Of a DNA stretch of 50,137 nt, positions 1 through 50,137 are shown piece by piece. This stretch comes from an uncultured Pseudomonadota bacterium (GTDB lineage Bacteria > Pseudomonadota > Alphaproteobacteria > RUG11792), in contig CADBWU010000004.1 in the NCBI GenBank assembly GCA_902798535.1, positions 1 through 50,137 on the forward strand, given 5' to 3'. Numbering within the stretch: position 1 is the first letter of the stretch; each line of letters starts with the position of its first letter. The notes under the pieces are model-generated. The model was not told where the DNA came from. It saw only the letters and a program-made list of their open reading frames with translations, and did no database searches. The translations under genes were made by a program, and so were the position numbers.

Positions 1-1
1 T

Positions 2-322
2 CGGATTTTCATCCTCACCAAGTTCGAACTCATCGGAATTTACCAAGATCTTACTGATTGCATCTCCTATCACAGTCACAGCGCTATTGAATAGTCCCGA
101 TCGTTTTATCCAATGCGAATCTTCCAGACACGAAATTTTATCATACGCCCAAATTCCATAATCTATCTTGGTTAACCCTTTTAGCCTCACCATAATTTTT
201 TAGTGTTCAGCAAATTTGCTTTCGCCAATATTGTTGTCTTCCTCGCCAGATGATGACTCTGAGGCATAAGTATTAATGCAAACCAAACAACTCATACCTA
301 CCGCAATCAAGTTTTTTATCAC
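2..322 (-). pseudogene. Secreted protein gene, interrupted by an in-frame stop and cut by the window edge
   Basis: A strong ribosome binding site (AAGGAGGG on the minus strand, plus positions 333-340) lies 10 bases before a GTG at 320-322. The first 40 residues begin MIKNLIAVGMSCLVCINTYA, a clear signal peptide, followed by an acidic, Ser-rich stretch. A TAA at 200-202 ends it. Two codons later, in the same frame, reading continues from an ATG at 193 for 64 residues to the window edge (includes KIDYGIWAYDKISC) with no stop and no ribosome binding site of its own. The simplest reading is one secreted protein broken by a nonsense codon. The alternative is a 40-residue secreted peptide followed by a second, translationally coupled gene. 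I do not recognise either part. Confidence 0.45.
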
Positions 323-357
323 AGATATAAAGCCCTCCTTAAAAAAACGGTTCCGAA

Positions 358-433
358 TGGTGCCGATTGGGAGACTCGAACTCTCGACCTACTGATTACA
401 AATCAGTTGCTCTACCAACTGAGCTAAATCGGC
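358..433 (-). tRNA. tRNA-Thr(UGU)
   Basis: Read on the minus strand the sequence folds as a cloverleaf: acceptor GCCGATT pairs with AATCGGC, the D arm contains GCTCAGTTGGTAGAGC, the anticodon stem ACTGA/TCAGT encloses loop TTTGTAA with anticodon TGT, and the T arm carries GTTCGAGTC. The discriminator is A, and the CCA end is encoded at 358-360. It lies 4 bases downstream of tRNA-His on the same strand, so the two are probably one transcript. Confidence 0.95.
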
Positions 434-437
434 ACAA

Positions 438-515
438 TGGGGCGAGTAATCGGAGTCGAACCGATGACCTCTAGAGCCACAATCTAGCGCTCTAACCAAC
501 TGAGCTACACCCGCC
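438..515 (-). tRNA. tRNA-His(GUG)
   Basis: Minus-strand cloverleaf with acceptor GCGGGTG pairing with TACTCGC through G-T wobbles, D arm GCTCAGTTGGTTAGAGC, anticodon stem CTAGA/TCTAG with anticodon GTG, and T arm GGTTCGACTCC. The extra G at position -1 (plus position 515) is encoded and faces a C discriminator, the classical histidine identity pair. Some alphaproteobacteria have lost this pair; here it is kept. CCA is encoded at 438-440. Confidence 0.95.
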
Positions 516-601
516 ACACAACACCACCATTTTCTCATCTCCCAAATGCAAGGTCAATCATTTTTTATGGTTGGTTTTTTTTACAAAGTTGTAATAGTTT
601 G

Positions 602-2404
602 CTAGATTATATCTTTTCTTCCTGATGTGGGTAGCCAGGAGGCAAGTAACTGTTTTGAAGAAGCAGATATCATATGCGTTTTGATGAACGAATTTATAGA
701 AACAATGTCTGAAAGATATTCATTTATAACGGCACAGATAAGGTAAGTGAACGCAGAATTCTCCTCATCAGTTTCGATCGTTATGTTTTTGCCTTTGACA
801 AAGCCACGCCATGCATCAGTGCCAAAACGTTGCACTGCATTCTCAATATTGATAGATTTGATTCCATCGAATAATTCACAAACTTTTCGTTCATTTCCTG
901 CGGAAAATATTTCTGCAACTTTTCGTATTGAACAGAGTAAATTTTGAGCATTTGCAATGCTAATGTGAGTCGAACTGAGTTGTGAAATCAAATTCCAAAG
1001 CGTTGTTGTTCCTTCAATAAGAGACACAGGTTCTGTTGTTTTATGCAGTAATGTTGCATGGTATCCAGCTGTTTCTAGACTATCTACATAAAATCTTGAT
1101 AAGACAGGAATACCGCTGGTATCATTGCGATTTGTGCACAGGGTTTTTGCATACACAACATCTGCATAGATATTATGTGGATTCATTTTTGTATCAACAA
1201 GGGAAATGTATACGTCATATCCCTTTAAATTTCGAATTTCTGACGATTCTTTAGAATATAGCCAATACAAATCATGAACGACGTTGGTATCTGAATCGAC
1301 CGTTAATGAAAAATAAGGTTGGATTATTTCATCTTCCTTAGTCTCATTATTTATGATATGCAATTCTGAAATTGAATGAATTTCAAGAGTTTTATCTCTA
1401 GCTTGATCTGCAAGCAGTAAATATTTTGGTTGTGTCCCATCAAACCTAAATGGGTCGGATGTAATCGGAAACAAATTAACAATAGGAGTTGCATTCAGAA
1501 TTATAAAATCGTTATTTACCACTTGAAATAAGTGTTCATCTGATATCGTTACATCAATAATTAGCGATAGTTCATCAATATTCTTTATTCCAGTTTCTGC
1601 AAGTAGTTTTCCCAAATTCATTATTCGGAAAAACATGAATTTTTTCTTAAAATGCAAAATTTCTTGAAAAAGTTGAAAACAATTTGTTGAATATGGAGAT
1701 ACAGGACAAACCGTTTCATCAGGAGAAAAACCACAAGGAAATATATTTTTTAAATCCAGATTAAATCGTTGATTTTTAACATCAACAAATACAGTCCGTT
1801 TTGGATTTGAAAAAATTGACTCATATAACATCAGAGCATTTTCAGTAATATCTGAATTTATATAAAATAGCAAATCGTCTATTTGCAATTGCTCGATAGG
1901 AACAGAATTAGTTTTAATTTTTAATTCAAGGCACCATCCATCATCTCCTCCTATTTGTTTCGAAACTTTTAGAAAGCTGATTTGACTAATGGAAATTGGA
2001 TATATTACAAGAGGATAAAGCGTTCTGAATTGACACTCTGCTCCATTTTTCGATTTTACAAAAAGATTTGTTCCTTTATTTATTTTGATAGGGCTTGATA
2101 CTGAAACATTATCTTCGGATTCAAATCTAGCAATACTGCAAGGTGGAAAAACGTTAATTAAATTTGGATACAAAGCGGAAAGCAAATGAAATGCTATATT
2201 TTGGGCATTGTCATCAATCCTTTGTGCCAATTTTGCGGACATAAAGGCGACTGATTCGATCAACCTTTCTGTGTAAGGATCCGTAGATTCACCGTCTTTT
2301 ATATCAAGTTTGCTAGCTATTTTAGGGTGTTGTTTAGCAAACTCTCCACCTTTTTCCCTCAGTGAAAGTAATTCATTCTGATAATATTTTAAAAAAGTTT
2401 TCAT
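602..2404 (-). CDS. tssF: Type VI secretion baseplate subunit TssF
   Basis: TssF (VasA/ImpG family) forms, with TssE, TssG and TssK, the baseplate wedge from which the contractile sheath of the type VI secretion system assembles at the inner membrane. The 600-residue length is normal. The N-terminus is diagnostic: a YYQNELLSLREKGGEFAKQHPKIA stretch (roughly residues 7-30), then DPYTERLIESVAFMSAKLAQRIDD and HLLSALYPN, all standard TssF positions. In most clusters tssG follows immediately. Here the downstream neighbours are two tRNAs, and no tssE, tssG or tssK is seen nearby, so the gene is detached from any cluster in view. No clear ribosome binding site precedes the ATG. The only other type VI part in the window is vgrG at 45.5-47.6 kb. 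Confidence 0.92.
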   Translation of the reverse strand: MKTFLKYYQNELLSLREKGGEFAKQHPKIASKLDIKDGESTDPYTERLIESVAFMSAKLAQRIDDNAQNIAFHLLSALYPNLINVFPPCSIARFESEDNVSVSSPIKINKGTNLFVKSKNGAECQFRTLYPLVIYPISISQISFLKVSKQIGGDDGWCLELKIKTNSVPIEQLQIDDLLFYINSDITENALMLYESIFSNPKRTVFVDVKNQRFNLDLKNIFPCGFSPDETVCPVSPYSTNCFQLFQEILHFKKKFMFFRIMNLGKLLAETGIKNIDELSLIIDVTISDEHLFQVVNNDFIILNATPIVNLFPITSDPFRFDGTQPKYLLLADQARDKTLEIHSISELHIINNETKEDEIIQPYFSLTVDSDTNVVHDLYWLYSKESSEIRNLKGYDVYISLVDTKMNPHNIYADVVYAKTLCTNRNDTSGIPVLSRFYVDSLETAGYHATLLHKTTEPVSLIEGTTTLWNLISQLSSTHISIANAQNLLCSIRKVAEIFSAGNERKVCELFDGIKSINIENAVQRFGTDAWRGFVKGKNITIETDEENSAFTYLICAVINEYLSDIVSINSFIKTHMISASSKQLLASWLPTSGRKDII

Positions 2405-2551
2405 GAGCGTAGTCTCGAATTTGATATAAAACTAGATACTGATACGACAGGCACCAAGGAAATGTTACTACGTTGTTAACGTAAAATTAACATTCTTTTT
2501 TTAGAATTTTCTTTAGGAAGATTGAACATAAATGTATCATTTGGGGGAATT

Positions 2552-3469
2552 GTGATTACTGAACTGAAAAAAGTCTTATCCCTATCTAGCGGAGTTTTAA
2601 TCGCGATAGGAATGAATTCTGTCTGCTTTGCAACAGAAACAAATACAGCATCTAGTTTGTTAGGCAATTTGTTAACGACGACAGCTGAAGCTATTGCGCC
2701 AAATCAAACGCAAACAACCTCAGCAACGCCTCTACCAGCAGAAAGCACAACGAGCGCCGATGCAACAACACTGCCAACATTTGATGATCCTGTGGCAGGA
2801 GAACCTGCTAAGCCAGCTACATCAACGACAGCTGTGGTATCCACGAGCACCGAGGCAATTCCGGCAACGACGCCACAATCTAGTGCCGTTCCTCAGCCCG
2901 CTGCGTCATCAGTTACAACACCTGTAGTAACGCAACCAAACACTAAGGCCGTTACTGCGGTAGCATCAGTTCCACCAGTAGTCGCCACGCCTAGTGAGAC
3001 GTCGGTAGTAGCGGTTTCTGGGCAATCGGCGCCTATACAGGTTGCCTCAGGGGCTAGTGCTGTATCATCTCAACCGACTCAAGTGGTTGCTGAACAGAAA
3101 AAGAAGGTGGGCTTTTTAAGCCAAAATGGGATTGTTTTAATTGCACCTGAAGATATGGTTTTTCCTAGTGAGATGCAAGACGGAGGAATATACTTTTTTT
3201 CACGCGATATTGATGCTCTGAAGAAGAAAATAATTGATGGGGAAGTGACATTGCCGACACAACAGGCATTAACAACACCAACGCATGCAATTCCTCAGAC
3301 GAGTGCAGTCGTAACAACGCCGGCCTCACAAATTGCCACTACTTCACCAACTCAAGTAACTGTAACCACCACCACTACTCCTAGTGCTCAGACTGTGGTG
3401 CAACCTCAAGCGCCTGCGCCACAAAATGATTGCCAAGGCTGTCATGTATGGCTTAAGACGACAATATAA
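2552..3469 (+). CDS. Secreted Thr/Pro/Ala-rich protein of unknown function
   Basis: I chose the GTG at 2552 because GGGGGA (2543-2548) sits just before it; reading is open back to a TTG at 2522. The 305-residue protein begins with a signal peptide (MITELKKVLSLSSGVLIAIG followed by MNSVCFA). Long low-complexity stretches of Thr, Ala, Pro, Val, Ser and Gln follow. These are interrupted at about residues 190-235 by a folded-looking island (KKKVGFLSQNGIVLIAPEDM, then FFSRDIDALKKKI). The C-terminus ends CQGCHVWLKTTI, which contains a CXXCH motif. I cannot assign a family. A linker-rich envelope or surface protein is likely. It stands alone between tssF and the pdh genes, on the opposite strand from both. 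Confidence 0.75.
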   Translation: MITELKKVLSLSSGVLIAIGMNSVCFATETNTASSLLGNLLTTTAEAIAPNQTQTTSATPLPAESTTSADATTLPTFDDPVAGEPAKPATSTTAVVSTSTEAIPATTPQSSAVPQPAASSVTTPVVTQPNTKAVTAVASVPPVVATPSETSVVAVSGQSAPIQVASGASAVSSQPTQVVAEQKKKVGFLSQNGIVLIAPEDMVFPSEMQDGGIYFFSRDIDALKKKIIDGEVTLPTQQALTTPTHAIPQTSAVVTTPASQIATTSPTQVTVTTTTTPSAQTVVQPQAPAPQNDCQGCHVWLKTTI

Positions 3470-3600
3470 GCAAGAACGCTCATGGACTTTCGCCACCATT
3501 CATGTCCATGGGCATTATTTCGTATAAATTCTAATTTTTTCTATGCATTCCTTCGGCACGATGAGACAATGAGTTTATGAATCTCAGAAATTCAATAAGC

Positions 3601-4578
3601 TCATAGCATTTTTAGAGCAATATCTATAATTTTTTGAGCATTAGGCACAGCCAACTCCTCAAGCGCTGGCGAGTAGGGCTCTGGAACATCTGCAGTAGAT
3701 ATACGCATAGGTTCGTGGTCAAGGTAATCAAAGGCATTTTCGACAACCAAAGATGTGATTTCTGAGCCAATACCGCAGGACATCCAGCCTTCTTCGATAT
3801 TGATGATCCTGTTCGTCTTCTTTACCGACCGAATAATAGTTTCTTTATCCAGCGGACGCAGGCTGACTAAATTTATCACTTCAGCTGAAATACCGTGTTT
3901 TTCTTGTAAAATTTGAGCCGCTTCCAACGCATATTCGACCGATATTGAAAAAGCAGTTATGGTTATGTCTGAGCCTTCACGCACGACAATTGCCTTATCC
4001 AGTGGCATTGGTTCAATATCACCATCAGGCATTTCGAAACTCTTGCCATACAAAATCTCATGTTCCAAAAAGATGACCGGATTGTCGTCCCGAATTGCCG
4101 ATTTCAGCAACGCTTTGGCTTCATATGAGGTGTGCGGAGCAACGACCTTGAGTCCAGGGCAATGTGCATACCAGCTTGCAAAACATTGAGAATGCTGTGC
4201 CGCGACTTTGCGAGGCACGCTGTTTGAACCTCTGAAAACTATCGGACAATTGATTTGCCCACCCGACATATACAACGTTTTTGCAGCTGAATTTATGATG
4301 TGGTCTATTGCCTGCATTGAAAAATTAAATGTCATAAACTCGATTATCGGACGTAATCCCATCATCGCAGCACCAACACCAATGCCAGCAAATCCAGCCT
4401 CAGTTATAGGTGTGTCAAGAACCCGCTCGTTCCCAAATTCGGCTAACAAATCTTGGCTGACCTTATAGGCTCCATTGTAATATGCAACTTCCTCGCCCAT
4501 CAAAAACACATTGGGGTCGCGATGCATTTCCTCAGCCATAGCGTCTCTTAGTGCTAATCTTACTGGTATTTTGCTCAT
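3601..4578 (-). CDS. pdhB: Pyruvate dehydrogenase E1 component, beta subunit
   Basis: With PdhA it forms the alpha2beta2 E1 enzyme that decarboxylates pyruvate with thiamine diphosphate and passes acetyl to the E2 lipoyl domain. Characteristic segments are the N-terminal RLALRDAMAEEMHRD, VFLMGEEVAYYNGAYKVSQ (the glutamate contacting thiamine diphosphate), RVLDTPITEAGFAGIGVGAA, and RPIIEFMTFNFSMQAIDHI. It is 325 residues and starts directly at the catalytic domain, so it lacks the N-terminal lipoyl domain fused to PdhB in many free-living alphaproteobacteria. Its ATG overlaps the pdhA stop by 4 bases, so translation is coupled. E2 and E3 genes are not in the window; lipA, which makes the lipoyl cofactor, lies 3 kb away. 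Confidence 0.95.
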   Translation of the reverse strand: MSKIPVRLALRDAMAEEMHRDPNVFLMGEEVAYYNGAYKVSQDLLAEFGNERVLDTPITEAGFAGIGVGAAMMGLRPIIEFMTFNFSMQAIDHIINSAAKTLYMSGGQINCPIVFRGSNSVPRKVAAQHSQCFASWYAHCPGLKVVAPHTSYEAKALLKSAIRDDNPVIFLEHEILYGKSFEMPDGDIEPMPLDKAIVVREGSDITITAFSISVEYALEAAQILQEKHGISAEVINLVSLRPLDKETIIRSVKKTNRIINIEEGWMSCGIGSEITSLVVENAFDYLDHEPMRISTADVPEPYSPALEELAVPNAQKIIDIALKML

Positions 4579-5534
4579 AAAATCACATCCGTTTCTAACT
4601 CCGAAGCGTCGGGATATGGTGCATTTATCGCATTTTGCGCTGCATTTTCTATAACGCCAGCCACTTCTTCTTCAATATCGTCAAGTTTAGATATATCTAT
4701 ATCAAAATTTTCTAGTAGGTTATTCTTAAACCTTATTATCGGATCACGCGTTTTTTTCACATTCTCGACTTCCTCGCGCGTTCGATAAGTCGCCGGGTCA
4801 GACATCGAGTGTCCACGGTAACGATAAGTATCCACATGCAGAATTATCGGTGTAGATGTCGTGCGCACTTTATCTATAGCATCTCTTGACTTTTCTATAA
4901 CATCAAGAATATCCATGCCGTCAACTGATATCGTCGGTATTCCAAATGCATCGCCACGTGTTTTCAAGCTTTGTCCAGAAACCGCACGTTTAGCAGCAGT
5001 TCCCATAGCGTAGTGATTATTTTCAAGGACGTATAGAACAGGCAATTTCCAAAGCGATGCCATATTAAATGCTTCATATACTTGCCCCTGATTTGCTGCT
5101 CCATCTCCAAAGAAAGTCACTGAAATTCCATTATCTTTTTTATATTTATGCGCAAAAGCAAGCCCAGTTCCAAGTGGAACCTGAGCACCAACGATACCAT
5201 TTCCGCCGAAGAAATTATGCGCGCGGCTATACATATGCATCGAGCCACCTTTTCCTTTGGAGCATCCAGTCGCCTTTCCGCAAAGCTCCGCCATCACCTC
5301 CTCTGGGGGCACTCCTAAAGTTATCATATGCGCATGATCACGGTAACTGGTTATACAGCTGTCGTTTTTTTGCATATTGTGAGCAATGCCAACAATAACA
5401 GCCTCTTGTCCAATATATAAATGACAAAATCCGAAAATATGACCGAGAGTATATAACTCTGCTGCTTTTTCCTCAAACAGCCGAGCCTGTACCATTTTCC
5501 GGTATAGGCTCAATCCGGTGTCCAAATCAATCAT
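4575..5534 (-). CDS. pdhA: Pyruvate dehydrogenase E1 component, alpha subunit
   Basis: This subunit binds thiamine diphosphate for oxidative decarboxylation of pyruvate to acetyl-CoA. The thiamine diphosphate motif runs from GDGAANQGQ (about residue 143) to ENN (171-173). SYRDHAHMITLGV (about 63-75) and the mobile loop YRYRGHSMSDPATYR (about 237-251) are family hallmarks. At 319 residues it is slightly shorter than usual for alphaproteobacteria. It is the first gene of a pdhA-pdhB pair on the minus strand, with a probable -10 box at 5566-5571 and GGAAA just before the ATG. Confidence 0.96.
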   Translation of the reverse strand: MIDLDTGLSLYRKMVQARLFEEKAAELYTLGHIFGFCHLYIGQEAVIVGIAHNMQKNDSCITSYRDHAHMITLGVPPEEVMAELCGKATGCSKGKGGSMHMYSRAHNFFGGNGIVGAQVPLGTGLAFAHKYKKDNGISVTFFGDGAANQGQVYEAFNMASLWKLPVLYVLENNHYAMGTAAKRAVSGQSLKTRGDAFGIPTISVDGMDILDVIEKSRDAIDKVRTTSTPIILHVDTYRYRGHSMSDPATYRTREEVENVKKTRDPIIRFKNNLLENFDIDISKLDDIEEEVAGVIENAAQNAINAPYPDASELETDVIL

Positions 5535-5565
5535 GGTTTCCGAAGTCTGAAACTCTTAGAACTCC

Positions 5566-5571
5566 ATTATA
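5566..5571 (-). promoter_or_regulatory. Probable -10 box of the pdhA-pdhB operon
   Basis: The minus strand reads TATAAT here, 31 bases before the pdhA ATG, which would give a leader of about 25 bases. I see no good -35 match at 16-18 bases, so this rests on the -10 hexamer and its position alone. Confidence 0.4.
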
Positions 5572-5612
5572 GCACCTTGTGCATCCAAAAACACCACTTA
5601 AGAAGAAGACAA

Positions 5613-5644
5613 CGCCTTAAGAGAGGATGCCCTCCCTTAAGGCG
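5613..5644. terminator. Long hairpin between the barrel-protein gene and pdhA
   Basis: CGCCTTAAGAGAGG (5613-5626) and CCTCCCTTAAGGCG (5631-5644) form a 14-base stem with one mismatch and a four-base loop. On the minus strand it follows the 460-residue gene and is succeeded by TTGTCTTCTTCTTA, a moderate T-rich tail. A terminator for that gene is likely. Further short inverted repeats (TCTCTTGAGAGA type) lie at 5671-5715. Confidence 0.55.
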
Positions 5645-5737
5645 CGCGTTTATTTTTAAAAGGCGATACAACCTCTCTTGAGATATTCTCTCTTGAGAGA
5701 ACGTCCCCTGAGAGATTATATCTTATATGATTATATC

Positions 5738-7120
5738 CTATATCGTCCAACCAAAACCAAGTTTTATAGTGTGACCTTTTGGATATTTCTTACCCAAGGT
5801 TTGTTGAAACTCTGCTTTGAAGAAGTAGGATTTCGTGTCAGAATAGAGCCTCACACCAGCACCGACGATAGGAGATAGCTTATTAAACCTAGCTCCACCT
5901 AGGGCATACACTTCCGCTCTGTCTCCAAGCATGAAACCAGCTCTTACTATACCAGCTCCATACACAGGCATCCTGCTTTGTGTGTAAGGATATAAATCCT
6001 TGCTCTTTTTCTTTTTGAAATCCTTTGTGTGAACACCAACAAATATTTCGGCACCAAGAATACCCTTACCGAATTGACGTGTCACACCAAAGTTAGCTTC
6101 GATAGCCGGAGAAGTGATGCGACCAGATGATGTCTTCTCTGTTGGCAATATCATCTTTGCTTCTGTGTCTGAGTTGCTCTTTTTAATTGCAGCAAGCCTA
6201 TTATCAAACTCTTCTTGCTTCGTACCATATGCTTGACCATTTATATTGTGTGCATACCAGTTAGCATTCATCCATTGATCGAACTCATTGTGATTTAGTA
6301 TAAACTTTATCTGCTCGTTATTCTCAAACAAGTTGTCATATTCATATTTGCGCTTAGACATGAACTGTTGAATTCTTTGCAATAGTGTTACATCTTTTAT
6401 TGTATCGTCTTCTGTTTGTTCGAGCTCGTTCATATTAGCGGCAATAGCATTCTTAATATCGTTAAGATCGTTAATGCAGATGTTATTAAGCATACGATAC
6501 TGATTTAATCTTTGTATATCTATTCCTTTAGAAGAAAGACCATCATTCTGGGTCGAAAATCCTGCGATCTTGTTCATGTTGTTTAAATTTGTAAAAAAAT
6601 TTATTGCATCATGTTTCTGTTGATTTAGGCCATTATTATCACCGTGTATGTTTGGTAATTGGGTCTGTATTATAGTGGCAGTATTACCAAGTTGCGCTAA
6701 TCCCATCGCTGTTAATTCAGTATTGATTGCATTAATTTTATTTGCTACCAAAACTTTCAAAGCACCGTTGTTTGCCGCTCCATTTATAGTGATGTTAAAA
6801 TTCGCCAAATTTGTATTAGCAGCGGTAAGACGCAAACTCTTGTCATAAGAATGTTCACCACTAAAATATAGAGCATATAAAAAGCATAAAGCCATATCAT
6901 TGATATTATCAATATTGTTCGCTTTGTACTCATCGAGTAGCTTTTGTATTTCTTTATATGTTGGTAGCACTGGTTTCTTACGTTCTTGTTTGTACTGAGC
7001 CAGACCGACATCGACGCCTACGTGCCAACGCGTGTTAGAATTACAAGCTTCAGATACGTTTGTTATAGCTGTGGATACAGCCAATGTTGTTGCCATCAAG
7101 GCAATGTTTCCTTTTTTCAT
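5738..7120 (-). CDS. Outer-membrane beta-barrel-like protein with a large helical insertion
   Basis: A 460-residue protein with a clean signal peptide (MKKGNIALMATTLAVSTAI, then cleavage near SEA-CNS) and a good ribosome binding site (GAAGGA). Directly after the signal is an amphipathic strand, WHVGVDVGLAQYKQ. About 280 residues of helical, Asn-rich sequence follow. From about residue 345 the rest alternates like outer-membrane strands: ANFGVTRQFGKGILGAEIFVGV, MPVYGAGIVRAGFMLGDRAEVYALGGARF, PIVGAGVRLYSD, then SYFFKAEFQQTLG and KLGFGWTI at the very end. This resembles a small porin-like barrel whose first strand is separated from the others by an inserted domain. I do not recognise the insertion. 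It stands alone, with hairpins downstream and a 630-base gap upstream. Confidence 0.8.
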   Translation of the reverse strand: MKKGNIALMATTLAVSTAITNVSEACNSNTRWHVGVDVGLAQYKQERKKPVLPTYKEIQKLLDEYKANNIDNINDMALCFLYALYFSGEHSYDKSLRLTAANTNLANFNITINGAANNGALKVLVANKINAINTELTAMGLAQLGNTATIIQTQLPNIHGDNNGLNQQKHDAINFFTNLNNMNKIAGFSTQNDGLSSKGIDIQRLNQYRMLNNICINDLNDIKNAIAANMNELEQTEDDTIKDVTLLQRIQQFMSKRKYEYDNLFENNEQIKFILNHNEFDQWMNANWYAHNINGQAYGTKQEEFDNRLAAIKKSNSDTEAKMILPTEKTSSGRITSPAIEANFGVTRQFGKGILGAEIFVGVHTKDFKKKKSKDLYPYTQSRMPVYGAGIVRAGFMLGDRAEVYALGGARFNKLSPIVGAGVRLYSDTKSYFFKAEFQQTLGKKYPKGHTIKLGFGWTI

Positions 7121-7747
7121 TTTTTCCTTCTCTAAATCCTAAGCGTTAATCTAGAAAAAACTCTCATGTAGGTATTTTCTTATTATGTTATCGAGTAAAA
7201 TAGTCTCATTTATTGAGAATCTATAAGTTTTTATATGCTAAAAATTGCAAAATCTCACCTCTTAACAAATATTCCCAAAATACCACAACGTCATTACTTC
7301 TATAACTAACGTGCACAAAACAATTTTATTTAACAAAAAAAAACATCCAAAAGCAAGCACTTTTTATTTAAAATTTTATATATTTGTAATATTTTATGCG
7401 TCCCTATCAAAAAAATCTAGAAGAAAAACCGTGAAGTTCCAGTGCTTTTAGCAAAATAAATTCCTTTGAGTTCTTTAAAAATTTCAAAGATTTTTTTTGA
7501 AAAAAAATTTTTCATTGTCAGTCTTTCTGATACAACTGCGATATTTGTTTTGGCAAAATTATGCTAGGCGATGAGACCTGATATTTTGTTCTATTATCTG
7601 TTTCTCCTTTATAACTACAAGCCATTAACTCAGCAAACTTTCCAAGTTGTTAACGCTTTATTACTCTTCTAATCACTATTCAAGCAAAAATTGGTATATT
7701 CTTTATTCGTTCGCTCATCAAGCTCGACAATCGTTCGTTATGTAACG
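7121..7747. other. Gene-poor spacer between the barrel-protein gene and lipA
   Basis: Very AT-rich, with A and T runs at 7330-7385 and 7480-7515. It should hold the promoter of the minus-strand barrel-protein gene. The only open frame I can point to is the 35-residue one at 7518-7625 on the minus strand. I see no tRNA, no clear hairpin terminator and no recognisable RNA. Confidence 0.5.
7518..7625 (-). pseudogene. Possible 35-residue ORF or gene remnant
   Basis: Minus-strand ATG at 7625 to TGA at 7518 encodes a compositionally protein-like peptide (MACSYKGETDNRTKYQVSSP, ending ISQLYQKD). The frame is also open upstream for six more codons (LGKFAE) to a nearby stop, which hints at the tail of an older gene. 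There is only weak ribosome binding sequence (GGAAAG, about 12 bases ahead). I do not recognise it, and chance is a real alternative. Confidence 0.2.
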
Positions 7748-8626
7748 TTAGTTTTTTTCTGAAGTTTTCAAAAGAGCATATGTTTCACGGGCTTTATACG
7801 ATGACCTGACAAGTGCCCCTGAAATCACCTCTATACCACGTGATTTGCCATATTCTGCGTATTCAGCGAATTCTTCCAGAGTTACATAGCGCGCTATTGG
7901 ATAATGCGATGTTGATGGGGGGAGGTATTGCCCTATAGTTAATATGTCTATATTTGAACCAACAACATCATCAATTAGTTCAAAAACATCCTCTTTTGTT
8001 TCGCCAACCCCGACCATTATGCCTGTTTTAGTAATCATCTTTGGGTCAATTTTTTTGACCGAGCGCAGAAAATCCAGAGACACGTCATAATCCGCAGGTG
8101 GACGTTTTACTTGCTTATGAAAGCTTCGCACAACTTCCAGATTGTGCCCGAACACATCTGGTTGTGCATCAACTATTGTCTTTATCGCATCAACATTTCC
8201 ACGCAAATCCGATGTCAAAATTTCAATTTTCGTCTCGGGATTTATGCTTCTTATTGCTTTTATTACATCGGCAAAATGCTGAGCGCCACCGTCCTTTATA
8301 TCATCGCGAGTAACGCATGTTATTACTGCATACCTTATGCCCAGCTTGTGCACTGACTGCGCTACTTTCTCCGGTTCATTTTCATCGAGAGGCTCTGGAC
8401 GCCCGTGCTTGATGTTGCAAAACCCGCAATTTCGTGTGCAGATGTCGCCCATTATCAGGAATGTCGCAGTTTTATTACGCCAACACTCGCCGATATTTGG
8501 ACACATAGCCTCTTCGCAAACCGTGTGCACTCCAGCTTCCTTAATCACGTTTAATGTTTCAGCAAAACCACGTGAAACGGAAGCTGGGACACGAATCCAA
8601 TCCGGACGTTTTAGTTTTTCAGACAT
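7748..8626 (-). CDS. lipA: Lipoyl synthase
   Basis: A radical SAM enzyme that inserts two sulfurs into octanoyl groups on E2 and H-protein lipoyl domains. Both cluster motifs are intact: the auxiliary cluster CX4CX5C (C37, C42, C48 in CEEAMCPNIGEC) and the radical SAM CX3CX2C (C63, C67, C70 in CTRNCGFC). The C-terminus retains the RSSYKA serine motif that ligates the auxiliary cluster. The length of 292 residues is normal. It overlaps the end of alaS by 16 bases and so is the second gene of an alaS-lipA unit. It serves the pyruvate dehydrogenase whose E1 genes lie nearby. Confidence 0.97.
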   Translation of the reverse strand: MSEKLKRPDWIRVPASVSRGFAETLNVIKEAGVHTVCEEAMCPNIGECWRNKTATFLIMGDICTRNCGFCNIKHGRPEPLDENEPEKVAQSVHKLGIRYAVITCVTRDDIKDGGAQHFADVIKAIRSINPETKIEILTSDLRGNVDAIKTIVDAQPDVFGHNLEVVRSFHKQVKRPPADYDVSLDFLRSVKKIDPKMITKTGIMVGVGETKEDVFELIDDVVGSNIDILTIGQYLPPSTSHYPIARYVTLEEFAEYAEYGKSRGIEVISGALVRSSYKARETYALLKTSEKN

Positions 8627-11181
8627 TGTTTTATTTCGGAAACCAGTTTGTTAAACATGTCCTTATCAATCCCGCCAAATTGCACAAAATCAGGACGCCC
8701 GCCAAATTTTACTCCTAACTTCACTTGTTCCATCAGCGCTTTAGCATCAATTCCAGCTTCGATAGCTTTTTCCGAAGCATACACACAAATGGAAATCTTT
8801 CCTGTGTTTGAATTTTGATTTCCAATAATCATATAGAACTTTTCAGTTGAGGTTTTCGCTTTGTCTATCAGACCTAAAATCATCTTTTGTTCTATATCAC
8901 CAACGAAAGTATGGCGTATTTCAATGTCTCCAACATTTTCAGTCTCAAACTTCAGCTCATCTGAAAAATTGCGCGCCTTTAACTCTGAAACTTGCCTCTC
9001 CAAGGTCTTTATGTCAGATTGCAACATCTCGATGCGTTCCGCCTGTTCTCTCAACTGTTCTTCATAATACTCAGCAAGCACTCGTCCAGTCAGCGCTTCA
9101 ATTCGCTTTATGCCTGAGCCAACAGAGGAAATTGTAACGATTTTGAAACATCCGATTTGTGATGTATTTTCAAGATGCGCACCTCCACAAAGTTCTACTG
9201 AAAATCCATTGCCGATTTCAACAACTCTGACTTTATCTGGATATTTTTCACCGAACAGTGCCAAAGCTCCCCCTTTTACGGCATTCTCGTAGTCTGTTTC
9301 ATATATTTTTACAGGCATAGATTTATCTATCACATCGCGAACTTGTCTCTCTATTTCATTTATTTGCTCTTTTGTTATTGGTTCATTATGCAAAAAATCA
9401 AAACGCAATTTCTCATCAGTGTTCAACGAACCTTTTTGCACGACGTGAGACCCCAACACTTTGCGTAACACCGCTTGCAAAACGTGCGTTGCTGTGTGAT
9501 TTCGAGCTGTTTTAATCCTCCGTGCAACATCTATTTGCAATGTTATCTCATCTTTAATCTTTAACATTCCAGATGTTAGCTTGCATTTATGAACGACTAC
9601 TCCCGCTATCTTTTTAGTGTCAACAACCTCAGCAATATTGTTGCCTGAATGTATTGTGCCAATATCGCCAATTTGCCCGCCACTTTCTGCATAAAATGGC
9701 GTTACTTCAGAGATAATATACCCCTCATCCCCTGTTTTTAATTCGCCAACCATTTCGGAATTTTTAACAAGAGCTAGAATTCGAGATTTTCTTTCCACGC
9801 ATCCATATATAAATTGGACTTTCCCTACTTTCTCTGCGACATCAAACCAAACTTTGTCTGTGAAACTGTCCCCAGTGCCCGCCCAGGCTTTTTTCGATAT
9901 CTTCTTTTGTTCGGAAGCTATTTTATCGAATTCTGTTTCGTTAACTCGTTTTCCTTCATTTCGCAAAATATCCTGAGTTAAATCAAATGGAAAGCCGTAT
10001 GTATCATACAATTTATACGCAACATCTGCCGGAAATACAGTCGCAGTACCGAGTTTTTCGAGCTCTTGGCGAAGAATGAACATACCTTTATCGATGGTTT
10101 TCATAAAGCCATCTTCTTCATTTTTCACAACTTGCTGTATTGTCTTTTCATTCGTTGCTATTTCAGTGTAGTGATCGCTCATAACATTTTTAACGCTTGA
10201 GACCAACTTATGCAAAAACGGCTCTTTCATCCCCATCATATAACCGTGTCTCAGAGCCCGTCTGATAATCCTTCGCAAAACGTATCCTCGACCTTCGTTT
10301 GTCGGAATTATGCCATCAGAAATCATAAATGAAATGGCTCTTATATGGTCAGCAATTACGTTGTAGTGCGATGTATATTTCACATCATCTGTGCTGGTTA
10401 TATTTTTTACATCAGATATAAGTGTTTTGAATAAATCAATATCATAATTGCTGTGCACTCCTTGCAAAACCGCAGCAATCCTCTCAAGCCCCATACCAGT
10501 ATCAATTGATGGTTTCGGCAAATTTATTCGCGAACCATCCTGCAATGTTTCAAATTGCATAAAAACGAGGTTCCAGATTTCGATAAATCTATCACCATCT
10601 TCATTTTCCGAGCCAGGCATTCCTCCAGGAATTTCTTCACCATGGTCATAGAAAATCTCGCTACAAGGCCCGCAAGGTCCGGTGTCACCCATAGACCAAA
10701 AGTTATCACTCGTCGGAATGCGTATAATTCTGGCATCCTCCAGTCCTGAAACTTTTTCCCAAATACCAGCTGCCTCTTCATCGCTGGAATGCACCGTAAC
10801 CAACAGTTTTTCCTTTTGTTTACCAAGTCTTTTTGTAACTAAGTTCCACGCAAATTCGATAACTTCAGCTTTAAAATAATCCCCAAATGAAAAGTTGCCC
10901 AGCATTTCGAAAAATGTGTGGTGCCGCGCAGTATACCCGACATTTTCTAGGTCATTATGTTTTCCTCCAGCTCTGAGACATTTTTGTGCTGTTGTCGCTC
11001 TTCTGTAGGGTAAAACTTTCTTCCCGGTGAAGGTATCTTTAAACTGCACCATTCCGGCATTTGTAAACATCAAAGTCGGATCATTATCTGGGACAAGCGA
11101 GCTCGATTTAACGTGAGTGTGCCCATTCTCTACAAAATACTTTATAAATTCCGCTCTGATATCATTGACAGAAAACAACAT
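8611..11181 (-). CDS. alaS: Alanyl-tRNA synthetase
   Basis: A class II synthetase charging tRNA-Ala, with an editing domain for mischarged Ser and Gly. Visible in order: N-terminal motif 1 region (IRAEFIKYFVENGHTHV, SSSLVPDNDPTLMFTNAGMVQFKD), RATTAQKCLRAGGKHNDLENVG (motif 2), GMGLERIAAVLQGV (motif 3), the editing-domain zinc motif HTATHVLQAVLRKVLGSHVVQKGS, then CGGAHLENTSQIGCFKI and a C-terminal domain. 856 residues is slightly below the usual 870-880. The short CPG/GPCGPC motif (TGPCGPCSEIFYDHG) is present. It is followed by overlapping lipA. Confidence 0.97.
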   Translation of the reverse strand: MLFSVNDIRAEFIKYFVENGHTHVKSSSLVPDNDPTLMFTNAGMVQFKDTFTGKKVLPYRRATTAQKCLRAGGKHNDLENVGYTARHHTFFEMLGNFSFGDYFKAEVIEFAWNLVTKRLGKQKEKLLVTVHSSDEEAAGIWEKVSGLEDARIIRIPTSDNFWSMGDTGPCGPCSEIFYDHGEEIPGGMPGSENEDGDRFIEIWNLVFMQFETLQDGSRINLPKPSIDTGMGLERIAAVLQGVHSNYDIDLFKTLISDVKNITSTDDVKYTSHYNVIADHIRAISFMISDGIIPTNEGRGYVLRRIIRRALRHGYMMGMKEPFLHKLVSSVKNVMSDHYTEIATNEKTIQQVVKNEEDGFMKTIDKGMFILRQELEKLGTATVFPADVAYKLYDTYGFPFDLTQDILRNEGKRVNETEFDKIASEQKKISKKAWAGTGDSFTDKVWFDVAEKVGKVQFIYGCVERKSRILALVKNSEMVGELKTGDEGYIISEVTPFYAESGGQIGDIGTIHSGNNIAEVVDTKKIAGVVVHKCKLTSGMLKIKDEITLQIDVARRIKTARNHTATHVLQAVLRKVLGSHVVQKGSLNTDEKLRFDFLHNEPITKEQINEIERQVRDVIDKSMPVKIYETDYENAVKGGALALFGEKYPDKVRVVEIGNGFSVELCGGAHLENTSQIGCFKIVTISSVGSGIKRIEALTGRVLAEYYEEQLREQAERIEMLQSDIKTLERQVSELKARNFSDELKFETENVGDIEIRHTFVGDIEQKMILGLIDKAKTSTEKFYMIIGNQNSNTGKISICVYASEKAIEAGIDAKALMEQVKLGVKFGGRPDFVQFGGIDKDMFNKLVSEIKQCLKN

Positions 11182-11291
11182 AAAGATCCAACATTAAGTG
11201 CAATGGATACATTTTAGCATCTTTTTGCAAGTGACGTGAGTTATATCATACATGTCAAAGATTAACTACGAGTTAAGAAAGAATCCTCTTG

Positions 11292-11912
11292 CTATATTGC
11301 AGAAAGTTGTTTTATGACTGAGGAGCGGTAAAAATTTTCAATGCTCGTTAAGTTTTTTGCGATTATTTGCGCAGATGTTTGCAGGAGCTGATATGCGTTT
11401 TGCCGAAATTGAATTGAGGATAGCAGTGAAGGTATGTCAGAGCAGTTATCTATTGCTGGAAGATTGCACATATTCGTGTTAAAGCCAATATCTGCTAGTA
11501 AGTAGAGTTCAAAATATACGTAAAGAAACAATATATCTACCGAGTTAAAGTTTTGAAGATTTGTTGACACATAGTTGGTTAGCTTAAACACTTGTGTATC
11601 ATTTGCATTTTGTGGCAATAATTTGTCTAGGAGAAAGCAAATACTTTGACATACCAGTAGGTGATTTCCAAGATGTATGGAGGCTATCCAAGTGGGCTTT
11701 TCAGATAATAACTTCCAAAATCCTAAGGAATCAGGTTCTCGTGATGTGTAGGCTATGTTAACTTGTGCAAGATTTGTAAACGTTGGTGATTTGTTTTTAT
11801 AAGCTAGCGCGTGCACTTTTCCATGGTTCTGCGTTAATATATTGACTATTTTGTATTTTTCTCCACGTGATACAGCGGATAAAACTATGCCAAAATCCTG
11901 CCAAGATATCAT
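11292..11912 (-). CDS. recO: DNA repair protein RecO (short form)
   Basis: RecO anneals single strands and, with RecR, loads RecA on SSB-coated DNA. The N-terminal OB fold is clear: WQDFGIVLSAVSRGEKYKIVNILTQNHGKVHALAYKNKS, which matches the family's GIVL...GE...I...LT..HG....G. The helical part is divergent, and the protein is 206 residues against about 240 usual. The cysteine-containing zinc region and the SPKSGRAV-type tail of alphaproteobacterial RecO are not evident. It starts within the end of ftsI (4-base overlap), so it is the last gene of the rsmH-ftsL-ftsI-recO unit. The call is secure on the N-terminus, less so on full function. Confidence 0.8.
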   Translation of the reverse strand: MISWQDFGIVLSAVSRGEKYKIVNILTQNHGKVHALAYKNKSPTFTNLAQVNIAYTSREPDSLGFWKLLSEKPTWIASIHLGNHLLVCQSICFLLDKLLPQNANDTQVFKLTNYVSTNLQNFNSVDILFLYVYFELYLLADIGFNTNMCNLPAIDNCSDIPSLLSSIQFRQNAYQLLQTSAQIIAKNLTSIENFYRSSVIKQLSAI

Positions 11913-13645
11913 TTGTCTAACTTTAGATATTTCACAATTTTTAGCGTCGATTCCTTTTGTATTGTTCCATCATTCAAAATTGGTATTATCCTTTCGAATA
12001 TTTTATGAGCAGTCGGGGCTATATTCCAGCCGGCCGTGGCATATCCGCATGTTTCTGAAGTGGCTTTGGGATCATCAAGCGATACCAGAAGCATGTATTG
12101 TGGCTTATCTTTTGGAAATCCCCCAATAAATGTCGTTATTCTTTGTCGATTGCCGTCAGAACCATAACCTCTACCCTTGAGTTTATATGCGGTTCCCGTT
12201 TTTCCAATGATGCTTATCCCAGGTATATCTGCTTTTTTGCCGGTTCCATAACATACAACGGCTCTCATCATTTCTCTCACTAATATTGATGTTTCTCGTG
12301 AAACAATTCGCTCTTCCATAGAATTATGTTGAGACGCTCGTTGAATAAGAGTAGGGTGTACCCTTATTCCATCATTTACTATTGATGTGACGGCGGTTAA
12401 CGTTTGGAGCGGGGTTGAGGCTAAACCGTATCCGTAAGAGACCGTCATGCAAGTTGTATCATTCCAATACGTCGGAACAATAGCATGACCACGTTCGGGA
12501 ATTTCAACTTCTGGAACCCCGAGCATTCCAAGCTTTCTCATATACTCTTGCTGTATCTTTGCTCCAAACATTTGAGCCATTTTTGCTGATGCTATGTTTG
12601 ATGAATACACAAATGCTTCGGTGAGCGTTAATGGACGATGTTTACCCTTAAAATCAGTTATTTTGAACCTGCCAATCCTAATTGGCTCAGTTGCATCAAA
12701 TATACTTCCTGGCTGAGCATATCCAGAATCCAGAGCTATAGCAACATTTAAGATTTTCAAGATTGAACCTTGTTCAAATACACCTAGGGTATTTCTGTTA
12801 AACATATTTTCAATATTTACATGTTTTAAATCATTTGGGTTATAATCCGGCAGTGAGACGATTGCCAGCAGTTCTCCGTTCGATTTCATCAGAATACCAT
12901 TCCCTCCCTGTGCGGAATATTTTTTTATCGCACTTGAAAGTTCTTCATACACTATTGATTGCAGCCGTAAATCCAGTGTTGTTACTAGTCTTTTCCCTGA
13001 CAATCCGTGTTGCTTTAACTCATCTGAAAATTGTCTTTCTAGACCACATATTCCAGTGCCGTCTATATCGGTATACCCGATTGTGTGAGAAAATAAATTA
13101 CCGTGGATATATATCCTTTTATAGTCTTTTTGAAATTTAATACCAGGAAGCCCTAGATCCATTACTTTTTCTTGTATTTCTGGGGTTACATGCCTCATAA
13201 TCCAAACAAAATGTTTATTTTTATCACTTAATTTTTGCTTTATCTTTTCAGCACTCGGCATTTCTTGGATTTTTGAGAGCTTATTTGCAGTCTCTTCAAT
13301 ATCTATAACAACAGAAGGATCTGCATAGCACGAAGCTGTTATCAAGCTCGTGGCAAGAAGCTCTCCATTTCTATCAACTATATCTGCCTTTTGGATAATT
13401 TCCTCTTGACTGAATATCTTTGGTGGTATTTGACCATACCTGCTGATTATCATCACATCCGCTAGCCTGTATAAAATTACAAGAAAAACGATAATGCAAC
13501 ACGCTCCTGAGAACATAATACGCGATCTTAGCGCTTTTATTACTGCAGCGTGAGAACCAGCTTTTCGCCACAAGGCAAAGCCTTTAAACACTGAATAGAC
13601 AAATTTTTTCAGAAACGATTCAGTCACTTTCCATCGCTCCTTCAT
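11909..13645 (-). CDS. ftsI: Peptidoglycan D,D-transpeptidase FtsI (PBP3)
   Basis: A septal transpeptidase that cross-links peptidoglycan with FtsW during division. One membrane segment lies near residues 45-65 (MFSGACCIIVFLVILYRLAD). The dimerisation domain begins at DRNGELLATS. Catalytic motifs of the transpeptidase domain are complete: SxxK as SILK (S294, K297), SxN as SSN (348-350) and KTG at 482-484. 578 residues is normal. Its ATG lies 26 bases inside ftsL, and its end overlaps recO by 4 bases. murE and murF, which usually follow in dcw clusters, are replaced here by recO. Confidence 0.95.
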   Translation of the reverse strand: MKERWKVTESFLKKFVYSVFKGFALWRKAGSHAAVIKALRSRIMFSGACCIIVFLVILYRLADVMIISRYGQIPPKIFSQEEIIQKADIVDRNGELLATSLITASCYADPSVVIDIEETANKLSKIQEMPSAEKIKQKLSDKNKHFVWIMRHVTPEIQEKVMDLGLPGIKFQKDYKRIYIHGNLFSHTIGYTDIDGTGICGLERQFSDELKQHGLSGKRLVTTLDLRLQSIVYEELSSAIKKYSAQGGNGILMKSNGELLAIVSLPDYNPNDLKHVNIENMFNRNTLGVFEQGSILKILNVAIALDSGYAQPGSIFDATEPIRIGRFKITDFKGKHRPLTLTEAFVYSSNIASAKMAQMFGAKIQQEYMRKLGMLGVPEVEIPERGHAIVPTYWNDTTCMTVSYGYGLASTPLQTLTAVTSIVNDGIRVHPTLIQRASQHNSMEERIVSRETSILVREMMRAVVCYGTGKKADIPGISIIGKTGTAYKLKGRGYGSDGNRQRITTFIGGFPKDKPQYMLLVSLDDPKATSETCGYATAGWNIAPTAHKIFERIIPILNDGTIQKESTLKIVKYLKLDK

Positions 13646-14081
13646 GTTTTTTTATAGCTTTGTCTAAAAATGCACCAAAAGCTTCACTTGCATACCTATT
13701 CGCACCTTGGAGAGGAACATCTCGTTCAACAAGCGAAGTGATATTTTTGCTGATCTCTTTATCAAAATCGCTCCTGATGAGAGTTTCAAAATTGATGATC
13801 TGCCGGTTTTCTGTTGGACGTAAGTGTGGCAAATATTTTGATGCTAGTCGCTGTAATCGTTTTGGATCATTTAGGAAACTCCACTCGGCATTGTATATTT
13901 TTATGTCATCTTGACATTTGTCGAGTTGAATATTTATTTCTTTTAATTTATTTTTCAAAAATACAACTTCATACTTCATGCGAGAGACACAAAGCCCAAT
14001 GCACAGCAAAAACAACAATGACAAGATGATGCTCTTATTCAATTCCGTCCTCGCTTTTCTTGCGCCTATCCCCGGGTTCAT
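13620..14081 (-). CDS. ftsL: Cell division protein FtsL-like
   Basis: A small bitopic divisome protein, partner of FtsB and FtsQ. A membrane segment (SIILSLLFLLCIGLCVSRM) is followed by a coiled coil (YEVVFLKNKLKEINIQLDKC). Then comes the alphaproteobacterial FtsL signature AEWSFLNDPKRLQRLASKYL. I place the start at the ATG at 14081, which shares its A with the rsmH stop (TAATG); an upstream GTG at 14096 would add five residues. The cytoplasmic N-terminus (NPGIGARKARTEL) is longer and more basic than usual and looks like the end of RsmH. The C-terminal 55 residues after the signature are unassigned. Confidence 0.82.
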   Translation of the reverse strand: MNPGIGARKARTELNKSIILSLLFLLCIGLCVSRMKYEVVFLKNKLKEINIQLDKCQDDIKIYNAEWSFLNDPKRLQRLASKYLPHLRPTENRQIINFETLIRSDFDKEISKNITSLVERDVPLQGANRYASEAFGAFLDKAIKKHEGAMESD

Positions 14082-14863
14082 TATACCAAAATCCACGTAA
14101 AACTGCAGATCTTGAACGTGGATTCTACTCTGTCTTCTAATGCATGAAATGCAATGGTCACTATTTTTGCTCCGTTATTCAATAGTTTCGGCAGCGTTTC
14201 AAGAGCTTCTTTAATTTCTCTCAATTCATCATTTACAAAAATTCTAATTGCTTGAAAAGTTTTTGTTGCCGCGTCAATTTTAGAATATTTTTTTATGGTG
14301 CTAGGCGATTTTGCCGTTTTGCGCACGATATTTGCCAGCTGAAGCGTTGTTTTGATAGGTGCAACACTGCGAGCTTTTGTGATTTTATACGCAATTTGCC
14401 TGGAACGCGGTTCATTCCCATATGTCCATATTATGTCTGCTAATTCTTGTTCAGAAAATTTATTAATGACGTCATAAGCAGAAATACCATCTTTGGACAT
14501 TCTCATATCAAGTATGGCGTCTTTTGAAAAAGAAAAACCTCGCTCTGCATCATCGATCTGAAATGATGAAATCCCAAAATCAAATAAAACAGCATCGAAT
14601 TTTTGTTGTTCTCTAAACAAATCAGATATTTGGGAAAAGTTAGTATGAATGAAATCAAATCGTTTTCCGTATAGTTGTTTTACTTCTAGTGCTCTCCGTT
14701 CCGCATCGGGATCCCGATCTATAGCACAAACATAACAATTCGCAGAATCCAAAATAGCTCTACTGTGCCCACCACCTCCAAATGTGCAATCCAGAACTCT
14801 CTCTCCGTCTTGAGGCTTAAGAATATCCAGTGTCTCCTTCAAAAGAACCGGGATATGCTCCAT
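14081..14863 (-). CDS. rsmH: 16S rRNA m4C1402 methyltransferase RsmH (C-terminally short)
   Basis: Methylates N4 of C1402 in 16S rRNA using S-adenosylmethionine. Motifs: MEHIPVLLKETLDIL at the start, the SAM loop LDCTFGGGGHSRAIL (about 24-38), DFGISSFQIDDAERGFSF and LDMRMSKD, FQAIRIFVNDELREI, and IAFHALEDRV near the end. At 260 residues it stops only about 15 residues after HALEDRV. Family members usually run 30-50 residues further to a conserved N-P-R-A-R-S-A-K-L-R tail, which is absent from this frame. It is first in the rsmH-ftsL-ftsI-recO run; no mraZ precedes it. A promoter lies at 14896-14925. Confidence 0.93.
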   Translation of the reverse strand: MEHIPVLLKETLDILKPQDGERVLDCTFGGGGHSRAILDSANCYVCAIDRDPDAERRALEVKQLYGKRFDFIHTNFSQISDLFREQQKFDAVLFDFGISSFQIDDAERGFSFSKDAILDMRMSKDGISAYDVINKFSEQELADIIWTYGNEPRSRQIAYKITKARSVAPIKTTLQLANIVRKTAKSPSTIKKYSKIDAATKTFQAIRIFVNDELREIKEALETLPKLLNNGAKIVTIAFHALEDRVESTFKICSFTWILV

Positions 14864-14895
14864 CTTTCAGAATACCTAAAAACCTCAACCAGGCG

Positions 14896-14925
14896 ATTAT
14901 ACTTCATCTTATGATATTAAATCAA
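14896..14925 (-). promoter_or_regulatory. Sigma-70-type promoter of rsmH-ftsL-ftsI-recO
   Basis: On the minus strand TTGATT (14920-14925) is followed after 18 bases by TATAAT (14896-14901). This lies 33 bases upstream of the rsmH ATG. It is the best promoter candidate for the division cluster. Confidence 0.5.
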
Positions 14926-15027
14926 TAATTATTATGATTTGTTTCCAAATATTTCTTGCAATTTTGAGAAAAAGAGTGGTAACATGAAAATAGAGATTAT
15001 ATAGGCCATTTTTTTAAGGTGAAGGTA

Positions 15028-16122
15028 ATGTATAAAATAAGTGAAGTGAAGTATTCTGGGGGGGCTTATGTAGTTAATGCTGTATTAGCACTATCTGCAT
15101 TTACACAAAACAGTATTGGTCAGGATGAATACTTAACTAACCGAGACGTGTTGAATATGAGCAATCAGTTCAGCTGGCGTATTATCGCCAATAATACGAT
15201 TGTCGATGCAGAGAAAGGTAGTTGGATTACTAAAACTGAATACAGTGAATCGATACGTAATGTTATTGGCAAGGCAATTGCGGATTGCATAACAGAGAAG
15301 AACGAATTTGCAGGCAAAAAAGAAAATGAAGTTATTAAGTTTGACGCGGATCCTACAAAAGTGAAATATAGCAAGGCAAACTGGAACGCAGTGGTGTTGT
15401 GGAATTTGATACATGTTTGTAAACAGGAATACAAAAAATATGACGAATTCGATATGGAATTCGATAGTGAATTCGATATAGAAAAAGCGTTTAAGACAGT
15501 CGGGGAACGAGTAAAAGAGGAATACAAAGCAATCGATGCCATTAACACAAAAATAGAAGATGCTATACACGATATAAGAAGTTATGAATATAAGTTGGCA
15601 CTAGGTGCTCAGCTAAAAGAATTTTTCAAAATAGGTAAGTTTTCGATGTTAGAAATAAATCAGCCATTTGTAATGCTGGTTAACGATCTTGGAGCTATCT
15701 ACCCTAAATTGATCTCCCCATATATAGATCTTACAAAGGCAAAATTAGCAGATGCAAAACCAATAAATGGACAATACAAATATCAAGAGGTACTTTTTGT
15801 AGATACAGTTGACCTCGGTAATAATGGGCGGCCAGCACTAAAAATTCAAAATGAAGATAAGATATACTGGGTGGGTTTTAGTATAGGATATAAGAAAGAA
15901 AAATTAGGCTTAACAACAATAAAATTTTCAGTCATCCACTATGAAGACAAGGTCAGTGGCCCCACCTGGATTTTCTACTCAAATGTGAACACCGAAGATG
16001 TTAGGAAGAAGTTTAAAAAAATAATTGCAGAAGCGATGGAAGCTTTAGCTCTTGATGAGGCAAAGAAATATTATCTATGCGATGAACTAGGAGAAACACT
16101 AGACTACATCAAAGGGAGGTGA
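15028..16122 (+). CDS. Secreted protein of unknown function
   Basis: 364 residues from the ATG at 15028, chosen because AAGGTGAAG precedes it; a GTG at 15019 is the in-frame alternative. The N-terminus (VNAVLALSAFTQNSIGQ, about residues 19-35) reads as a signal peptide. Notable later features are an acidic near-repeat (EFDMEFDSEFDIEKAF), a helical middle, and a mixed C-terminal half with alternating strands (DKIYWVGFSIGYKKEKLGL, TWIFYSNVNTEDVRKKFKKI). I recognise no family and no catalytic motif. It is a single gene with its own terminator at 16150-16207, followed by hppA. A host-directed or periplasmic role is possible but only inferred from secretion. Confidence 0.75.
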   Translation: MYKISEVKYSGGAYVVNAVLALSAFTQNSIGQDEYLTNRDVLNMSNQFSWRIIANNTIVDAEKGSWITKTEYSESIRNVIGKAIADCITEKNEFAGKKENEVIKFDADPTKVKYSKANWNAVVLWNLIHVCKQEYKKYDEFDMEFDSEFDIEKAFKTVGERVKEEYKAIDAINTKIEDAIHDIRSYEYKLALGAQLKEFFKIGKFSMLEINQPFVMLVNDLGAIYPKLISPYIDLTKAKLADAKPINGQYKYQEVLFVDTVDLGNNGRPALKIQNEDKIYWVGFSIGYKKEKLGLTTIKFSVIHYEDKVSGPTWIFYSNVNTEDVRKKFKKIIAEAMEALALDEAKKYYLCDELGETLDYIKGR

Positions 16123-16149
16123 AAGCCTGAACACTTATGTTTCTGCTGT

Positions 16150-16207
16150 GAAGAAGCGATGCAATCCCATGCTAGAAATAGCCATTGCTTCGCTTCTTCG
16201 TTTTTTT
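16150..16207 (+). terminator. Intrinsic terminator of the 15.0-16.1 kb gene
   Basis: GAAGAAGCGATGCAA (16150-16164) pairs with TTGCTTCGCTTCTTC (16185-16199) with one mismatch. One base later comes T7 (16201-16207). This is a strong rho-independent terminator on the plus strand. Confidence 0.85.
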
Positions 16208-16252
16208 GTAAAATGAGCTTGGTTTTATCTTTTTAACAAAATAGAGGATTTG

Positions 16253-18337
16253 ATGTTACCTTTAGTTGACGTTGGTATCGTGGCATGTGGCGTGCTAGCT
16301 GTTTTGTTTGCGATATCGAAAATTAATTCTGTCTTCAAGTTGCCTTGCGGGAATGACAGGATGGTTGAAGTTTCCAATGCGATACAGGTTGGAGCAAAAG
16401 CCTATTTGAATAGGCAGTATTCCACGATAGCCCTGGTTGGCGTTGTCGTGACGATATTGCTTGGTGTCTTTTTGTCACCATACGTCGCAGTTGGTTTCGT
16501 TTTAGGGGCAGTTCTTTCCGGAATTGCTGGATATATCGGCATGAATATATCGGTTCGTGCAAACGTTCGGACAGCGGAAGCGGCGAGGACTTCTCTCCAG
16601 AAAGCACTCACCGTGGCATTCGATTCAGGTTCAATAACCGGTATGCTCGTTGTCGGAGCTGGACTTATCGGCGTTTCTTGCTATTATTTCGTCTTACAAT
16701 CGATGAATTTGGATATCCGTGTAGTTACAGAATCGCTAGTAGCGCTGAGCTTCGGGGCATCATTAATTTCGATTTTTGCACGACTCGGTGGCGGTATTTT
16801 CACGAAAGGCGCCGATGTCGGAGCTGATTTAGTTGGAAAAGTTGAATCGAATATTCCCGAAGATGACCCAAGAAATCCAGCAGTCATAGCTGATAATGTT
16901 GGAGACAACGTTGGAGATTGTGCTGGAATGGCGGCGGATTTATTCGAAACATACGCTGTGACAATCGTGGCATCGATGGTTTTGGCTAGCATACATTTTG
17001 CTGAAGACTTCAAAGCGACAATGATGTTATATCCTCTTGCGATAAGCGCAGTTTGCATAATTGGCTCTATAATCGGGACTTATTTTGTCAAGCTCGATTC
17101 ATCCAAGAAAATCATGAAGGCGCTATACAAAGGCTTAATCGCCTCAGGTATTGCTTCAGTAATTTTGATATATGCCATAACAAACCTGATGTTCGATTCA
17201 TTGAATACTGAGATTTCATTTGCAGGCGGTGTCTTTACTCCGGTGAGTTTGCTTCAGTGTTGCTTGGTTGGAGTTGCAGTGACCGGATTACTAGTCGTCG
17301 TAACTGAGTTCTACACGTCGGTTTCATATCGACCAGTCAAGAGCGTTGCAAGCGCCTCGCAGACCGGACATGCGACAAACATAATCCAGGGTCTTGCAGT
17401 TTCAATGGAAGCAACGGCAATGCCGACAATCGTGATTTGTGGTGGTATAATTTGTGCCTACATTTGCGCTGGATTATTCGGCATTGCGATTGCAGCAACG
17501 ACTATGCTTGCATTTGCTGGAATAATCGTCGCACTGGATGCATATGGTCCTGTAACCGATAATGCTGGTGGAATAGCTGAGATGTCTGAATTGCCAGGCG
17601 AGGTACGCGAAATAACAGATGCCCTAGATGCTGTTGGGAATACGACAAAGGCAGTCACAAAGGGATATGCCATAGGCTCAGCTGGGCTTGCTGCACTGGT
17701 TTTGTTTGCCACATACGTGGAGGATTTGGTGCATTACTTTCCGAAACTACACGTTGAGTTTAATTTGCAAAGCCCATATGTCCTGGTTGGGTTGTTGTTT
17801 GGAGCGATGTTGCCATACCTCTTTGGTTCTTTCGGAATGAAGGCGGTTGGCAAAGCTGGAGGAGCCGTGGTGCTTGAAGTACGCAGGCAATTCAAGGAAA
17901 TCAAAGGCATAATGACAGGTGAAGCACAGCCGGACTATAAAGCCGCTGTTGATTTGCTGACTAAATCTGCAATAAAGGAGATGATAGTGCCTTCGATTTT
18001 GCCGCTATTGGCGCCAATTATCGTATATTTCGCGATAGATGCCATAGCTGGTCAAAATGCTGCATTTTCGGCGCTGGGAGCAACCTTAATCGGCACGATA
18101 GTTTCCGGGCTATTTGTTGCTATTTCGATGACGTCAGGCGGTGGCGCATGGGATAACGCAAAGAAATATATAGAAGACGGAAACTTTGGTGGCAAAGGCT
18201 CAGATGCTCATAAAGCGGCAGTCACTGGGGATACTGTCGGAGATCCATACAAAGACACCGCAGGCCCTGCTGTGAACCCAATGATAAAGATAATAAACAT
18301 AGTAGCTCTATTACTGTTGGCAATGTTAGCTGCATAA
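16253..18337 (+). CDS. hppA: Membrane-bound proton-translocating pyrophosphatase, K+-independent type
   Basis: Hydrolyses pyrophosphate and pumps protons across the inner membrane, recovering energy from biosynthesis. About 16 membrane segments over 694 residues, the usual size. Catalytic signatures are complete: [20 protein letters not shown] (about 182-201), [45 protein letters not shown], and the C-terminal [10 protein letters not shown] plus [15 protein letters not shown]. In [17 protein letters not shown] the lysine after GNTT marks the K+-independent class; K+-stimulated enzymes carry Ala there. I use the ATG at 16253, with AGAGGA upstream, rather than the TTG just before it. A terminator follows at 18363. 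Confidence 0.97.
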
Positions 18338-18362
18338 AAAATGTTGACTGCATAAAATATGC

Positions 18363-18399
18363 ATAGCGCGCAGATACATGAAAGCGCGCTATATTTTTT
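18363..18399 (+). terminator. Intrinsic terminator of hppA
   Basis: ATAGCGCGC (18363-18371) pairs perfectly with GCGCGCTAT (18384-18392) across a 12-base loop and is followed by a run of six T. It lies about 25 bases after the hppA stop. Confidence 0.85.
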
Positions 18400-18484
18400 C
18401 CAAAACAGTAAATGTACGTCTTTCTTGTTATTTTTCAGACTTTGTAACAATGAAATTATAGGTCGGTGAAATTAGTCGCTTTTT

Positions 18485-18670
18485 ATGAGCGATTTATTGA
18501 AATTAGCGGTTAGCTGTGTGGCTGTTATAGTGAATGTACATGCTGTTGATATGGCGAAATTTCAATTGGATTTGGATGTGAAGAACGAAGGGCAGCTTGC
18601 AGCTATAGCTAAGACGTTGCATTTGGGAGGGGGGATGCTTTTACAGAGCATTACCGTGCGCACGAAATAA
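18485..18670 (+). CDS. Possible small secreted protein, 61 residues
   Basis: Begins MSDLLKLAVSCVAVIVNVHA, which reads as a signal peptide ending in VHA, followed by a short mature part (MAKFQLDLDVKNEGQLAAIA) with three consecutive glycines later. The ribosome binding region (GGTGAAATT) is weak and far away. I do not recognise it. Support is the signal-like start and the position between a terminator and an otherwise empty stretch; chance remains plausible. Confidence 0.35.
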   Translation: MSDLLKLAVSCVAVIVNVHAVDMAKFQLDLDVKNEGQLAAIAKTLHLGGGMLLQSITVRTK

Positions 18671-19031
18671 TTACAAGAATACTCCTGAGGAAAATGACAT
18701 TGTTCGATATGAAAACTTGAAGTATTACTGCATCTGTTAAATTTAATAAATTTAGCGTAGCTAGACATCATATCAAATAATGTAATTACCATAGTTTTTG
18801 TTAAAATATTCTCCGTGCCCCCTATACTCAATGACAATAATTCATAATTTGCAACACGAGGTTAATATTTTGTTAATCTTGCTAATAAACAAATCTAGAG
18901 TTATATAAAGTTGACTTATCATCAATGTTCTGATAATCTGCGCATACCAAACCGATTGATTCTCATTGCATATCTACTACAGATTTTTGTAAAATTTCCT
19001 TGATGTATTTTTTGGATTTGGATCGCGCATT
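18671..19031. other. Spacer without recognisable gene
   Basis: About 360 AT-rich bases between the small putative gene and the MFS carrier. They presumably hold the carrier's promoter. The minus strand is open over 18562-18837 but reads as a Phe/Cys-rich sequence without a family or a ribosome binding site, so I do not call it. I see no tRNA or strong hairpin. Confidence 0.4.
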
Positions 19032-20273
19032 ATGAACGCAAAAAGCTCAAAAGGAGCGTTTTTATCTGTCGTGTTATGCTGGATGTTTTATTTATTTGCA
19101 TATGTCATTAGAGTTGAACCTAGTGTTGTCGCAAAAAGTTTGATGAATGAGTTTGGAATAACCTCATCTGTTATCGGTTTTTTAGGTTCAATAGCTTACT
19201 TACCGTATGTTGCTATGCAAATTCCCTGTGGGGTTATTACAGATAAATTAGGGACAAAAACTGTAGTTTTAGGTAGTTGTGCTATTTGTTCAATCGGTGC
19301 TTTTATTTTTGGCTCAGCTAATTCTGTCTTGCAATTGGAGATTTCTAGATTTTTGATCGGTCTTTCGACGGCGGCTGCGTTTTTATGTTGCGGAAAAATT
19401 GCCACAGAATTTTTCGATAAACGTAAATATGCGATGTTTATGGGAATAGCTATGTGTATGGGATGCCTCGGTGGCATTGCAGGAAGTTCTCCAACGGCTT
19501 ATTTGGTTGCGAAATTTGGATGGAGAATAGCGACTTATGTCATTGCCACTTTCGGATTCGTTTTGACCTTGATGGTATTTTCCTTCATGAAAAAAAGTCC
19601 AAAAGTTCAGACTGCTGAAGAAACTCATATTTTAACTGGGCTGAAGGTAATAGCTAAGCAACCAAGAGCGTGGATACTTGGCTTTTATGGGGCTATGACA
19701 TATTTGCCGTTAAGCGCGCTTGCGGAACTATGGGTCGTTCCATTTATGGAACACAGGTATGGAGTCAGCACAACCAAGGCGGCTATTTCTTCAATTATAA
19801 TATTCATTGGTTTTGCAACTGGTTCTGTTGTTGCCGCATGGGTAGCAGAGAAAATAAATAGCTATAAGAAAACGGTAATTATGTTCACTTTAGGAATAGC
19901 TTTGGCGTTTGGTATTGCTATCTACAGTGATGATATTAGCTATGATGTTTGCTTACTTATGCTATTTATAGGTGGGACTTGCGCCGGCACCAACAACCTG
20001 GTTTTCCCGATAGCATATGATTTGGTTCCGCCCGCATATGGAGGAACATCTGCTGGGTTTACGAATGCACTGGTTATGTCAAGCGGGATGTTATTTCAGC
20101 CGCTTTTGGGAAAAATCCTTGATTTTGTTAGAAATGGTTTAGTTGATGAAGCTGGAGCGCCTGTTTATAATTTGACTATGTATCGAAGCGCTTTCTTAGC
20201 TGTTTTAGTCGCGCTATGCCTCGCTATGATTGCTTCCTTCTTTATCAATGATTTGAAGCATAAGGACGATTAG
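19032..20273 (+). CDS. Major facilitator superfamily transporter
   Basis: A 413-residue, 12-segment inner-membrane carrier. The motif A loop between segments 2 and 3 is GVITDKLGTKTVVLG. The N-terminal part (LFAYVIRVEPSVVAKSLMNEFGI) and GGTCAGTNNLVFPIAYDLVPP, GTSAGFTNALVMSSGMLFQPLLGK in the second half are typical of MFS carriers for organic anions or nucleotide-like solutes, but the substrate cannot be read from the sequence. The gene ends 3 bases before rsmE, so they are probably co-transcribed. In host-dependent bacteria such carriers import metabolites; that role is inference. Confidence 0.88.
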   Translation: MNAKSSKGAFLSVVLCWMFYLFAYVIRVEPSVVAKSLMNEFGITSSVIGFLGSIAYLPYVAMQIPCGVITDKLGTKTVVLGSCAICSIGAFIFGSANSVLQLEISRFLIGLSTAAAFLCCGKIATEFFDKRKYAMFMGIAMCMGCLGGIAGSSPTAYLVAKFGWRIATYVIATFGFVLTLMVFSFMKKSPKVQTAEETHILTGLKVIAKQPRAWILGFYGAMTYLPLSALAELWVVPFMEHRYGVSTTKAAISSIIIFIGFATGSVVAAWVAEKINSYKKTVIMFTLGIALAFGIAIYSDDISYDVCLLMLFIGGTCAGTNNLVFPIAYDLVPPAYGGTSAGFTNALVMSSGMLFQPLLGKILDFVRNGLVDEAGAPVYNLTMYRSAFLAVLVALCLAMIASFFINDLKHKDD

Positions 20274-20276
20274 GAG

Positions 20277-20981
20277 GTGTCCAGACATATACCAAGAATA
20301 TATTGCCCTGAGTGTAATAGCGAAGGATTTTGGGTGCCAGAGTATCAACGTAACCATATGGTACACGTTTTACGAATGCGGGAAGGTACCCAAATTTTGG
20401 CATTCAATGAAACGCATGGAGAATGGCTATGCGAGATAGAATCGATACGGAAATCATCGATAGACATAAGGATGATATCTCAAACACGAGCATTTATGAA
20501 CTCGCCAAAATTGGCTTTGGGTATATGTCAAATTAAACCTGAAAATATGAAGTTAGTAATAGAAAAATGTACTGAACTCGGAGTAACTGACTTTTATCTT
20601 TTGAAGAGCGAGTATACCAACTACACCAATAATATCAATAAATTAAGGCGGATTGCTATTTTTGCATCTGAGCAATCGGAGCGCATGGATATCCCTAATA
20701 TAAATGAAGAAAAGCATCTGCATGAATTTGTAAATAATCTACCGGCAGAGTATGCGTGGTTTTCTGCAATAGAACGAATTGGAGATGCACAATATCTGTT
20801 AGATTTTGATTTAGACGCTAATCCTCTAGGTTTTATAGTTGGGGCAGAAGGAGGTTTTTCGGATGCAGAAAAATTGTTGTTAAATCAAAAGACGACGGCA
20901 ATTTGCCTTTCTCAAAATATACTGCGCTCAGAAACTGCGGCCATAGTCTGTATAGCGTTTGTGGGAATGATGAAAAAGTAG
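20277..20981 (+). CDS. rsmE: 16S rRNA m3U1498 methyltransferase RsmE
   Basis: A SPOUT methyltransferase modifying U1498 of 16S rRNA. The N-terminal PUA-like part includes HMVHVLRMREGTQILAFNETHGEWLCEI. The knot region has LALGICQIKPENMKLVIEKCTELGV, then GFIVGAEGGFSDAEKLLL and LSQNILRSETAAIVCIA, the S-adenosylmethionine-binding trefoil loops. 234 residues is usual. The start is a GTG at 20277, three bases after the carrier gene's stop, with AAGGA about 10 bases ahead. The minus-strand ispE converges on it from downstream. Confidence 0.94.
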   Translation: MSRHIPRIYCPECNSEGFWVPEYQRNHMVHVLRMREGTQILAFNETHGEWLCEIESIRKSSIDIRMISQTRAFMNSPKLALGICQIKPENMKLVIEKCTELGVTDFYLLKSEYTNYTNNINKLRRIAIFASEQSERMDIPNINEEKHLHEFVNNLPAEYAWFSAIERIGDAQYLLDFDLDANPLGFIVGAEGGFSDAEKLLLNQKTTAICLSQNILRSETAAIVCIAFVGMMKK

Positions 20982-21029
20982 ATAGGAACGAGATATGGTG
21001 AAGTTATGAATGCACCACATTGCTCCTTC

Positions 21030-21860
21030 CTAAAATAGGCTTATAGTTTTAAATGCATATGGCAGTGCGAAAAAGCCGGGAGGCAAGTTATTTACTATCG
21101 CAAAACAAGTTGCTCCAGAACCCGAAATTCCACAAGCAATGGGAGACATTTTTAATAAGTCATGCAAAATGTATCTCAATTGTGGTGCTAAGTCTAACGC
21201 TGAATTTTGAAGGGAATTATAGAAATTATGTAACTGAAAGTGCTCCATAATGTATTTAAAATCCGCAATGTTTCTGCGAAAAGGTTCTTTTAGGTTGTTA
21301 AAAACTTTTGGCGTGGAAAGTTTGGTGCCGTCATTGATAATCAGAATATGTTGGCGGCCTATTGGCAAGTCAATTTCTCGAATTTCTCCATCAACTCCTG
21401 TTCCATTTAAATACACCAAACGACAATTTGTGAAGTATTTGAATAGGAAGACTCGGGTATCTGCCCCTAGAGAGGAAAACAAATCGATATATGATAATTT
21501 TTCTTGTTGAGAAAATTTCCAAAAATCAAAAACAGAGTTGATAAAACAAGCTGCATCACTGGAACCTCCGCCAAGTCCAGCACAAATAGGAATATTTTTT
21601 ACGATATCCAAATGCGGAATTTTTTTATTAAAATATTTCGTCAAAATTTGCCATGCCTTAGTTATCAAGTTATCTTTAATTCCCGGAATTATTGCTGAGT
21701 TTTCATTAAATTCTTTGTCAGGATAAAAAATTAACTCGTCATATACATTTTGCAAAAAGGCAAAAATACTTTGCATTTCATGGTAACCACTATCTGATTT
21801 TCCGGTGATATTCAATAATAAATTGACTTTTGCAAGAGCACGCGATACAATCAAAGACAT
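21030..21860 (-). CDS. ispE: 4-diphosphocytidyl-2-C-methyl-D-erythritol kinase
   Basis: A GHMP-family kinase in the MEP isoprenoid pathway that phosphorylates CDP-ME at the 2-hydroxyl. The N-terminal motif is ALAKVNLLLNITGKSDSGYHEMQSIF; the ATP-binding GHMP loop is PICAGLGGGSSDAACF (about 91-106); the C-terminal motif is MSPIACGISGSGATCFAI. I set the start at the ATG at 21860 ([11 protein letters not shown]). An in-frame ATG at 21878 would add six residues but lies inside the divergent gene. The two gene starts overlap by two bases. ispG of the same pathway is at 30.6 kb. 276 residues is normal. Confidence 0.94.
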   Translation of the reverse strand: MSLIVSRALAKVNLLLNITGKSDSGYHEMQSIFAFLQNVYDELIFYPDKEFNENSAIIPGIKDNLITKAWQILTKYFNKKIPHLDIVKNIPICAGLGGGSSDAACFINSVFDFWKFSQQEKLSYIDLFSSLGADTRVFLFKYFTNCRLVYLNGTGVDGEIREIDLPIGRQHILIINDGTKLSTPKVFNNLKEPFRRNIADFKYIMEHFQLHNFYNSLQNSALDLAPQLRYILHDLLKMSPIACGISGSGATCFAIVNNLPPGFFALPYAFKTISLF

Positions 21861-22569
21861 GAGCAAAATTTCATCCAAGACAAGCTTAACTCAATTAGAA
21901 CGACTGTTATCCATATGGTATCGGACGTTCGGGATTGAGCATGTTTTCCATGTGGTTGATTGTACGGAAAAATCTGACAAGACTCAAGAAGTAGAGGTGA
22001 AGCAAGCTTGTGAACAGTTGAATTTTTCATCATTGGATAAGCTGAAACAAGCAGTATTGGCTTTGGATTTTCCTTTAAAAAAAACTGCGAGACATACAGT
22101 ATTTTCTGATGGCAACCCTAACTCTGCTGTGATGATTATAGGAGAAGCCCCTGGGCAAGACGAAGATGAGCAGGGAAAGCCATTTGTTGGTCAGAGTGGT
22201 AAATTGCTAAATGCCATGCTATCGTCTGTCGGATTAAGGCGTGATGAAGTGTATATCTCTAACATAGTTTTTTGGCGTCCTCCTGGAAACCGGACTCCTT
22301 CTGCCGAAGAAATTGCATTTTGTATGCCATATGTGGAACAACACGTGAAACTGGTGCATCCCAAGGTTCTTTTGCTTCTTGGAGGCGTTGCTGTGAAATC
22401 TATATTAAATACCTCAGAATCAATTTCGAGACTTCGTGGTTCCCGTAGCACTTACCTGAACATTCCTACAATCGCTACATTTCATCCAGCGTATTTGTTA
22501 CGTTCCCCGGTTCAAAAATCTCTAGCTTTTCGAGATTTTATCTTGTTGAGGAAAACTCTTTCTGCTTAG
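21859..22569 (+). CDS. Family 4-type uracil-DNA glycosylase
   Basis: Removes uracil from DNA. The motifs are clear: [23 protein letters not shown] (motif 1, about 92-114), [38 protein letters not shown], and motif 2 [11 protein letters not shown]. Family-4 enzymes normally carry four cysteines for an iron-sulfur cluster. Here the position usually KCRPP is FWRPP, and the N-terminal pair is not evident ([14 protein letters not shown]), so the cluster may be absent or altered, as in some alphaproteobacterial members. The first 60 residues are poorly conserved. The start is divergent from and overlaps ispE by two bases. 236 residues. Confidence 0.9.
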
Positions 22570-22751
22570 ATTTACCTCTTTTTGTTGTGGGGGGTTTCAA
22601 ATATAAGGGATAGAACAAAACTAGCTGCGGAGTAGAATTTTTTGCCCGTTTTGCTTAGTGAGCTGTTGTTTTTGAGCGTAATAAAATTATAAAATTTTAT
22701 ATTTTTTTCATATAATTGCTTGTGGATTAGTCTTAGTTTTTAGAGAAGAAT

Positions 22752-23339
22752 ATGAACATAAAATCTTTGTGCTTAGCCGGAATAATTTGTATTTCCGTCG
22801 GAACGAGCGCTGAACCAAAGGATGGAGCTTTACATGCAGAAAATCACAACAATGTCACTAATGCTAATTGGATGAATGTGTCTCCAAATGACGATATCGT
22901 GCCAAACATAGCGAATCAGACATTACAGAATACGCAACAACAAAATATCAATGTTGCAGATCATGTGCCAGCTCTGATAACTGTTCCGGCCATAAATGAA
23001 CAACCGAATAATAATGTTCAGGCTCATAACCAACCTGCAAATATAATGCCATTCCCAGCACAAATTGTGAATGGTGATTTGCATATCCCGCAAGACCTAG
23101 GGCAGATATTAGGATTGGGAACTGGTGGATTTGGGTATTTCGATATTGTCGTACCGGATATTGCAAATCTAAATGCGAATGAACAAAACGGAGATGTTAC
23201 AAACCATGCGCCAGCTCTGATAACTGTTCCAGCCATAAATGAACAACTGAATAATAATATTTCGGCTCATATGTCGCAAACAAGTGCAACCACGGAGTTT
23301 GGACAGAATATGAATAATGGTCAGCAAGAAAATTTATAG
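22752..23339 (+). CDS. Secreted Asn/Gln-rich protein with an internal duplication
   Basis: 195 residues with a signal peptide (MNIKSLCLAGIICISVGTSA) and a mature part rich in Asn, Gln, Pro and His. A 26-residue unit occurs twice, 81 codons apart: DHVPALITVPAINEQPNNNV and NHAPALITVPAINEQLNNNI, at about 22953-23030 and 23196-23273. Between them is a Gly-rich segment (LGQILGLGTGGFGYFDIVVP). No family is recognised. A hairpin terminator follows at 23413. AGAAGA lies a few bases ahead of the ATG. Confidence 0.7.
   Translation: MNIKSLCLAGIICISVGTSAEPKDGALHAENHNNVTNANWMNVSPNDDIVPNIANQTLQNTQQQNINVADHVPALITVPAINEQPNNNVQAHNQPANIMPFPAQIVNGDLHIPQDLGQILGLGTGGFGYFDIVVPDIANLNANEQNGDVTNHAPALITVPAINEQLNNNISAHMSQTSATTEFGQNMNNGQQENL
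22953..23273 (+). repeat. Two-copy 78-base direct repeat inside a secreted-protein gene
   Basis: The copies at about 22953-23030 and 23196-23273 share the core CCAGCTCTGATAACTGTTCC and the following CCATAAATGAACAAC, with scattered substitutions. The offset is 243 bases, a multiple of three, so the duplication is in frame. Confidence 0.8.
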
Positions 23340-23412
23340 ATAATTTGGATAATGACGCGGACAAAATGAGTTTGTAGCCACTAAATTTATATCCATAAAT
23401 ACTCATTACATA

Positions 23413-23452
23413 AATTACACATATATAAAATACTGTATATGTGTAATTTTTT
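23413..23452 (+). terminator. Intrinsic terminator after the Asn-rich gene
   Basis: AATTACACATATA (23413-23425) pairs perfectly with TATATGTGTAATT (23436-23448) across a 10-base loop, and the run of T extends to 23452. It lies 74 bases after the stop codon. Confidence 0.65.
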
Positions 23453-23524
23453 GATTACCCCAAATACATTTTATTTGGCAATTGAACTGCAGTTGAAACT
23501 ATCTAACGCTCAGTATCTGCTCAT

Positions 23525-23737
23525 CTATGCGATGTCATTGCCATCATTATTATTGCCAAAGGTTAATACTTTTAATCTATTATGTAACTTTTCAAGTTCA
23601 TTATTAAGGGCAATAGCCTTAAAACTAAGCACATTCGAACTTGAATTACTGGTCAGAATCTTCAATTCATCTTTTATATGTGTTTCTTTTTCACGAAGAT
23701 TACGTATTTCATTTTTCCCAACTGAATAAAAAGACAT
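23525..23737 (-). CDS. Possible small coiled-coil protein, 70 residues
   Basis: Minus-strand reading gives a hydrophilic, heptad-like sequence (KNEIRNLREKETHIKDELKI, then ALNNELEKLHNRLKVLTF) with no signal peptide or membrane segment. The opposite strand is also open here but is hydrophobic and unstructured, so the minus strand is the better candidate. I see no clear ribosome binding site. Function unknown; it could be a cytosolic adaptor or simply chance. Confidence 0.4.
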   Translation of the reverse strand: MSFYSVGKNEIRNLREKETHIKDELKILTSNSSSNVLSFKAIALNNELEKLHNRLKVLTFGNNNDGNDIA

Positions 23738-23946
23738 ATTAATTTACCAGAATATCCACATTTGTATTGTCATACATTTATAAAGAAAATGCAAGAATTG
23801 AGTATTGTATAAGTTCATCACATATGAAACAAAAGTTGGAGTGAGTTAGGCAAAATGAACTAAGTTAAACTAGTCTTTGTCTCATATGTTATGAGCTTAT
23901 ATAGGGGATAAAGTTTTTTCAAATAATTTTCTCGAATATATAAGAA

Positions 23947-23975
23947 TTGCTTAGGTAACAATGGGGAGCTATGAT
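23947..23975 (+). promoter_or_regulatory. Sigma-70-type promoter of the carboxypeptidase gene
   Basis: TTGCTT (23947-23952), a 17-base spacer and TATGAT (23970-23975) lie 48 bases upstream of the ATG of the downstream carboxypeptidase gene. Confidence 0.5.
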
Positions 23976-24023
23976 ACAATGAAAAATACATAATACTCTT
24001 TTGTAGCATTTTTTTTGCGTTTA

Positions 24024-25097
24024 ATGAATTTGTTTTTTAAAATTTTAATTTGTTTTTTGGTTATACAAAATGCGAGCCAACTAAACATAGTTGCTCAAAC
24101 AGTTGATAATAAACAGAGCGAAAAAAAAGCAGCAATAGTGATAGATTATACGAATGGTCAAAAAATTTTGTATAGTGATAGATCGAAAGAGAAGAGATAT
24201 CCAGCATCCTTAACAAAAATGATGACGGTATATCTTTTATTTGATGCTCTCAAAAACAGGAAAGTTAGTTTAAATACAAAGTTTCGAGTTTCTAAATATG
24301 CTACAGCGCAAGCCCCGAGCAAACTTGGATTAAAAGTAGGGGCTAAGATTTCGGTTTCTGATGCAATAAAGGCTTTATTCGTAAAATCCGCTAATGATGT
24401 TGCAGTTGTTGTTGCAGAAGGGCTTGCTGGAAGTGTGAGGGGCTTTTGCAATTTGATGAATAAGAAAAGTCGCATGCTTGGGATGTTAAATACACATTTC
24501 GAAAATTCATCTGGGCTTCCAGATGCGAAACAAACAAGCACAGCTGAAGATATGGCAAAACTCGGTATGGCACTTTTTCGAGATTTTTCTCAATATCGGC
24601 ACTATTTGTCTCTTAAAAAGTTTACATACGGAAAGAAGAAATATACAACTCACTGCAAAATTCTTCAATGGTATAAAGGGGCAGACTTTGCAAAAACAGG
24701 TTACATATGTGCATCAGGATTTAACCTTGTGGTGTCTGCAAGTCGTTATGATAAGGCAGGCAAATCTAGGAGACTTTTTATTGTGGTGATGGGAGGAGAG
24801 AGCGCAAAAGCAAGAGATTTATACGCTGGACAGCTAATGGATAAATATTTTGATAACTATAAGATATCTGCTCAAAAAGACAAAGAACTATTGTCTAAAA
24901 AGAGTTTGACTGCTCAGATCAGTAAGTCTGAAATGCTTGAGGAAGTTGTGCATGCTGATAACGAAATAGTCATATCGAACTTTAATAAAATGCTTGATGC
25001 TCTTTATAAGGATAATGATGAGTGTTTACTATCTGAAGATGAGATAATGGTTCATCCAAATCAGCATAAAACAAAGAGCAAAAGAAAAGCTAAGTAA
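24024..25097 (+). CDS. D-alanyl-D-alanine carboxypeptidase (DacA/DacC type)
   Basis: A periplasmic penicillin-binding protein that trims the terminal D-Ala of peptidoglycan stem peptides. Signal peptide MNLFFKILICFLVIQNASQL, then the three active-site motifs in order: SLTK (S62, K65), SAN (122-124) and KTG (223-225), with NSSGLP at 160-165. I use the ATG at 24024; a TTG three codons earlier is possible. The catalytic domain is followed by about 90 charged residues ending in a Lys-rich tail (HKTKSKRKAK), rather than the amphipathic membrane-anchoring helix of DacA. 357 residues. A promoter lies at 23947-23975. Confidence 0.93.
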   Translation: MNLFFKILICFLVIQNASQLNIVAQTVDNKQSEKKAAIVIDYTNGQKILYSDRSKEKRYPASLTKMMTVYLLFDALKNRKVSLNTKFRVSKYATAQAPSKLGLKVGAKISVSDAIKALFVKSANDVAVVVAEGLAGSVRGFCNLMNKKSRMLGMLNTHFENSSGLPDAKQTSTAEDMAKLGMALFRDFSQYRHYLSLKKFTYGKKKYTTHCKILQWYKGADFAKTGYICASGFNLVVSASRYDKAGKSRRLFIVVMGGESAKARDLYAGQLMDKYFDNYKISAQKDKELLSKKSLTAQISKSEMLEEVVHADNEIVISNFNKMLDALYKDNDECLLSEDEIMVHPNQHKTKSKRKAK

Positions 25098-25175
25098 GAG
25101 GAATTAACTGTTCATTAACGAAATGACAGTAGTATTTATACAGGGATATAAGCTTTATTGAAAGAATTTTGGTTT

Positions 25176-26258
25176 ATGCGTGTTCATGCTGCTCAAAAAC
25201 TTATTATTTGCTTATGTTTTGCTTTTGGTAAATCTGCCGTCATATCAGCTTCTTATGGGCATGATTTAGTGAATACTGATATTTCACAACGAAAAGGAGA
25301 TACCAAACGAATTGAAGATAAAAATGCAGAAATGTTGCAACAATTTGCTAAATTTTTGAGAGAGAATGAAACGCAAAATAGTGAAACGGCAGAGGTTCTT
25401 CCGAAGATAATTGACAAAAATTTCAGCATTATCGATGGAGTTAGAGATGAATTACAGGAAATTTTTTATGCTTATCCTGACGTATTAACTCGACATCCCA
25501 ACAAAGACAAATCAGCTATTGCATGTATATCGAGTTCCATTTTTGAAAGGAAAATAGCGTTCCAAGATGTCATGGCGCAGTCTCCAGATGTGGTTGAAAA
25601 GACAATAATAGATCTCGGTGATATTTTGAAAGGGTATGAGGATATTACGCCACACATATACGACACGATAGTTTTATTACGTTGTCTTGATACTATAACT
25701 GGGGATGATTCAGGCATAATAGAGACCTTGAAAAACATGTATAACACGCGTCCTCTCATGTCAATTGATGCCGAAGAAATATATGGAAAAATTGAACCGA
25801 TGGTTAAATATTATAATGAAAATACAAAGGCGATGGTAAAATCCGCATTTGTTGATGCAGTCAAAACGAGATTTGAAGATAAGCCAAATATTCCAAGTTA
25901 TTATTTTTTCCATTTGATGCAGACTATTTTAGAAAGGCTTGAACGAACAGGTAAAGATATGAATGGTCCTACGTTTAATCGAAGGTTTGAAAATGCTATT
26001 TACTCAATGCAGAAATTACTCGACGATTTAGATAACTCGACAAAGTCAGACCAAGTTGCGAGGAATGTCACTCCGCTTCTGAATGGAGCAAAAAGAACGC
26101 TGTTATTTCAGAAAGATTTTATACAAAAAAAAGCGAAAGAATGGAAGGAGTATTTGGCAACATTAGAGATTTTGACAAAGCAGGTGAAAGAAGTGCTTAA
26201 GAGGGGAATTGAAATAGAAAAAGATCAATCGATATTCGATCATATGTATGCAGAATGA
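25176..26258 (+). CDS. Secreted helical protein of unknown function
   Basis: 360 residues from the ATG at 25176 (an in-frame TTG at 25158 is the alternative). The N-terminus (AAQKLIICLCFAFGKSAVIS) is a signal peptide. The rest is almost wholly predicted-helical and charged: NAEMLQQFAKFLRENETQNS, IDGVRDELQEIFYAYPDVLT, and a C-terminal coiled-coil-like part (FIQKKAKEWKEYLATLEILTKQ). No family or catalytic motif is recognised. It lies 78 bases after the carboxypeptidase gene on the same strand. It could be a periplasmic partner or an exported effector; neither is shown. Confidence 0.7.
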   Translation: MRVHAAQKLIICLCFAFGKSAVISASYGHDLVNTDISQRKGDTKRIEDKNAEMLQQFAKFLRENETQNSETAEVLPKIIDKNFSIIDGVRDELQEIFYAYPDVLTRHPNKDKSAIACISSSIFERKIAFQDVMAQSPDVVEKTIIDLGDILKGYEDITPHIYDTIVLLRCLDTITGDDSGIIETLKNMYNTRPLMSIDAEEIYGKIEPMVKYYNENTKAMVKSAFVDAVKTRFEDKPNIPSYYFFHLMQTILERLERTGKDMNGPTFNRRFENAIYSMQKLLDDLDNSTKSDQVARNVTPLLNGAKRTLLFQKDFIQKKAKEWKEYLATLEILTKQVKEVLKRGIEIEKDQSIFDHMYAE

Positions 26259-26292
26259 TTTTGTGCGCTGGGCATTGTTAAAAGATAAATAT

Positions 26293-26330
26293 CCCCCAAG
26301 TTTATCAAACTTAGGGGTAATTTTTTTTAA
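26293..26330. terminator. Shared terminator between convergent genes
   Basis: CCCCCAAGTTT (26293-26303) pairs with AAACTTAGGGG (26307-26317) with one mismatch and a three-base loop. T8 follows at 26321-26328. It ends the plus-strand helical gene and lies just beyond the end of the convergent minus-strand gene. Confidence 0.75.
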
Positions 26331-26339
26331 ATTAATGTT

Positions 26340-27077
26340 TTACTTTAACTTTTTTACCGCTTCTATAAGGTCCTTGTATGCCTTCTTTTCATCTGGATTA
26401 TCAAATGCATCACCATGCGCATGATTAGCATATCGATCCATGTAATTCATCGCAATGTCGTGTTCGTTATCCAGTTTTTTCAAACCTAGTGCAAAATTTG
26501 CCACAGAAGACGGATCTTTGTCGGCTTCTTCTTTCAGGAATGCCTCAACAGCTTCAGCATCTTCATTTTTTGCCCAATCTTCGATGGCTTTCTTTTCTCC
26601 TCTGTGTTGCAATACTTCAAGGAGGATCGCCGAATTTACATCATCGGGATCGGTTAAATCTATAGACAGATATCTTCTAACGAGCTCATTTGTCGCTTTT
26701 TTAGGTTGTATACCCGCAATCGTAGCAGGAGAACGGGCGATAAGTTTGACTATTTCAAAAGGCAATTTCTTTATATCCGCTGGTTTTTGATCCATTTCCA
26801 GGTCAATTCCAGCTCTTTTCTCTAGTTCTTTTTCAGCATCACTTGGCGAAATTTCACAAACAGTTTCTGTTCCCGAAGCAATTTGCCTCAATATATCCTT
26901 GTGCAATTCGCTCGCTTTAACTTTTTGCTTATTTTTTCCGTTTATATCCTTTTCAATAATGGCTTCCGAAACAGGCTTTGCATCATTTGTATTCGCTTGC
27001 TCTTTTTTCAATATTGCGACACAAGCACCAATTATCACGATGGTCGCGAGTAGTGACAGTATTCCTTTTTTTGACAT
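26340..27077 (-). CDS. Membrane-anchored helical protein of unknown function
   Basis: About 245 residues. One N-terminal membrane segment (KKGILSLLATIVIIGACVAIL) anchors a long, acidic, helical domain (GTETVCEISPSDAEKELEKR, LLEVLQHRGEKKAIEDWAKN, AVEAFLKEEADKDPSSVANF). I start at the ATG at 27077 (MSKKGIL); an ATG at 27092 adds MDIGK. The repeated helical pairs in the second half resemble TPR-like or helical-repeat scaffolds, but no consensus is clear. It is a single gene, convergent with its neighbour and divergent from gpsA. Confidence 0.65.
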   Translation of the reverse strand: MSKKGILSLLATIVIIGACVAILKKEQANTNDAKPVSEAIIEKDINGKNKQKVKASELHKDILRQIASGTETVCEISPSDAEKELEKRAGIDLEMDQKPADIKKLPFEIVKLIARSPATIAGIQPKKATNELVRRYLSIDLTDPDDVNSAILLEVLQHRGEKKAIEDWAKNEDAEAVEAFLKEEADKDPSSVANFALGLKKLDNEHDIAMNYMDRYANHAHGDAFDNPDEKKAYKDLIEAVKKLK

Positions 27078-27241
27078 TTTCCCAATATCCATCCAACTTA
27101 ATGACTTGAGTCTATGAAAAAAATGTAAAAAAAAAGTTAACGTGCAATGAAAAGCTAGGTATAGGAAATACTTGATGTTGGTTAATTTTCATAATATCAT
27201 CGATTACGATGGAGCAAAGCTGGTCTCGCAGTGAATACGTT

Positions 27242-28207
27242 ATGTTAACAAATAAGCACAAATCGATCGGTATATTAGGTGCTGGAGCCTTTGGAACTGC
27301 TTTGGCTTTTGCTTATCATCGTGATTTTTCCATAACTCTATTTTCCTGCTTTGAGGAACACGTGGCTTCGATGCAGCAAACCAGGATCAATGAATTTTTT
27401 AAAAATTTTGAAATACCTGAAGAAATTGCATTAGATGTGACCGCTAATTTAGGTATGCATCACTATGATTACTTATTTTGGACTTTGCCAATAAAGCCTA
27501 CTCCTGATATACTCGAGCGTCTCAAATCGTTGATAAACGGAACTCCTGTAATAATATGTTCAAAGGGATTATTGCCAGATTCATCATTCATTTGTGATTT
27601 ATTTCAGAGAACGCTTACTGAGTCTAAGGTTGGATACCTTGCTGGCCCTAATTTTGCAGTAGAATTAGCAATGGATAAGCCCTCCGTTGCAGATATAGCA
27701 TTCCAAAGTATGAGTGTATCACACATATTTGCGGCCGAGCTCTCAACGAAGACATTCAAACTAAAGCCAATTGACGATATGATTGGCGCGCAAATTTCAG
27801 GAGCTATGAAAAATGTTATAGCAATCGCTTCAGGGATAGCATACGGACTAGGTTTGGGGGAAAATACTCATGCGGCGTTACTTACTATGGGAATTGCTGA
27901 GATGGAACGCCTCGGTATGTCCCTTGGAGCAAAGAAGGAGACGTTTTACGGTTTCTGTGGATTAGGCGATTTGATAATGACAGCTTCAAGCTCAAATTCA
28001 CGAAATACTTTGCTTGGCATGGAATGTGCAAAAGGAAAATCTATTGGTGAGCTTGTGCAGAATGCGACTTGTGAAGGGTATGACACACTTTCTCAGGTGG
28101 TCGAACTAGCTCATCAAAAGGGGCTTGAGTTACCTATTTGTGAGGCCGTATATAAAGTTTTTTTTGAAGCGCAGTCGCCTAGCATAATACTCGATGTCTT
28201 TGAATAG
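27242..28207 (+). CDS. gpsA: Glycerol-3-phosphate dehydrogenase [NAD(P)+]
   Basis: Reduces dihydroxyacetone phosphate to sn-glycerol-3-phosphate, the head of phospholipid synthesis. The nucleotide-binding fold is IGILGAGAFGTALAFAY near the start. Further motifs are VIICSKGLLPDS, YLAGPNFAVELAMDKPS, and the substrate/catalytic region GAQISGAMKNVIAIASGIAYGLGLGENTHAALLTMGIAEM. I place the start at the ATG at 27242; an ATG at 27209 is in frame and would add 11 residues. Neither has a strong ribosome binding site. The 3' end overlaps the next gene by 14 bases, opening a gpsA-addB-like-tpiA-ispG run. Confidence 0.95.
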   Translation: MLTNKHKSIGILGAGAFGTALAFAYHRDFSITLFSCFEEHVASMQQTRINEFFKNFEIPEEIALDVTANLGMHHYDYLFWTLPIKPTPDILERLKSLINGTPVIICSKGLLPDSSFICDLFQRTLTESKVGYLAGPNFAVELAMDKPSVADIAFQSMSVSHIFAAELSTKTFKLKPIDDMIGAQISGAMKNVIAIASGIAYGLGLGENTHAALLTMGIAEMERLGMSLGAKKETFYGFCGLGDLIMTASSSNSRNTLLGMECAKGKSIGELVQNATCEGYDTLSQVVELAHQKGLELPICEAVYKVFFEAQSPSIILDVFE

Positions 28208-29942
28208 AATTAGCAAAATTGAGCGTATTGCTATCCTATCTCAGTTAGTCGCAAAGTATTGTGTAAGTGCTGATATTGTTGAAACTGTTCGTTTGGCAAA
28301 AGATTTAGCAAACGTCATAGATGAACTGAACTATATGAGCGTTGATCTTTCTGAGCTATCGCGTGAGTTTTTAAATTTCTTTCCAGAACATTGGAAGCAA
28401 CGTACACAATTTTTGTTGATTGTAACAAAATACTGGAAGGAAATTTTGAAGGAACGTAATCTCGCTGATGTTGAAGTTTCTCAATGGCATAAACCAATAA
28501 TTTCAAATCCAGTTCAACATGATTTCGATTTATTTCGCAAAGTTTCTATATGTGAAAACAAAAATATCTATGATGAGATAGATCTCGTGATAAAAATTAT
28601 CGAAGAATCTGGTGGCGAGAGAATATCAATTATTTCTTCAAATCAAGATTTTTCCAGATATTTGAGTATGAGATTTGATGCTGAAGCAATAAAGTATATT
28701 TCGCATTGTGGACGCAGTGTCCCATCACAGGAGGTTATAGATAATGTGAATAAAAATTTTAACAATTGCTCAAAAGATGAATTAATGAGACTTGCCAAAG
28801 AGCTTTCTGACATTGTTGCAGATGATATAACGAATGATATTAATGCATCATATAAGGTTTTGTTGGTAACTCCGGCAGAAATTTATAAAATTCCTCGAAA
28901 TGAGTGGACGATATACACTGAATTGAACGAAAATATGTGGAAGCCTAGGGACGCCGGCTACTTTTGGTTGCATTACACTTTGCGAAAGAAATTAGGTTTG
29001 TTCCGAGATGCAAGTTTTATGGAGAACTTATTCTATTATGGAATTAAAGTGAGTCAAAAAATTTATCTTCTAAGAGCTCTTAAATCTGAAGGTCGAAATA
29101 ACAAAAAAAGCTCTATATTGACCAAATTTGAAACAATTGCAGAAAAATATGGAATTACGTTAGATTTTTTGCATCCAAAACAAGAAGTGAAACAATGTAA
29201 AAACATACAAGAGCCTCTGATATTTAAGTTGCCAAAAGAGCTTGATGTTTGGGGTGTTGAGTTGCTGGCTCGAGATCCACATGCTTTTTTTGCTAGGAAT
29301 ATTTTGGGAGTGCATCCGGAAGCGTTTGCCCCCAAACGACAAGAAATTAAGAAACTTCTGAGACAAATGGTAAAGCATCATTTTAAGAATCTAGGTGTTG
29401 AATCATTTCTTGAGTCTTTAAAAAAATTGGACTCATTTGCATACTATAAGGCATTGCAACTGATGGATATTTTGAAAAAAAACAGTTTTGATGTCCGTCG
29501 TTCATACAATGATATTTATGGAAAGATTGAACTTCCTGAGATTTGTATCTCTCTTTCTGGCAAAGCAGATAGGATTGTTGACAATGGCGAGTATTCTACC
29601 CTGGTCTGTTTCCGTTATTCGGCTAGCCATTCGGCTAAAGAAATTATCTATGATGGATGCTCATCTGTTCTTTCTCTCTGTTTGATTGCAGAAAATTACG
29701 GATTTGGGGAGGATATAAAACCAATTAGAAACATTAAAATCTGGAACTTGATGGCAAGCGAAGAATGTAAAATTTTTGATAAAGAAATAGAAATTTCAAA
29801 AGAGATTTTGGAGGATTTTTCGAAACGTTTGTTCTCAAGCCTGAAACCTTATTTGTATGGGCAAGCTGTTGAAATTGATTGTAACTCGGGACGAAAAGGG
29901 CTATACAATGATGAATATGAGCATTTCAAAAGGGCTTTATGA
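28194..29942 (+). CDS. AddB-like recombination protein, shortened, nuclease motif altered
   Basis: Alphaproteobacterial AddB is the helicase-like/nuclease subunit of the AddAB double-strand-break repair complex, about 1000 residues. This protein has 582. Residues 30-95 (LAKDLANVIDELNYMSVDLS, then FPEHWKQRTQFLLIVTKYWKEIL) match the AddB AEHWQ region. Near residue 350, ELLARDPHAFFARNILGV matches the RDPYAIYAR segment before the nuclease domain. In the nuclease itself SGKADRIV keeps the ADRI part, but the catalytic D-Y-K-T-G is replaced by C-F-R-Y-S. The N-terminal 100 or so residues of AddB are absent. It overlaps gpsA by 14 bases and tpiA by 4. No addA is in the window. Identification is from remembered family motifs; an eroding or non-catalytic AddB is my inference. 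Confidence 0.65.
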   Translation: MSLNRISKIERIAILSQLVAKYCVSADIVETVRLAKDLANVIDELNYMSVDLSELSREFLNFFPEHWKQRTQFLLIVTKYWKEILKERNLADVEVSQWHKPIISNPVQHDFDLFRKVSICENKNIYDEIDLVIKIIEESGGERISIISSNQDFSRYLSMRFDAEAIKYISHCGRSVPSQEVIDNVNKNFNNCSKDELMRLAKELSDIVADDITNDINASYKVLLVTPAEIYKIPRNEWTIYTELNENMWKPRDAGYFWLHYTLRKKLGLFRDASFMENLFYYGIKVSQKIYLLRALKSEGRNNKKSSILTKFETIAEKYGITLDFLHPKQEVKQCKNIQEPLIFKLPKELDVWGVELLARDPHAFFARNILGVHPEAFAPKRQEIKKLLRQMVKHHFKNLGVESFLESLKKLDSFAYYKALQLMDILKKNSFDVRRSYNDIYGKIELPEICISLSGKADRIVDNGEYSTLVCFRYSASHSAKEIIYDGCSSVLSLCLIAENYGFGEDIKPIRNIKIWNLMASEECKIFDKEIEISKEILEDFSKRLFSSLKPYLYGQAVEIDCNSGRKGLYNDEYEHFKRAL

Positions 29943-30604
29943 TTAATAAATTGATTGTCGGAAATTGGAAAATGAATGGAAATTTATCTTTGGTTGATGA
30001 ATTTTCTCAAACTCTAGATGCACGAGTTATCTTGGGAATTCCAAGTGTTTTTATTGCATATGCTCATTTGAAGAATCCAACTATGCAGATTGCGGCTCAA
30101 GATTGCTCCGTATATGCAGATTTTGGAGCACATACTGGTGAAATTTCGGCGGAGATGCTTTCACAAGTTGGTTGCAAATACGTCATTATAGGACATAGCG
30201 AACGGCGACAAACATCAAATTTTGATAACCAGCAAAATGTTTTTGCAAAATTGCAGAATGTCGTTAAGACCGGGATGACAGCAATTATTTGTATTGACGA
30301 AAGTTATCCGGCACTTGTGGATAATCAAACAAAGGAGTTTTTGAAAACAAATCTAGACAAAGTGTGCATAGCGTATGAACCGCTTTCTGCCATAGGAACC
30401 GGAAAGGTTCCATCCTTGAAGGATATATCTGAAACATTGTCTAAAATAAAGAACACTTATTTTGGAGTGAAAACTCTGTATGGGGGGAGTGTCAATGTAT
30501 CGAATGCAAAAGAAATTTTATCTGTTGAGTTAGTCGATGGTGTGCTGATTGGGGGGGCTAGTTTAAAACTCAGTGAATTGAATGAAATTGCGAGATTGTC
30601 TTAA
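29939..30604 (+). CDS. tpiA: Triosephosphate isomerase
   Basis: Interconverts dihydroxyacetone phosphate and glyceraldehyde-3-phosphate. Catalytic residues are all present: the lysine in GNWKMNGN (K11), histidine in VIIGHSERRQ, and glutamate in CIAYEPLSAIGTGKVPS (usually AYEPVWAIGTG). The phosphate loops LYGGSVNVSNAKEIL and DGVLIGGASLK follow. 221 residues is short against about 250, with trimmed loops rather than missing motifs. Its ATG overlaps the preceding stop by 4 bases. Together with gpsA it links triose phosphate to lipid precursors. Confidence 0.95.
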   Translation: MINKLIVGNWKMNGNLSLVDEFSQTLDARVILGIPSVFIAYAHLKNPTMQIAAQDCSVYADFGAHTGEISAEMLSQVGCKYVIIGHSERRQTSNFDNQQNVFAKLQNVVKTGMTAIICIDESYPALVDNQTKEFLKTNLDKVCIAYEPLSAIGTGKVPSLKDISETLSKIKNTYFGVKTLYGGSVNVSNAKEILSVELVDGVLIGGASLKLSELNEIARLS

Positions 30605-30636
30605 TACAAATTTTTAACTAAGGAAACAGGGCATTT

Positions 30637-31674
30637 ATGGCATCTAAAAAGCAAATATCTGTTGGTGATTTAAAAATTGGGGGAGGGGAAAGAGTCCTCG
30701 TTCAGACAATGACAAACAGCAATACCGAAGATATCGTATCCACGCTTGCGCAAATCGAAAAAGTTAGTGCTTTGGGATGCGATTTGGTGAGAGTGTCCTG
30801 CCCAACAGCCCAATCCACTATTGCTCTCCAAGAAATAGTCAAATATTCTCCTATTCCGGTGATCGCAGATATACACTTCAATTATAAGCGCGCTGTCGAA
30901 GCCATTGAAGCTGGAGCTGCATGTGTTCGGATAAATCCAGGCAATACACCATTTGAAGGCATTAAGGAAATCGTCAAGGCTGCAAAATATTATGAGGCCG
31001 CAATTAGAATAGGCATAAATTCTGGTTCGTTAGAAAAGAATATATTGGATAAGTATGGAGAACCTTCTGTTGATGCAATAGTCGAAAGCGCAATTGTGAA
31101 CTGCCATAAACTTGAGGATCTTGATTTTTACAACTTTAAAGTAAGCGTTAAATCTTCCGATGTTAGGACGTCGATAATGTCCTATCGAAAACTTAGTAAA
31201 GAAATTGATTATCCCTTGCATGTTGGGATAACCGAAGCCGGTACATTTTTTCCCGGGAGCATAAAATCAGCAATAGGCATAGGTTCACTGTTAATTGATG
31301 GAATTGGGGATACCATTAGGGTTTCATTATCATCTGATATATCAGATGAAGTTTTGGTCGGTAGGCAAATTCTGAAATCTTTAGGGGTGTTGAAAAATTC
31401 TGTGAACATCGTCTCTTGTCCAACTTGTGCAAGAACCTTAATAGATGTTATAGGGATATCTACATCTTTGGAAAAATATTGTAATTCTATTCATCGCAAC
31501 TTAAAAATATCAGTTTTGGGATGCGTGGTTAATGGCATTGGCGAGGCTAAAAATGCAGATATTGGAATTTTCGGATTTAAAAAGGGTGTTGCCAAAATAT
31601 ATATTTCTGGGCAGGAAGTAGATGAATGTCCTGATAGTGAGGCAGTTGAAAAAGTGCAAAAATTTATAAACTAA
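30637..31674 (+). CDS. ispG: 4-hydroxy-3-methylbut-2-enyl diphosphate synthase IspG
   Basis: The penultimate MEP-pathway enzyme, an iron-sulfur protein converting MEcPP to HMBPP. Motifs: VQTMTNSNTEDIVSTLAQIE, CDLVRVSCPT, PVIADIHFNYKRAVEAIEAGAACVRINPGN, then the cluster cysteines in SCPTCART and LGCVVNGIGEAKNADIGIFG, with the conserved glutamate in NGIGEA. 345 residues is within range. AAGGAAACAGGG precedes the ATG. Its last codons overlap the convergent pap2 gene by 11 bases. ispE is 9 kb upstream. Confidence 0.96.
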   Translation: MASKKQISVGDLKIGGGERVLVQTMTNSNTEDIVSTLAQIEKVSALGCDLVRVSCPTAQSTIALQEIVKYSPIPVIADIHFNYKRAVEAIEAGAACVRINPGNTPFEGIKEIVKAAKYYEAAIRIGINSGSLEKNILDKYGEPSVDAIVESAIVNCHKLEDLDFYNFKVSVKSSDVRTSIMSYRKLSKEIDYPLHVGITEAGTFFPGSIKSAIGIGSLLIDGIGDTIRVSLSSDISDEVLVGRQILKSLGVLKNSVNIVSCPTCARTLIDVIGISTSLEKYCNSIHRNLKISVLGCVVNGIGEAKNADIGIFGFKKGVAKIYISGQEVDECPDSEAVEKVQKFIN

Positions 31675-32398
31675 ACTTTTGGCGTATTATTGCAATTATT
31701 TTTGAAATGAACGGTATTGAGCCAAAAGCAAGTAGCCATATGCAATTTTTGCTAAAATTGATCAGTTCGCCTGACAATGCGAAAAAGAACAGGGATATTA
31801 TCATGCACAGCATTAACATTCTAAGTTGATAGCTTAGCACGAGTATAGCCACTCCAAATCCTAGAATTCCATACGAACCTATGACAACATCTATCGGTAT
31901 TTTGTCCAAGGCAAAGAACGAAACTAGATAACATAATGAAGAAATTATGATAAATATAAGTGTAAAATTGCTTAAATCGACTTTTTTTAAGTGTATGTTA
32001 TATATAACCAACACACAAATCGGCAATATCGGAGTGAGAATAACATCATATATATCGTGGTATCCAAGATAAATTGTGCTAATCGATGCTAGAGCAAGTG
32101 CTATTGGACACATCCAATATAACAGCTTTGTTCTATACGTTATCATAAAACATCCGAAAAATATTGTGGCGAAATTGATATGTCCACTTGGAAATCCATA
32201 CGTCGTTGGCGACGTCACTGGAGCAGGCATTTGTAGTGTTTCTTTCAAAAGCGCCTTATACACCATCGCAAACAAGAGAAGAATGACTAAATTTGCATGT
32301 TCGGAACGTTTTGAGAAAATATAAAACAGGACTGCAACTAACATCAATAAGTAATCGTTGCTTATAAACGAAAGGCAAACTGCTATTTCGTTTATCAT
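31664..32398 (-). CDS. PAP2-superfamily membrane phosphatase, phosphate-binding arginines replaced
   Basis: A 244-residue, multi-spanning membrane protein of the type 2 phosphatidic acid phosphatase superfamily; members dephosphorylate lipid phosphates such as undecaprenyl diphosphate. Motif 2 is intact (YGFPSGHINFA). Motif 3 reads S-T-IYLGY-H-DIY-D, keeping the nucleophile-type histidine and aspartate but with Thr for Arg. Motif 1, normally K-X6-R-P, reads KETLQMPAP, with Ala for Arg. Activity is therefore uncertain. Its ATG overlaps the upstream lolC/E-like gene by 4 bases, so it is co-translated with it. Confidence 0.75.
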   Translation of the reverse strand: MINEIAVCLSFISNDYLLMLVAVLFYIFSKRSEHANLVILLLFAMVYKALLKETLQMPAPVTSPTTYGFPSGHINFATIFFGCFMITYRTKLLYWMCPIALALASISTIYLGYHDIYDVILTPILPICVLVIYNIHLKKVDLSNFTLIFIIISSLCYLVSFFALDKIPIDVVIGSYGILGFGVAILVLSYQLRMLMLCMIISLFFFALSGELINFSKNCIWLLAFGSIPFISKIIAIIRQKFSL

Positions 32399-33633
32399 GC
32401 CCGCAACGCCTCAACCGGGTCGAGTTTCGCTGCTTTTCGCGCAGGGTATATTGTTGCAAGTAAACACAATATTATCGCAAATATGGAGATGCAAGATACC
32501 TCCATCCAGTCGATTTTCGACGGTATTTGTGTCAAGAAATATATTTCTTCGCTAAACAATTCGCTGTCAGAAAATCTTTCCAGAAATTGTTTTATTCTAT
32601 CGATGTTTAATGAAACAATTAAACCAATAGATATTCCAGTTGCTGTGCCTAATATGCCAATTGACGAGCCTATAGTGAAAAATATTTTTAAAATTGACTT
32701 TTTTGTCATTCCCATAGTGCGTAATATTGCTATATCTTTTGTTTTACTGCTTGTTAACATTGTTAATCCCGATATTATATTAAACACTGCAACAAGTATT
32801 ATTATGCTCAAAATCAGCGTCATGACGTTTTTTTCAACTTCAACCGCGTGAAAAATGCTAGAATCGGAATGTTTCCAATCCAGTACCATATATCTACTTC
32901 CGAGCACTTGTGCTATCTTTCGCGCTATCTCTTGTGAATTATCAACATTGTCAATAAATATTTCAATTTGCGACACCATTCCTGGTATTTCACAAAAATC
33001 TTGCGCTTCAGCTAGCGGCATCAAAATAATATTCTTATCATATTCATTCATTCCAACTTCGAAAATTCCTGCAACAGTGTATGTTTCGCCTTTAACAGTT
33101 GCCCCTATCGTCGATATTTCACTGTCTGGGATCATAAGTTCAACGGCGTCTCCTATTTTTAACCCCAGGATTTCAGCCATTCTGCGCCCTACAAAAATCG
33201 ATTGATTTTTAAAATCGGAAATTTTGCCAGCTTTTATATGCTCTGAAATGAGGTTTTTGCGATGCAATGATTGTTGAGACAAAGCCTGCACCAACACACC
33301 TCTGGTTTGCCCGTTTGCAACAACTATTCCTTGTTGCTCTATTTGGGGTATGACTTTTGATATACGGTCGTCAACTTTTCTTAGTTGGCTGGAAATATTG
33401 TCATAATCGGATATGCCTTTATGTTCAACATCGGACACTACTATATGCCCTTTCATCCCGACAATTTTATCCAACAGCTCAGTTCTAAAACCATTCATAA
33501 CTGAAGTTACGATTATGAGTGTTGCGACTCCAAGGGCAATGCCTATGAATGAAAACCATGTAACTACGTATGCAAATCCAGAGTTCCTCCCGGACTTGAG
33601 GTACCTTAATGCAATAAATCTTTCTATCATCAC
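32395..33633 (-). CDS. Lipoprotein-releasing ABC transporter permease (LolC/LolE family)
   Basis: The inner-membrane subunit that, with LolD ATPase, extracts lipoproteins for delivery to LolA. N-terminal signature IERFIALRYLKSGRNSGFAYVVTWFSFIGIALGVATLIIVTSVMNGFRTEL, including the first membrane segment, then a periplasmic domain, then three C-terminal segments (MTLILSIIILVAVFNIISGL; IGSSIGILGTATGISIGLIV; ISIFAIILCLLATIYPARKA). It ends DPVEALRA, the usual FtsX-type tail. 412 residues. It is the middle gene of grpB-like - lolC/E - pap2, with 4-base overlaps on both sides. lolD, which often follows, is not here. Confidence 0.92.
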   Translation of the reverse strand: MMIERFIALRYLKSGRNSGFAYVVTWFSFIGIALGVATLIIVTSVMNGFRTELLDKIVGMKGHIVVSDVEHKGISDYDNISSQLRKVDDRISKVIPQIEQQGIVVANGQTRGVLVQALSQQSLHRKNLISEHIKAGKISDFKNQSIFVGRRMAEILGLKIGDAVELMIPDSEISTIGATVKGETYTVAGIFEVGMNEYDKNIILMPLAEAQDFCEIPGMVSQIEIFIDNVDNSQEIARKIAQVLGSRYMVLDWKHSDSSIFHAVEVEKNVMTLILSIIILVAVFNIISGLTMLTSSKTKDIAILRTMGMTKKSILKIFFTIGSSIGILGTATGISIGLIVSLNIDRIKQFLERFSDSELFSEEIYFLTQIPSKIDWMEVSCISIFAIILCLLATIYPARKAAKLDPVEALRA

Positions 33634-34463
33634 AAACTCGTTAAATATGCCGTAAATCTGTTTCTAAAATACTCAGCATTTTCCGATACTTCGAAAAAAT
33701 TGATTTGTTTAGATTTTATATCAGCGTTCGCGTATCCAATTATGTCGGCTCCTTTATAAAAAATAACTCGTATATCATCTTTGTTGAATTGTGGAAACAC
33801 ACTTTTTTCATAATTTTGCTCTGTGTAATGAGAAACTAATCGCATGCAATAGCCTTTAAAACCAGCTTTTCTAAGCACAGATGTTATAAAATCGTTCTTT
33901 GCAAGCGTGTATTCATTCAAAAAATGCTCATTTTCCGCAGTCTCCAGCAATTTTTGTATCTTCAGTTTTAATTCAGAATATTCTTTTCGAACATCTTCAT
34001 GGGTATTCAGATAATCTCTAAACAGCAAAAAACCATCTAGTTCAGGATCGCCCGACAATAAAACATGCAAATGCGCACAAAGCTTGTCTGTTTTTTTTGA
34101 ATAAAAATACCGAAATGGAATATTCAAACATCCTTTATATTGATAATTCAACGCTTCCAGTTTTTTAGATTGCTCCAAATCTTTGACTATCATGGCCATA
34201 TCAATCTTAGGCTTTGCATATATGTCGGAAATAGCCGTTGAACCTATATGAAAAATATCAACGAAATTCGTTCCTTGATTTTGCTTTATGGCATTACCTT
34301 CGATTTTGTATAACTTTCCCCAAATGTTTCTGTGTAGTACCAAAGTATCCGTTTCCATTAGTTTTTGCAATGATATCAACTTGCATTCAATTATAGCATT
34401 TCTGATAGTTTTGCATATTGACATACAAATGTTACTGATTGATTTTGCACCCCTTAAATGCAT
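33630..34463 (-). CDS. GrpB/UPF0157-family nucleotidyltransferase-fold protein with extra C-terminal region
   Basis: The core is recognisable as GrpB: HIGSTAISDIYAKPKIDMAMIVKDLEQS (nucleotidyltransferase-fold G-S and D-x-D-like positions), YKGCLNIPFRYFYSKKTDK, AHLHVLLSGDPELDGFLLFRDYLNTH and EYSELKLKIQ. Family function is not established; a link to CoaE exists through fusions. After about residue 205, some 70 residues follow (CMRLVSHYTEQNYEKSVFPQ, then VIFYKGADIIGYANADIKSK) that are not part of the usual domain and have an acetyltransferase-like feel, though this is only an impression. The true start may be the internal ATG at 34358 (METDTLVLHRN). It leads an overlapping operon with lolC/E. 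Confidence 0.7.
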   Translation of the reverse strand: MHLRGAKSISNICMSICKTIRNAIIECKLISLQKLMETDTLVLHRNIWGKLYKIEGNAIKQNQGTNFVDIFHIGSTAISDIYAKPKIDMAMIVKDLEQSKKLEALNYQYKGCLNIPFRYFYSKKTDKLCAHLHVLLSGDPELDGFLLFRDYLNTHEDVRKEYSELKLKIQKLLETAENEHFLNEYTLAKNDFITSVLRKAGFKGYCMRLVSHYTEQNYEKSVFPQFNKDDIRVIFYKGADIIGYANADIKSKQINFFEVSENAEYFRNRFTAYLTSL

Positions 34464-34588
34464 CAGTATAGATGATAGAACCCATGATTGCTCCTTTAGT
34501 CTAAAGATAGCGAGGTAATGGCCTATTTTGTAGGTTATATGCCTCAGTGTGCTACACTGTAGGTGAATTTTTATTCACAGAAGTTACA

Positions 34589-35626
34589 TTGGACAATTTG
34601 ATAGTAATAGCCTCTGGAGGAACCGGAGGACATGTGTTTCCAGCTGTGTGTTTGGCTGATGAACTGACAAAACGGGGATATGGGATTGTATTTGCAACGG
34701 ATAAGCGTGGAGTAAAATATCTTGGACGATATGCGGGAAATGCTATAACTCAAAATATTTCCACTTCATCTCGTCTAAGACTTTATTTAAGCCTTATATT
34801 TAATATATTTAAATATTTTTTTAAAATTATTTGTTTGAAGCCTAAGATTGTCATTGGATTTGGAGGATATCCGTCTGTGCCTTTTGTTTTAACGGCGCAA
34901 ATTCTTGGCATAAAAACAGTGATACATGAGCAAAACGCAGTCATCGGCAAAGCAAATGATTTGTTATCACGAAAAGCGACAATGATTGCGACGTCATTTC
35001 CCAAAACAACAGGATTATCTTTTGGCGAAAAATCGAAATGTGTCGGCAATCCAACAAGGTTTGAGGCGTCGTATGATACCGTTGAAAAACCTGAAAATGA
35101 CGTATTTACCATACTAATTTTTGGCGGAAGTCAGGGGGCAAAAGTATTTTCGGAAGTTGTTGTTGATGCTATCTGTGAATTTTCAAAAACAAGAATTGTC
35201 AAAGTTTTTCATCAAGGAAGAAAACAGGATATAGCAAGAATAAAGCAGGCGTATTCTCTTGCCGGAATTGATAGCGTTGTTCAAGAGTTTTTCGATAATA
35301 TTGATGAACTATACCAACAATCCGATATAGTTATTTCGAGGTCTGGTGCATCCAGTATTTTTGAAATCATAGGATTTCAGAAACCGGCAATTCTAATACC
35401 TTATGGCAATTCGATAAATGGCGACCAACTTGAGAATGCAAAGTTCTTGGAAAATCATAAAGCTTGCGTGGTTATTCAAGAAAAAGAATTAACCAAGACT
35501 AAGTTAGTCGAAACGTTAATAAACATTCCTCCCAAAATGCAAAAAATATCTGAAAATCTGAAGTTATTAAGAATTTGTGCTCCGGTTAAAAAGTTTGCGG
35601 ATTATATCGAAAAAACGATACAATAA
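34589..35626 (+). CDS. murG: UDP-N-acetylglucosamine-N-acetylmuramyl-(pentapeptide) transferase MurG
   Basis: Adds GlcNAc to lipid I to form lipid II on the inner face of the membrane. Motifs: IVIASGGTGGHVFPAVCLADEL at the N-terminus, IGFGGYPSVPFVLTAQILGIKTVIHEQNAVIGKAN, ILIFGGSQGAKVFSEVV, and VISRSGASSIFEIIGFQKPAILIPYGNSINGDQLENAKFLE. I choose the TTG at 34589 (LDNLIVIASGG) with AGAAG upstream; a GTG at 34547 is in frame and would add 14 residues. About 345 residues. murC starts 24 bases downstream. Confidence 0.94.
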   Translation: MDNLIVIASGGTGGHVFPAVCLADELTKRGYGIVFATDKRGVKYLGRYAGNAITQNISTSSRLRLYLSLIFNIFKYFFKIICLKPKIVIGFGGYPSVPFVLTAQILGIKTVIHEQNAVIGKANDLLSRKATMIATSFPKTTGLSFGEKSKCVGNPTRFEASYDTVEKPENDVFTILIFGGSQGAKVFSEVVVDAICEFSKTRIVKVFHQGRKQDIARIKQAYSLAGIDSVVQEFFDNIDELYQQSDIVISRSGASSIFEIIGFQKPAILIPYGNSINGDQLENAKFLENHKACVVIQEKELTKTKLVETLINIPPKMQKISENLKLLRICAPVKKFADYIEKTIQ

Positions 35627-35650
35627 ACGCGTTAGAGCAGAGGTGAAGTT

Positions 35651-37039
35651 ATGTTCGCGATTAGTAATGGCAGTGAGATAATACACTTTGTCGGAATTGG
35701 TGGTATCGGCATGAGCGGGATTGCTGAAATCATGCATTCGCTTGGTTATGTTGTCCAAGGGAGCGACAAGGTGCATTCCCAAAACATTGAACGATTAGAG
35801 CGTCTCGGAATAAAAGCGTTTATTGGACACGATGCTGAAAATGTTGCAAATGCTAATGTTGTTGTTTATTCTTCTGCAATAAAGCAAAATAACCCCGAAT
35901 TACAACGAGCTCGCGAATTGAAAATTCCATGTTTGACACGAGCTGAAATGCTATCGCAAATAGTCAGATTTAAAAAATCAGTTGTTGTTTCTGGTTCGCA
36001 TGGAAAAACCACGGTAACATCGCTTTGTGCTTCGATTTTGGAAATGGCATCCTTTCATCCAACAGTCGTCAATGGCGGGATAATTCATTCATACAACACC
36101 AATGCGAAGTTGGGAACTGGTGATTGGGCTGTCATAGAATCTGATGAGTCTGATGGGAGTTTTACGCAGTTTTTCCCAACGATTGGGATAATCACGAATA
36201 TAGACAAAGAGCATATCGCTCATTACGGCAACTTCGAAAATTTGAAAAGCGCATTTAGGACTTTCCTAAATAATCTTCCATTTTATGGAGCTGGAATTGT
36301 TTGCATAGATGATCCAAATGTTGCTGATATTGTTAAAGATATGAACGATCGCAAGATCGTTACTTATTCGATAGATCAAAATTCAATGTTCAAAGCTGTG
36401 AATATCAGAAAAAGCGAGAATGGAGCAATATTTGATGTAAATCATAATGGCGAAATTATTGAAAATATATCAATTCCGCTTTTGGGCGACCATAATATCA
36501 AAAATGCTCTGTCTGCAATTGCTATGGCGGATGAACTTGGAATTGATATAAGCATAGTAAAAGCAACTTTAGCCTCATTTACTGGCGTTAATCGGCGGTT
36601 TACGAAAGTTGGTACTATTGGTTCTGCTCTTGTCATAGACGATTATGCTCACCATCCAACCGAAATAAAGTCACTGTTAAATTCAGCAAAGCAAATGAGT
36701 AGCGGGAAAGTTGTCATAATTCACCAACCTCACAGGTTTACGCGCCTAAATACTTTATTTGACGAATTTTGTCACTGTTTTAACTTGGCAGATAAAATTG
36801 TGATAACGCCGGTATACAAAGCGGATGATATAGAGACAGCGCCGATTACTGCGGATGATTTGTTTAAAAATCTGAAGTCACAAGGAAAAGATGTCTTATT
36901 TGCAAATGATGCACTGGAAGTGCAAGGTATATTGCAAGGCATAACATTCTCTCCGGATGATATAATTCTGTTTGCAGGAGCTGGAAGTATATCGAAGTGG
37001 GCGCATGAGATTGTGAGAAAAATCGGACTCCATGTGTGA
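35651..37039 (+). CDS. murC: UDP-N-acetylmuramate-L-alanine ligase MurC
   Basis: An ATP-dependent cytosolic ligase adding the first L-Ala of the peptidoglycan stem. Motifs: HFVGIGGIGMSGIAEIMHSLGY (UDP-binding loop), VVSGSHGKTTVTSL (P-loop), ESDESDGSF, TNIDKEHIAHYG, HNIKNALSAIA, DDYAHHPTEI and IIHQPHRFTR. 462 residues. AGAGGTGA precedes the ATG. It follows murG. murB and ddl, the usual next genes, are replaced by a small membrane protein. Confidence 0.96.
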   Translation: MFAISNGSEIIHFVGIGGIGMSGIAEIMHSLGYVVQGSDKVHSQNIERLERLGIKAFIGHDAENVANANVVVYSSAIKQNNPELQRARELKIPCLTRAEMLSQIVRFKKSVVVSGSHGKTTVTSLCASILEMASFHPTVVNGGIIHSYNTNAKLGTGDWAVIESDESDGSFTQFFPTIGIITNIDKEHIAHYGNFENLKSAFRTFLNNLPFYGAGIVCIDDPNVADIVKDMNDRKIVTYSIDQNSMFKAVNIRKSENGAIFDVNHNGEIIENISIPLLGDHNIKNALSAIAMADELGIDISIVKATLASFTGVNRRFTKVGTIGSALVIDDYAHHPTEIKSLLNSAKQMSSGKVVIIHQPHRFTRLNTLFDEFCHCFNLADKIVITPVYKADDIETAPITADDLFKNLKSQGKDVLFANDALEVQGILQGITFSPDDIILFAGAGSISKWAHEIVRKIGLHV

Positions 37040-37048
37040 GACGCTGAT

Positions 37049-37321
37049 ATGAAAAAATGGTTTTTGGCTTTCAGTTTAGTTTGTTGCAGTTTGCTGTTTT
37101 TTGTTACAGGTTCGTTTCTGGGATACCTAACATTTGAACAAAAGCTCAAAGCAAAACCTCAAGAAAAGTTGTATCGCAAGCCATCAGAAAGGCTTGCGCC
37201 GATATTGGGGCGCGTGGTGCAAAATCAAAAGGTCACAATAACGAGCAAAGTACGCATTCCAACGCCAAATGCGGTAATGAAAGCACAACAGTATAAAGAA
37301 CGGTATTTTGCTGCCAAGTAA
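37049..37321 (+). CDS. Small membrane-anchored basic protein of unknown function
   Basis: 90 residues, starting 9 bases after murC. An N-terminal membrane segment (WFLAFSLVCCSLLFFVTGSF) is followed by a basic periplasmic or cytosolic tail (KLYRKPSERLAPILGRVVQN, ending QQYKERYFAAK). The position directly after murC suggests a cell-envelope or division role. I do not recognise it; it is not FtsQ, FtsL or FtsB by any motif I can see. A perfect 12-base hairpin overlaps its stop codon. Confidence 0.7.
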   Translation: MKKWFLAFSLVCCSLLFFVTGSFLGYLTFEQKLKAKPQEKLYRKPSERLAPILGRVVQNQKVTITSKVRIPTPNAVMKAQQYKERYFAAK

Positions 37322-37351
37322 TATGCAATCAAAATTATCTTGATTGCATAT
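37321..37351. terminator. Perfect 12-base hairpin at the end of the murG-murC run
   Basis: ATATGCAATCAA (37321-37332) and TTGATTGCATAT (37340-37351) pair without mismatch across a 7-base loop. The stem begins on the last base of the preceding stop codon. No T run follows, so it may be an RNA-stabilising 3' end rather than a classical terminator. Confidence 0.5.
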
Positions 37352-37863
37352 ATCTGCTGGTAATTCCTTTCCGCTAGCGATGGCTATACCTCTTTGTAAG
37401 ACGCCCATAATAGATGAAAACTCTTGATTATCTTGGATAAGATACGAAGAAAGTACGAGCTTTTAATCCGTTATAAGTTAAAAAAATTATGATGTGCATA
37501 TGTGATATTGTTACTTCAAGCGCAATCGCTAAGATTTTGTCGATAATGCATAACATAGGTAATACCTGTGAGAAGCTAGAGGTTAACAAACATTACTATC
37601 AATTTGCTTGCGTAAAAGAAACAATGTTTAACGCCACGTAAATGGCATCTAAAGTTTCCGAAGTTTTGCTAGAAGATGATGAGGAAATTCTATAAATTAT
37701 AGGAACTAAATTTAATTAAAGACGAAGATTTTGTCCTAATTTTAAATTATTTATGGGTAATCTTGAGATGGTATGCCAGTCTAGCGGCGAAAATATTGTT
37801 TGGTATAAATTGTTTCTTATGATATTCTGGATATGTAAAAGAAGTTTTTGCTGGGGAGCATTT
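37352..37863. other. Spacer with only short, unsupported open frames
   Basis: About 510 bases. A plus-strand frame of 51 codons starts MMCICDIVTSSAIAKILSIM near 37490, and an 18-codon one (MASKVSEVLLEDDEEIL) follows near 37640. Neither has a good ribosome binding site or recognisable content; they could be remnants. The promoter of the repeat protein should lie here. Confidence 0.35.
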
Positions 37864-39297
37864 ATGAGAGTTATAAAGTTTTTGTTGTGTGGTTTTTTTC
37901 TGTCGGAATTTACAGGGATAAATTGCGCTGAGGTTGAAGATATAGCCGAAAAAATTTTAGATGCGAAAAAAAGAATAGGGGAGTTAGAAGTTCAGCATAC
38001 AAAGATTGCACTACAACTGGCTCAAGAAGGGCAAAATTTAAAACAAATAGCCAATAATGCAATGTTGGATACTCAAAATTTTATAACTTCAGAAAAAGAC
38101 AAGGAAGAACAGCTGAAAAACGCTATTACAAAAATAAATTCTTTGGAAAAACAGCAAGCAGATTTAGCAGAACAGGTTAAGAAACTGAATAAAACTGTAA
38201 CTGATACAAAGGCACAGCAACGAAAGCTGCAAAAACAGGAACTACAGAGAACAAAAGAGCCAGGCGTAAACGAGCCCTTAGTTGAAAACAAAGAACAAGA
38301 TTATCCATTGAAAACCACACCACAAAATGAATCAGTTCAAAATATCAAACACGAAATGGATCAAGAAATAGAAAATTTGGATAAATTGAATGATAGTTCC
38401 CAGGAAGAGCTTAAAGAAACTTTCAATAAAAAAGGTTTCATAAAAACTGATAAAGTCTCTCAAGAAAAGTCTCTTAGCAAAAGGGATAGAGATGGCCTTA
38501 GAGATGGTGAAAATTCGAGTATTTTAACCAAAGGAGAAAACCTCATTGATGATAGAGACTTGAATGATGTAGAAGGAAAAGACGCAAAGGAAGATAAACG
38601 TTCAGGTGAATCGGATAAGAGAAAACCTCTCATTGATGATAGAGACTTGAAGGATTTGGAAGGAAAAGACACCAAGGAAGATAAACGTTCGGGTGAATCG
38701 GATAAGAGAAAACCTCTCATTGATGATAGAGACTTGAAGGATTTGGAAGGAAAAGACACCAAGGAAGATAAGCGTTCAGAAGAACCGGCTAAGAGAAAAC
38801 CTCTCATTGATGATAGAGGTTTGAAGGATTTGGAAGAAAAAGACGCAAAGGAAGATAAACGTTCAGAAGAACCAGCTAAGAGAGAACCTCTCATTGATGA
38901 CGGAGACTTGAATGATGTAGAAGGAAAAGACACCAAGGAAGATAAACGTTCAGAAGAACCGGCTAAGAAGGAGCTTCTCATTGATGATAGAGGTTTGAAG
39001 GATTTAGAAGAAAAGGATGTCAAGGCGGAAAAGCGTTCAGGTGATACCTCTGTCTCAAAAGGCGAGACAGATACAGAAAAAGCTTTTTCGGAGCATTCTG
39101 AAGCTAACAACACTGGTTCTGATGAGACGACCACAAAACAGAAAGGCGTTTCTAGTGAAGAAATGGAGTTGAGGATGTCCAATGAAAGTGCTGCGGAAGC
39201 AACTAAAACTATCGACGAGGCAGAAAAAGCAGTTAAGGAAAGTGAGGCAAAGATAGACAAATCGAAGTTTTCTGTGGATTCAGCGAAAGATGCGTAA
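37864..39297 (+). CDS. Secreted coiled-coil protein with six 29-residue charged repeats
   Basis: 477 residues from the ATG at 37864, which has GGGGAG five bases ahead and starts a signal peptide (MRVIKFLLCGFFLSEFTGI, then NCAEVED). The frame is open further upstream but without a ribosome binding site. Residues 30-130 form a coiled coil (KRIGELEVQHTKIALQLAQE, ITKINSLEKQQADLAEQVKK). From 38542, six tandem units of 29 residues follow (consensus LIDDRDLKDLEGKDTKEDKR plus SGESDKRKP). A Ser/Glu-rich helical tail ends the protein. No enzyme motif is seen. A surface fibre or host-interaction role is inference. A pseudopilin gene starts 12 bases downstream. Confidence 0.82.
   Translation: MRVIKFLLCGFFLSEFTGINCAEVEDIAEKILDAKKRIGELEVQHTKIALQLAQEGQNLKQIANNAMLDTQNFITSEKDKEEQLKNAITKINSLEKQQADLAEQVKKLNKTVTDTKAQQRKLQKQELQRTKEPGVNEPLVENKEQDYPLKTTPQNESVQNIKHEMDQEIENLDKLNDSSQEELKETFNKKGFIKTDKVSQEKSLSKRDRDGLRDGENSSILTKGENLIDDRDLNDVEGKDAKEDKRSGESDKRKPLIDDRDLKDLEGKDTKEDKRSGESDKRKPLIDDRDLKDLEGKDTKEDKRSEEPAKRKPLIDDRGLKDLEEKDAKEDKRSEEPAKREPLIDDGDLNDVEGKDTKEDKRSEEPAKKELLIDDRGLKDLEEKDVKAEKRSGDTSVSKGETDTEKAFSEHSEANNTGSDETTTKQKGVSSEEMELRMSNESAAEATKTIDEAEKAVKESEAKIDKSKFSVDSAKDA
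38542..39050 (+). repeat. Tandem repeat, six units of 87 bases
   Basis: Units start at 38542, 38629, 38716, 38803, 38890 and 38977, each beginning CTCATTGATGA. The first codons give L-I-D-D. Copies 2 and 3 are nearly identical, while the outer copies have diverged, with EEPAK replacing GESDK in copies 3-5. The period of 87 keeps the frame. Confidence 0.93.
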
Positions 39298-39309
39298 GGT
39301 AGATGTAAA

Positions 39310-39891
39310 ATGAAGTTAACAATACGACGATTTGTTGCCACCAGGTACGATGGTTTCTCGTTGATGGAAATTTCAATCGTGCTACTGGTGATAGGAATCA
39401 TAGCTGGCGGTATGCTGAAAGGGAAGGATTTAATTGAAGCTGCGCAAGTGAGAGCGGTTGTAAATGATTTCCAAAATTTACAAACAGCTTTTGAAAGTTA
39501 TGTCAATTCATATGGTTCAATACCTGGTGATGATGCATCGGCATCTGTTCGATTTCCTGGAGCTTCAAATGGTGATGGCGATGGGGTGATGTCGTCCGAT
39601 GATGCTAAAAAAGTTTTTGAACATTTGTTTTCAGCAGGATTAATCGAAACCGAAAAATTTAAAATTCCTAAAATCGGTGGAGAATACGACGTGATCTCAG
39701 AAGACAATAATGTGAAACTTAGATTGTCAAATGCCGGCAGTCCGGTTTTGAGTAAGAAACAAACAATCGCAATAATTGCAAAAATAAATGAGGCATTTGG
39801 AGCGAATGCCAACATCATTGAAAGTGTTCCTGAAATATCTTCAAAATCTTCACAAAAACAAAAATATACAGTGAAGTTTATCCTTCGATAG
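39310..39891 (+). CDS. Type IV pilin/type II secretion pseudopilin-like protein
   Basis: 193 residues. The prepilin cleavage and N-methylation motif is textbook: a basic leader ending DG, then FSLMEISIVLLVIGIIAGGM with glutamate at position +5. The segment IPGDDASASVRFPG followed by NGDGDG resembles the PGD...GNGDG region of major pseudopilin-like proteins in related bacteria. AAGGTAG precedes the ATG, 12 bases after the repeat protein, so the pair is probably one transcript. No prepilin peptidase, assembly ATPase or other pilin gene is in the window. Confidence 0.88.
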   Translation: MKLTIRRFVATRYDGFSLMEISIVLLVIGIIAGGMLKGKDLIEAAQVRAVVNDFQNLQTAFESYVNSYGSIPGDDASASVRFPGASNGDGDGVMSSDDAKKVFEHLFSAGLIETEKFKIPKIGGEYDVISEDNNVKLRLSNAGSPVLSKKQTIAIIAKINEAFGANANIIESVPEISSKSSQKQKYTVKFILR

Positions 39892-40816
39892 GGAAACATG
39901 GTTATTTTATCTATTCCGTAAGTGAGATATTCACTTTAGCAATACTGTATGGCAGGATGACTTGAAATTTTCTTCCAATTCCGCGAGATAGATGTTCCCA
40001 TCACTTTTAAGTGAATACTTTATTGCAAGGTATACAGATACAGAAGAAGTTCACATAGTGAAGGCAGTAGAAAGTATCCAACAGCCATGAAGTCTGTATG
40101 ATAATCTTGCGAGAAGGGGTATAGAGTTGATAGTGTTACGTGGATATAACGAGCAGAAATAACTGATTTCAGCTTCTCTTATAAACAACACAGTTATTGC
40201 TGCAAATTTATAAAAATACCGCAGCGCAAAACCTAGATGAAGAACAGCTAGCAGTATCGAAAATCGGGCAATATATAAAATCCGCAAACCGCAAGCTGAG
40301 TTTCTGGAATAGCATATATGAATATATTTAGTCGCTAGAGCTGGACAAATAAGCACAGGAGAATTGCATCATAAGAATACTGCATTCATAATCTCTGCGT
40401 TCTGCAGTGTTCACTTCTCTTCGGTTTTAATTTCCACGCGCAACACAGCCCTATCGGCGGAAAGCTGGTAGGTTATATTATTTATCAGCTTGCCAAGCCC
40501 GAAAACGCTCACTAATTAGGATTGATAAAGTCACAATATAGTTTCAATGCGACTGAGAATGCCTTCAATCCCCTCTAGTCTCCTTTCAGTACTTTCAATC
40601 TTTTTTTTTATGCGTTTTTTTGATTATATTGCATCTACCGCACTTTTTGTAGCCACAACACCCGTATTTTATTCATAAACTCCACTTAATTTAAGTATAT
40701 TGGGTAGGGGGATGCAATAAAAGTTACATGTACAAGTAATTTTTGTGTTGCTCTTTTTCGAATACGTAATAAAATTCTATATATGATGATAATTTTTAAC
40801 TGAAATGGAGTTTTAC
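39892..40816. other. Gene-free stretch containing a decayed sequence
   Basis: About 925 bases with no intact gene. The part 40021-40480 is homologous to 45060-45460. The rest (40480-40816) is AT-rich, with a TTGCTC / TAAAAT pair near 40748-40775 that may be a weak mucR promoter. No RNA gene is recognised. Confidence 0.5.
40021..40480 (-). pseudogene. Decayed sequence A, copy 1 (strand uncertain)
   Basis: Shares a block of about 40 bases with copy 2 that is identical (AACAGCTAGCAGTATCGAAA and following, here from about 40243), and flanking patches of lower similarity over roughly 450 bases, in the same orientation. The minus strand stays open for 101 codons, including a hydrophobic LYIARFSILLAVL segment that copy 2 also encodes (there followed by PPGLVMWYFYKF). 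Frame breaks on either side suggest the relic of a membrane-protein gene. The coding strand is not certain: the plus strand also gives EQLAVSKIGQYIK in both copies. Confidence 0.5.
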
Positions 40817-41266
40817 ATGGCAAAAAAGAAAATCGAAGATTTGGCAGGACAACTAACGTCTCAGATTGTTATGGATTATACCACGGAAATAGCAACAGCT
40901 TATCTCTCAAGCAATGAAGTATCTCCAAAAGAACTTCCTGAATTGTTGAAGAATATATTCCAATCGGTGGCAGTTGTTTTGCAAGATTCAAACAATTTTT
41001 GCAATCGTCCAGTGCAAGCGCCAGCTGTTCCAGTTGAAGAATCTGTGCACGACAACTACATTATCTGCTTAGAAGACGGCAAGAAGTTACAGATGCTTAA
41101 AAGGCATTTGATGACCGCTTATGGTCTTACGGTGGAGCAATATAAGGAAAGATGGGGGCTTTCGGCGAACTATCCTGTGGTCGCCCCGAGCTATTCCAGG
41201 AGACGTACAGAAATCGCGAAAACAAACGGATTAGGAAACGCGCGCAAAAAGAAAAAAGCAGCATAA
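40817..41266 (+). CDS. MucR/Ros-family transcriptional regulator
   Basis: A 149-residue DNA-binding regulator of a family characteristic of alphaproteobacteria. The diagnostic C-terminal domain reads NYIICLEDGKKLQMLKRHLM, then GLTVEQYKERWGLSANYPVVAPSYSRRR. Of the zinc-finger positions, the first cysteine and the KRHL histidine are kept, the second cysteine is Asp (common in MucR), and the last histidine appears to be Ala. The start at 40817 has GGAG six bases ahead; an ATG at 40805 is in frame. The basic tail RKKKKAA is typical. It may control the surrounding envelope and secretion genes, as MucR does elsewhere, but no operator is identified. Confidence 0.9.
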   Translation: MAKKKIEDLAGQLTSQIVMDYTTEIATAYLSSNEVSPKELPELLKNIFQSVAVVLQDSNNFCNRPVQAPAVPVEESVHDNYIICLEDGKKLQMLKRHLMTAYGLTVEQYKERWGLSANYPVVAPSYSRRRTEIAKTNGLGNARKKKKAA

Positions 41267-41280
41267 TTAGTTGTATATGA

Positions 41281-41322
41281 TCTCCCTCGAGTGCAAAATT
41301 CGCTTGGGGGATTATGTATTTT
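41281..41322 (+). terminator. Probable terminator of the mucR-like gene
   Basis: TCCCTCGAGTG pairs with CGCTTGGGGGA (with G-T pairs) across AAAATT, starting 15 bases after the mucR stop and followed by a T-rich stretch. Confidence 0.5.
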
Positions 41323-41385
41323 AGAACATTGTTGTGTCTGTCATCCTGTACCTAGTGGGCTTGTAATAATTTTGCTATCCAGGCG

Positions 41386-41565
41386 TGTTTTTGGTCGGCA
41401 CCTTTGCTAATATTCCTTTTAAGGGAAATCCAGCTGGGGTTTGCGTTGTTGATGAATATCCAAGCGATGAAGAAATGCAAAGAATGGCGAACTATTGTCA
41501 CTGGGCTGGGATATCTCTTTTATATACGTTAGTTTTTGCCAAGTGATAGAGAGCCAACTTGCTGA
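41386..41565 (+). pseudogene. 5' fragment of a phzF-like gene
   Basis: Frame translation gives VGTFANIPFKGNPAGVCVVD, then EYPSDEEMQRMANYCHWAGIS, closely matching residues about 5-45 of the intact phzF at 43186 (VDAFTDIPFKGNPAGVCVVD). DNA identity is high up to about 41510. An internal deletion of about 25 bases relative to the intact gene and a stop at 41543 follow. There is no start codon in context. It is a truncated, decayed duplicate lying 1.8 kb upstream of the intact gene, with the BspA-like gene between them. Confidence 0.8.
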
Positions 41566-41689
41566 TACTTAACAATAGCTAACAGTGTCAATGGCTTGCA
41601 AAAATCAGAAGATGCTCTACTATGGACACAGAAAAAGATATGCTAGGCCGGGCACGAACGGGTTAATAGTTAAAATTTGTGGGGAAAGA

Positions 41690-43113
41690 ATGAAAAGATT
41701 AGTTTTATTAATGTCGGCGATAGCTTCCATAAATTGCGGAAATGCGGCAGGAAGAACGACGGACAATGTAATTACTGTATATGCAGAAGATTTGGTAAAT
41801 AACACACACAAGGATTATAGTTGTCGTGGAGGGCAATGGCTAAAACGTTATTATGACGCAGAGGAATTCAGAAAATATATACAGACGAAGTGGAGTAGTA
41901 AAGACAAGTTTATGATACTGAGCGAGATTTCCCATACTGGTGGCGAAGATAATCATCCGCAGAGGTTGACGGAGGTAGATCTGAAAATTCCGGGAATGAT
42001 CGATGGAATGCAAGTGATGCTTGGCCCTAAATCTGTAACAAAAACGAACATTCGGAATTTGGTTTTGAACATCATGCTCTTTGAAATAGGTGACAAAAAA
42101 GTGCTCTTGCCTCCGGATAGTTCGGGTCTGTTTCAAAATTTAGATTATTTGGGTTATCCAAACAAATCCTCAATACGCCTTATAGATTTCATTGGTGCTT
42201 CGACAGAATCCGTATGTGACATGCAAGAAATGTTCAGCGGACAAAATACTTTGACATTTCTAAATCTACGAACATTTGATACATCGAATGCAAGTAATAT
42301 GTCTTCTATGTTTCATAGGATTGCGAAAATTTAACATCTCTAGATCTAAGTAACTTTAATACAGCAAAGGTAAGTAATATGAGGAGTATGTTTGAAGAGT
42401 GTGAAAATTTAAAATCTCTGAATCTAAGTAATTTTGATACATCAAATACAACTAGTATGTTTCAAATGTTTAGAGGATGTATTACTTTAACATCCCTAGA
42501 TCTAAGCAACTTTGATACACGGAATGTCATCGATATGCAGGGTATGTTTCAGAATTGCAAAAATTTAAGATCCATAGATCTAGTTAACTTCGATATATTA
42601 AAAGTAGAAACTATGCAAAGAATGTTTGATGGCTGCATGGATTTGTTGTCTGTATCCTTTAATGAGAATTATGCTTTACGCAAGAATGTAAATTTGTCAG
42701 AAATGTTTGCAAATTGCCGAAGCCTGACAAATCTAACGTTACCTTGCCCGGAACATATTAGAAAAACACAGAGCCTCTTCAAAAATTGCATCAGCCTAGG
42801 AGCTGCGCCAAGAGGAGATAAACTTCCTATAATCCAGGATGATTTAAATGGTGATATCAATATGCTAGATATGAAGATTTATCCACAAAAGAAATCCCAA
42901 ATGAATAAAAAAGGGCATAAAGATAAAAACCACATCGATTTTACTTTTAATCTTGCTGATAGATATACAAATATTCCTTGGGAGAAACTGGAAAAGCGTT
43001 GTGAGGAAAAGAGGCGTTATAAACGAAATAGACAACCTGACGAACATTTTCAATGTATAAAACTAGGAATAAGATATAGCTTTAGCAATAGCATTCCAGA
43101 GGACGTTGAGTGA
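41690..43113 (+). pseudogene. BspA-like (DUF285) leucine-rich surface protein, frameshifted
   Basis: A signal peptide (MKRLVLLMSAIASINCGNAA) follows GGGGAAAGA. About 150 residues lead into BspA-type 25-residue repeats of the form M-F-x-x-C-x-x-L-T-S-L-D-L-S-N-F-D-T-S-N. The first frame ends at a TAA near 42332, inside a repeat. The second frame resumes within bases of it (DCENLTSLDLSNFNTAKVSN) and runs through at least four more units to 43113. Five bases stand where three are expected between CAT and TGC (about 42317-42321), so an insertion of two bases or loss of one broke the gene, unless it is a sequencing error. Family members are cell-surface proteins of host-associated microbes; repeats mediate binding. 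The C-terminal 80 residues are basic and unassigned. Confidence 0.82.
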
Positions 43114-43148
43114 CAATAATCCGGAAGAACACCTCCCCTCAAGCGTGG

Positions 43149-43163
43149 TATAATAACGAGGAG
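43149..43163 (+). promoter_or_regulatory. -10 box and ribosome binding site before phzF
   Basis: TATAAT at 43149-43154 and GAGGAG at 43158-43163 lie just before a TTG at 43168 in the phzF frame. They are too close together to work in one transcript: a start near 43161 would lie inside GAGGAG. Either the promoter or the ribosome site is therefore fortuitous. No -35 match is seen. Confidence 0.3.
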
Positions 43164-43185
43164 TGAGTTGTTCTCTGGGCGCAGA

Positions 43186-43968
43186 ATGTTTTATCTTGTT
43201 GATGCATTTACTGATATTCCTTTTAAGGGAAATCCAGCAGGAGTTTGCGTCGTTGATGAGTATCCAAGCGCGGAGAAAATGCAGTGCATCGCGTCTTATT
43301 ATTGCTGGTCAGAGATAGCTTTTGTAAAAAAGCTCGGAGGCAATAATTTTTATATACGCTGGTTCTCGCCTAATGATGAAGCTCCGATTTGCGGACATGC
43401 AACCATGGCCGCTTCGCATATCCTGTTTTCGAAAGGCATTGTGGACGTAAATGTAATAAATTACCAGTTCAATAGCGGAATACTCAAAGCTGCATTGAAT
43501 GATGGGTTTATATCTATGAATTTTCCGGCAAAACCTGTGCAAAAATGTATAAATTTCCCGTTTTCTGTCAACAGAATTCTTGGAATCAAATCGTATAAGG
43601 AGGTCGTGAAGGATGATCTCATTTATATTGTTGTGTTGAATTCCAAAGAGGATATCTTTAACATCGTGCCAAATTTTGATGAGATTAAAAAAGTTGATTG
43701 TAGAGCGATTGCTGTGACTGCACCTGGAGATGAAGATTTCGATATGTATTCCCGATATTTTATGCCAAAAGTTGGCGTTAATGAAGATCCAGTTTGTGGG
43801 TCAATGCATTGTCGACTGGCTTGCTATTGGCATTCAGTTACCGGAAAAACTGTATTTAAAGCTTTTCAGGCATCAAAACGTACGGGGGTGTTGAATGTGG
43901 AATATGCTGGTGATAGAGTAAAGCTCTCGGGGAAAGCATGCACAGTTTGTGAGTTTGAGATACATTGA
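43186..43968 (+). CDS. PhzF-family isomerase/epimerase
   Basis: About 260 residues. The family fold has two pseudo-symmetric halves and catalyses proton shifts or epimerisation; the substrate of most members is unknown. Signature segments: VDAFTDIPFKGNPAGVCVVD, the catalytic glutamate in CWSEIAFV, RWFSPNDEAPICGHATMAASH, and NEDPVCGSMHCRLACYW in the second half. I use the ATG at 43186 because family members start this way (MFYLVDAF); a TTG at 43168 with GAGGAG upstream is in frame. Its end overlaps the rluD-like gene by 4 bases. A fragment of a second copy is at 41.4 kb. Confidence 0.92.
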   Translation: MFYLVDAFTDIPFKGNPAGVCVVDEYPSAEKMQCIASYYCWSEIAFVKKLGGNNFYIRWFSPNDEAPICGHATMAASHILFSKGIVDVNVINYQFNSGILKAALNDGFISMNFPAKPVQKCINFPFSVNRILGIKSYKEVVKDDLIYIVVLNSKEDIFNIVPNFDEIKKVDCRAIAVTAPGDEDFDMYSRYFMPKVGVNEDPVCGSMHCRLACYWHSVTGKTVFKAFQASKRTGVLNVEYAGDRVKLSGKACTVCEFEIH

Positions 43969-44924
43969 AAATAGAAATTAAGGATTCTGAAATAGGAAAA
44001 AGGATAGACGTTGCAATTTCTGAACTATTGCCAGAGTTGTCAAGGACAAAGGTGCAGAAGCTGATAAAATCGCACAAGATCATATGCAACGATGAATTGG
44101 TTATAGATGCTTCAAAAAAAATTATTGCCACCAGCTCAATAGAAATTGAGGATTGTAGTTTAGAATACGACTATGATGTCATCCCAGAAAAAATCGATTT
44201 GAATATTGTTTACGAGGATGATTTCATAATAGTAATAAACAAACCTGCCGGTATGGTCTGCCACCCCGCTCCTGGGCATAAATCTGGAACCTTGGTTAAT
44301 GCAATAGCTTATCTCTATCGCGATCAGTTGTCAGATATAGGGGGGGTAATGCGTCCTGGAATAGTGCATCGACTTGACAAAGATACTTCTGGTCTCATGC
44401 TCATTGCAAAAACGAATGAAGCTCATGTGAGCTTCGCTAATTTGTTTGCAAATGAAAAAGGTAATTTAATAAAGCGCAAATATGTTTGTTTTGTGTTTGG
44501 TATACCTTCGCCCAAAAGCAGCACAATCGAAACCTTTATTACAAGACATCCAAAAAATCGACAAATGTTTATCGCGCATGATGGCATTGGCAAAAAAGCA
44601 ATCACCCTTTATGAAGTCGAACAATCAAGGTATTGTGCCTCTACAAAAGCTATCTCTAAAGTGAATTGTGAGTTGTTGACAGGTAGAACCCACCAAATAC
44701 GTGTGCATATGAAATATATTGGCAGTAATATTATCGGAGATCAAATGTATGGAAAACAAAAAATAGAGCATACTTATCCGGAGATTATGCGCAATTTTCC
44801 TCGTCAGGCTTTGCATTCCCATATATTGGAATTTCTGCACCCTTTTACACATGAGTGGCTACACTTTGAAGCTGATTTGCCGGAAGATATGCAAAAATTA
44901 GCTCAATTGATGGATAGCTTATAA
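43965..44924 (+). CDS. RluD-family 23S rRNA pseudouridine synthase
   Basis: 319 residues. An N-terminal S4 RNA-binding domain (GKRIDVAISELLPELSRTKVQKLIKSHKIICND) is followed by the catalytic domain: VINKPAGMVCHPAPGHKSGTLVNAIAY, the active-site aspartate in GIVHRLDKDTSGLMLIAKT, RKYVCFVFG and the LLTGRTHQIRVHMKYIG motif. Family members RluA, RluC and RluD modify different sites; the RHQIRVH and HRLDKDTSG context fits RluD best. The start is a TTG at 43965 overlapping the phzF stop. A hairpin follows at 44950. Confidence 0.92.
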   Translation: MKIEIKDSEIGKRIDVAISELLPELSRTKVQKLIKSHKIICNDELVIDASKKIIATSSIEIEDCSLEYDYDVIPEKIDLNIVYEDDFIIVINKPAGMVCHPAPGHKSGTLVNAIAYLYRDQLSDIGGVMRPGIVHRLDKDTSGLMLIAKTNEAHVSFANLFANEKGNLIKRKYVCFVFGIPSPKSSTIETFITRHPKNRQMFIAHDGIGKKAITLYEVEQSRYCASTKAISKVNCELLTGRTHQIRVHMKYIGSNIIGDQMYGKQKIEHTYPEIMRNFPRQALHSHILEFLHPFTHEWLHFEADLPEDMQKLAQLMDSL

Positions 44925-44949
44925 CAAATAATTTTGTAACGTAAAATCT

Positions 44950-44982
44950 CATTTATCCCTGCGATAAATGGATATCTTTTTC
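44950..44982 (+). terminator. Probable terminator of phzF-rluD
   Basis: CATTTATC (44950-44957) pairs perfectly with GATAAATG (44963-44970) across a 5-base loop, followed within six bases by a run of T. Confidence 0.45.
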
Positions 44983-45059
44983 GGTTTCATAGATAGAAAT
45001 CCGTTAACAACGGTGTTTGTTTCCATTCTCTGGGATGCTGAAATTAGCTCCTTTATGCA

Positions 45060-45460
45060 AACAATTTATTGCGAATGACATACAGAAAAAATTCACATAA
45101 CAAAGGCGATGTAAATTATCAAATAGACACGGGAAATAGAGTTAATACAGCAACAGATTTCGGTCCCTCTGATAAACAAAGTATGTCGGATTTATAACTG
45201 TTGTTGCTGCAAAATTTATAAAAATACCACATTACCAAACCTGGAGGCAGAACAGCTAGCAGTATCGAAAATCGGGCAATATATAAAAAACTGAAGCTAC
45301 TAGGTGAGTTAGTGAATAGCCTTTAGACAAATAAGCATAGGAGAATTACGACATAGAAATGAGACATTTAAAATGTCTGAATTCTAATGGTTTATTCTGT
45401 TAATCCGCTTTTTAATCGATGCATAGAAACATCGGTTTCTAGCTGGTAAGGTATCTGTTA
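45060..45460 (-). pseudogene. Decayed sequence A, copy 2 (strand uncertain)
   Basis: Homologous to 40021-40480: identical over AACAGCTAGCAGTATCGAAA and the following 20 bases (from about 45250), with patches such as TTTATAAAAATACC and GACAAATAAGCA either side. The minus strand encodes LYIARFSILLAVLPPGLVMW but has stops further on. A 40-residue plus-strand frame (45075-45197, MTYRKNSHNKGDVNYQIDTG) has no counterpart that stays open in copy 1. It lies directly downstream of vgrG on vgrG's strand, the position where effector or immunity genes are often found. Confidence 0.5.
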
Positions 45461-45490
45461 AGATGCGCCTAAAAACATTTAGAAGCTGGT

Positions 45491-47599
45491 TTAGTTCAGC
45501 TTTACCATAGCTCCTTGAAGGGCAACTCCTGCCGTGCCTTGAAGTTGCAGCATCGCAGTAGATTTTATGGTGGCAACAGCATTTGCAGAAAGATTCAAAG
45601 TGGCTTTTGCATTAACCTTGATAGCAAGCCCATCAATTTGAACATTAGTTTTTGCATCACATTTGAAACTCAAAGCAATCAATTCCAATGTATTTTTTGC
45701 ATTCGCGGAAAGTTTTGAACAATCCATTTTCAAATCATTAGTAGCATTTATATCTATTGTATTGCTTGAATTCAGCGTCATTTTCTTTCCGGATTTTAAG
45801 CAAAACTCCCCATCGGTTTCTATGCTAATGTTTTTTGTGGATTTTATAGAAATTTCACCAGTAACATCTATTTTCAAATTTCCCTTTGATAAAGTGATGG
45901 TCTGATTTCCTTCTTTTAAGGTAATCGACTGGTTGCCTTTATCAAGCATGATAACATAATCACCTTCATTTAGTATTAGGCTATTTTTCCCTTTTTTTAT
46001 CGTCAATGAATTTTCGGTAGGGTCTTTTTGTGATTCTAAAACAGTCTTTTTTGAACCTTCCATCAACACTTCTCGAACACTATTTTCAATTATCAAATTC
46101 ATATCTTTTTGCGCATGTATGAAAATTTCCTCCTCATCCTTCTCGTCATTAAAACTCAATTCATTAAAGCCATTTTCTGTCTGCAATGAATTTGTGCGAA
46201 ATGACGAGACCGCTTTGTTATCCTTGGCGTATTCAATCGCTTTATTCACACCATTGTATAGGCATCCAACCACTATAGGTTGATCCGGGTCTCCATTAAT
46301 AAATTGAACCAAAACTTCCATACCGACGCGCGGAACTATTAGAGAACCAAAATTATTGCCAGCCCATATTTGAGCTGTTCTGATCCAACAAGAACTGTTT
46401 TCATCTTGTTTAGTACGCGAATCCCAGTGAAATTTTACTTTTATCCTGGCGTTGCTATCACAAAAAATCTCCTCATCTGAAGTCCCGTTTACTAACGCTG
46501 TTTGGCATCCGAAAATCCTGTTTTTGAAATGAGTTTGTGCAGGTCTAAATGGGACATTGCTTGGGATAGCAACGAATGAATTATAATAAATCGGAGTATC
46601 AGTTGTATTTGGAATCTGATTGATATAATGCTTTACTGATATTGTTAAAAATTCTCCGTTGTGTTTTTCTACTTTTGAGCCCGAGAGCGAGAAAATAGAA
46701 CCTGCGTAAACTTCTGGGCAATATGAATTTCCAACTAATTTTTTTGTCAGGCTGTTTTCTTCTTCAAACATGATTTTTGTTATATCGTTTCCTGCATTTT
46801 TTTCACTAAATGAAGGGTCATATATTTCTTTCTCGGCAAATTTTGTCTTGTCTCGAGAGTCAGAATATGCGCCAGAAATAACCTCAGATTTTGCATCACA
46901 GTATGAATATGCTTCCACCTTTTTGGTTCCAATGGAATCAGAAAATGAGACGTTATAAACGGAATCCGGTGTAATAGTTGCGTTTGTTGAATATTGTCGA
47001 ACTTTTAGCTCGGTTTTGATCCTTTTGCACGTTGCGCCAATATCTGATATTTGGAGAATATCCTTGTTATTTTTGTGTTCAAAACAATAGAATATCCCTT
47101 CCTCTTCCATCAGACGGGATATAAAATGAAAATCACTTTCCCCATACTGTACGCAGAAAATGCGCCTGTTTCTTGTCTGATTGTCTATGTTCATCTGTGT
47201 ATTTGTAATACTGTTCTCTTTCAAAAGGCTACAGACTATATCGAGCGCTGTTTGTTCCTGAAATGCTCTATATTTTTTTGTATATTGCATACGAGCTAGG
47301 GTTGGAACTAGTCTGATGTATAGAATATTTCCATTATTTACTTCGTCAGTGCTTACTACATTTTCGAAAGTTGCCTGCTCGATTATACCAGAGAAATATC
47401 GTATGTTTTGTTTGTCTATTTCTATGGATATGGTAGCTATGGTGTTTAGGAGTTTTTCTGTGTCAATTTGTTCCATCGTTTGAAGGTATATATCTGCATG
47501 AAAAAGATTAGACATTTGCTCATCTATTTCAGCTCTAATGACAAGAGCATCGGAAATTAATGCGTTATGTATATGCACTATGTATCTATCTTCGCTCAT
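45491..47599 (-). CDS. vgrG: Type VI secretion spike protein VgrG
   Basis: The trimeric tip of the type VI tail tube, homologous to phage gp27 and gp5, fired into target cells. 702 residues. The gp27-like part includes IVHIHNALISDALVIRAEID and YGESDFHFISRLMEEEGIFYCFEH. The gp5 OB fold has RIKVKFHWD, CWIRTAQIWAGNNFGSLIVPRVGMEVLVQFINGDPDQPIVVGCLYNG. The last 200 residues are the beta-helical needle of short alternating repeats (QSITLKEGNQTITLSKGNLK, then many valine/alanine-alternating turns). It ends MVKLN with no attached toxin domain. No other type VI gene is adjacent; tssF is 43 kb away. Confidence 0.95.
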   Translation of the reverse strand: MSEDRYIVHIHNALISDALVIRAEIDEQMSNLFHADIYLQTMEQIDTEKLLNTIATISIEIDKQNIRYFSGIIEQATFENVVSTDEVNNGNILYIRLVPTLARMQYTKKYRAFQEQTALDIVCSLLKENSITNTQMNIDNQTRNRRIFCVQYGESDFHFISRLMEEEGIFYCFEHKNNKDILQISDIGATCKRIKTELKVRQYSTNATITPDSVYNVSFSDSIGTKKVEAYSYCDAKSEVISGAYSDSRDKTKFAEKEIYDPSFSEKNAGNDITKIMFEEENSLTKKLVGNSYCPEVYAGSIFSLSGSKVEKHNGEFLTISVKHYINQIPNTTDTPIYYNSFVAIPSNVPFRPAQTHFKNRIFGCQTALVNGTSDEEIFCDSNARIKVKFHWDSRTKQDENSSCWIRTAQIWAGNNFGSLIVPRVGMEVLVQFINGDPDQPIVVGCLYNGVNKAIEYAKDNKAVSSFRTNSLQTENGFNELSFNDEKDEEEIFIHAQKDMNLIIENSVREVLMEGSKKTVLESQKDPTENSLTIKKGKNSLILNEGDYVIMLDKGNQSITLKEGNQTITLSKGNLKIDVTGEISIKSTKNISIETDGEFCLKSGKKMTLNSSNTIDINATNDLKMDCSKLSANAKNTLELIALSFKCDAKTNVQIDGLAIKVNAKATLNLSANAVATIKSTAMLQLQGTAGVALQGAMVKLN

Positions 47600-47771
47600 T
47601 CATGTGACAACTTTAATGCCTTTATATCAGTATCTTATCTCCATATCGCCTTAATTTTCATTATTTTAATTCATAAATTGGTGTTTTCTGAATGTAACAA
47701 AAATATTGAGATTAAGGCAGTTATGGATTACCATAAAGAAGATACAGTTTTTCTCTCTTCTGCGATTATTT

Positions 47772-49721
47772 ATGGTGTTAAAGAGTTTTAGAGATGCTTC
47801 ACACAGTCTTGTCATAAAAATATTGTTCACAGCGATAATATTAAGCTTTTGCCTTTGGGGAGTGGGGGATATTATAAGGAATTACTCTGCATCTAGAGCA
47901 GTTGCTAAAATAGACAAAACCCGCATTACTGCTGATCAGTTTTTGCGAGAATTTTCCCAAGAAAAACAAAGAATTCGAAACTTAGGAGCTAAGCCATTAA
48001 CAGACGCCGAGATGGAAAGATTAGATATAAAAGGTATGGTTTTGGATAAGCTCATCAATACTGCGGTGGTAGAACGCTCTTATGAAAGATTTGGAATAAT
48101 TGTCCCTAGACAAAGTTTGGTTTCTCTGGTTCATGCCATGCCTGAATTTCAGCGCAATGGAGGATTTGATAGCAAGATCTATGAAATGGCACTTCGCCAT
48201 TCAGGAATGAGCGAGAGTGGCTTTTTAATGAAGTTGCGTGATAGTGTCGCTCGTACGCAGTTGTTCCATCCGGTCATTGCAGGCTATAAGGTTCCCACAA
48301 TGATAAAGGATGTAATTGCCAAAAATTTTGAAGCTATGCAAACTGTGGTTGTTGCAACGATAGATTTGAATAATCAAAAATTTAAATCAAAATTTTCCGA
48401 CGATGAGTTGCAGCAATACTATGAAAATAACAAAGATAAATACCAAATCCCTGAAACAAGAGATGTATCTATTCTCATGATCGACTATGGTAGGCTTTTG
48501 GACGATATGCCAGTTGATGAGCAAGAAGTTGAAAGAATGTATGAAGCCAATAAGGATTTGTATATTCAAATTGAATCGCGTACATTTGAGCGCTTTGAAT
48601 TCGACGAAGAAAAATCTGCAAATAAAGGTTGGGAGCTTATAAATAGAGGCGTCGCGACGAAAGAAATTGTAAAGAGACTTTCACCAACAGTAACTGTAAT
48701 TGAAAGTGCTCATAAGAATGATTTTCCTGAAAGTATTGGTAAAGTTCTATTCGGATTAAAGGAGGGGAAAACTTCCGATGTTCTAAAAATTGGAAATAAG
48801 TTTTATATATACAAATTGAATAAAATCAATCGGGCCAAACAAAAAACAAAGAAAGAAATAATGGAAGAAATTCGCGCAGAGTTTCAAAATGAAAAATTGA
48901 ATTCACCTGAGTTTTACGCAAGAATCAAAAAAATAAGAAATCAGATTGATGATGGTTTTGGCGCAGGAAAAACTATCGAGGAGATTGCAAAAGAAACCGG
49001 AATGAAAATAGAAAACATTAAGAAAATCAGCAGAGAAAATGTTCGGCAAGCTGCAAAATTAATTCCAGATGATGACACGAGAACAGAAATAGTAAATGCC
49101 ATTTTTGAAACAGATGAAGGACAATCAAGTTCAACGATAGATTCTAAAGAAACAGATATGAAATCATACGTTGTGGTTGTGAATAAGATTATGAAAGCAA
49201 CGTTTCCCGATTATAAATCTATAAAACCGATTGTTTTGCATGATTACACCATAAAAAAAGCAGAAAAAACTCTACGAGAAGATTTATCAGATATTGCGTC
49301 TCAAGGAGAAAATGCTGTTTCTGCGTTGCGTTCTAAATATGCTGCAGCTGAATTTCAGTTCAAAAAAAGAGCTCTTTTGACAAATACTAACGAAGCGACG
49401 GCAGACGTAAAGAAGATATTAAAATTAATACCAAGTCGCGATGTGCTAATGAACATAATAATGGGATTACGCGCAGGAGAAATAACTTTCCATAAATTGA
49501 GTGGCGAAAGGTATATAGCAATAGGAATTAAAAAGATAGAAATGCCACAAACAACAGAGCCAAAATTCTATGACATAATATCTCGCTATGTGGATAGATT
49601 CGCTGAATCGGAAATAATTACTATTGCAGTAGAAGCGTTCAAAAAAGTTTCCAATATCAAGATATATGAAAAGCTAGTACAGGAGATTACAAAAAACAGT
49701 GACGAACAAGGCATTGATTGA
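47772..49721 (+). CDS. PpiD/SurA-like periplasmic folding factor
   Basis: 649 residues from the ATG at 47772 (MVLKSFRDASHSLVIKILFT); the frame is open further upstream without a ribosome binding site. A membrane anchor (VIKILFTAIILSFCLWGVGD) is followed by the SurA N-terminal chaperone domain (SRAVAKIDKTRITADQFLRE, GMVLDKLINTAVVERSYERF). A divergent parvulin-type domain lies at about 265-345 (KGWELINRGVATKEIVKRLS, VLFGLKEGKTSDVLKIGNKF), and a second one is suggested near the C-terminus. In PpiD the parvulin domain is inactive; here the aromatic catalytic positions are not clearly conserved. It assists outer-membrane protein folding. It is divergent from vgrG. Confidence 0.88.
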   Translation: MVLKSFRDASHSLVIKILFTAIILSFCLWGVGDIIRNYSASRAVAKIDKTRITADQFLREFSQEKQRIRNLGAKPLTDAEMERLDIKGMVLDKLINTAVVERSYERFGIIVPRQSLVSLVHAMPEFQRNGGFDSKIYEMALRHSGMSESGFLMKLRDSVARTQLFHPVIAGYKVPTMIKDVIAKNFEAMQTVVVATIDLNNQKFKSKFSDDELQQYYENNKDKYQIPETRDVSILMIDYGRLLDDMPVDEQEVERMYEANKDLYIQIESRTFERFEFDEEKSANKGWELINRGVATKEIVKRLSPTVTVIESAHKNDFPESIGKVLFGLKEGKTSDVLKIGNKFYIYKLNKINRAKQKTKKEIMEEIRAEFQNEKLNSPEFYARIKKIRNQIDDGFGAGKTIEEIAKETGMKIENIKKISRENVRQAAKLIPDDDTRTEIVNAIFETDEGQSSSTIDSKETDMKSYVVVVNKIMKATFPDYKSIKPIVLHDYTIKKAEKTLREDLSDIASQGENAVSALRSKYAAAEFQFKKRALLTNTNEATADVKKILKLIPSRDVLMNIIMGLRAGEITFHKLSGERYIAIGIKKIEMPQTTEPKFYDIISRYVDRFAESEIITIAVEAFKKVSNIKIYEKLVQEITKNSDEQGID

Positions 49722-49807
49722 TTTGCTACGCGTTTGGATAAGAAGTAATTGAGTGCCTTCTAAAGGAAGGAATACCACTGAAAGTAAGAGCTCCTTAATC
49801 GAGGTCA

Positions 49808-50137
49808 GTGCGTTGCGACGACATAACAGATGCGGTCTTTCACTGCTATACAGACTCGTTAGAAAATGCAAAAAAGATTTTAGATTTAGGATATTATATT
49901 TCATTTTCAGGAGTGGTTACCTTTAAAAAATCGGAAGAATTACGCGAAATTGCAGGGTTTGTGCCAGACGATAGATTTTTGATTGAAACAGATTCGCCAT
50001 ACCTTGCTCCAGTGCCTTATAGAGGAAAAACAAATGAACCAGCGTTTGTTTCGCTCATAGCTGAATGCCTCGCAAACCTGAGAGAAAAGACTATTGATGA
50101 AATTTCTGATATAACAACTAAAAATTTTTATACACTT
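49808..50137 (+). pseudogene. tatD: 3' part of a TatD-family metal-dependent hydrolase gene, N-terminus missing
   Basis: Frame translation gives DAVFHCYTDSLENAKKILDL, GYYISFSGVVTFKKSEELRE, then DRFLIETDSPYLAPVPYRGK and NEPAFVSLIAECLANLREKT. This is the second half of TatD with the metal-binding histidine (HCYT) and aspartate (ETDSPYLAP). A TAA at about 49796 lies in the same frame, and the first half, with the H-x-H metal site and the central glutamate and histidine, is not found upstream. So the gene is 5'-truncated. A short product from the GTG at 49808 is formally possible. The 3' end runs off the window. Confidence 0.75.

Follow-up and report, generated by a model that had tools for sequence, protein, structure and literature searches.

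The window analysed here, the whole stretch of 50,137 nucleotides, belongs to a genome (G000) of 945,849 bases in 61 contigs that is 94% complete. On the plus strand it carries a short addB gene of 582 codons (28194..29942), which overlaps the upstream gpsA (27209..28207, +) by 14 bases and the downstream tpiA (29939..30604, +) by 4 bases. The frame is open throughout, in good agreement with an earlier note on this DNA that had called it intact and embedded by overlaps between its two neighbours; gpsA and/or tpiA adjoin addB in 25 of the 29 loci of the family as well. On the minus strand lies recO (11292..11912), a candidate RecA-loading helper, which is matched by PF11967 with 34.9 bits (cut-off 27) and by PF02565 with 24.9 bits (cut-off 22.1), and weakly by TIGR00613. 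Type VI secretion genes, encoding TssF (PF05947) and a VgrG-like spike (PF05954, PF04717), were observed at 602-2404 (-) and 45491-47599 (-).

The short gene product is a homologue of AddB. It had been described as AddB-like, and the profile search agrees: the model NCBIfam TIGR02786 (addB_alphas) matches with an E-value of 1.9e-17 and 62.7 bits, a score far under the curated equivalog cut-off of 486.5. The match is made up of three stretches, the best of which places residues 6-95 on positions 99-198 of the 1024 model positions. A Pfam search of the protein gave nothing above the cut-off. The earlier note had further reported a missing N-terminal region. Compared to full-length relatives, about 85 N-terminal columns are indeed gone, yet this is not the sole loss, and two large internal blocks are absent too.

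An AlphaFold model of the short AddB reached a mean pLDDT of 76.5 and a pTM of 0.48, the latter leaving the packing of its domains unsure. Foldseek returned AddB of Bacillus subtilis (4ceh_B) as the top PDB match of the model (E 5.5e-10), with RecC next. VIA-align also put 4ceh_B first (Z 17.0, 516 residues aligned), with a deviation of 16.1 A that presumably reflects a different placement of the domains. Model residues 4-330 superimpose on residues 112-648 of UvrD (Z 16.8, 247 aligned, 4.2 A), and the region of residues 1 to about 330 (28194..29183, +) resembles the helicase-like domains 1B and 2A. With the UvrD domain limits as we take them to be, we infer that domains 1A and 2B were lost while 1B and 2A are left. 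Residues from about 348 to 564 (29235..29885, +) superimpose on the RecE exonuclease 3h4r (Z 12.9, 195 aligned, 3.4 A), and in the predicted structure the PD-(D/E)XK-like nuclease fold is retained despite the loss of catalytic residues. A sequence-profile search of solved structures with the short AddB gave nothing relevant, and thus the evidence for the fold comes from the predicted model. The C-terminal tail Y-x-H-F-x-R (residues 575-580; 29916..29933, +) is kept from full-length AddB, where it reads Y-x-H-L-x-R. The model match to B. subtilis AddB starts only at residue 82-83, and F68, which binds Chi in the B. subtilis protein (PMC4824097), lies before the matched part. Part of the Chi-reading region would therefore be missing, and Chi reading of the known type is probably lost.

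At residues 472-476 (29607..29621, +) the sequence C-F-R-Y-S takes the place of the nuclease motif D-Y-K-T-G, just as the earlier note had claimed; in alignments with intact relatives, C-F-R stands at their D-Y-K. R-G-x-x-I-H has likewise lost its His, and P-Q-L its Q. An alternative D...E-x-K triad, named beforehand as evidence to the contrary, is absent: an aligned D/E-x-K occurs in none of the 32 readable family rows, i.e., the 28 rows of the nuclease alignment plus L209, L210, L212 and L213. L025 was left outside the 28-row motif counts, since a different contig holds its C-terminal half, which was read separately as L209. Within these 28 rows the His is lost throughout, D/E at the D-Y-K place is missing in 26 (one D and one E remain, both without K), K is kept in four, all without D/E, and 27 have another residue in place of the P-Q-L Gln, which L012 retains. 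The replacements at the His and D/E-x-K sites differ from row to row. The Asp of A-D-R (residue 459 in the window protein, and its counterparts) is retained in 26 of the 28 rows. Full-length proteins present a different picture. D-Y-K-[TS]-G was found in all of the 30 best-scoring full-length AddB loci of the class, which are a favourable sample, and the set G, H, D, D, K is complete in 12 of 12 full-length rows of the nuclease alignment and, for the nearest named outgroups, in all 12 readable rows out of 13. Another 22 rows, 20 of them readable, come from other lineages that are reduced or divergent; 17 of these hold both D and K, and the exceptions are L159 (N-F-K), L163 (D-Y-T) and L161, a row to be disregarded because it is not a proper AddB nuclease stretch. 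L159 (genome G185, N-F-K-T-G) and L163 (G165, D-Y-T-T-G) may mark separate losses of the nuclease in families other than this one.

The short AddB is fixed in its family. It is present in 32 of 35 family genomes, including every one of the 20 with a completeness of at least 90%; protein search found it in 29 genomes and 18 of 20 genera, and profile search added three more genomes (G032, G033 and G034). In the 29 genomes of the protein search the addB loci have open frames with no internal stops. The protein and profile searches gave no convincing match in G002, G005 and G013, which are 61-78% complete, and a match in G002 at E 0.0025 was taken as chance. An order-level search returned the same 35 genomes, none of which reaches the curated cut-off of TIGR02786. 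Among the named relatives, identity to the window protein is 78% for RUG11852, 74% for RUG14192, 50% for RUG11420 and 39% for RGIG4847, the latter a roe deer rumen MAG; 'Holosporales bacterium' MAGs are also among them. Judging from the isolate names, the RUG MAGs are presumably of rumen origin and the Holosporales MAGs presumably from termite guts. Across the wider class, AddB is matched in 170 of 190 genomes, with 144 of the 190 exceeding the TIGR02786 cut-off, and AddB of relatives outside the family is ~1000 aa long with an intact active site.

Several of these loci carry related in-frame inserts of ~45 residues (L130:5361-5495, L129:2346-2507, L017:3105-3224, L160:2500-2628). In two genomes that share a genus the insert lies inside addB, at a different position in each, and in a third genome it lies beside addB. 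A further copy, with 58% identity, sits in a locus from a different family (f25), and L129 has two more partial copies. RPE are a known class of mobile repeats that are tolerated within proteins, and the insert looks like a repeat of this or the WPE kind. A search for an inverted-repeat structure in the inserts gave nothing clear. WPE-like sequences were described in addA and addB of Wolbachia (PMC4224334).

The partner subunit AddA is encoded on a separate contig of the same genome (G000:C19; TIGR02784, E 2.5e-119). Its addA gene counts 841 codons from stop to stop and, as read from the sequence, adjoins a spoT/relA-like gene; addA and addB thus do not form one operon here, while in outgroup loci that hold both genes addA is found just behind addB. 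The product ends 33 residues past motif VI. TIGR02784 matches at E <1e-30 in 31 of the 35 family genomes, including the 20 most complete. The four genomes without a strong match are 63-86% complete and show weak, UvrD-type-helicase-like matches (E about 1e-8 to 1e-11). None of the listed family matches reaches further than position 898 of the 1138 model positions. In 15 loci where motif VI has the standard form and the stop can be seen, our own counted once, the tail past this motif measures 17-48 residues, compared to 256-312 residues in all 25 loci outside the family with the stop in view. L035, L045 and L054 have a variant motif VI that was missed by the search pattern, and their AddA stops at most a few dozen residues further on; in the remaining loci of the 30 in the family, the available sequence breaks off before the stop. 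All 30 have an intact Walker A. Family AddA hence keeps its motor motifs, and the whole C-terminal nuclease domain is absent, which leaves about 750-840 aa versus ~1130 aa with an intact site outside the family. Class-wide, AddA was found in 52 of 58 genomes, 39 over the cut-off, and mostly matched up to position 1138. With AddB dead and the domain absent from AddA, the AddAB of this family is without any nuclease domain, and the meaning of the locus shifts from one dead subunit to a complex without nuclease.

In the AddA tree the family (f1) forms one clade with support 100/98, and G040, a genome of another family (f7), branches elsewhere on a long branch; a nuclease loss shared by the two is unsupported by this tree. 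The tree suggests that the AddA nuclease domain was probably lost more than once, the long branches calling for care. G040 (loci L219 and L164) has an AddA of 768 codons without nuclease domain and an AddB that keeps D-Y-K, i.e., a natural AddAB with one nuclease. L220 (G051, f18), from a 0.6-Mb genome where no AddB was found, holds an AddA-like frame of 726 codons that ends soon after motif VI. The portions of two Holosporales papers available to us (PMC11724238, PMC11909080) contain nothing on AddA.

A search with PF12705, the RecB-type nuclease domain, gave no match in 32 of the 35 family genomes, our own included, and matched in 12 of 14 control genomes. The three matches in the family (G029, G022, G008) do not provide a plausible family-wide stand-in nuclease: the main match in G029 is a helicase-nuclease gene beside a restriction-type methyltransferase and looks accessory, that in G022 is a fragment of 230 aa where a contig ends, and that in G008 is the dead AddB itself. 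G029, a member of the same genus, has two UvrD-like helicase genes on different contigs (L182, L185), one with an intact-looking nuclease domain, either accessory or a contaminant. Genes for RecJ, RecR and RecO are present in our own genome. RecJ was found in 32 of the 35 family genomes and 19 of the 20 most complete, the search giving no match in G004 (96% complete), a genome with both AddA and AddB. RecR occurs in 25 of the 35 (16 of the 20 most complete) and RecO in 26 (15 of the 20).

The likeliest reading, which we hold to be probable, is a natural nuclease-free AddAB that unwinds DNA without cutting and hands over to RecJ. AddA would act as a motor without nuclease domain. AddB, shortened by almost half and left with a single one of its catalytic residues, keeps a helicase-like part and the nuclease fold and might serve in a RecC-like manner as scaffold and strand guide for this motor. 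The complex would open broken DNA ends by unwinding, RecJ would trim the 5' strand in trans, and RecO and RecR would load RecA, likewise in trans. Complex formation, unwinding, the hand-over to RecJ and the loss of Chi control are all parts that we infer. A few observations speak against this reading. RecJ is absent in G004, and the searches for RecR and RecO gave no match in four and five of the 20 most complete genomes, respectively, so that RecJ and RecO/RecR are not the whole story everywhere. The genes addA and addB lie apart here, although a survey had them together in 13 of 13 proteobacteria (PMC1193525). Finally, a purely structural fold would give no obvious reason to keep the Asp of A-D-R.

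That G004 keeps addA and addB without RecJ, together with the patchy RecO and RecR, would fit a nuclease-free AddAB with a non-resection job, such as a motor at stalled forks or the clearing of proteins from DNA, which has no partnership with RecJ. This is the main rival, and we regard it as rather unlikely, since all but one of the 20 most complete genomes have RecJ. Another view is that AddAB recruits a different nuclease in trans and remains a helicase-nuclease. The search covered one nuclease family, PF12705, which leaves some room for such a recruit, but the genes it detected look accessory in two of three genomes and are the dead AddB in the third, which makes this an improbable account. 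The Asp retained in 26 of 28 rows might also hint at an AddB that still cuts DNA via non-classical residues; we give this hardly any credence, as His and D/E-x-K are lost throughout and their replacements vary between rows.

One may also regard addB as a functionless relic on its way out of a reduced genome. The genome has only 0.95 Mb, almost half of the AddB protein is gone, and in reduced genomes of isopod Wolbachia the addA nuclease was lost through a stop codon (PMC4224334). Against this stand the open frames and wide presence of the short AddB in the family, and its purifying selection. Nei-Gojobori point estimates of dN/dS for the window addB are 0.174 versus RUG11852 and 0.191 versus RUG14192, and 0.173 and 0.210 after residue 345, in the dead nuclease half. 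The same comparisons gave 0.152 and 0.126 for gpsA and 0.115 and 0.146 for tpiA; ispG, compared with RUG11852 only, had 0.080. The addA gene (own versus G028) has 0.165, similar to addB. Without selection, a divergence of 0.7 substitutions per site should have produced about 69 nonsense changes in addB. We therefore deem a decaying relic very unlikely, and recent decay is rejected on the family-wide fixation and the dN/dS values. Of the two explanations offered by the earlier note, selection for a non-nucleolytic role thus gains support, while the second, a recent loss in which the frame survived by chance, is not supported.

To return to the unwinding complex that works with RecJ, it can be put in more general terms: a pared-down AddAB, lacking a nuclease and probably free of Chi control, may serve a whole family of gut-associated alphaproteobacteria as the principal motor for unwinding DNA ends, the exonuclease being separate as in eukaryotic Sgs1-Dna2 or BLM-EXO1. 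The fusion of motor and nuclease would then be something that nature can undo, with the remaining complex staying under selection. We see about even chances for this broader statement. If true, it lets one test in a natural setting what use the motor has by itself, why a fused nuclease can be given up as genomes shrink, and how AddB can turn RecC-like, a step in the route from AddAB to RecBCD put forward by Rigden (PMC1185551). A complex free of exonuclease might also leave linear phage DNA alone. Nuclease-dead RecBCD as a laboratory tool and the dead nuclease domain in RecC are already known; the literature searched, open-licence papers only, yielded no natural nuclease-free AddAB or RecBCD.

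Among known systems, the alphaproteobacterial AddAB (TIGR02786 / TIGR02784) shares the motor motifs of AddA as well as the helicase-like stretches, the nuclease fold and the C-terminal Y-x-H-x-x-R of AddB. It differs in its adjacent genes and in size, with an AddB of about 1000 aa versus a dead one of 582 here, and an AddA of about 1130 aa versus about 750-840. RecC of RecBCD is likewise an AddB-type subunit, whose inactivated nuclease-like domain guides a strand (PMC1185551); it is about twice as long, and its partner RecB keeps a nuclease, unlike AddA here. Six isopod Wolbachia strains provide another AddA without nuclease in a reduced alphaproteobacterium, a stop codon removing the domain (PMC4224334). 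There, the change is an addA stop in six strains, with no addB nuclease loss reported in the portions of that paper available to us, whereas here both subunits are affected family-wide. Comparable to the proposed mode of action are nuclease-less motors that work with RecJ and RecFOR. In E. coli recB1080, which has neither nuclease activity nor RecA loading, repair relies on the helicase together with RecJ and RecFOR and comes at a cost (PMC3375238). In P. syringae, RecB without the nuclease domain restored resistance to UV and mitomycin, and extra RecJ brought the cold growth of recB-delta-nuc back to the wild-type rate (PMC2828478). These motors are engineered and, in E. coli, less fit, whereas the loss described here is fixed in a family of 20 genera.
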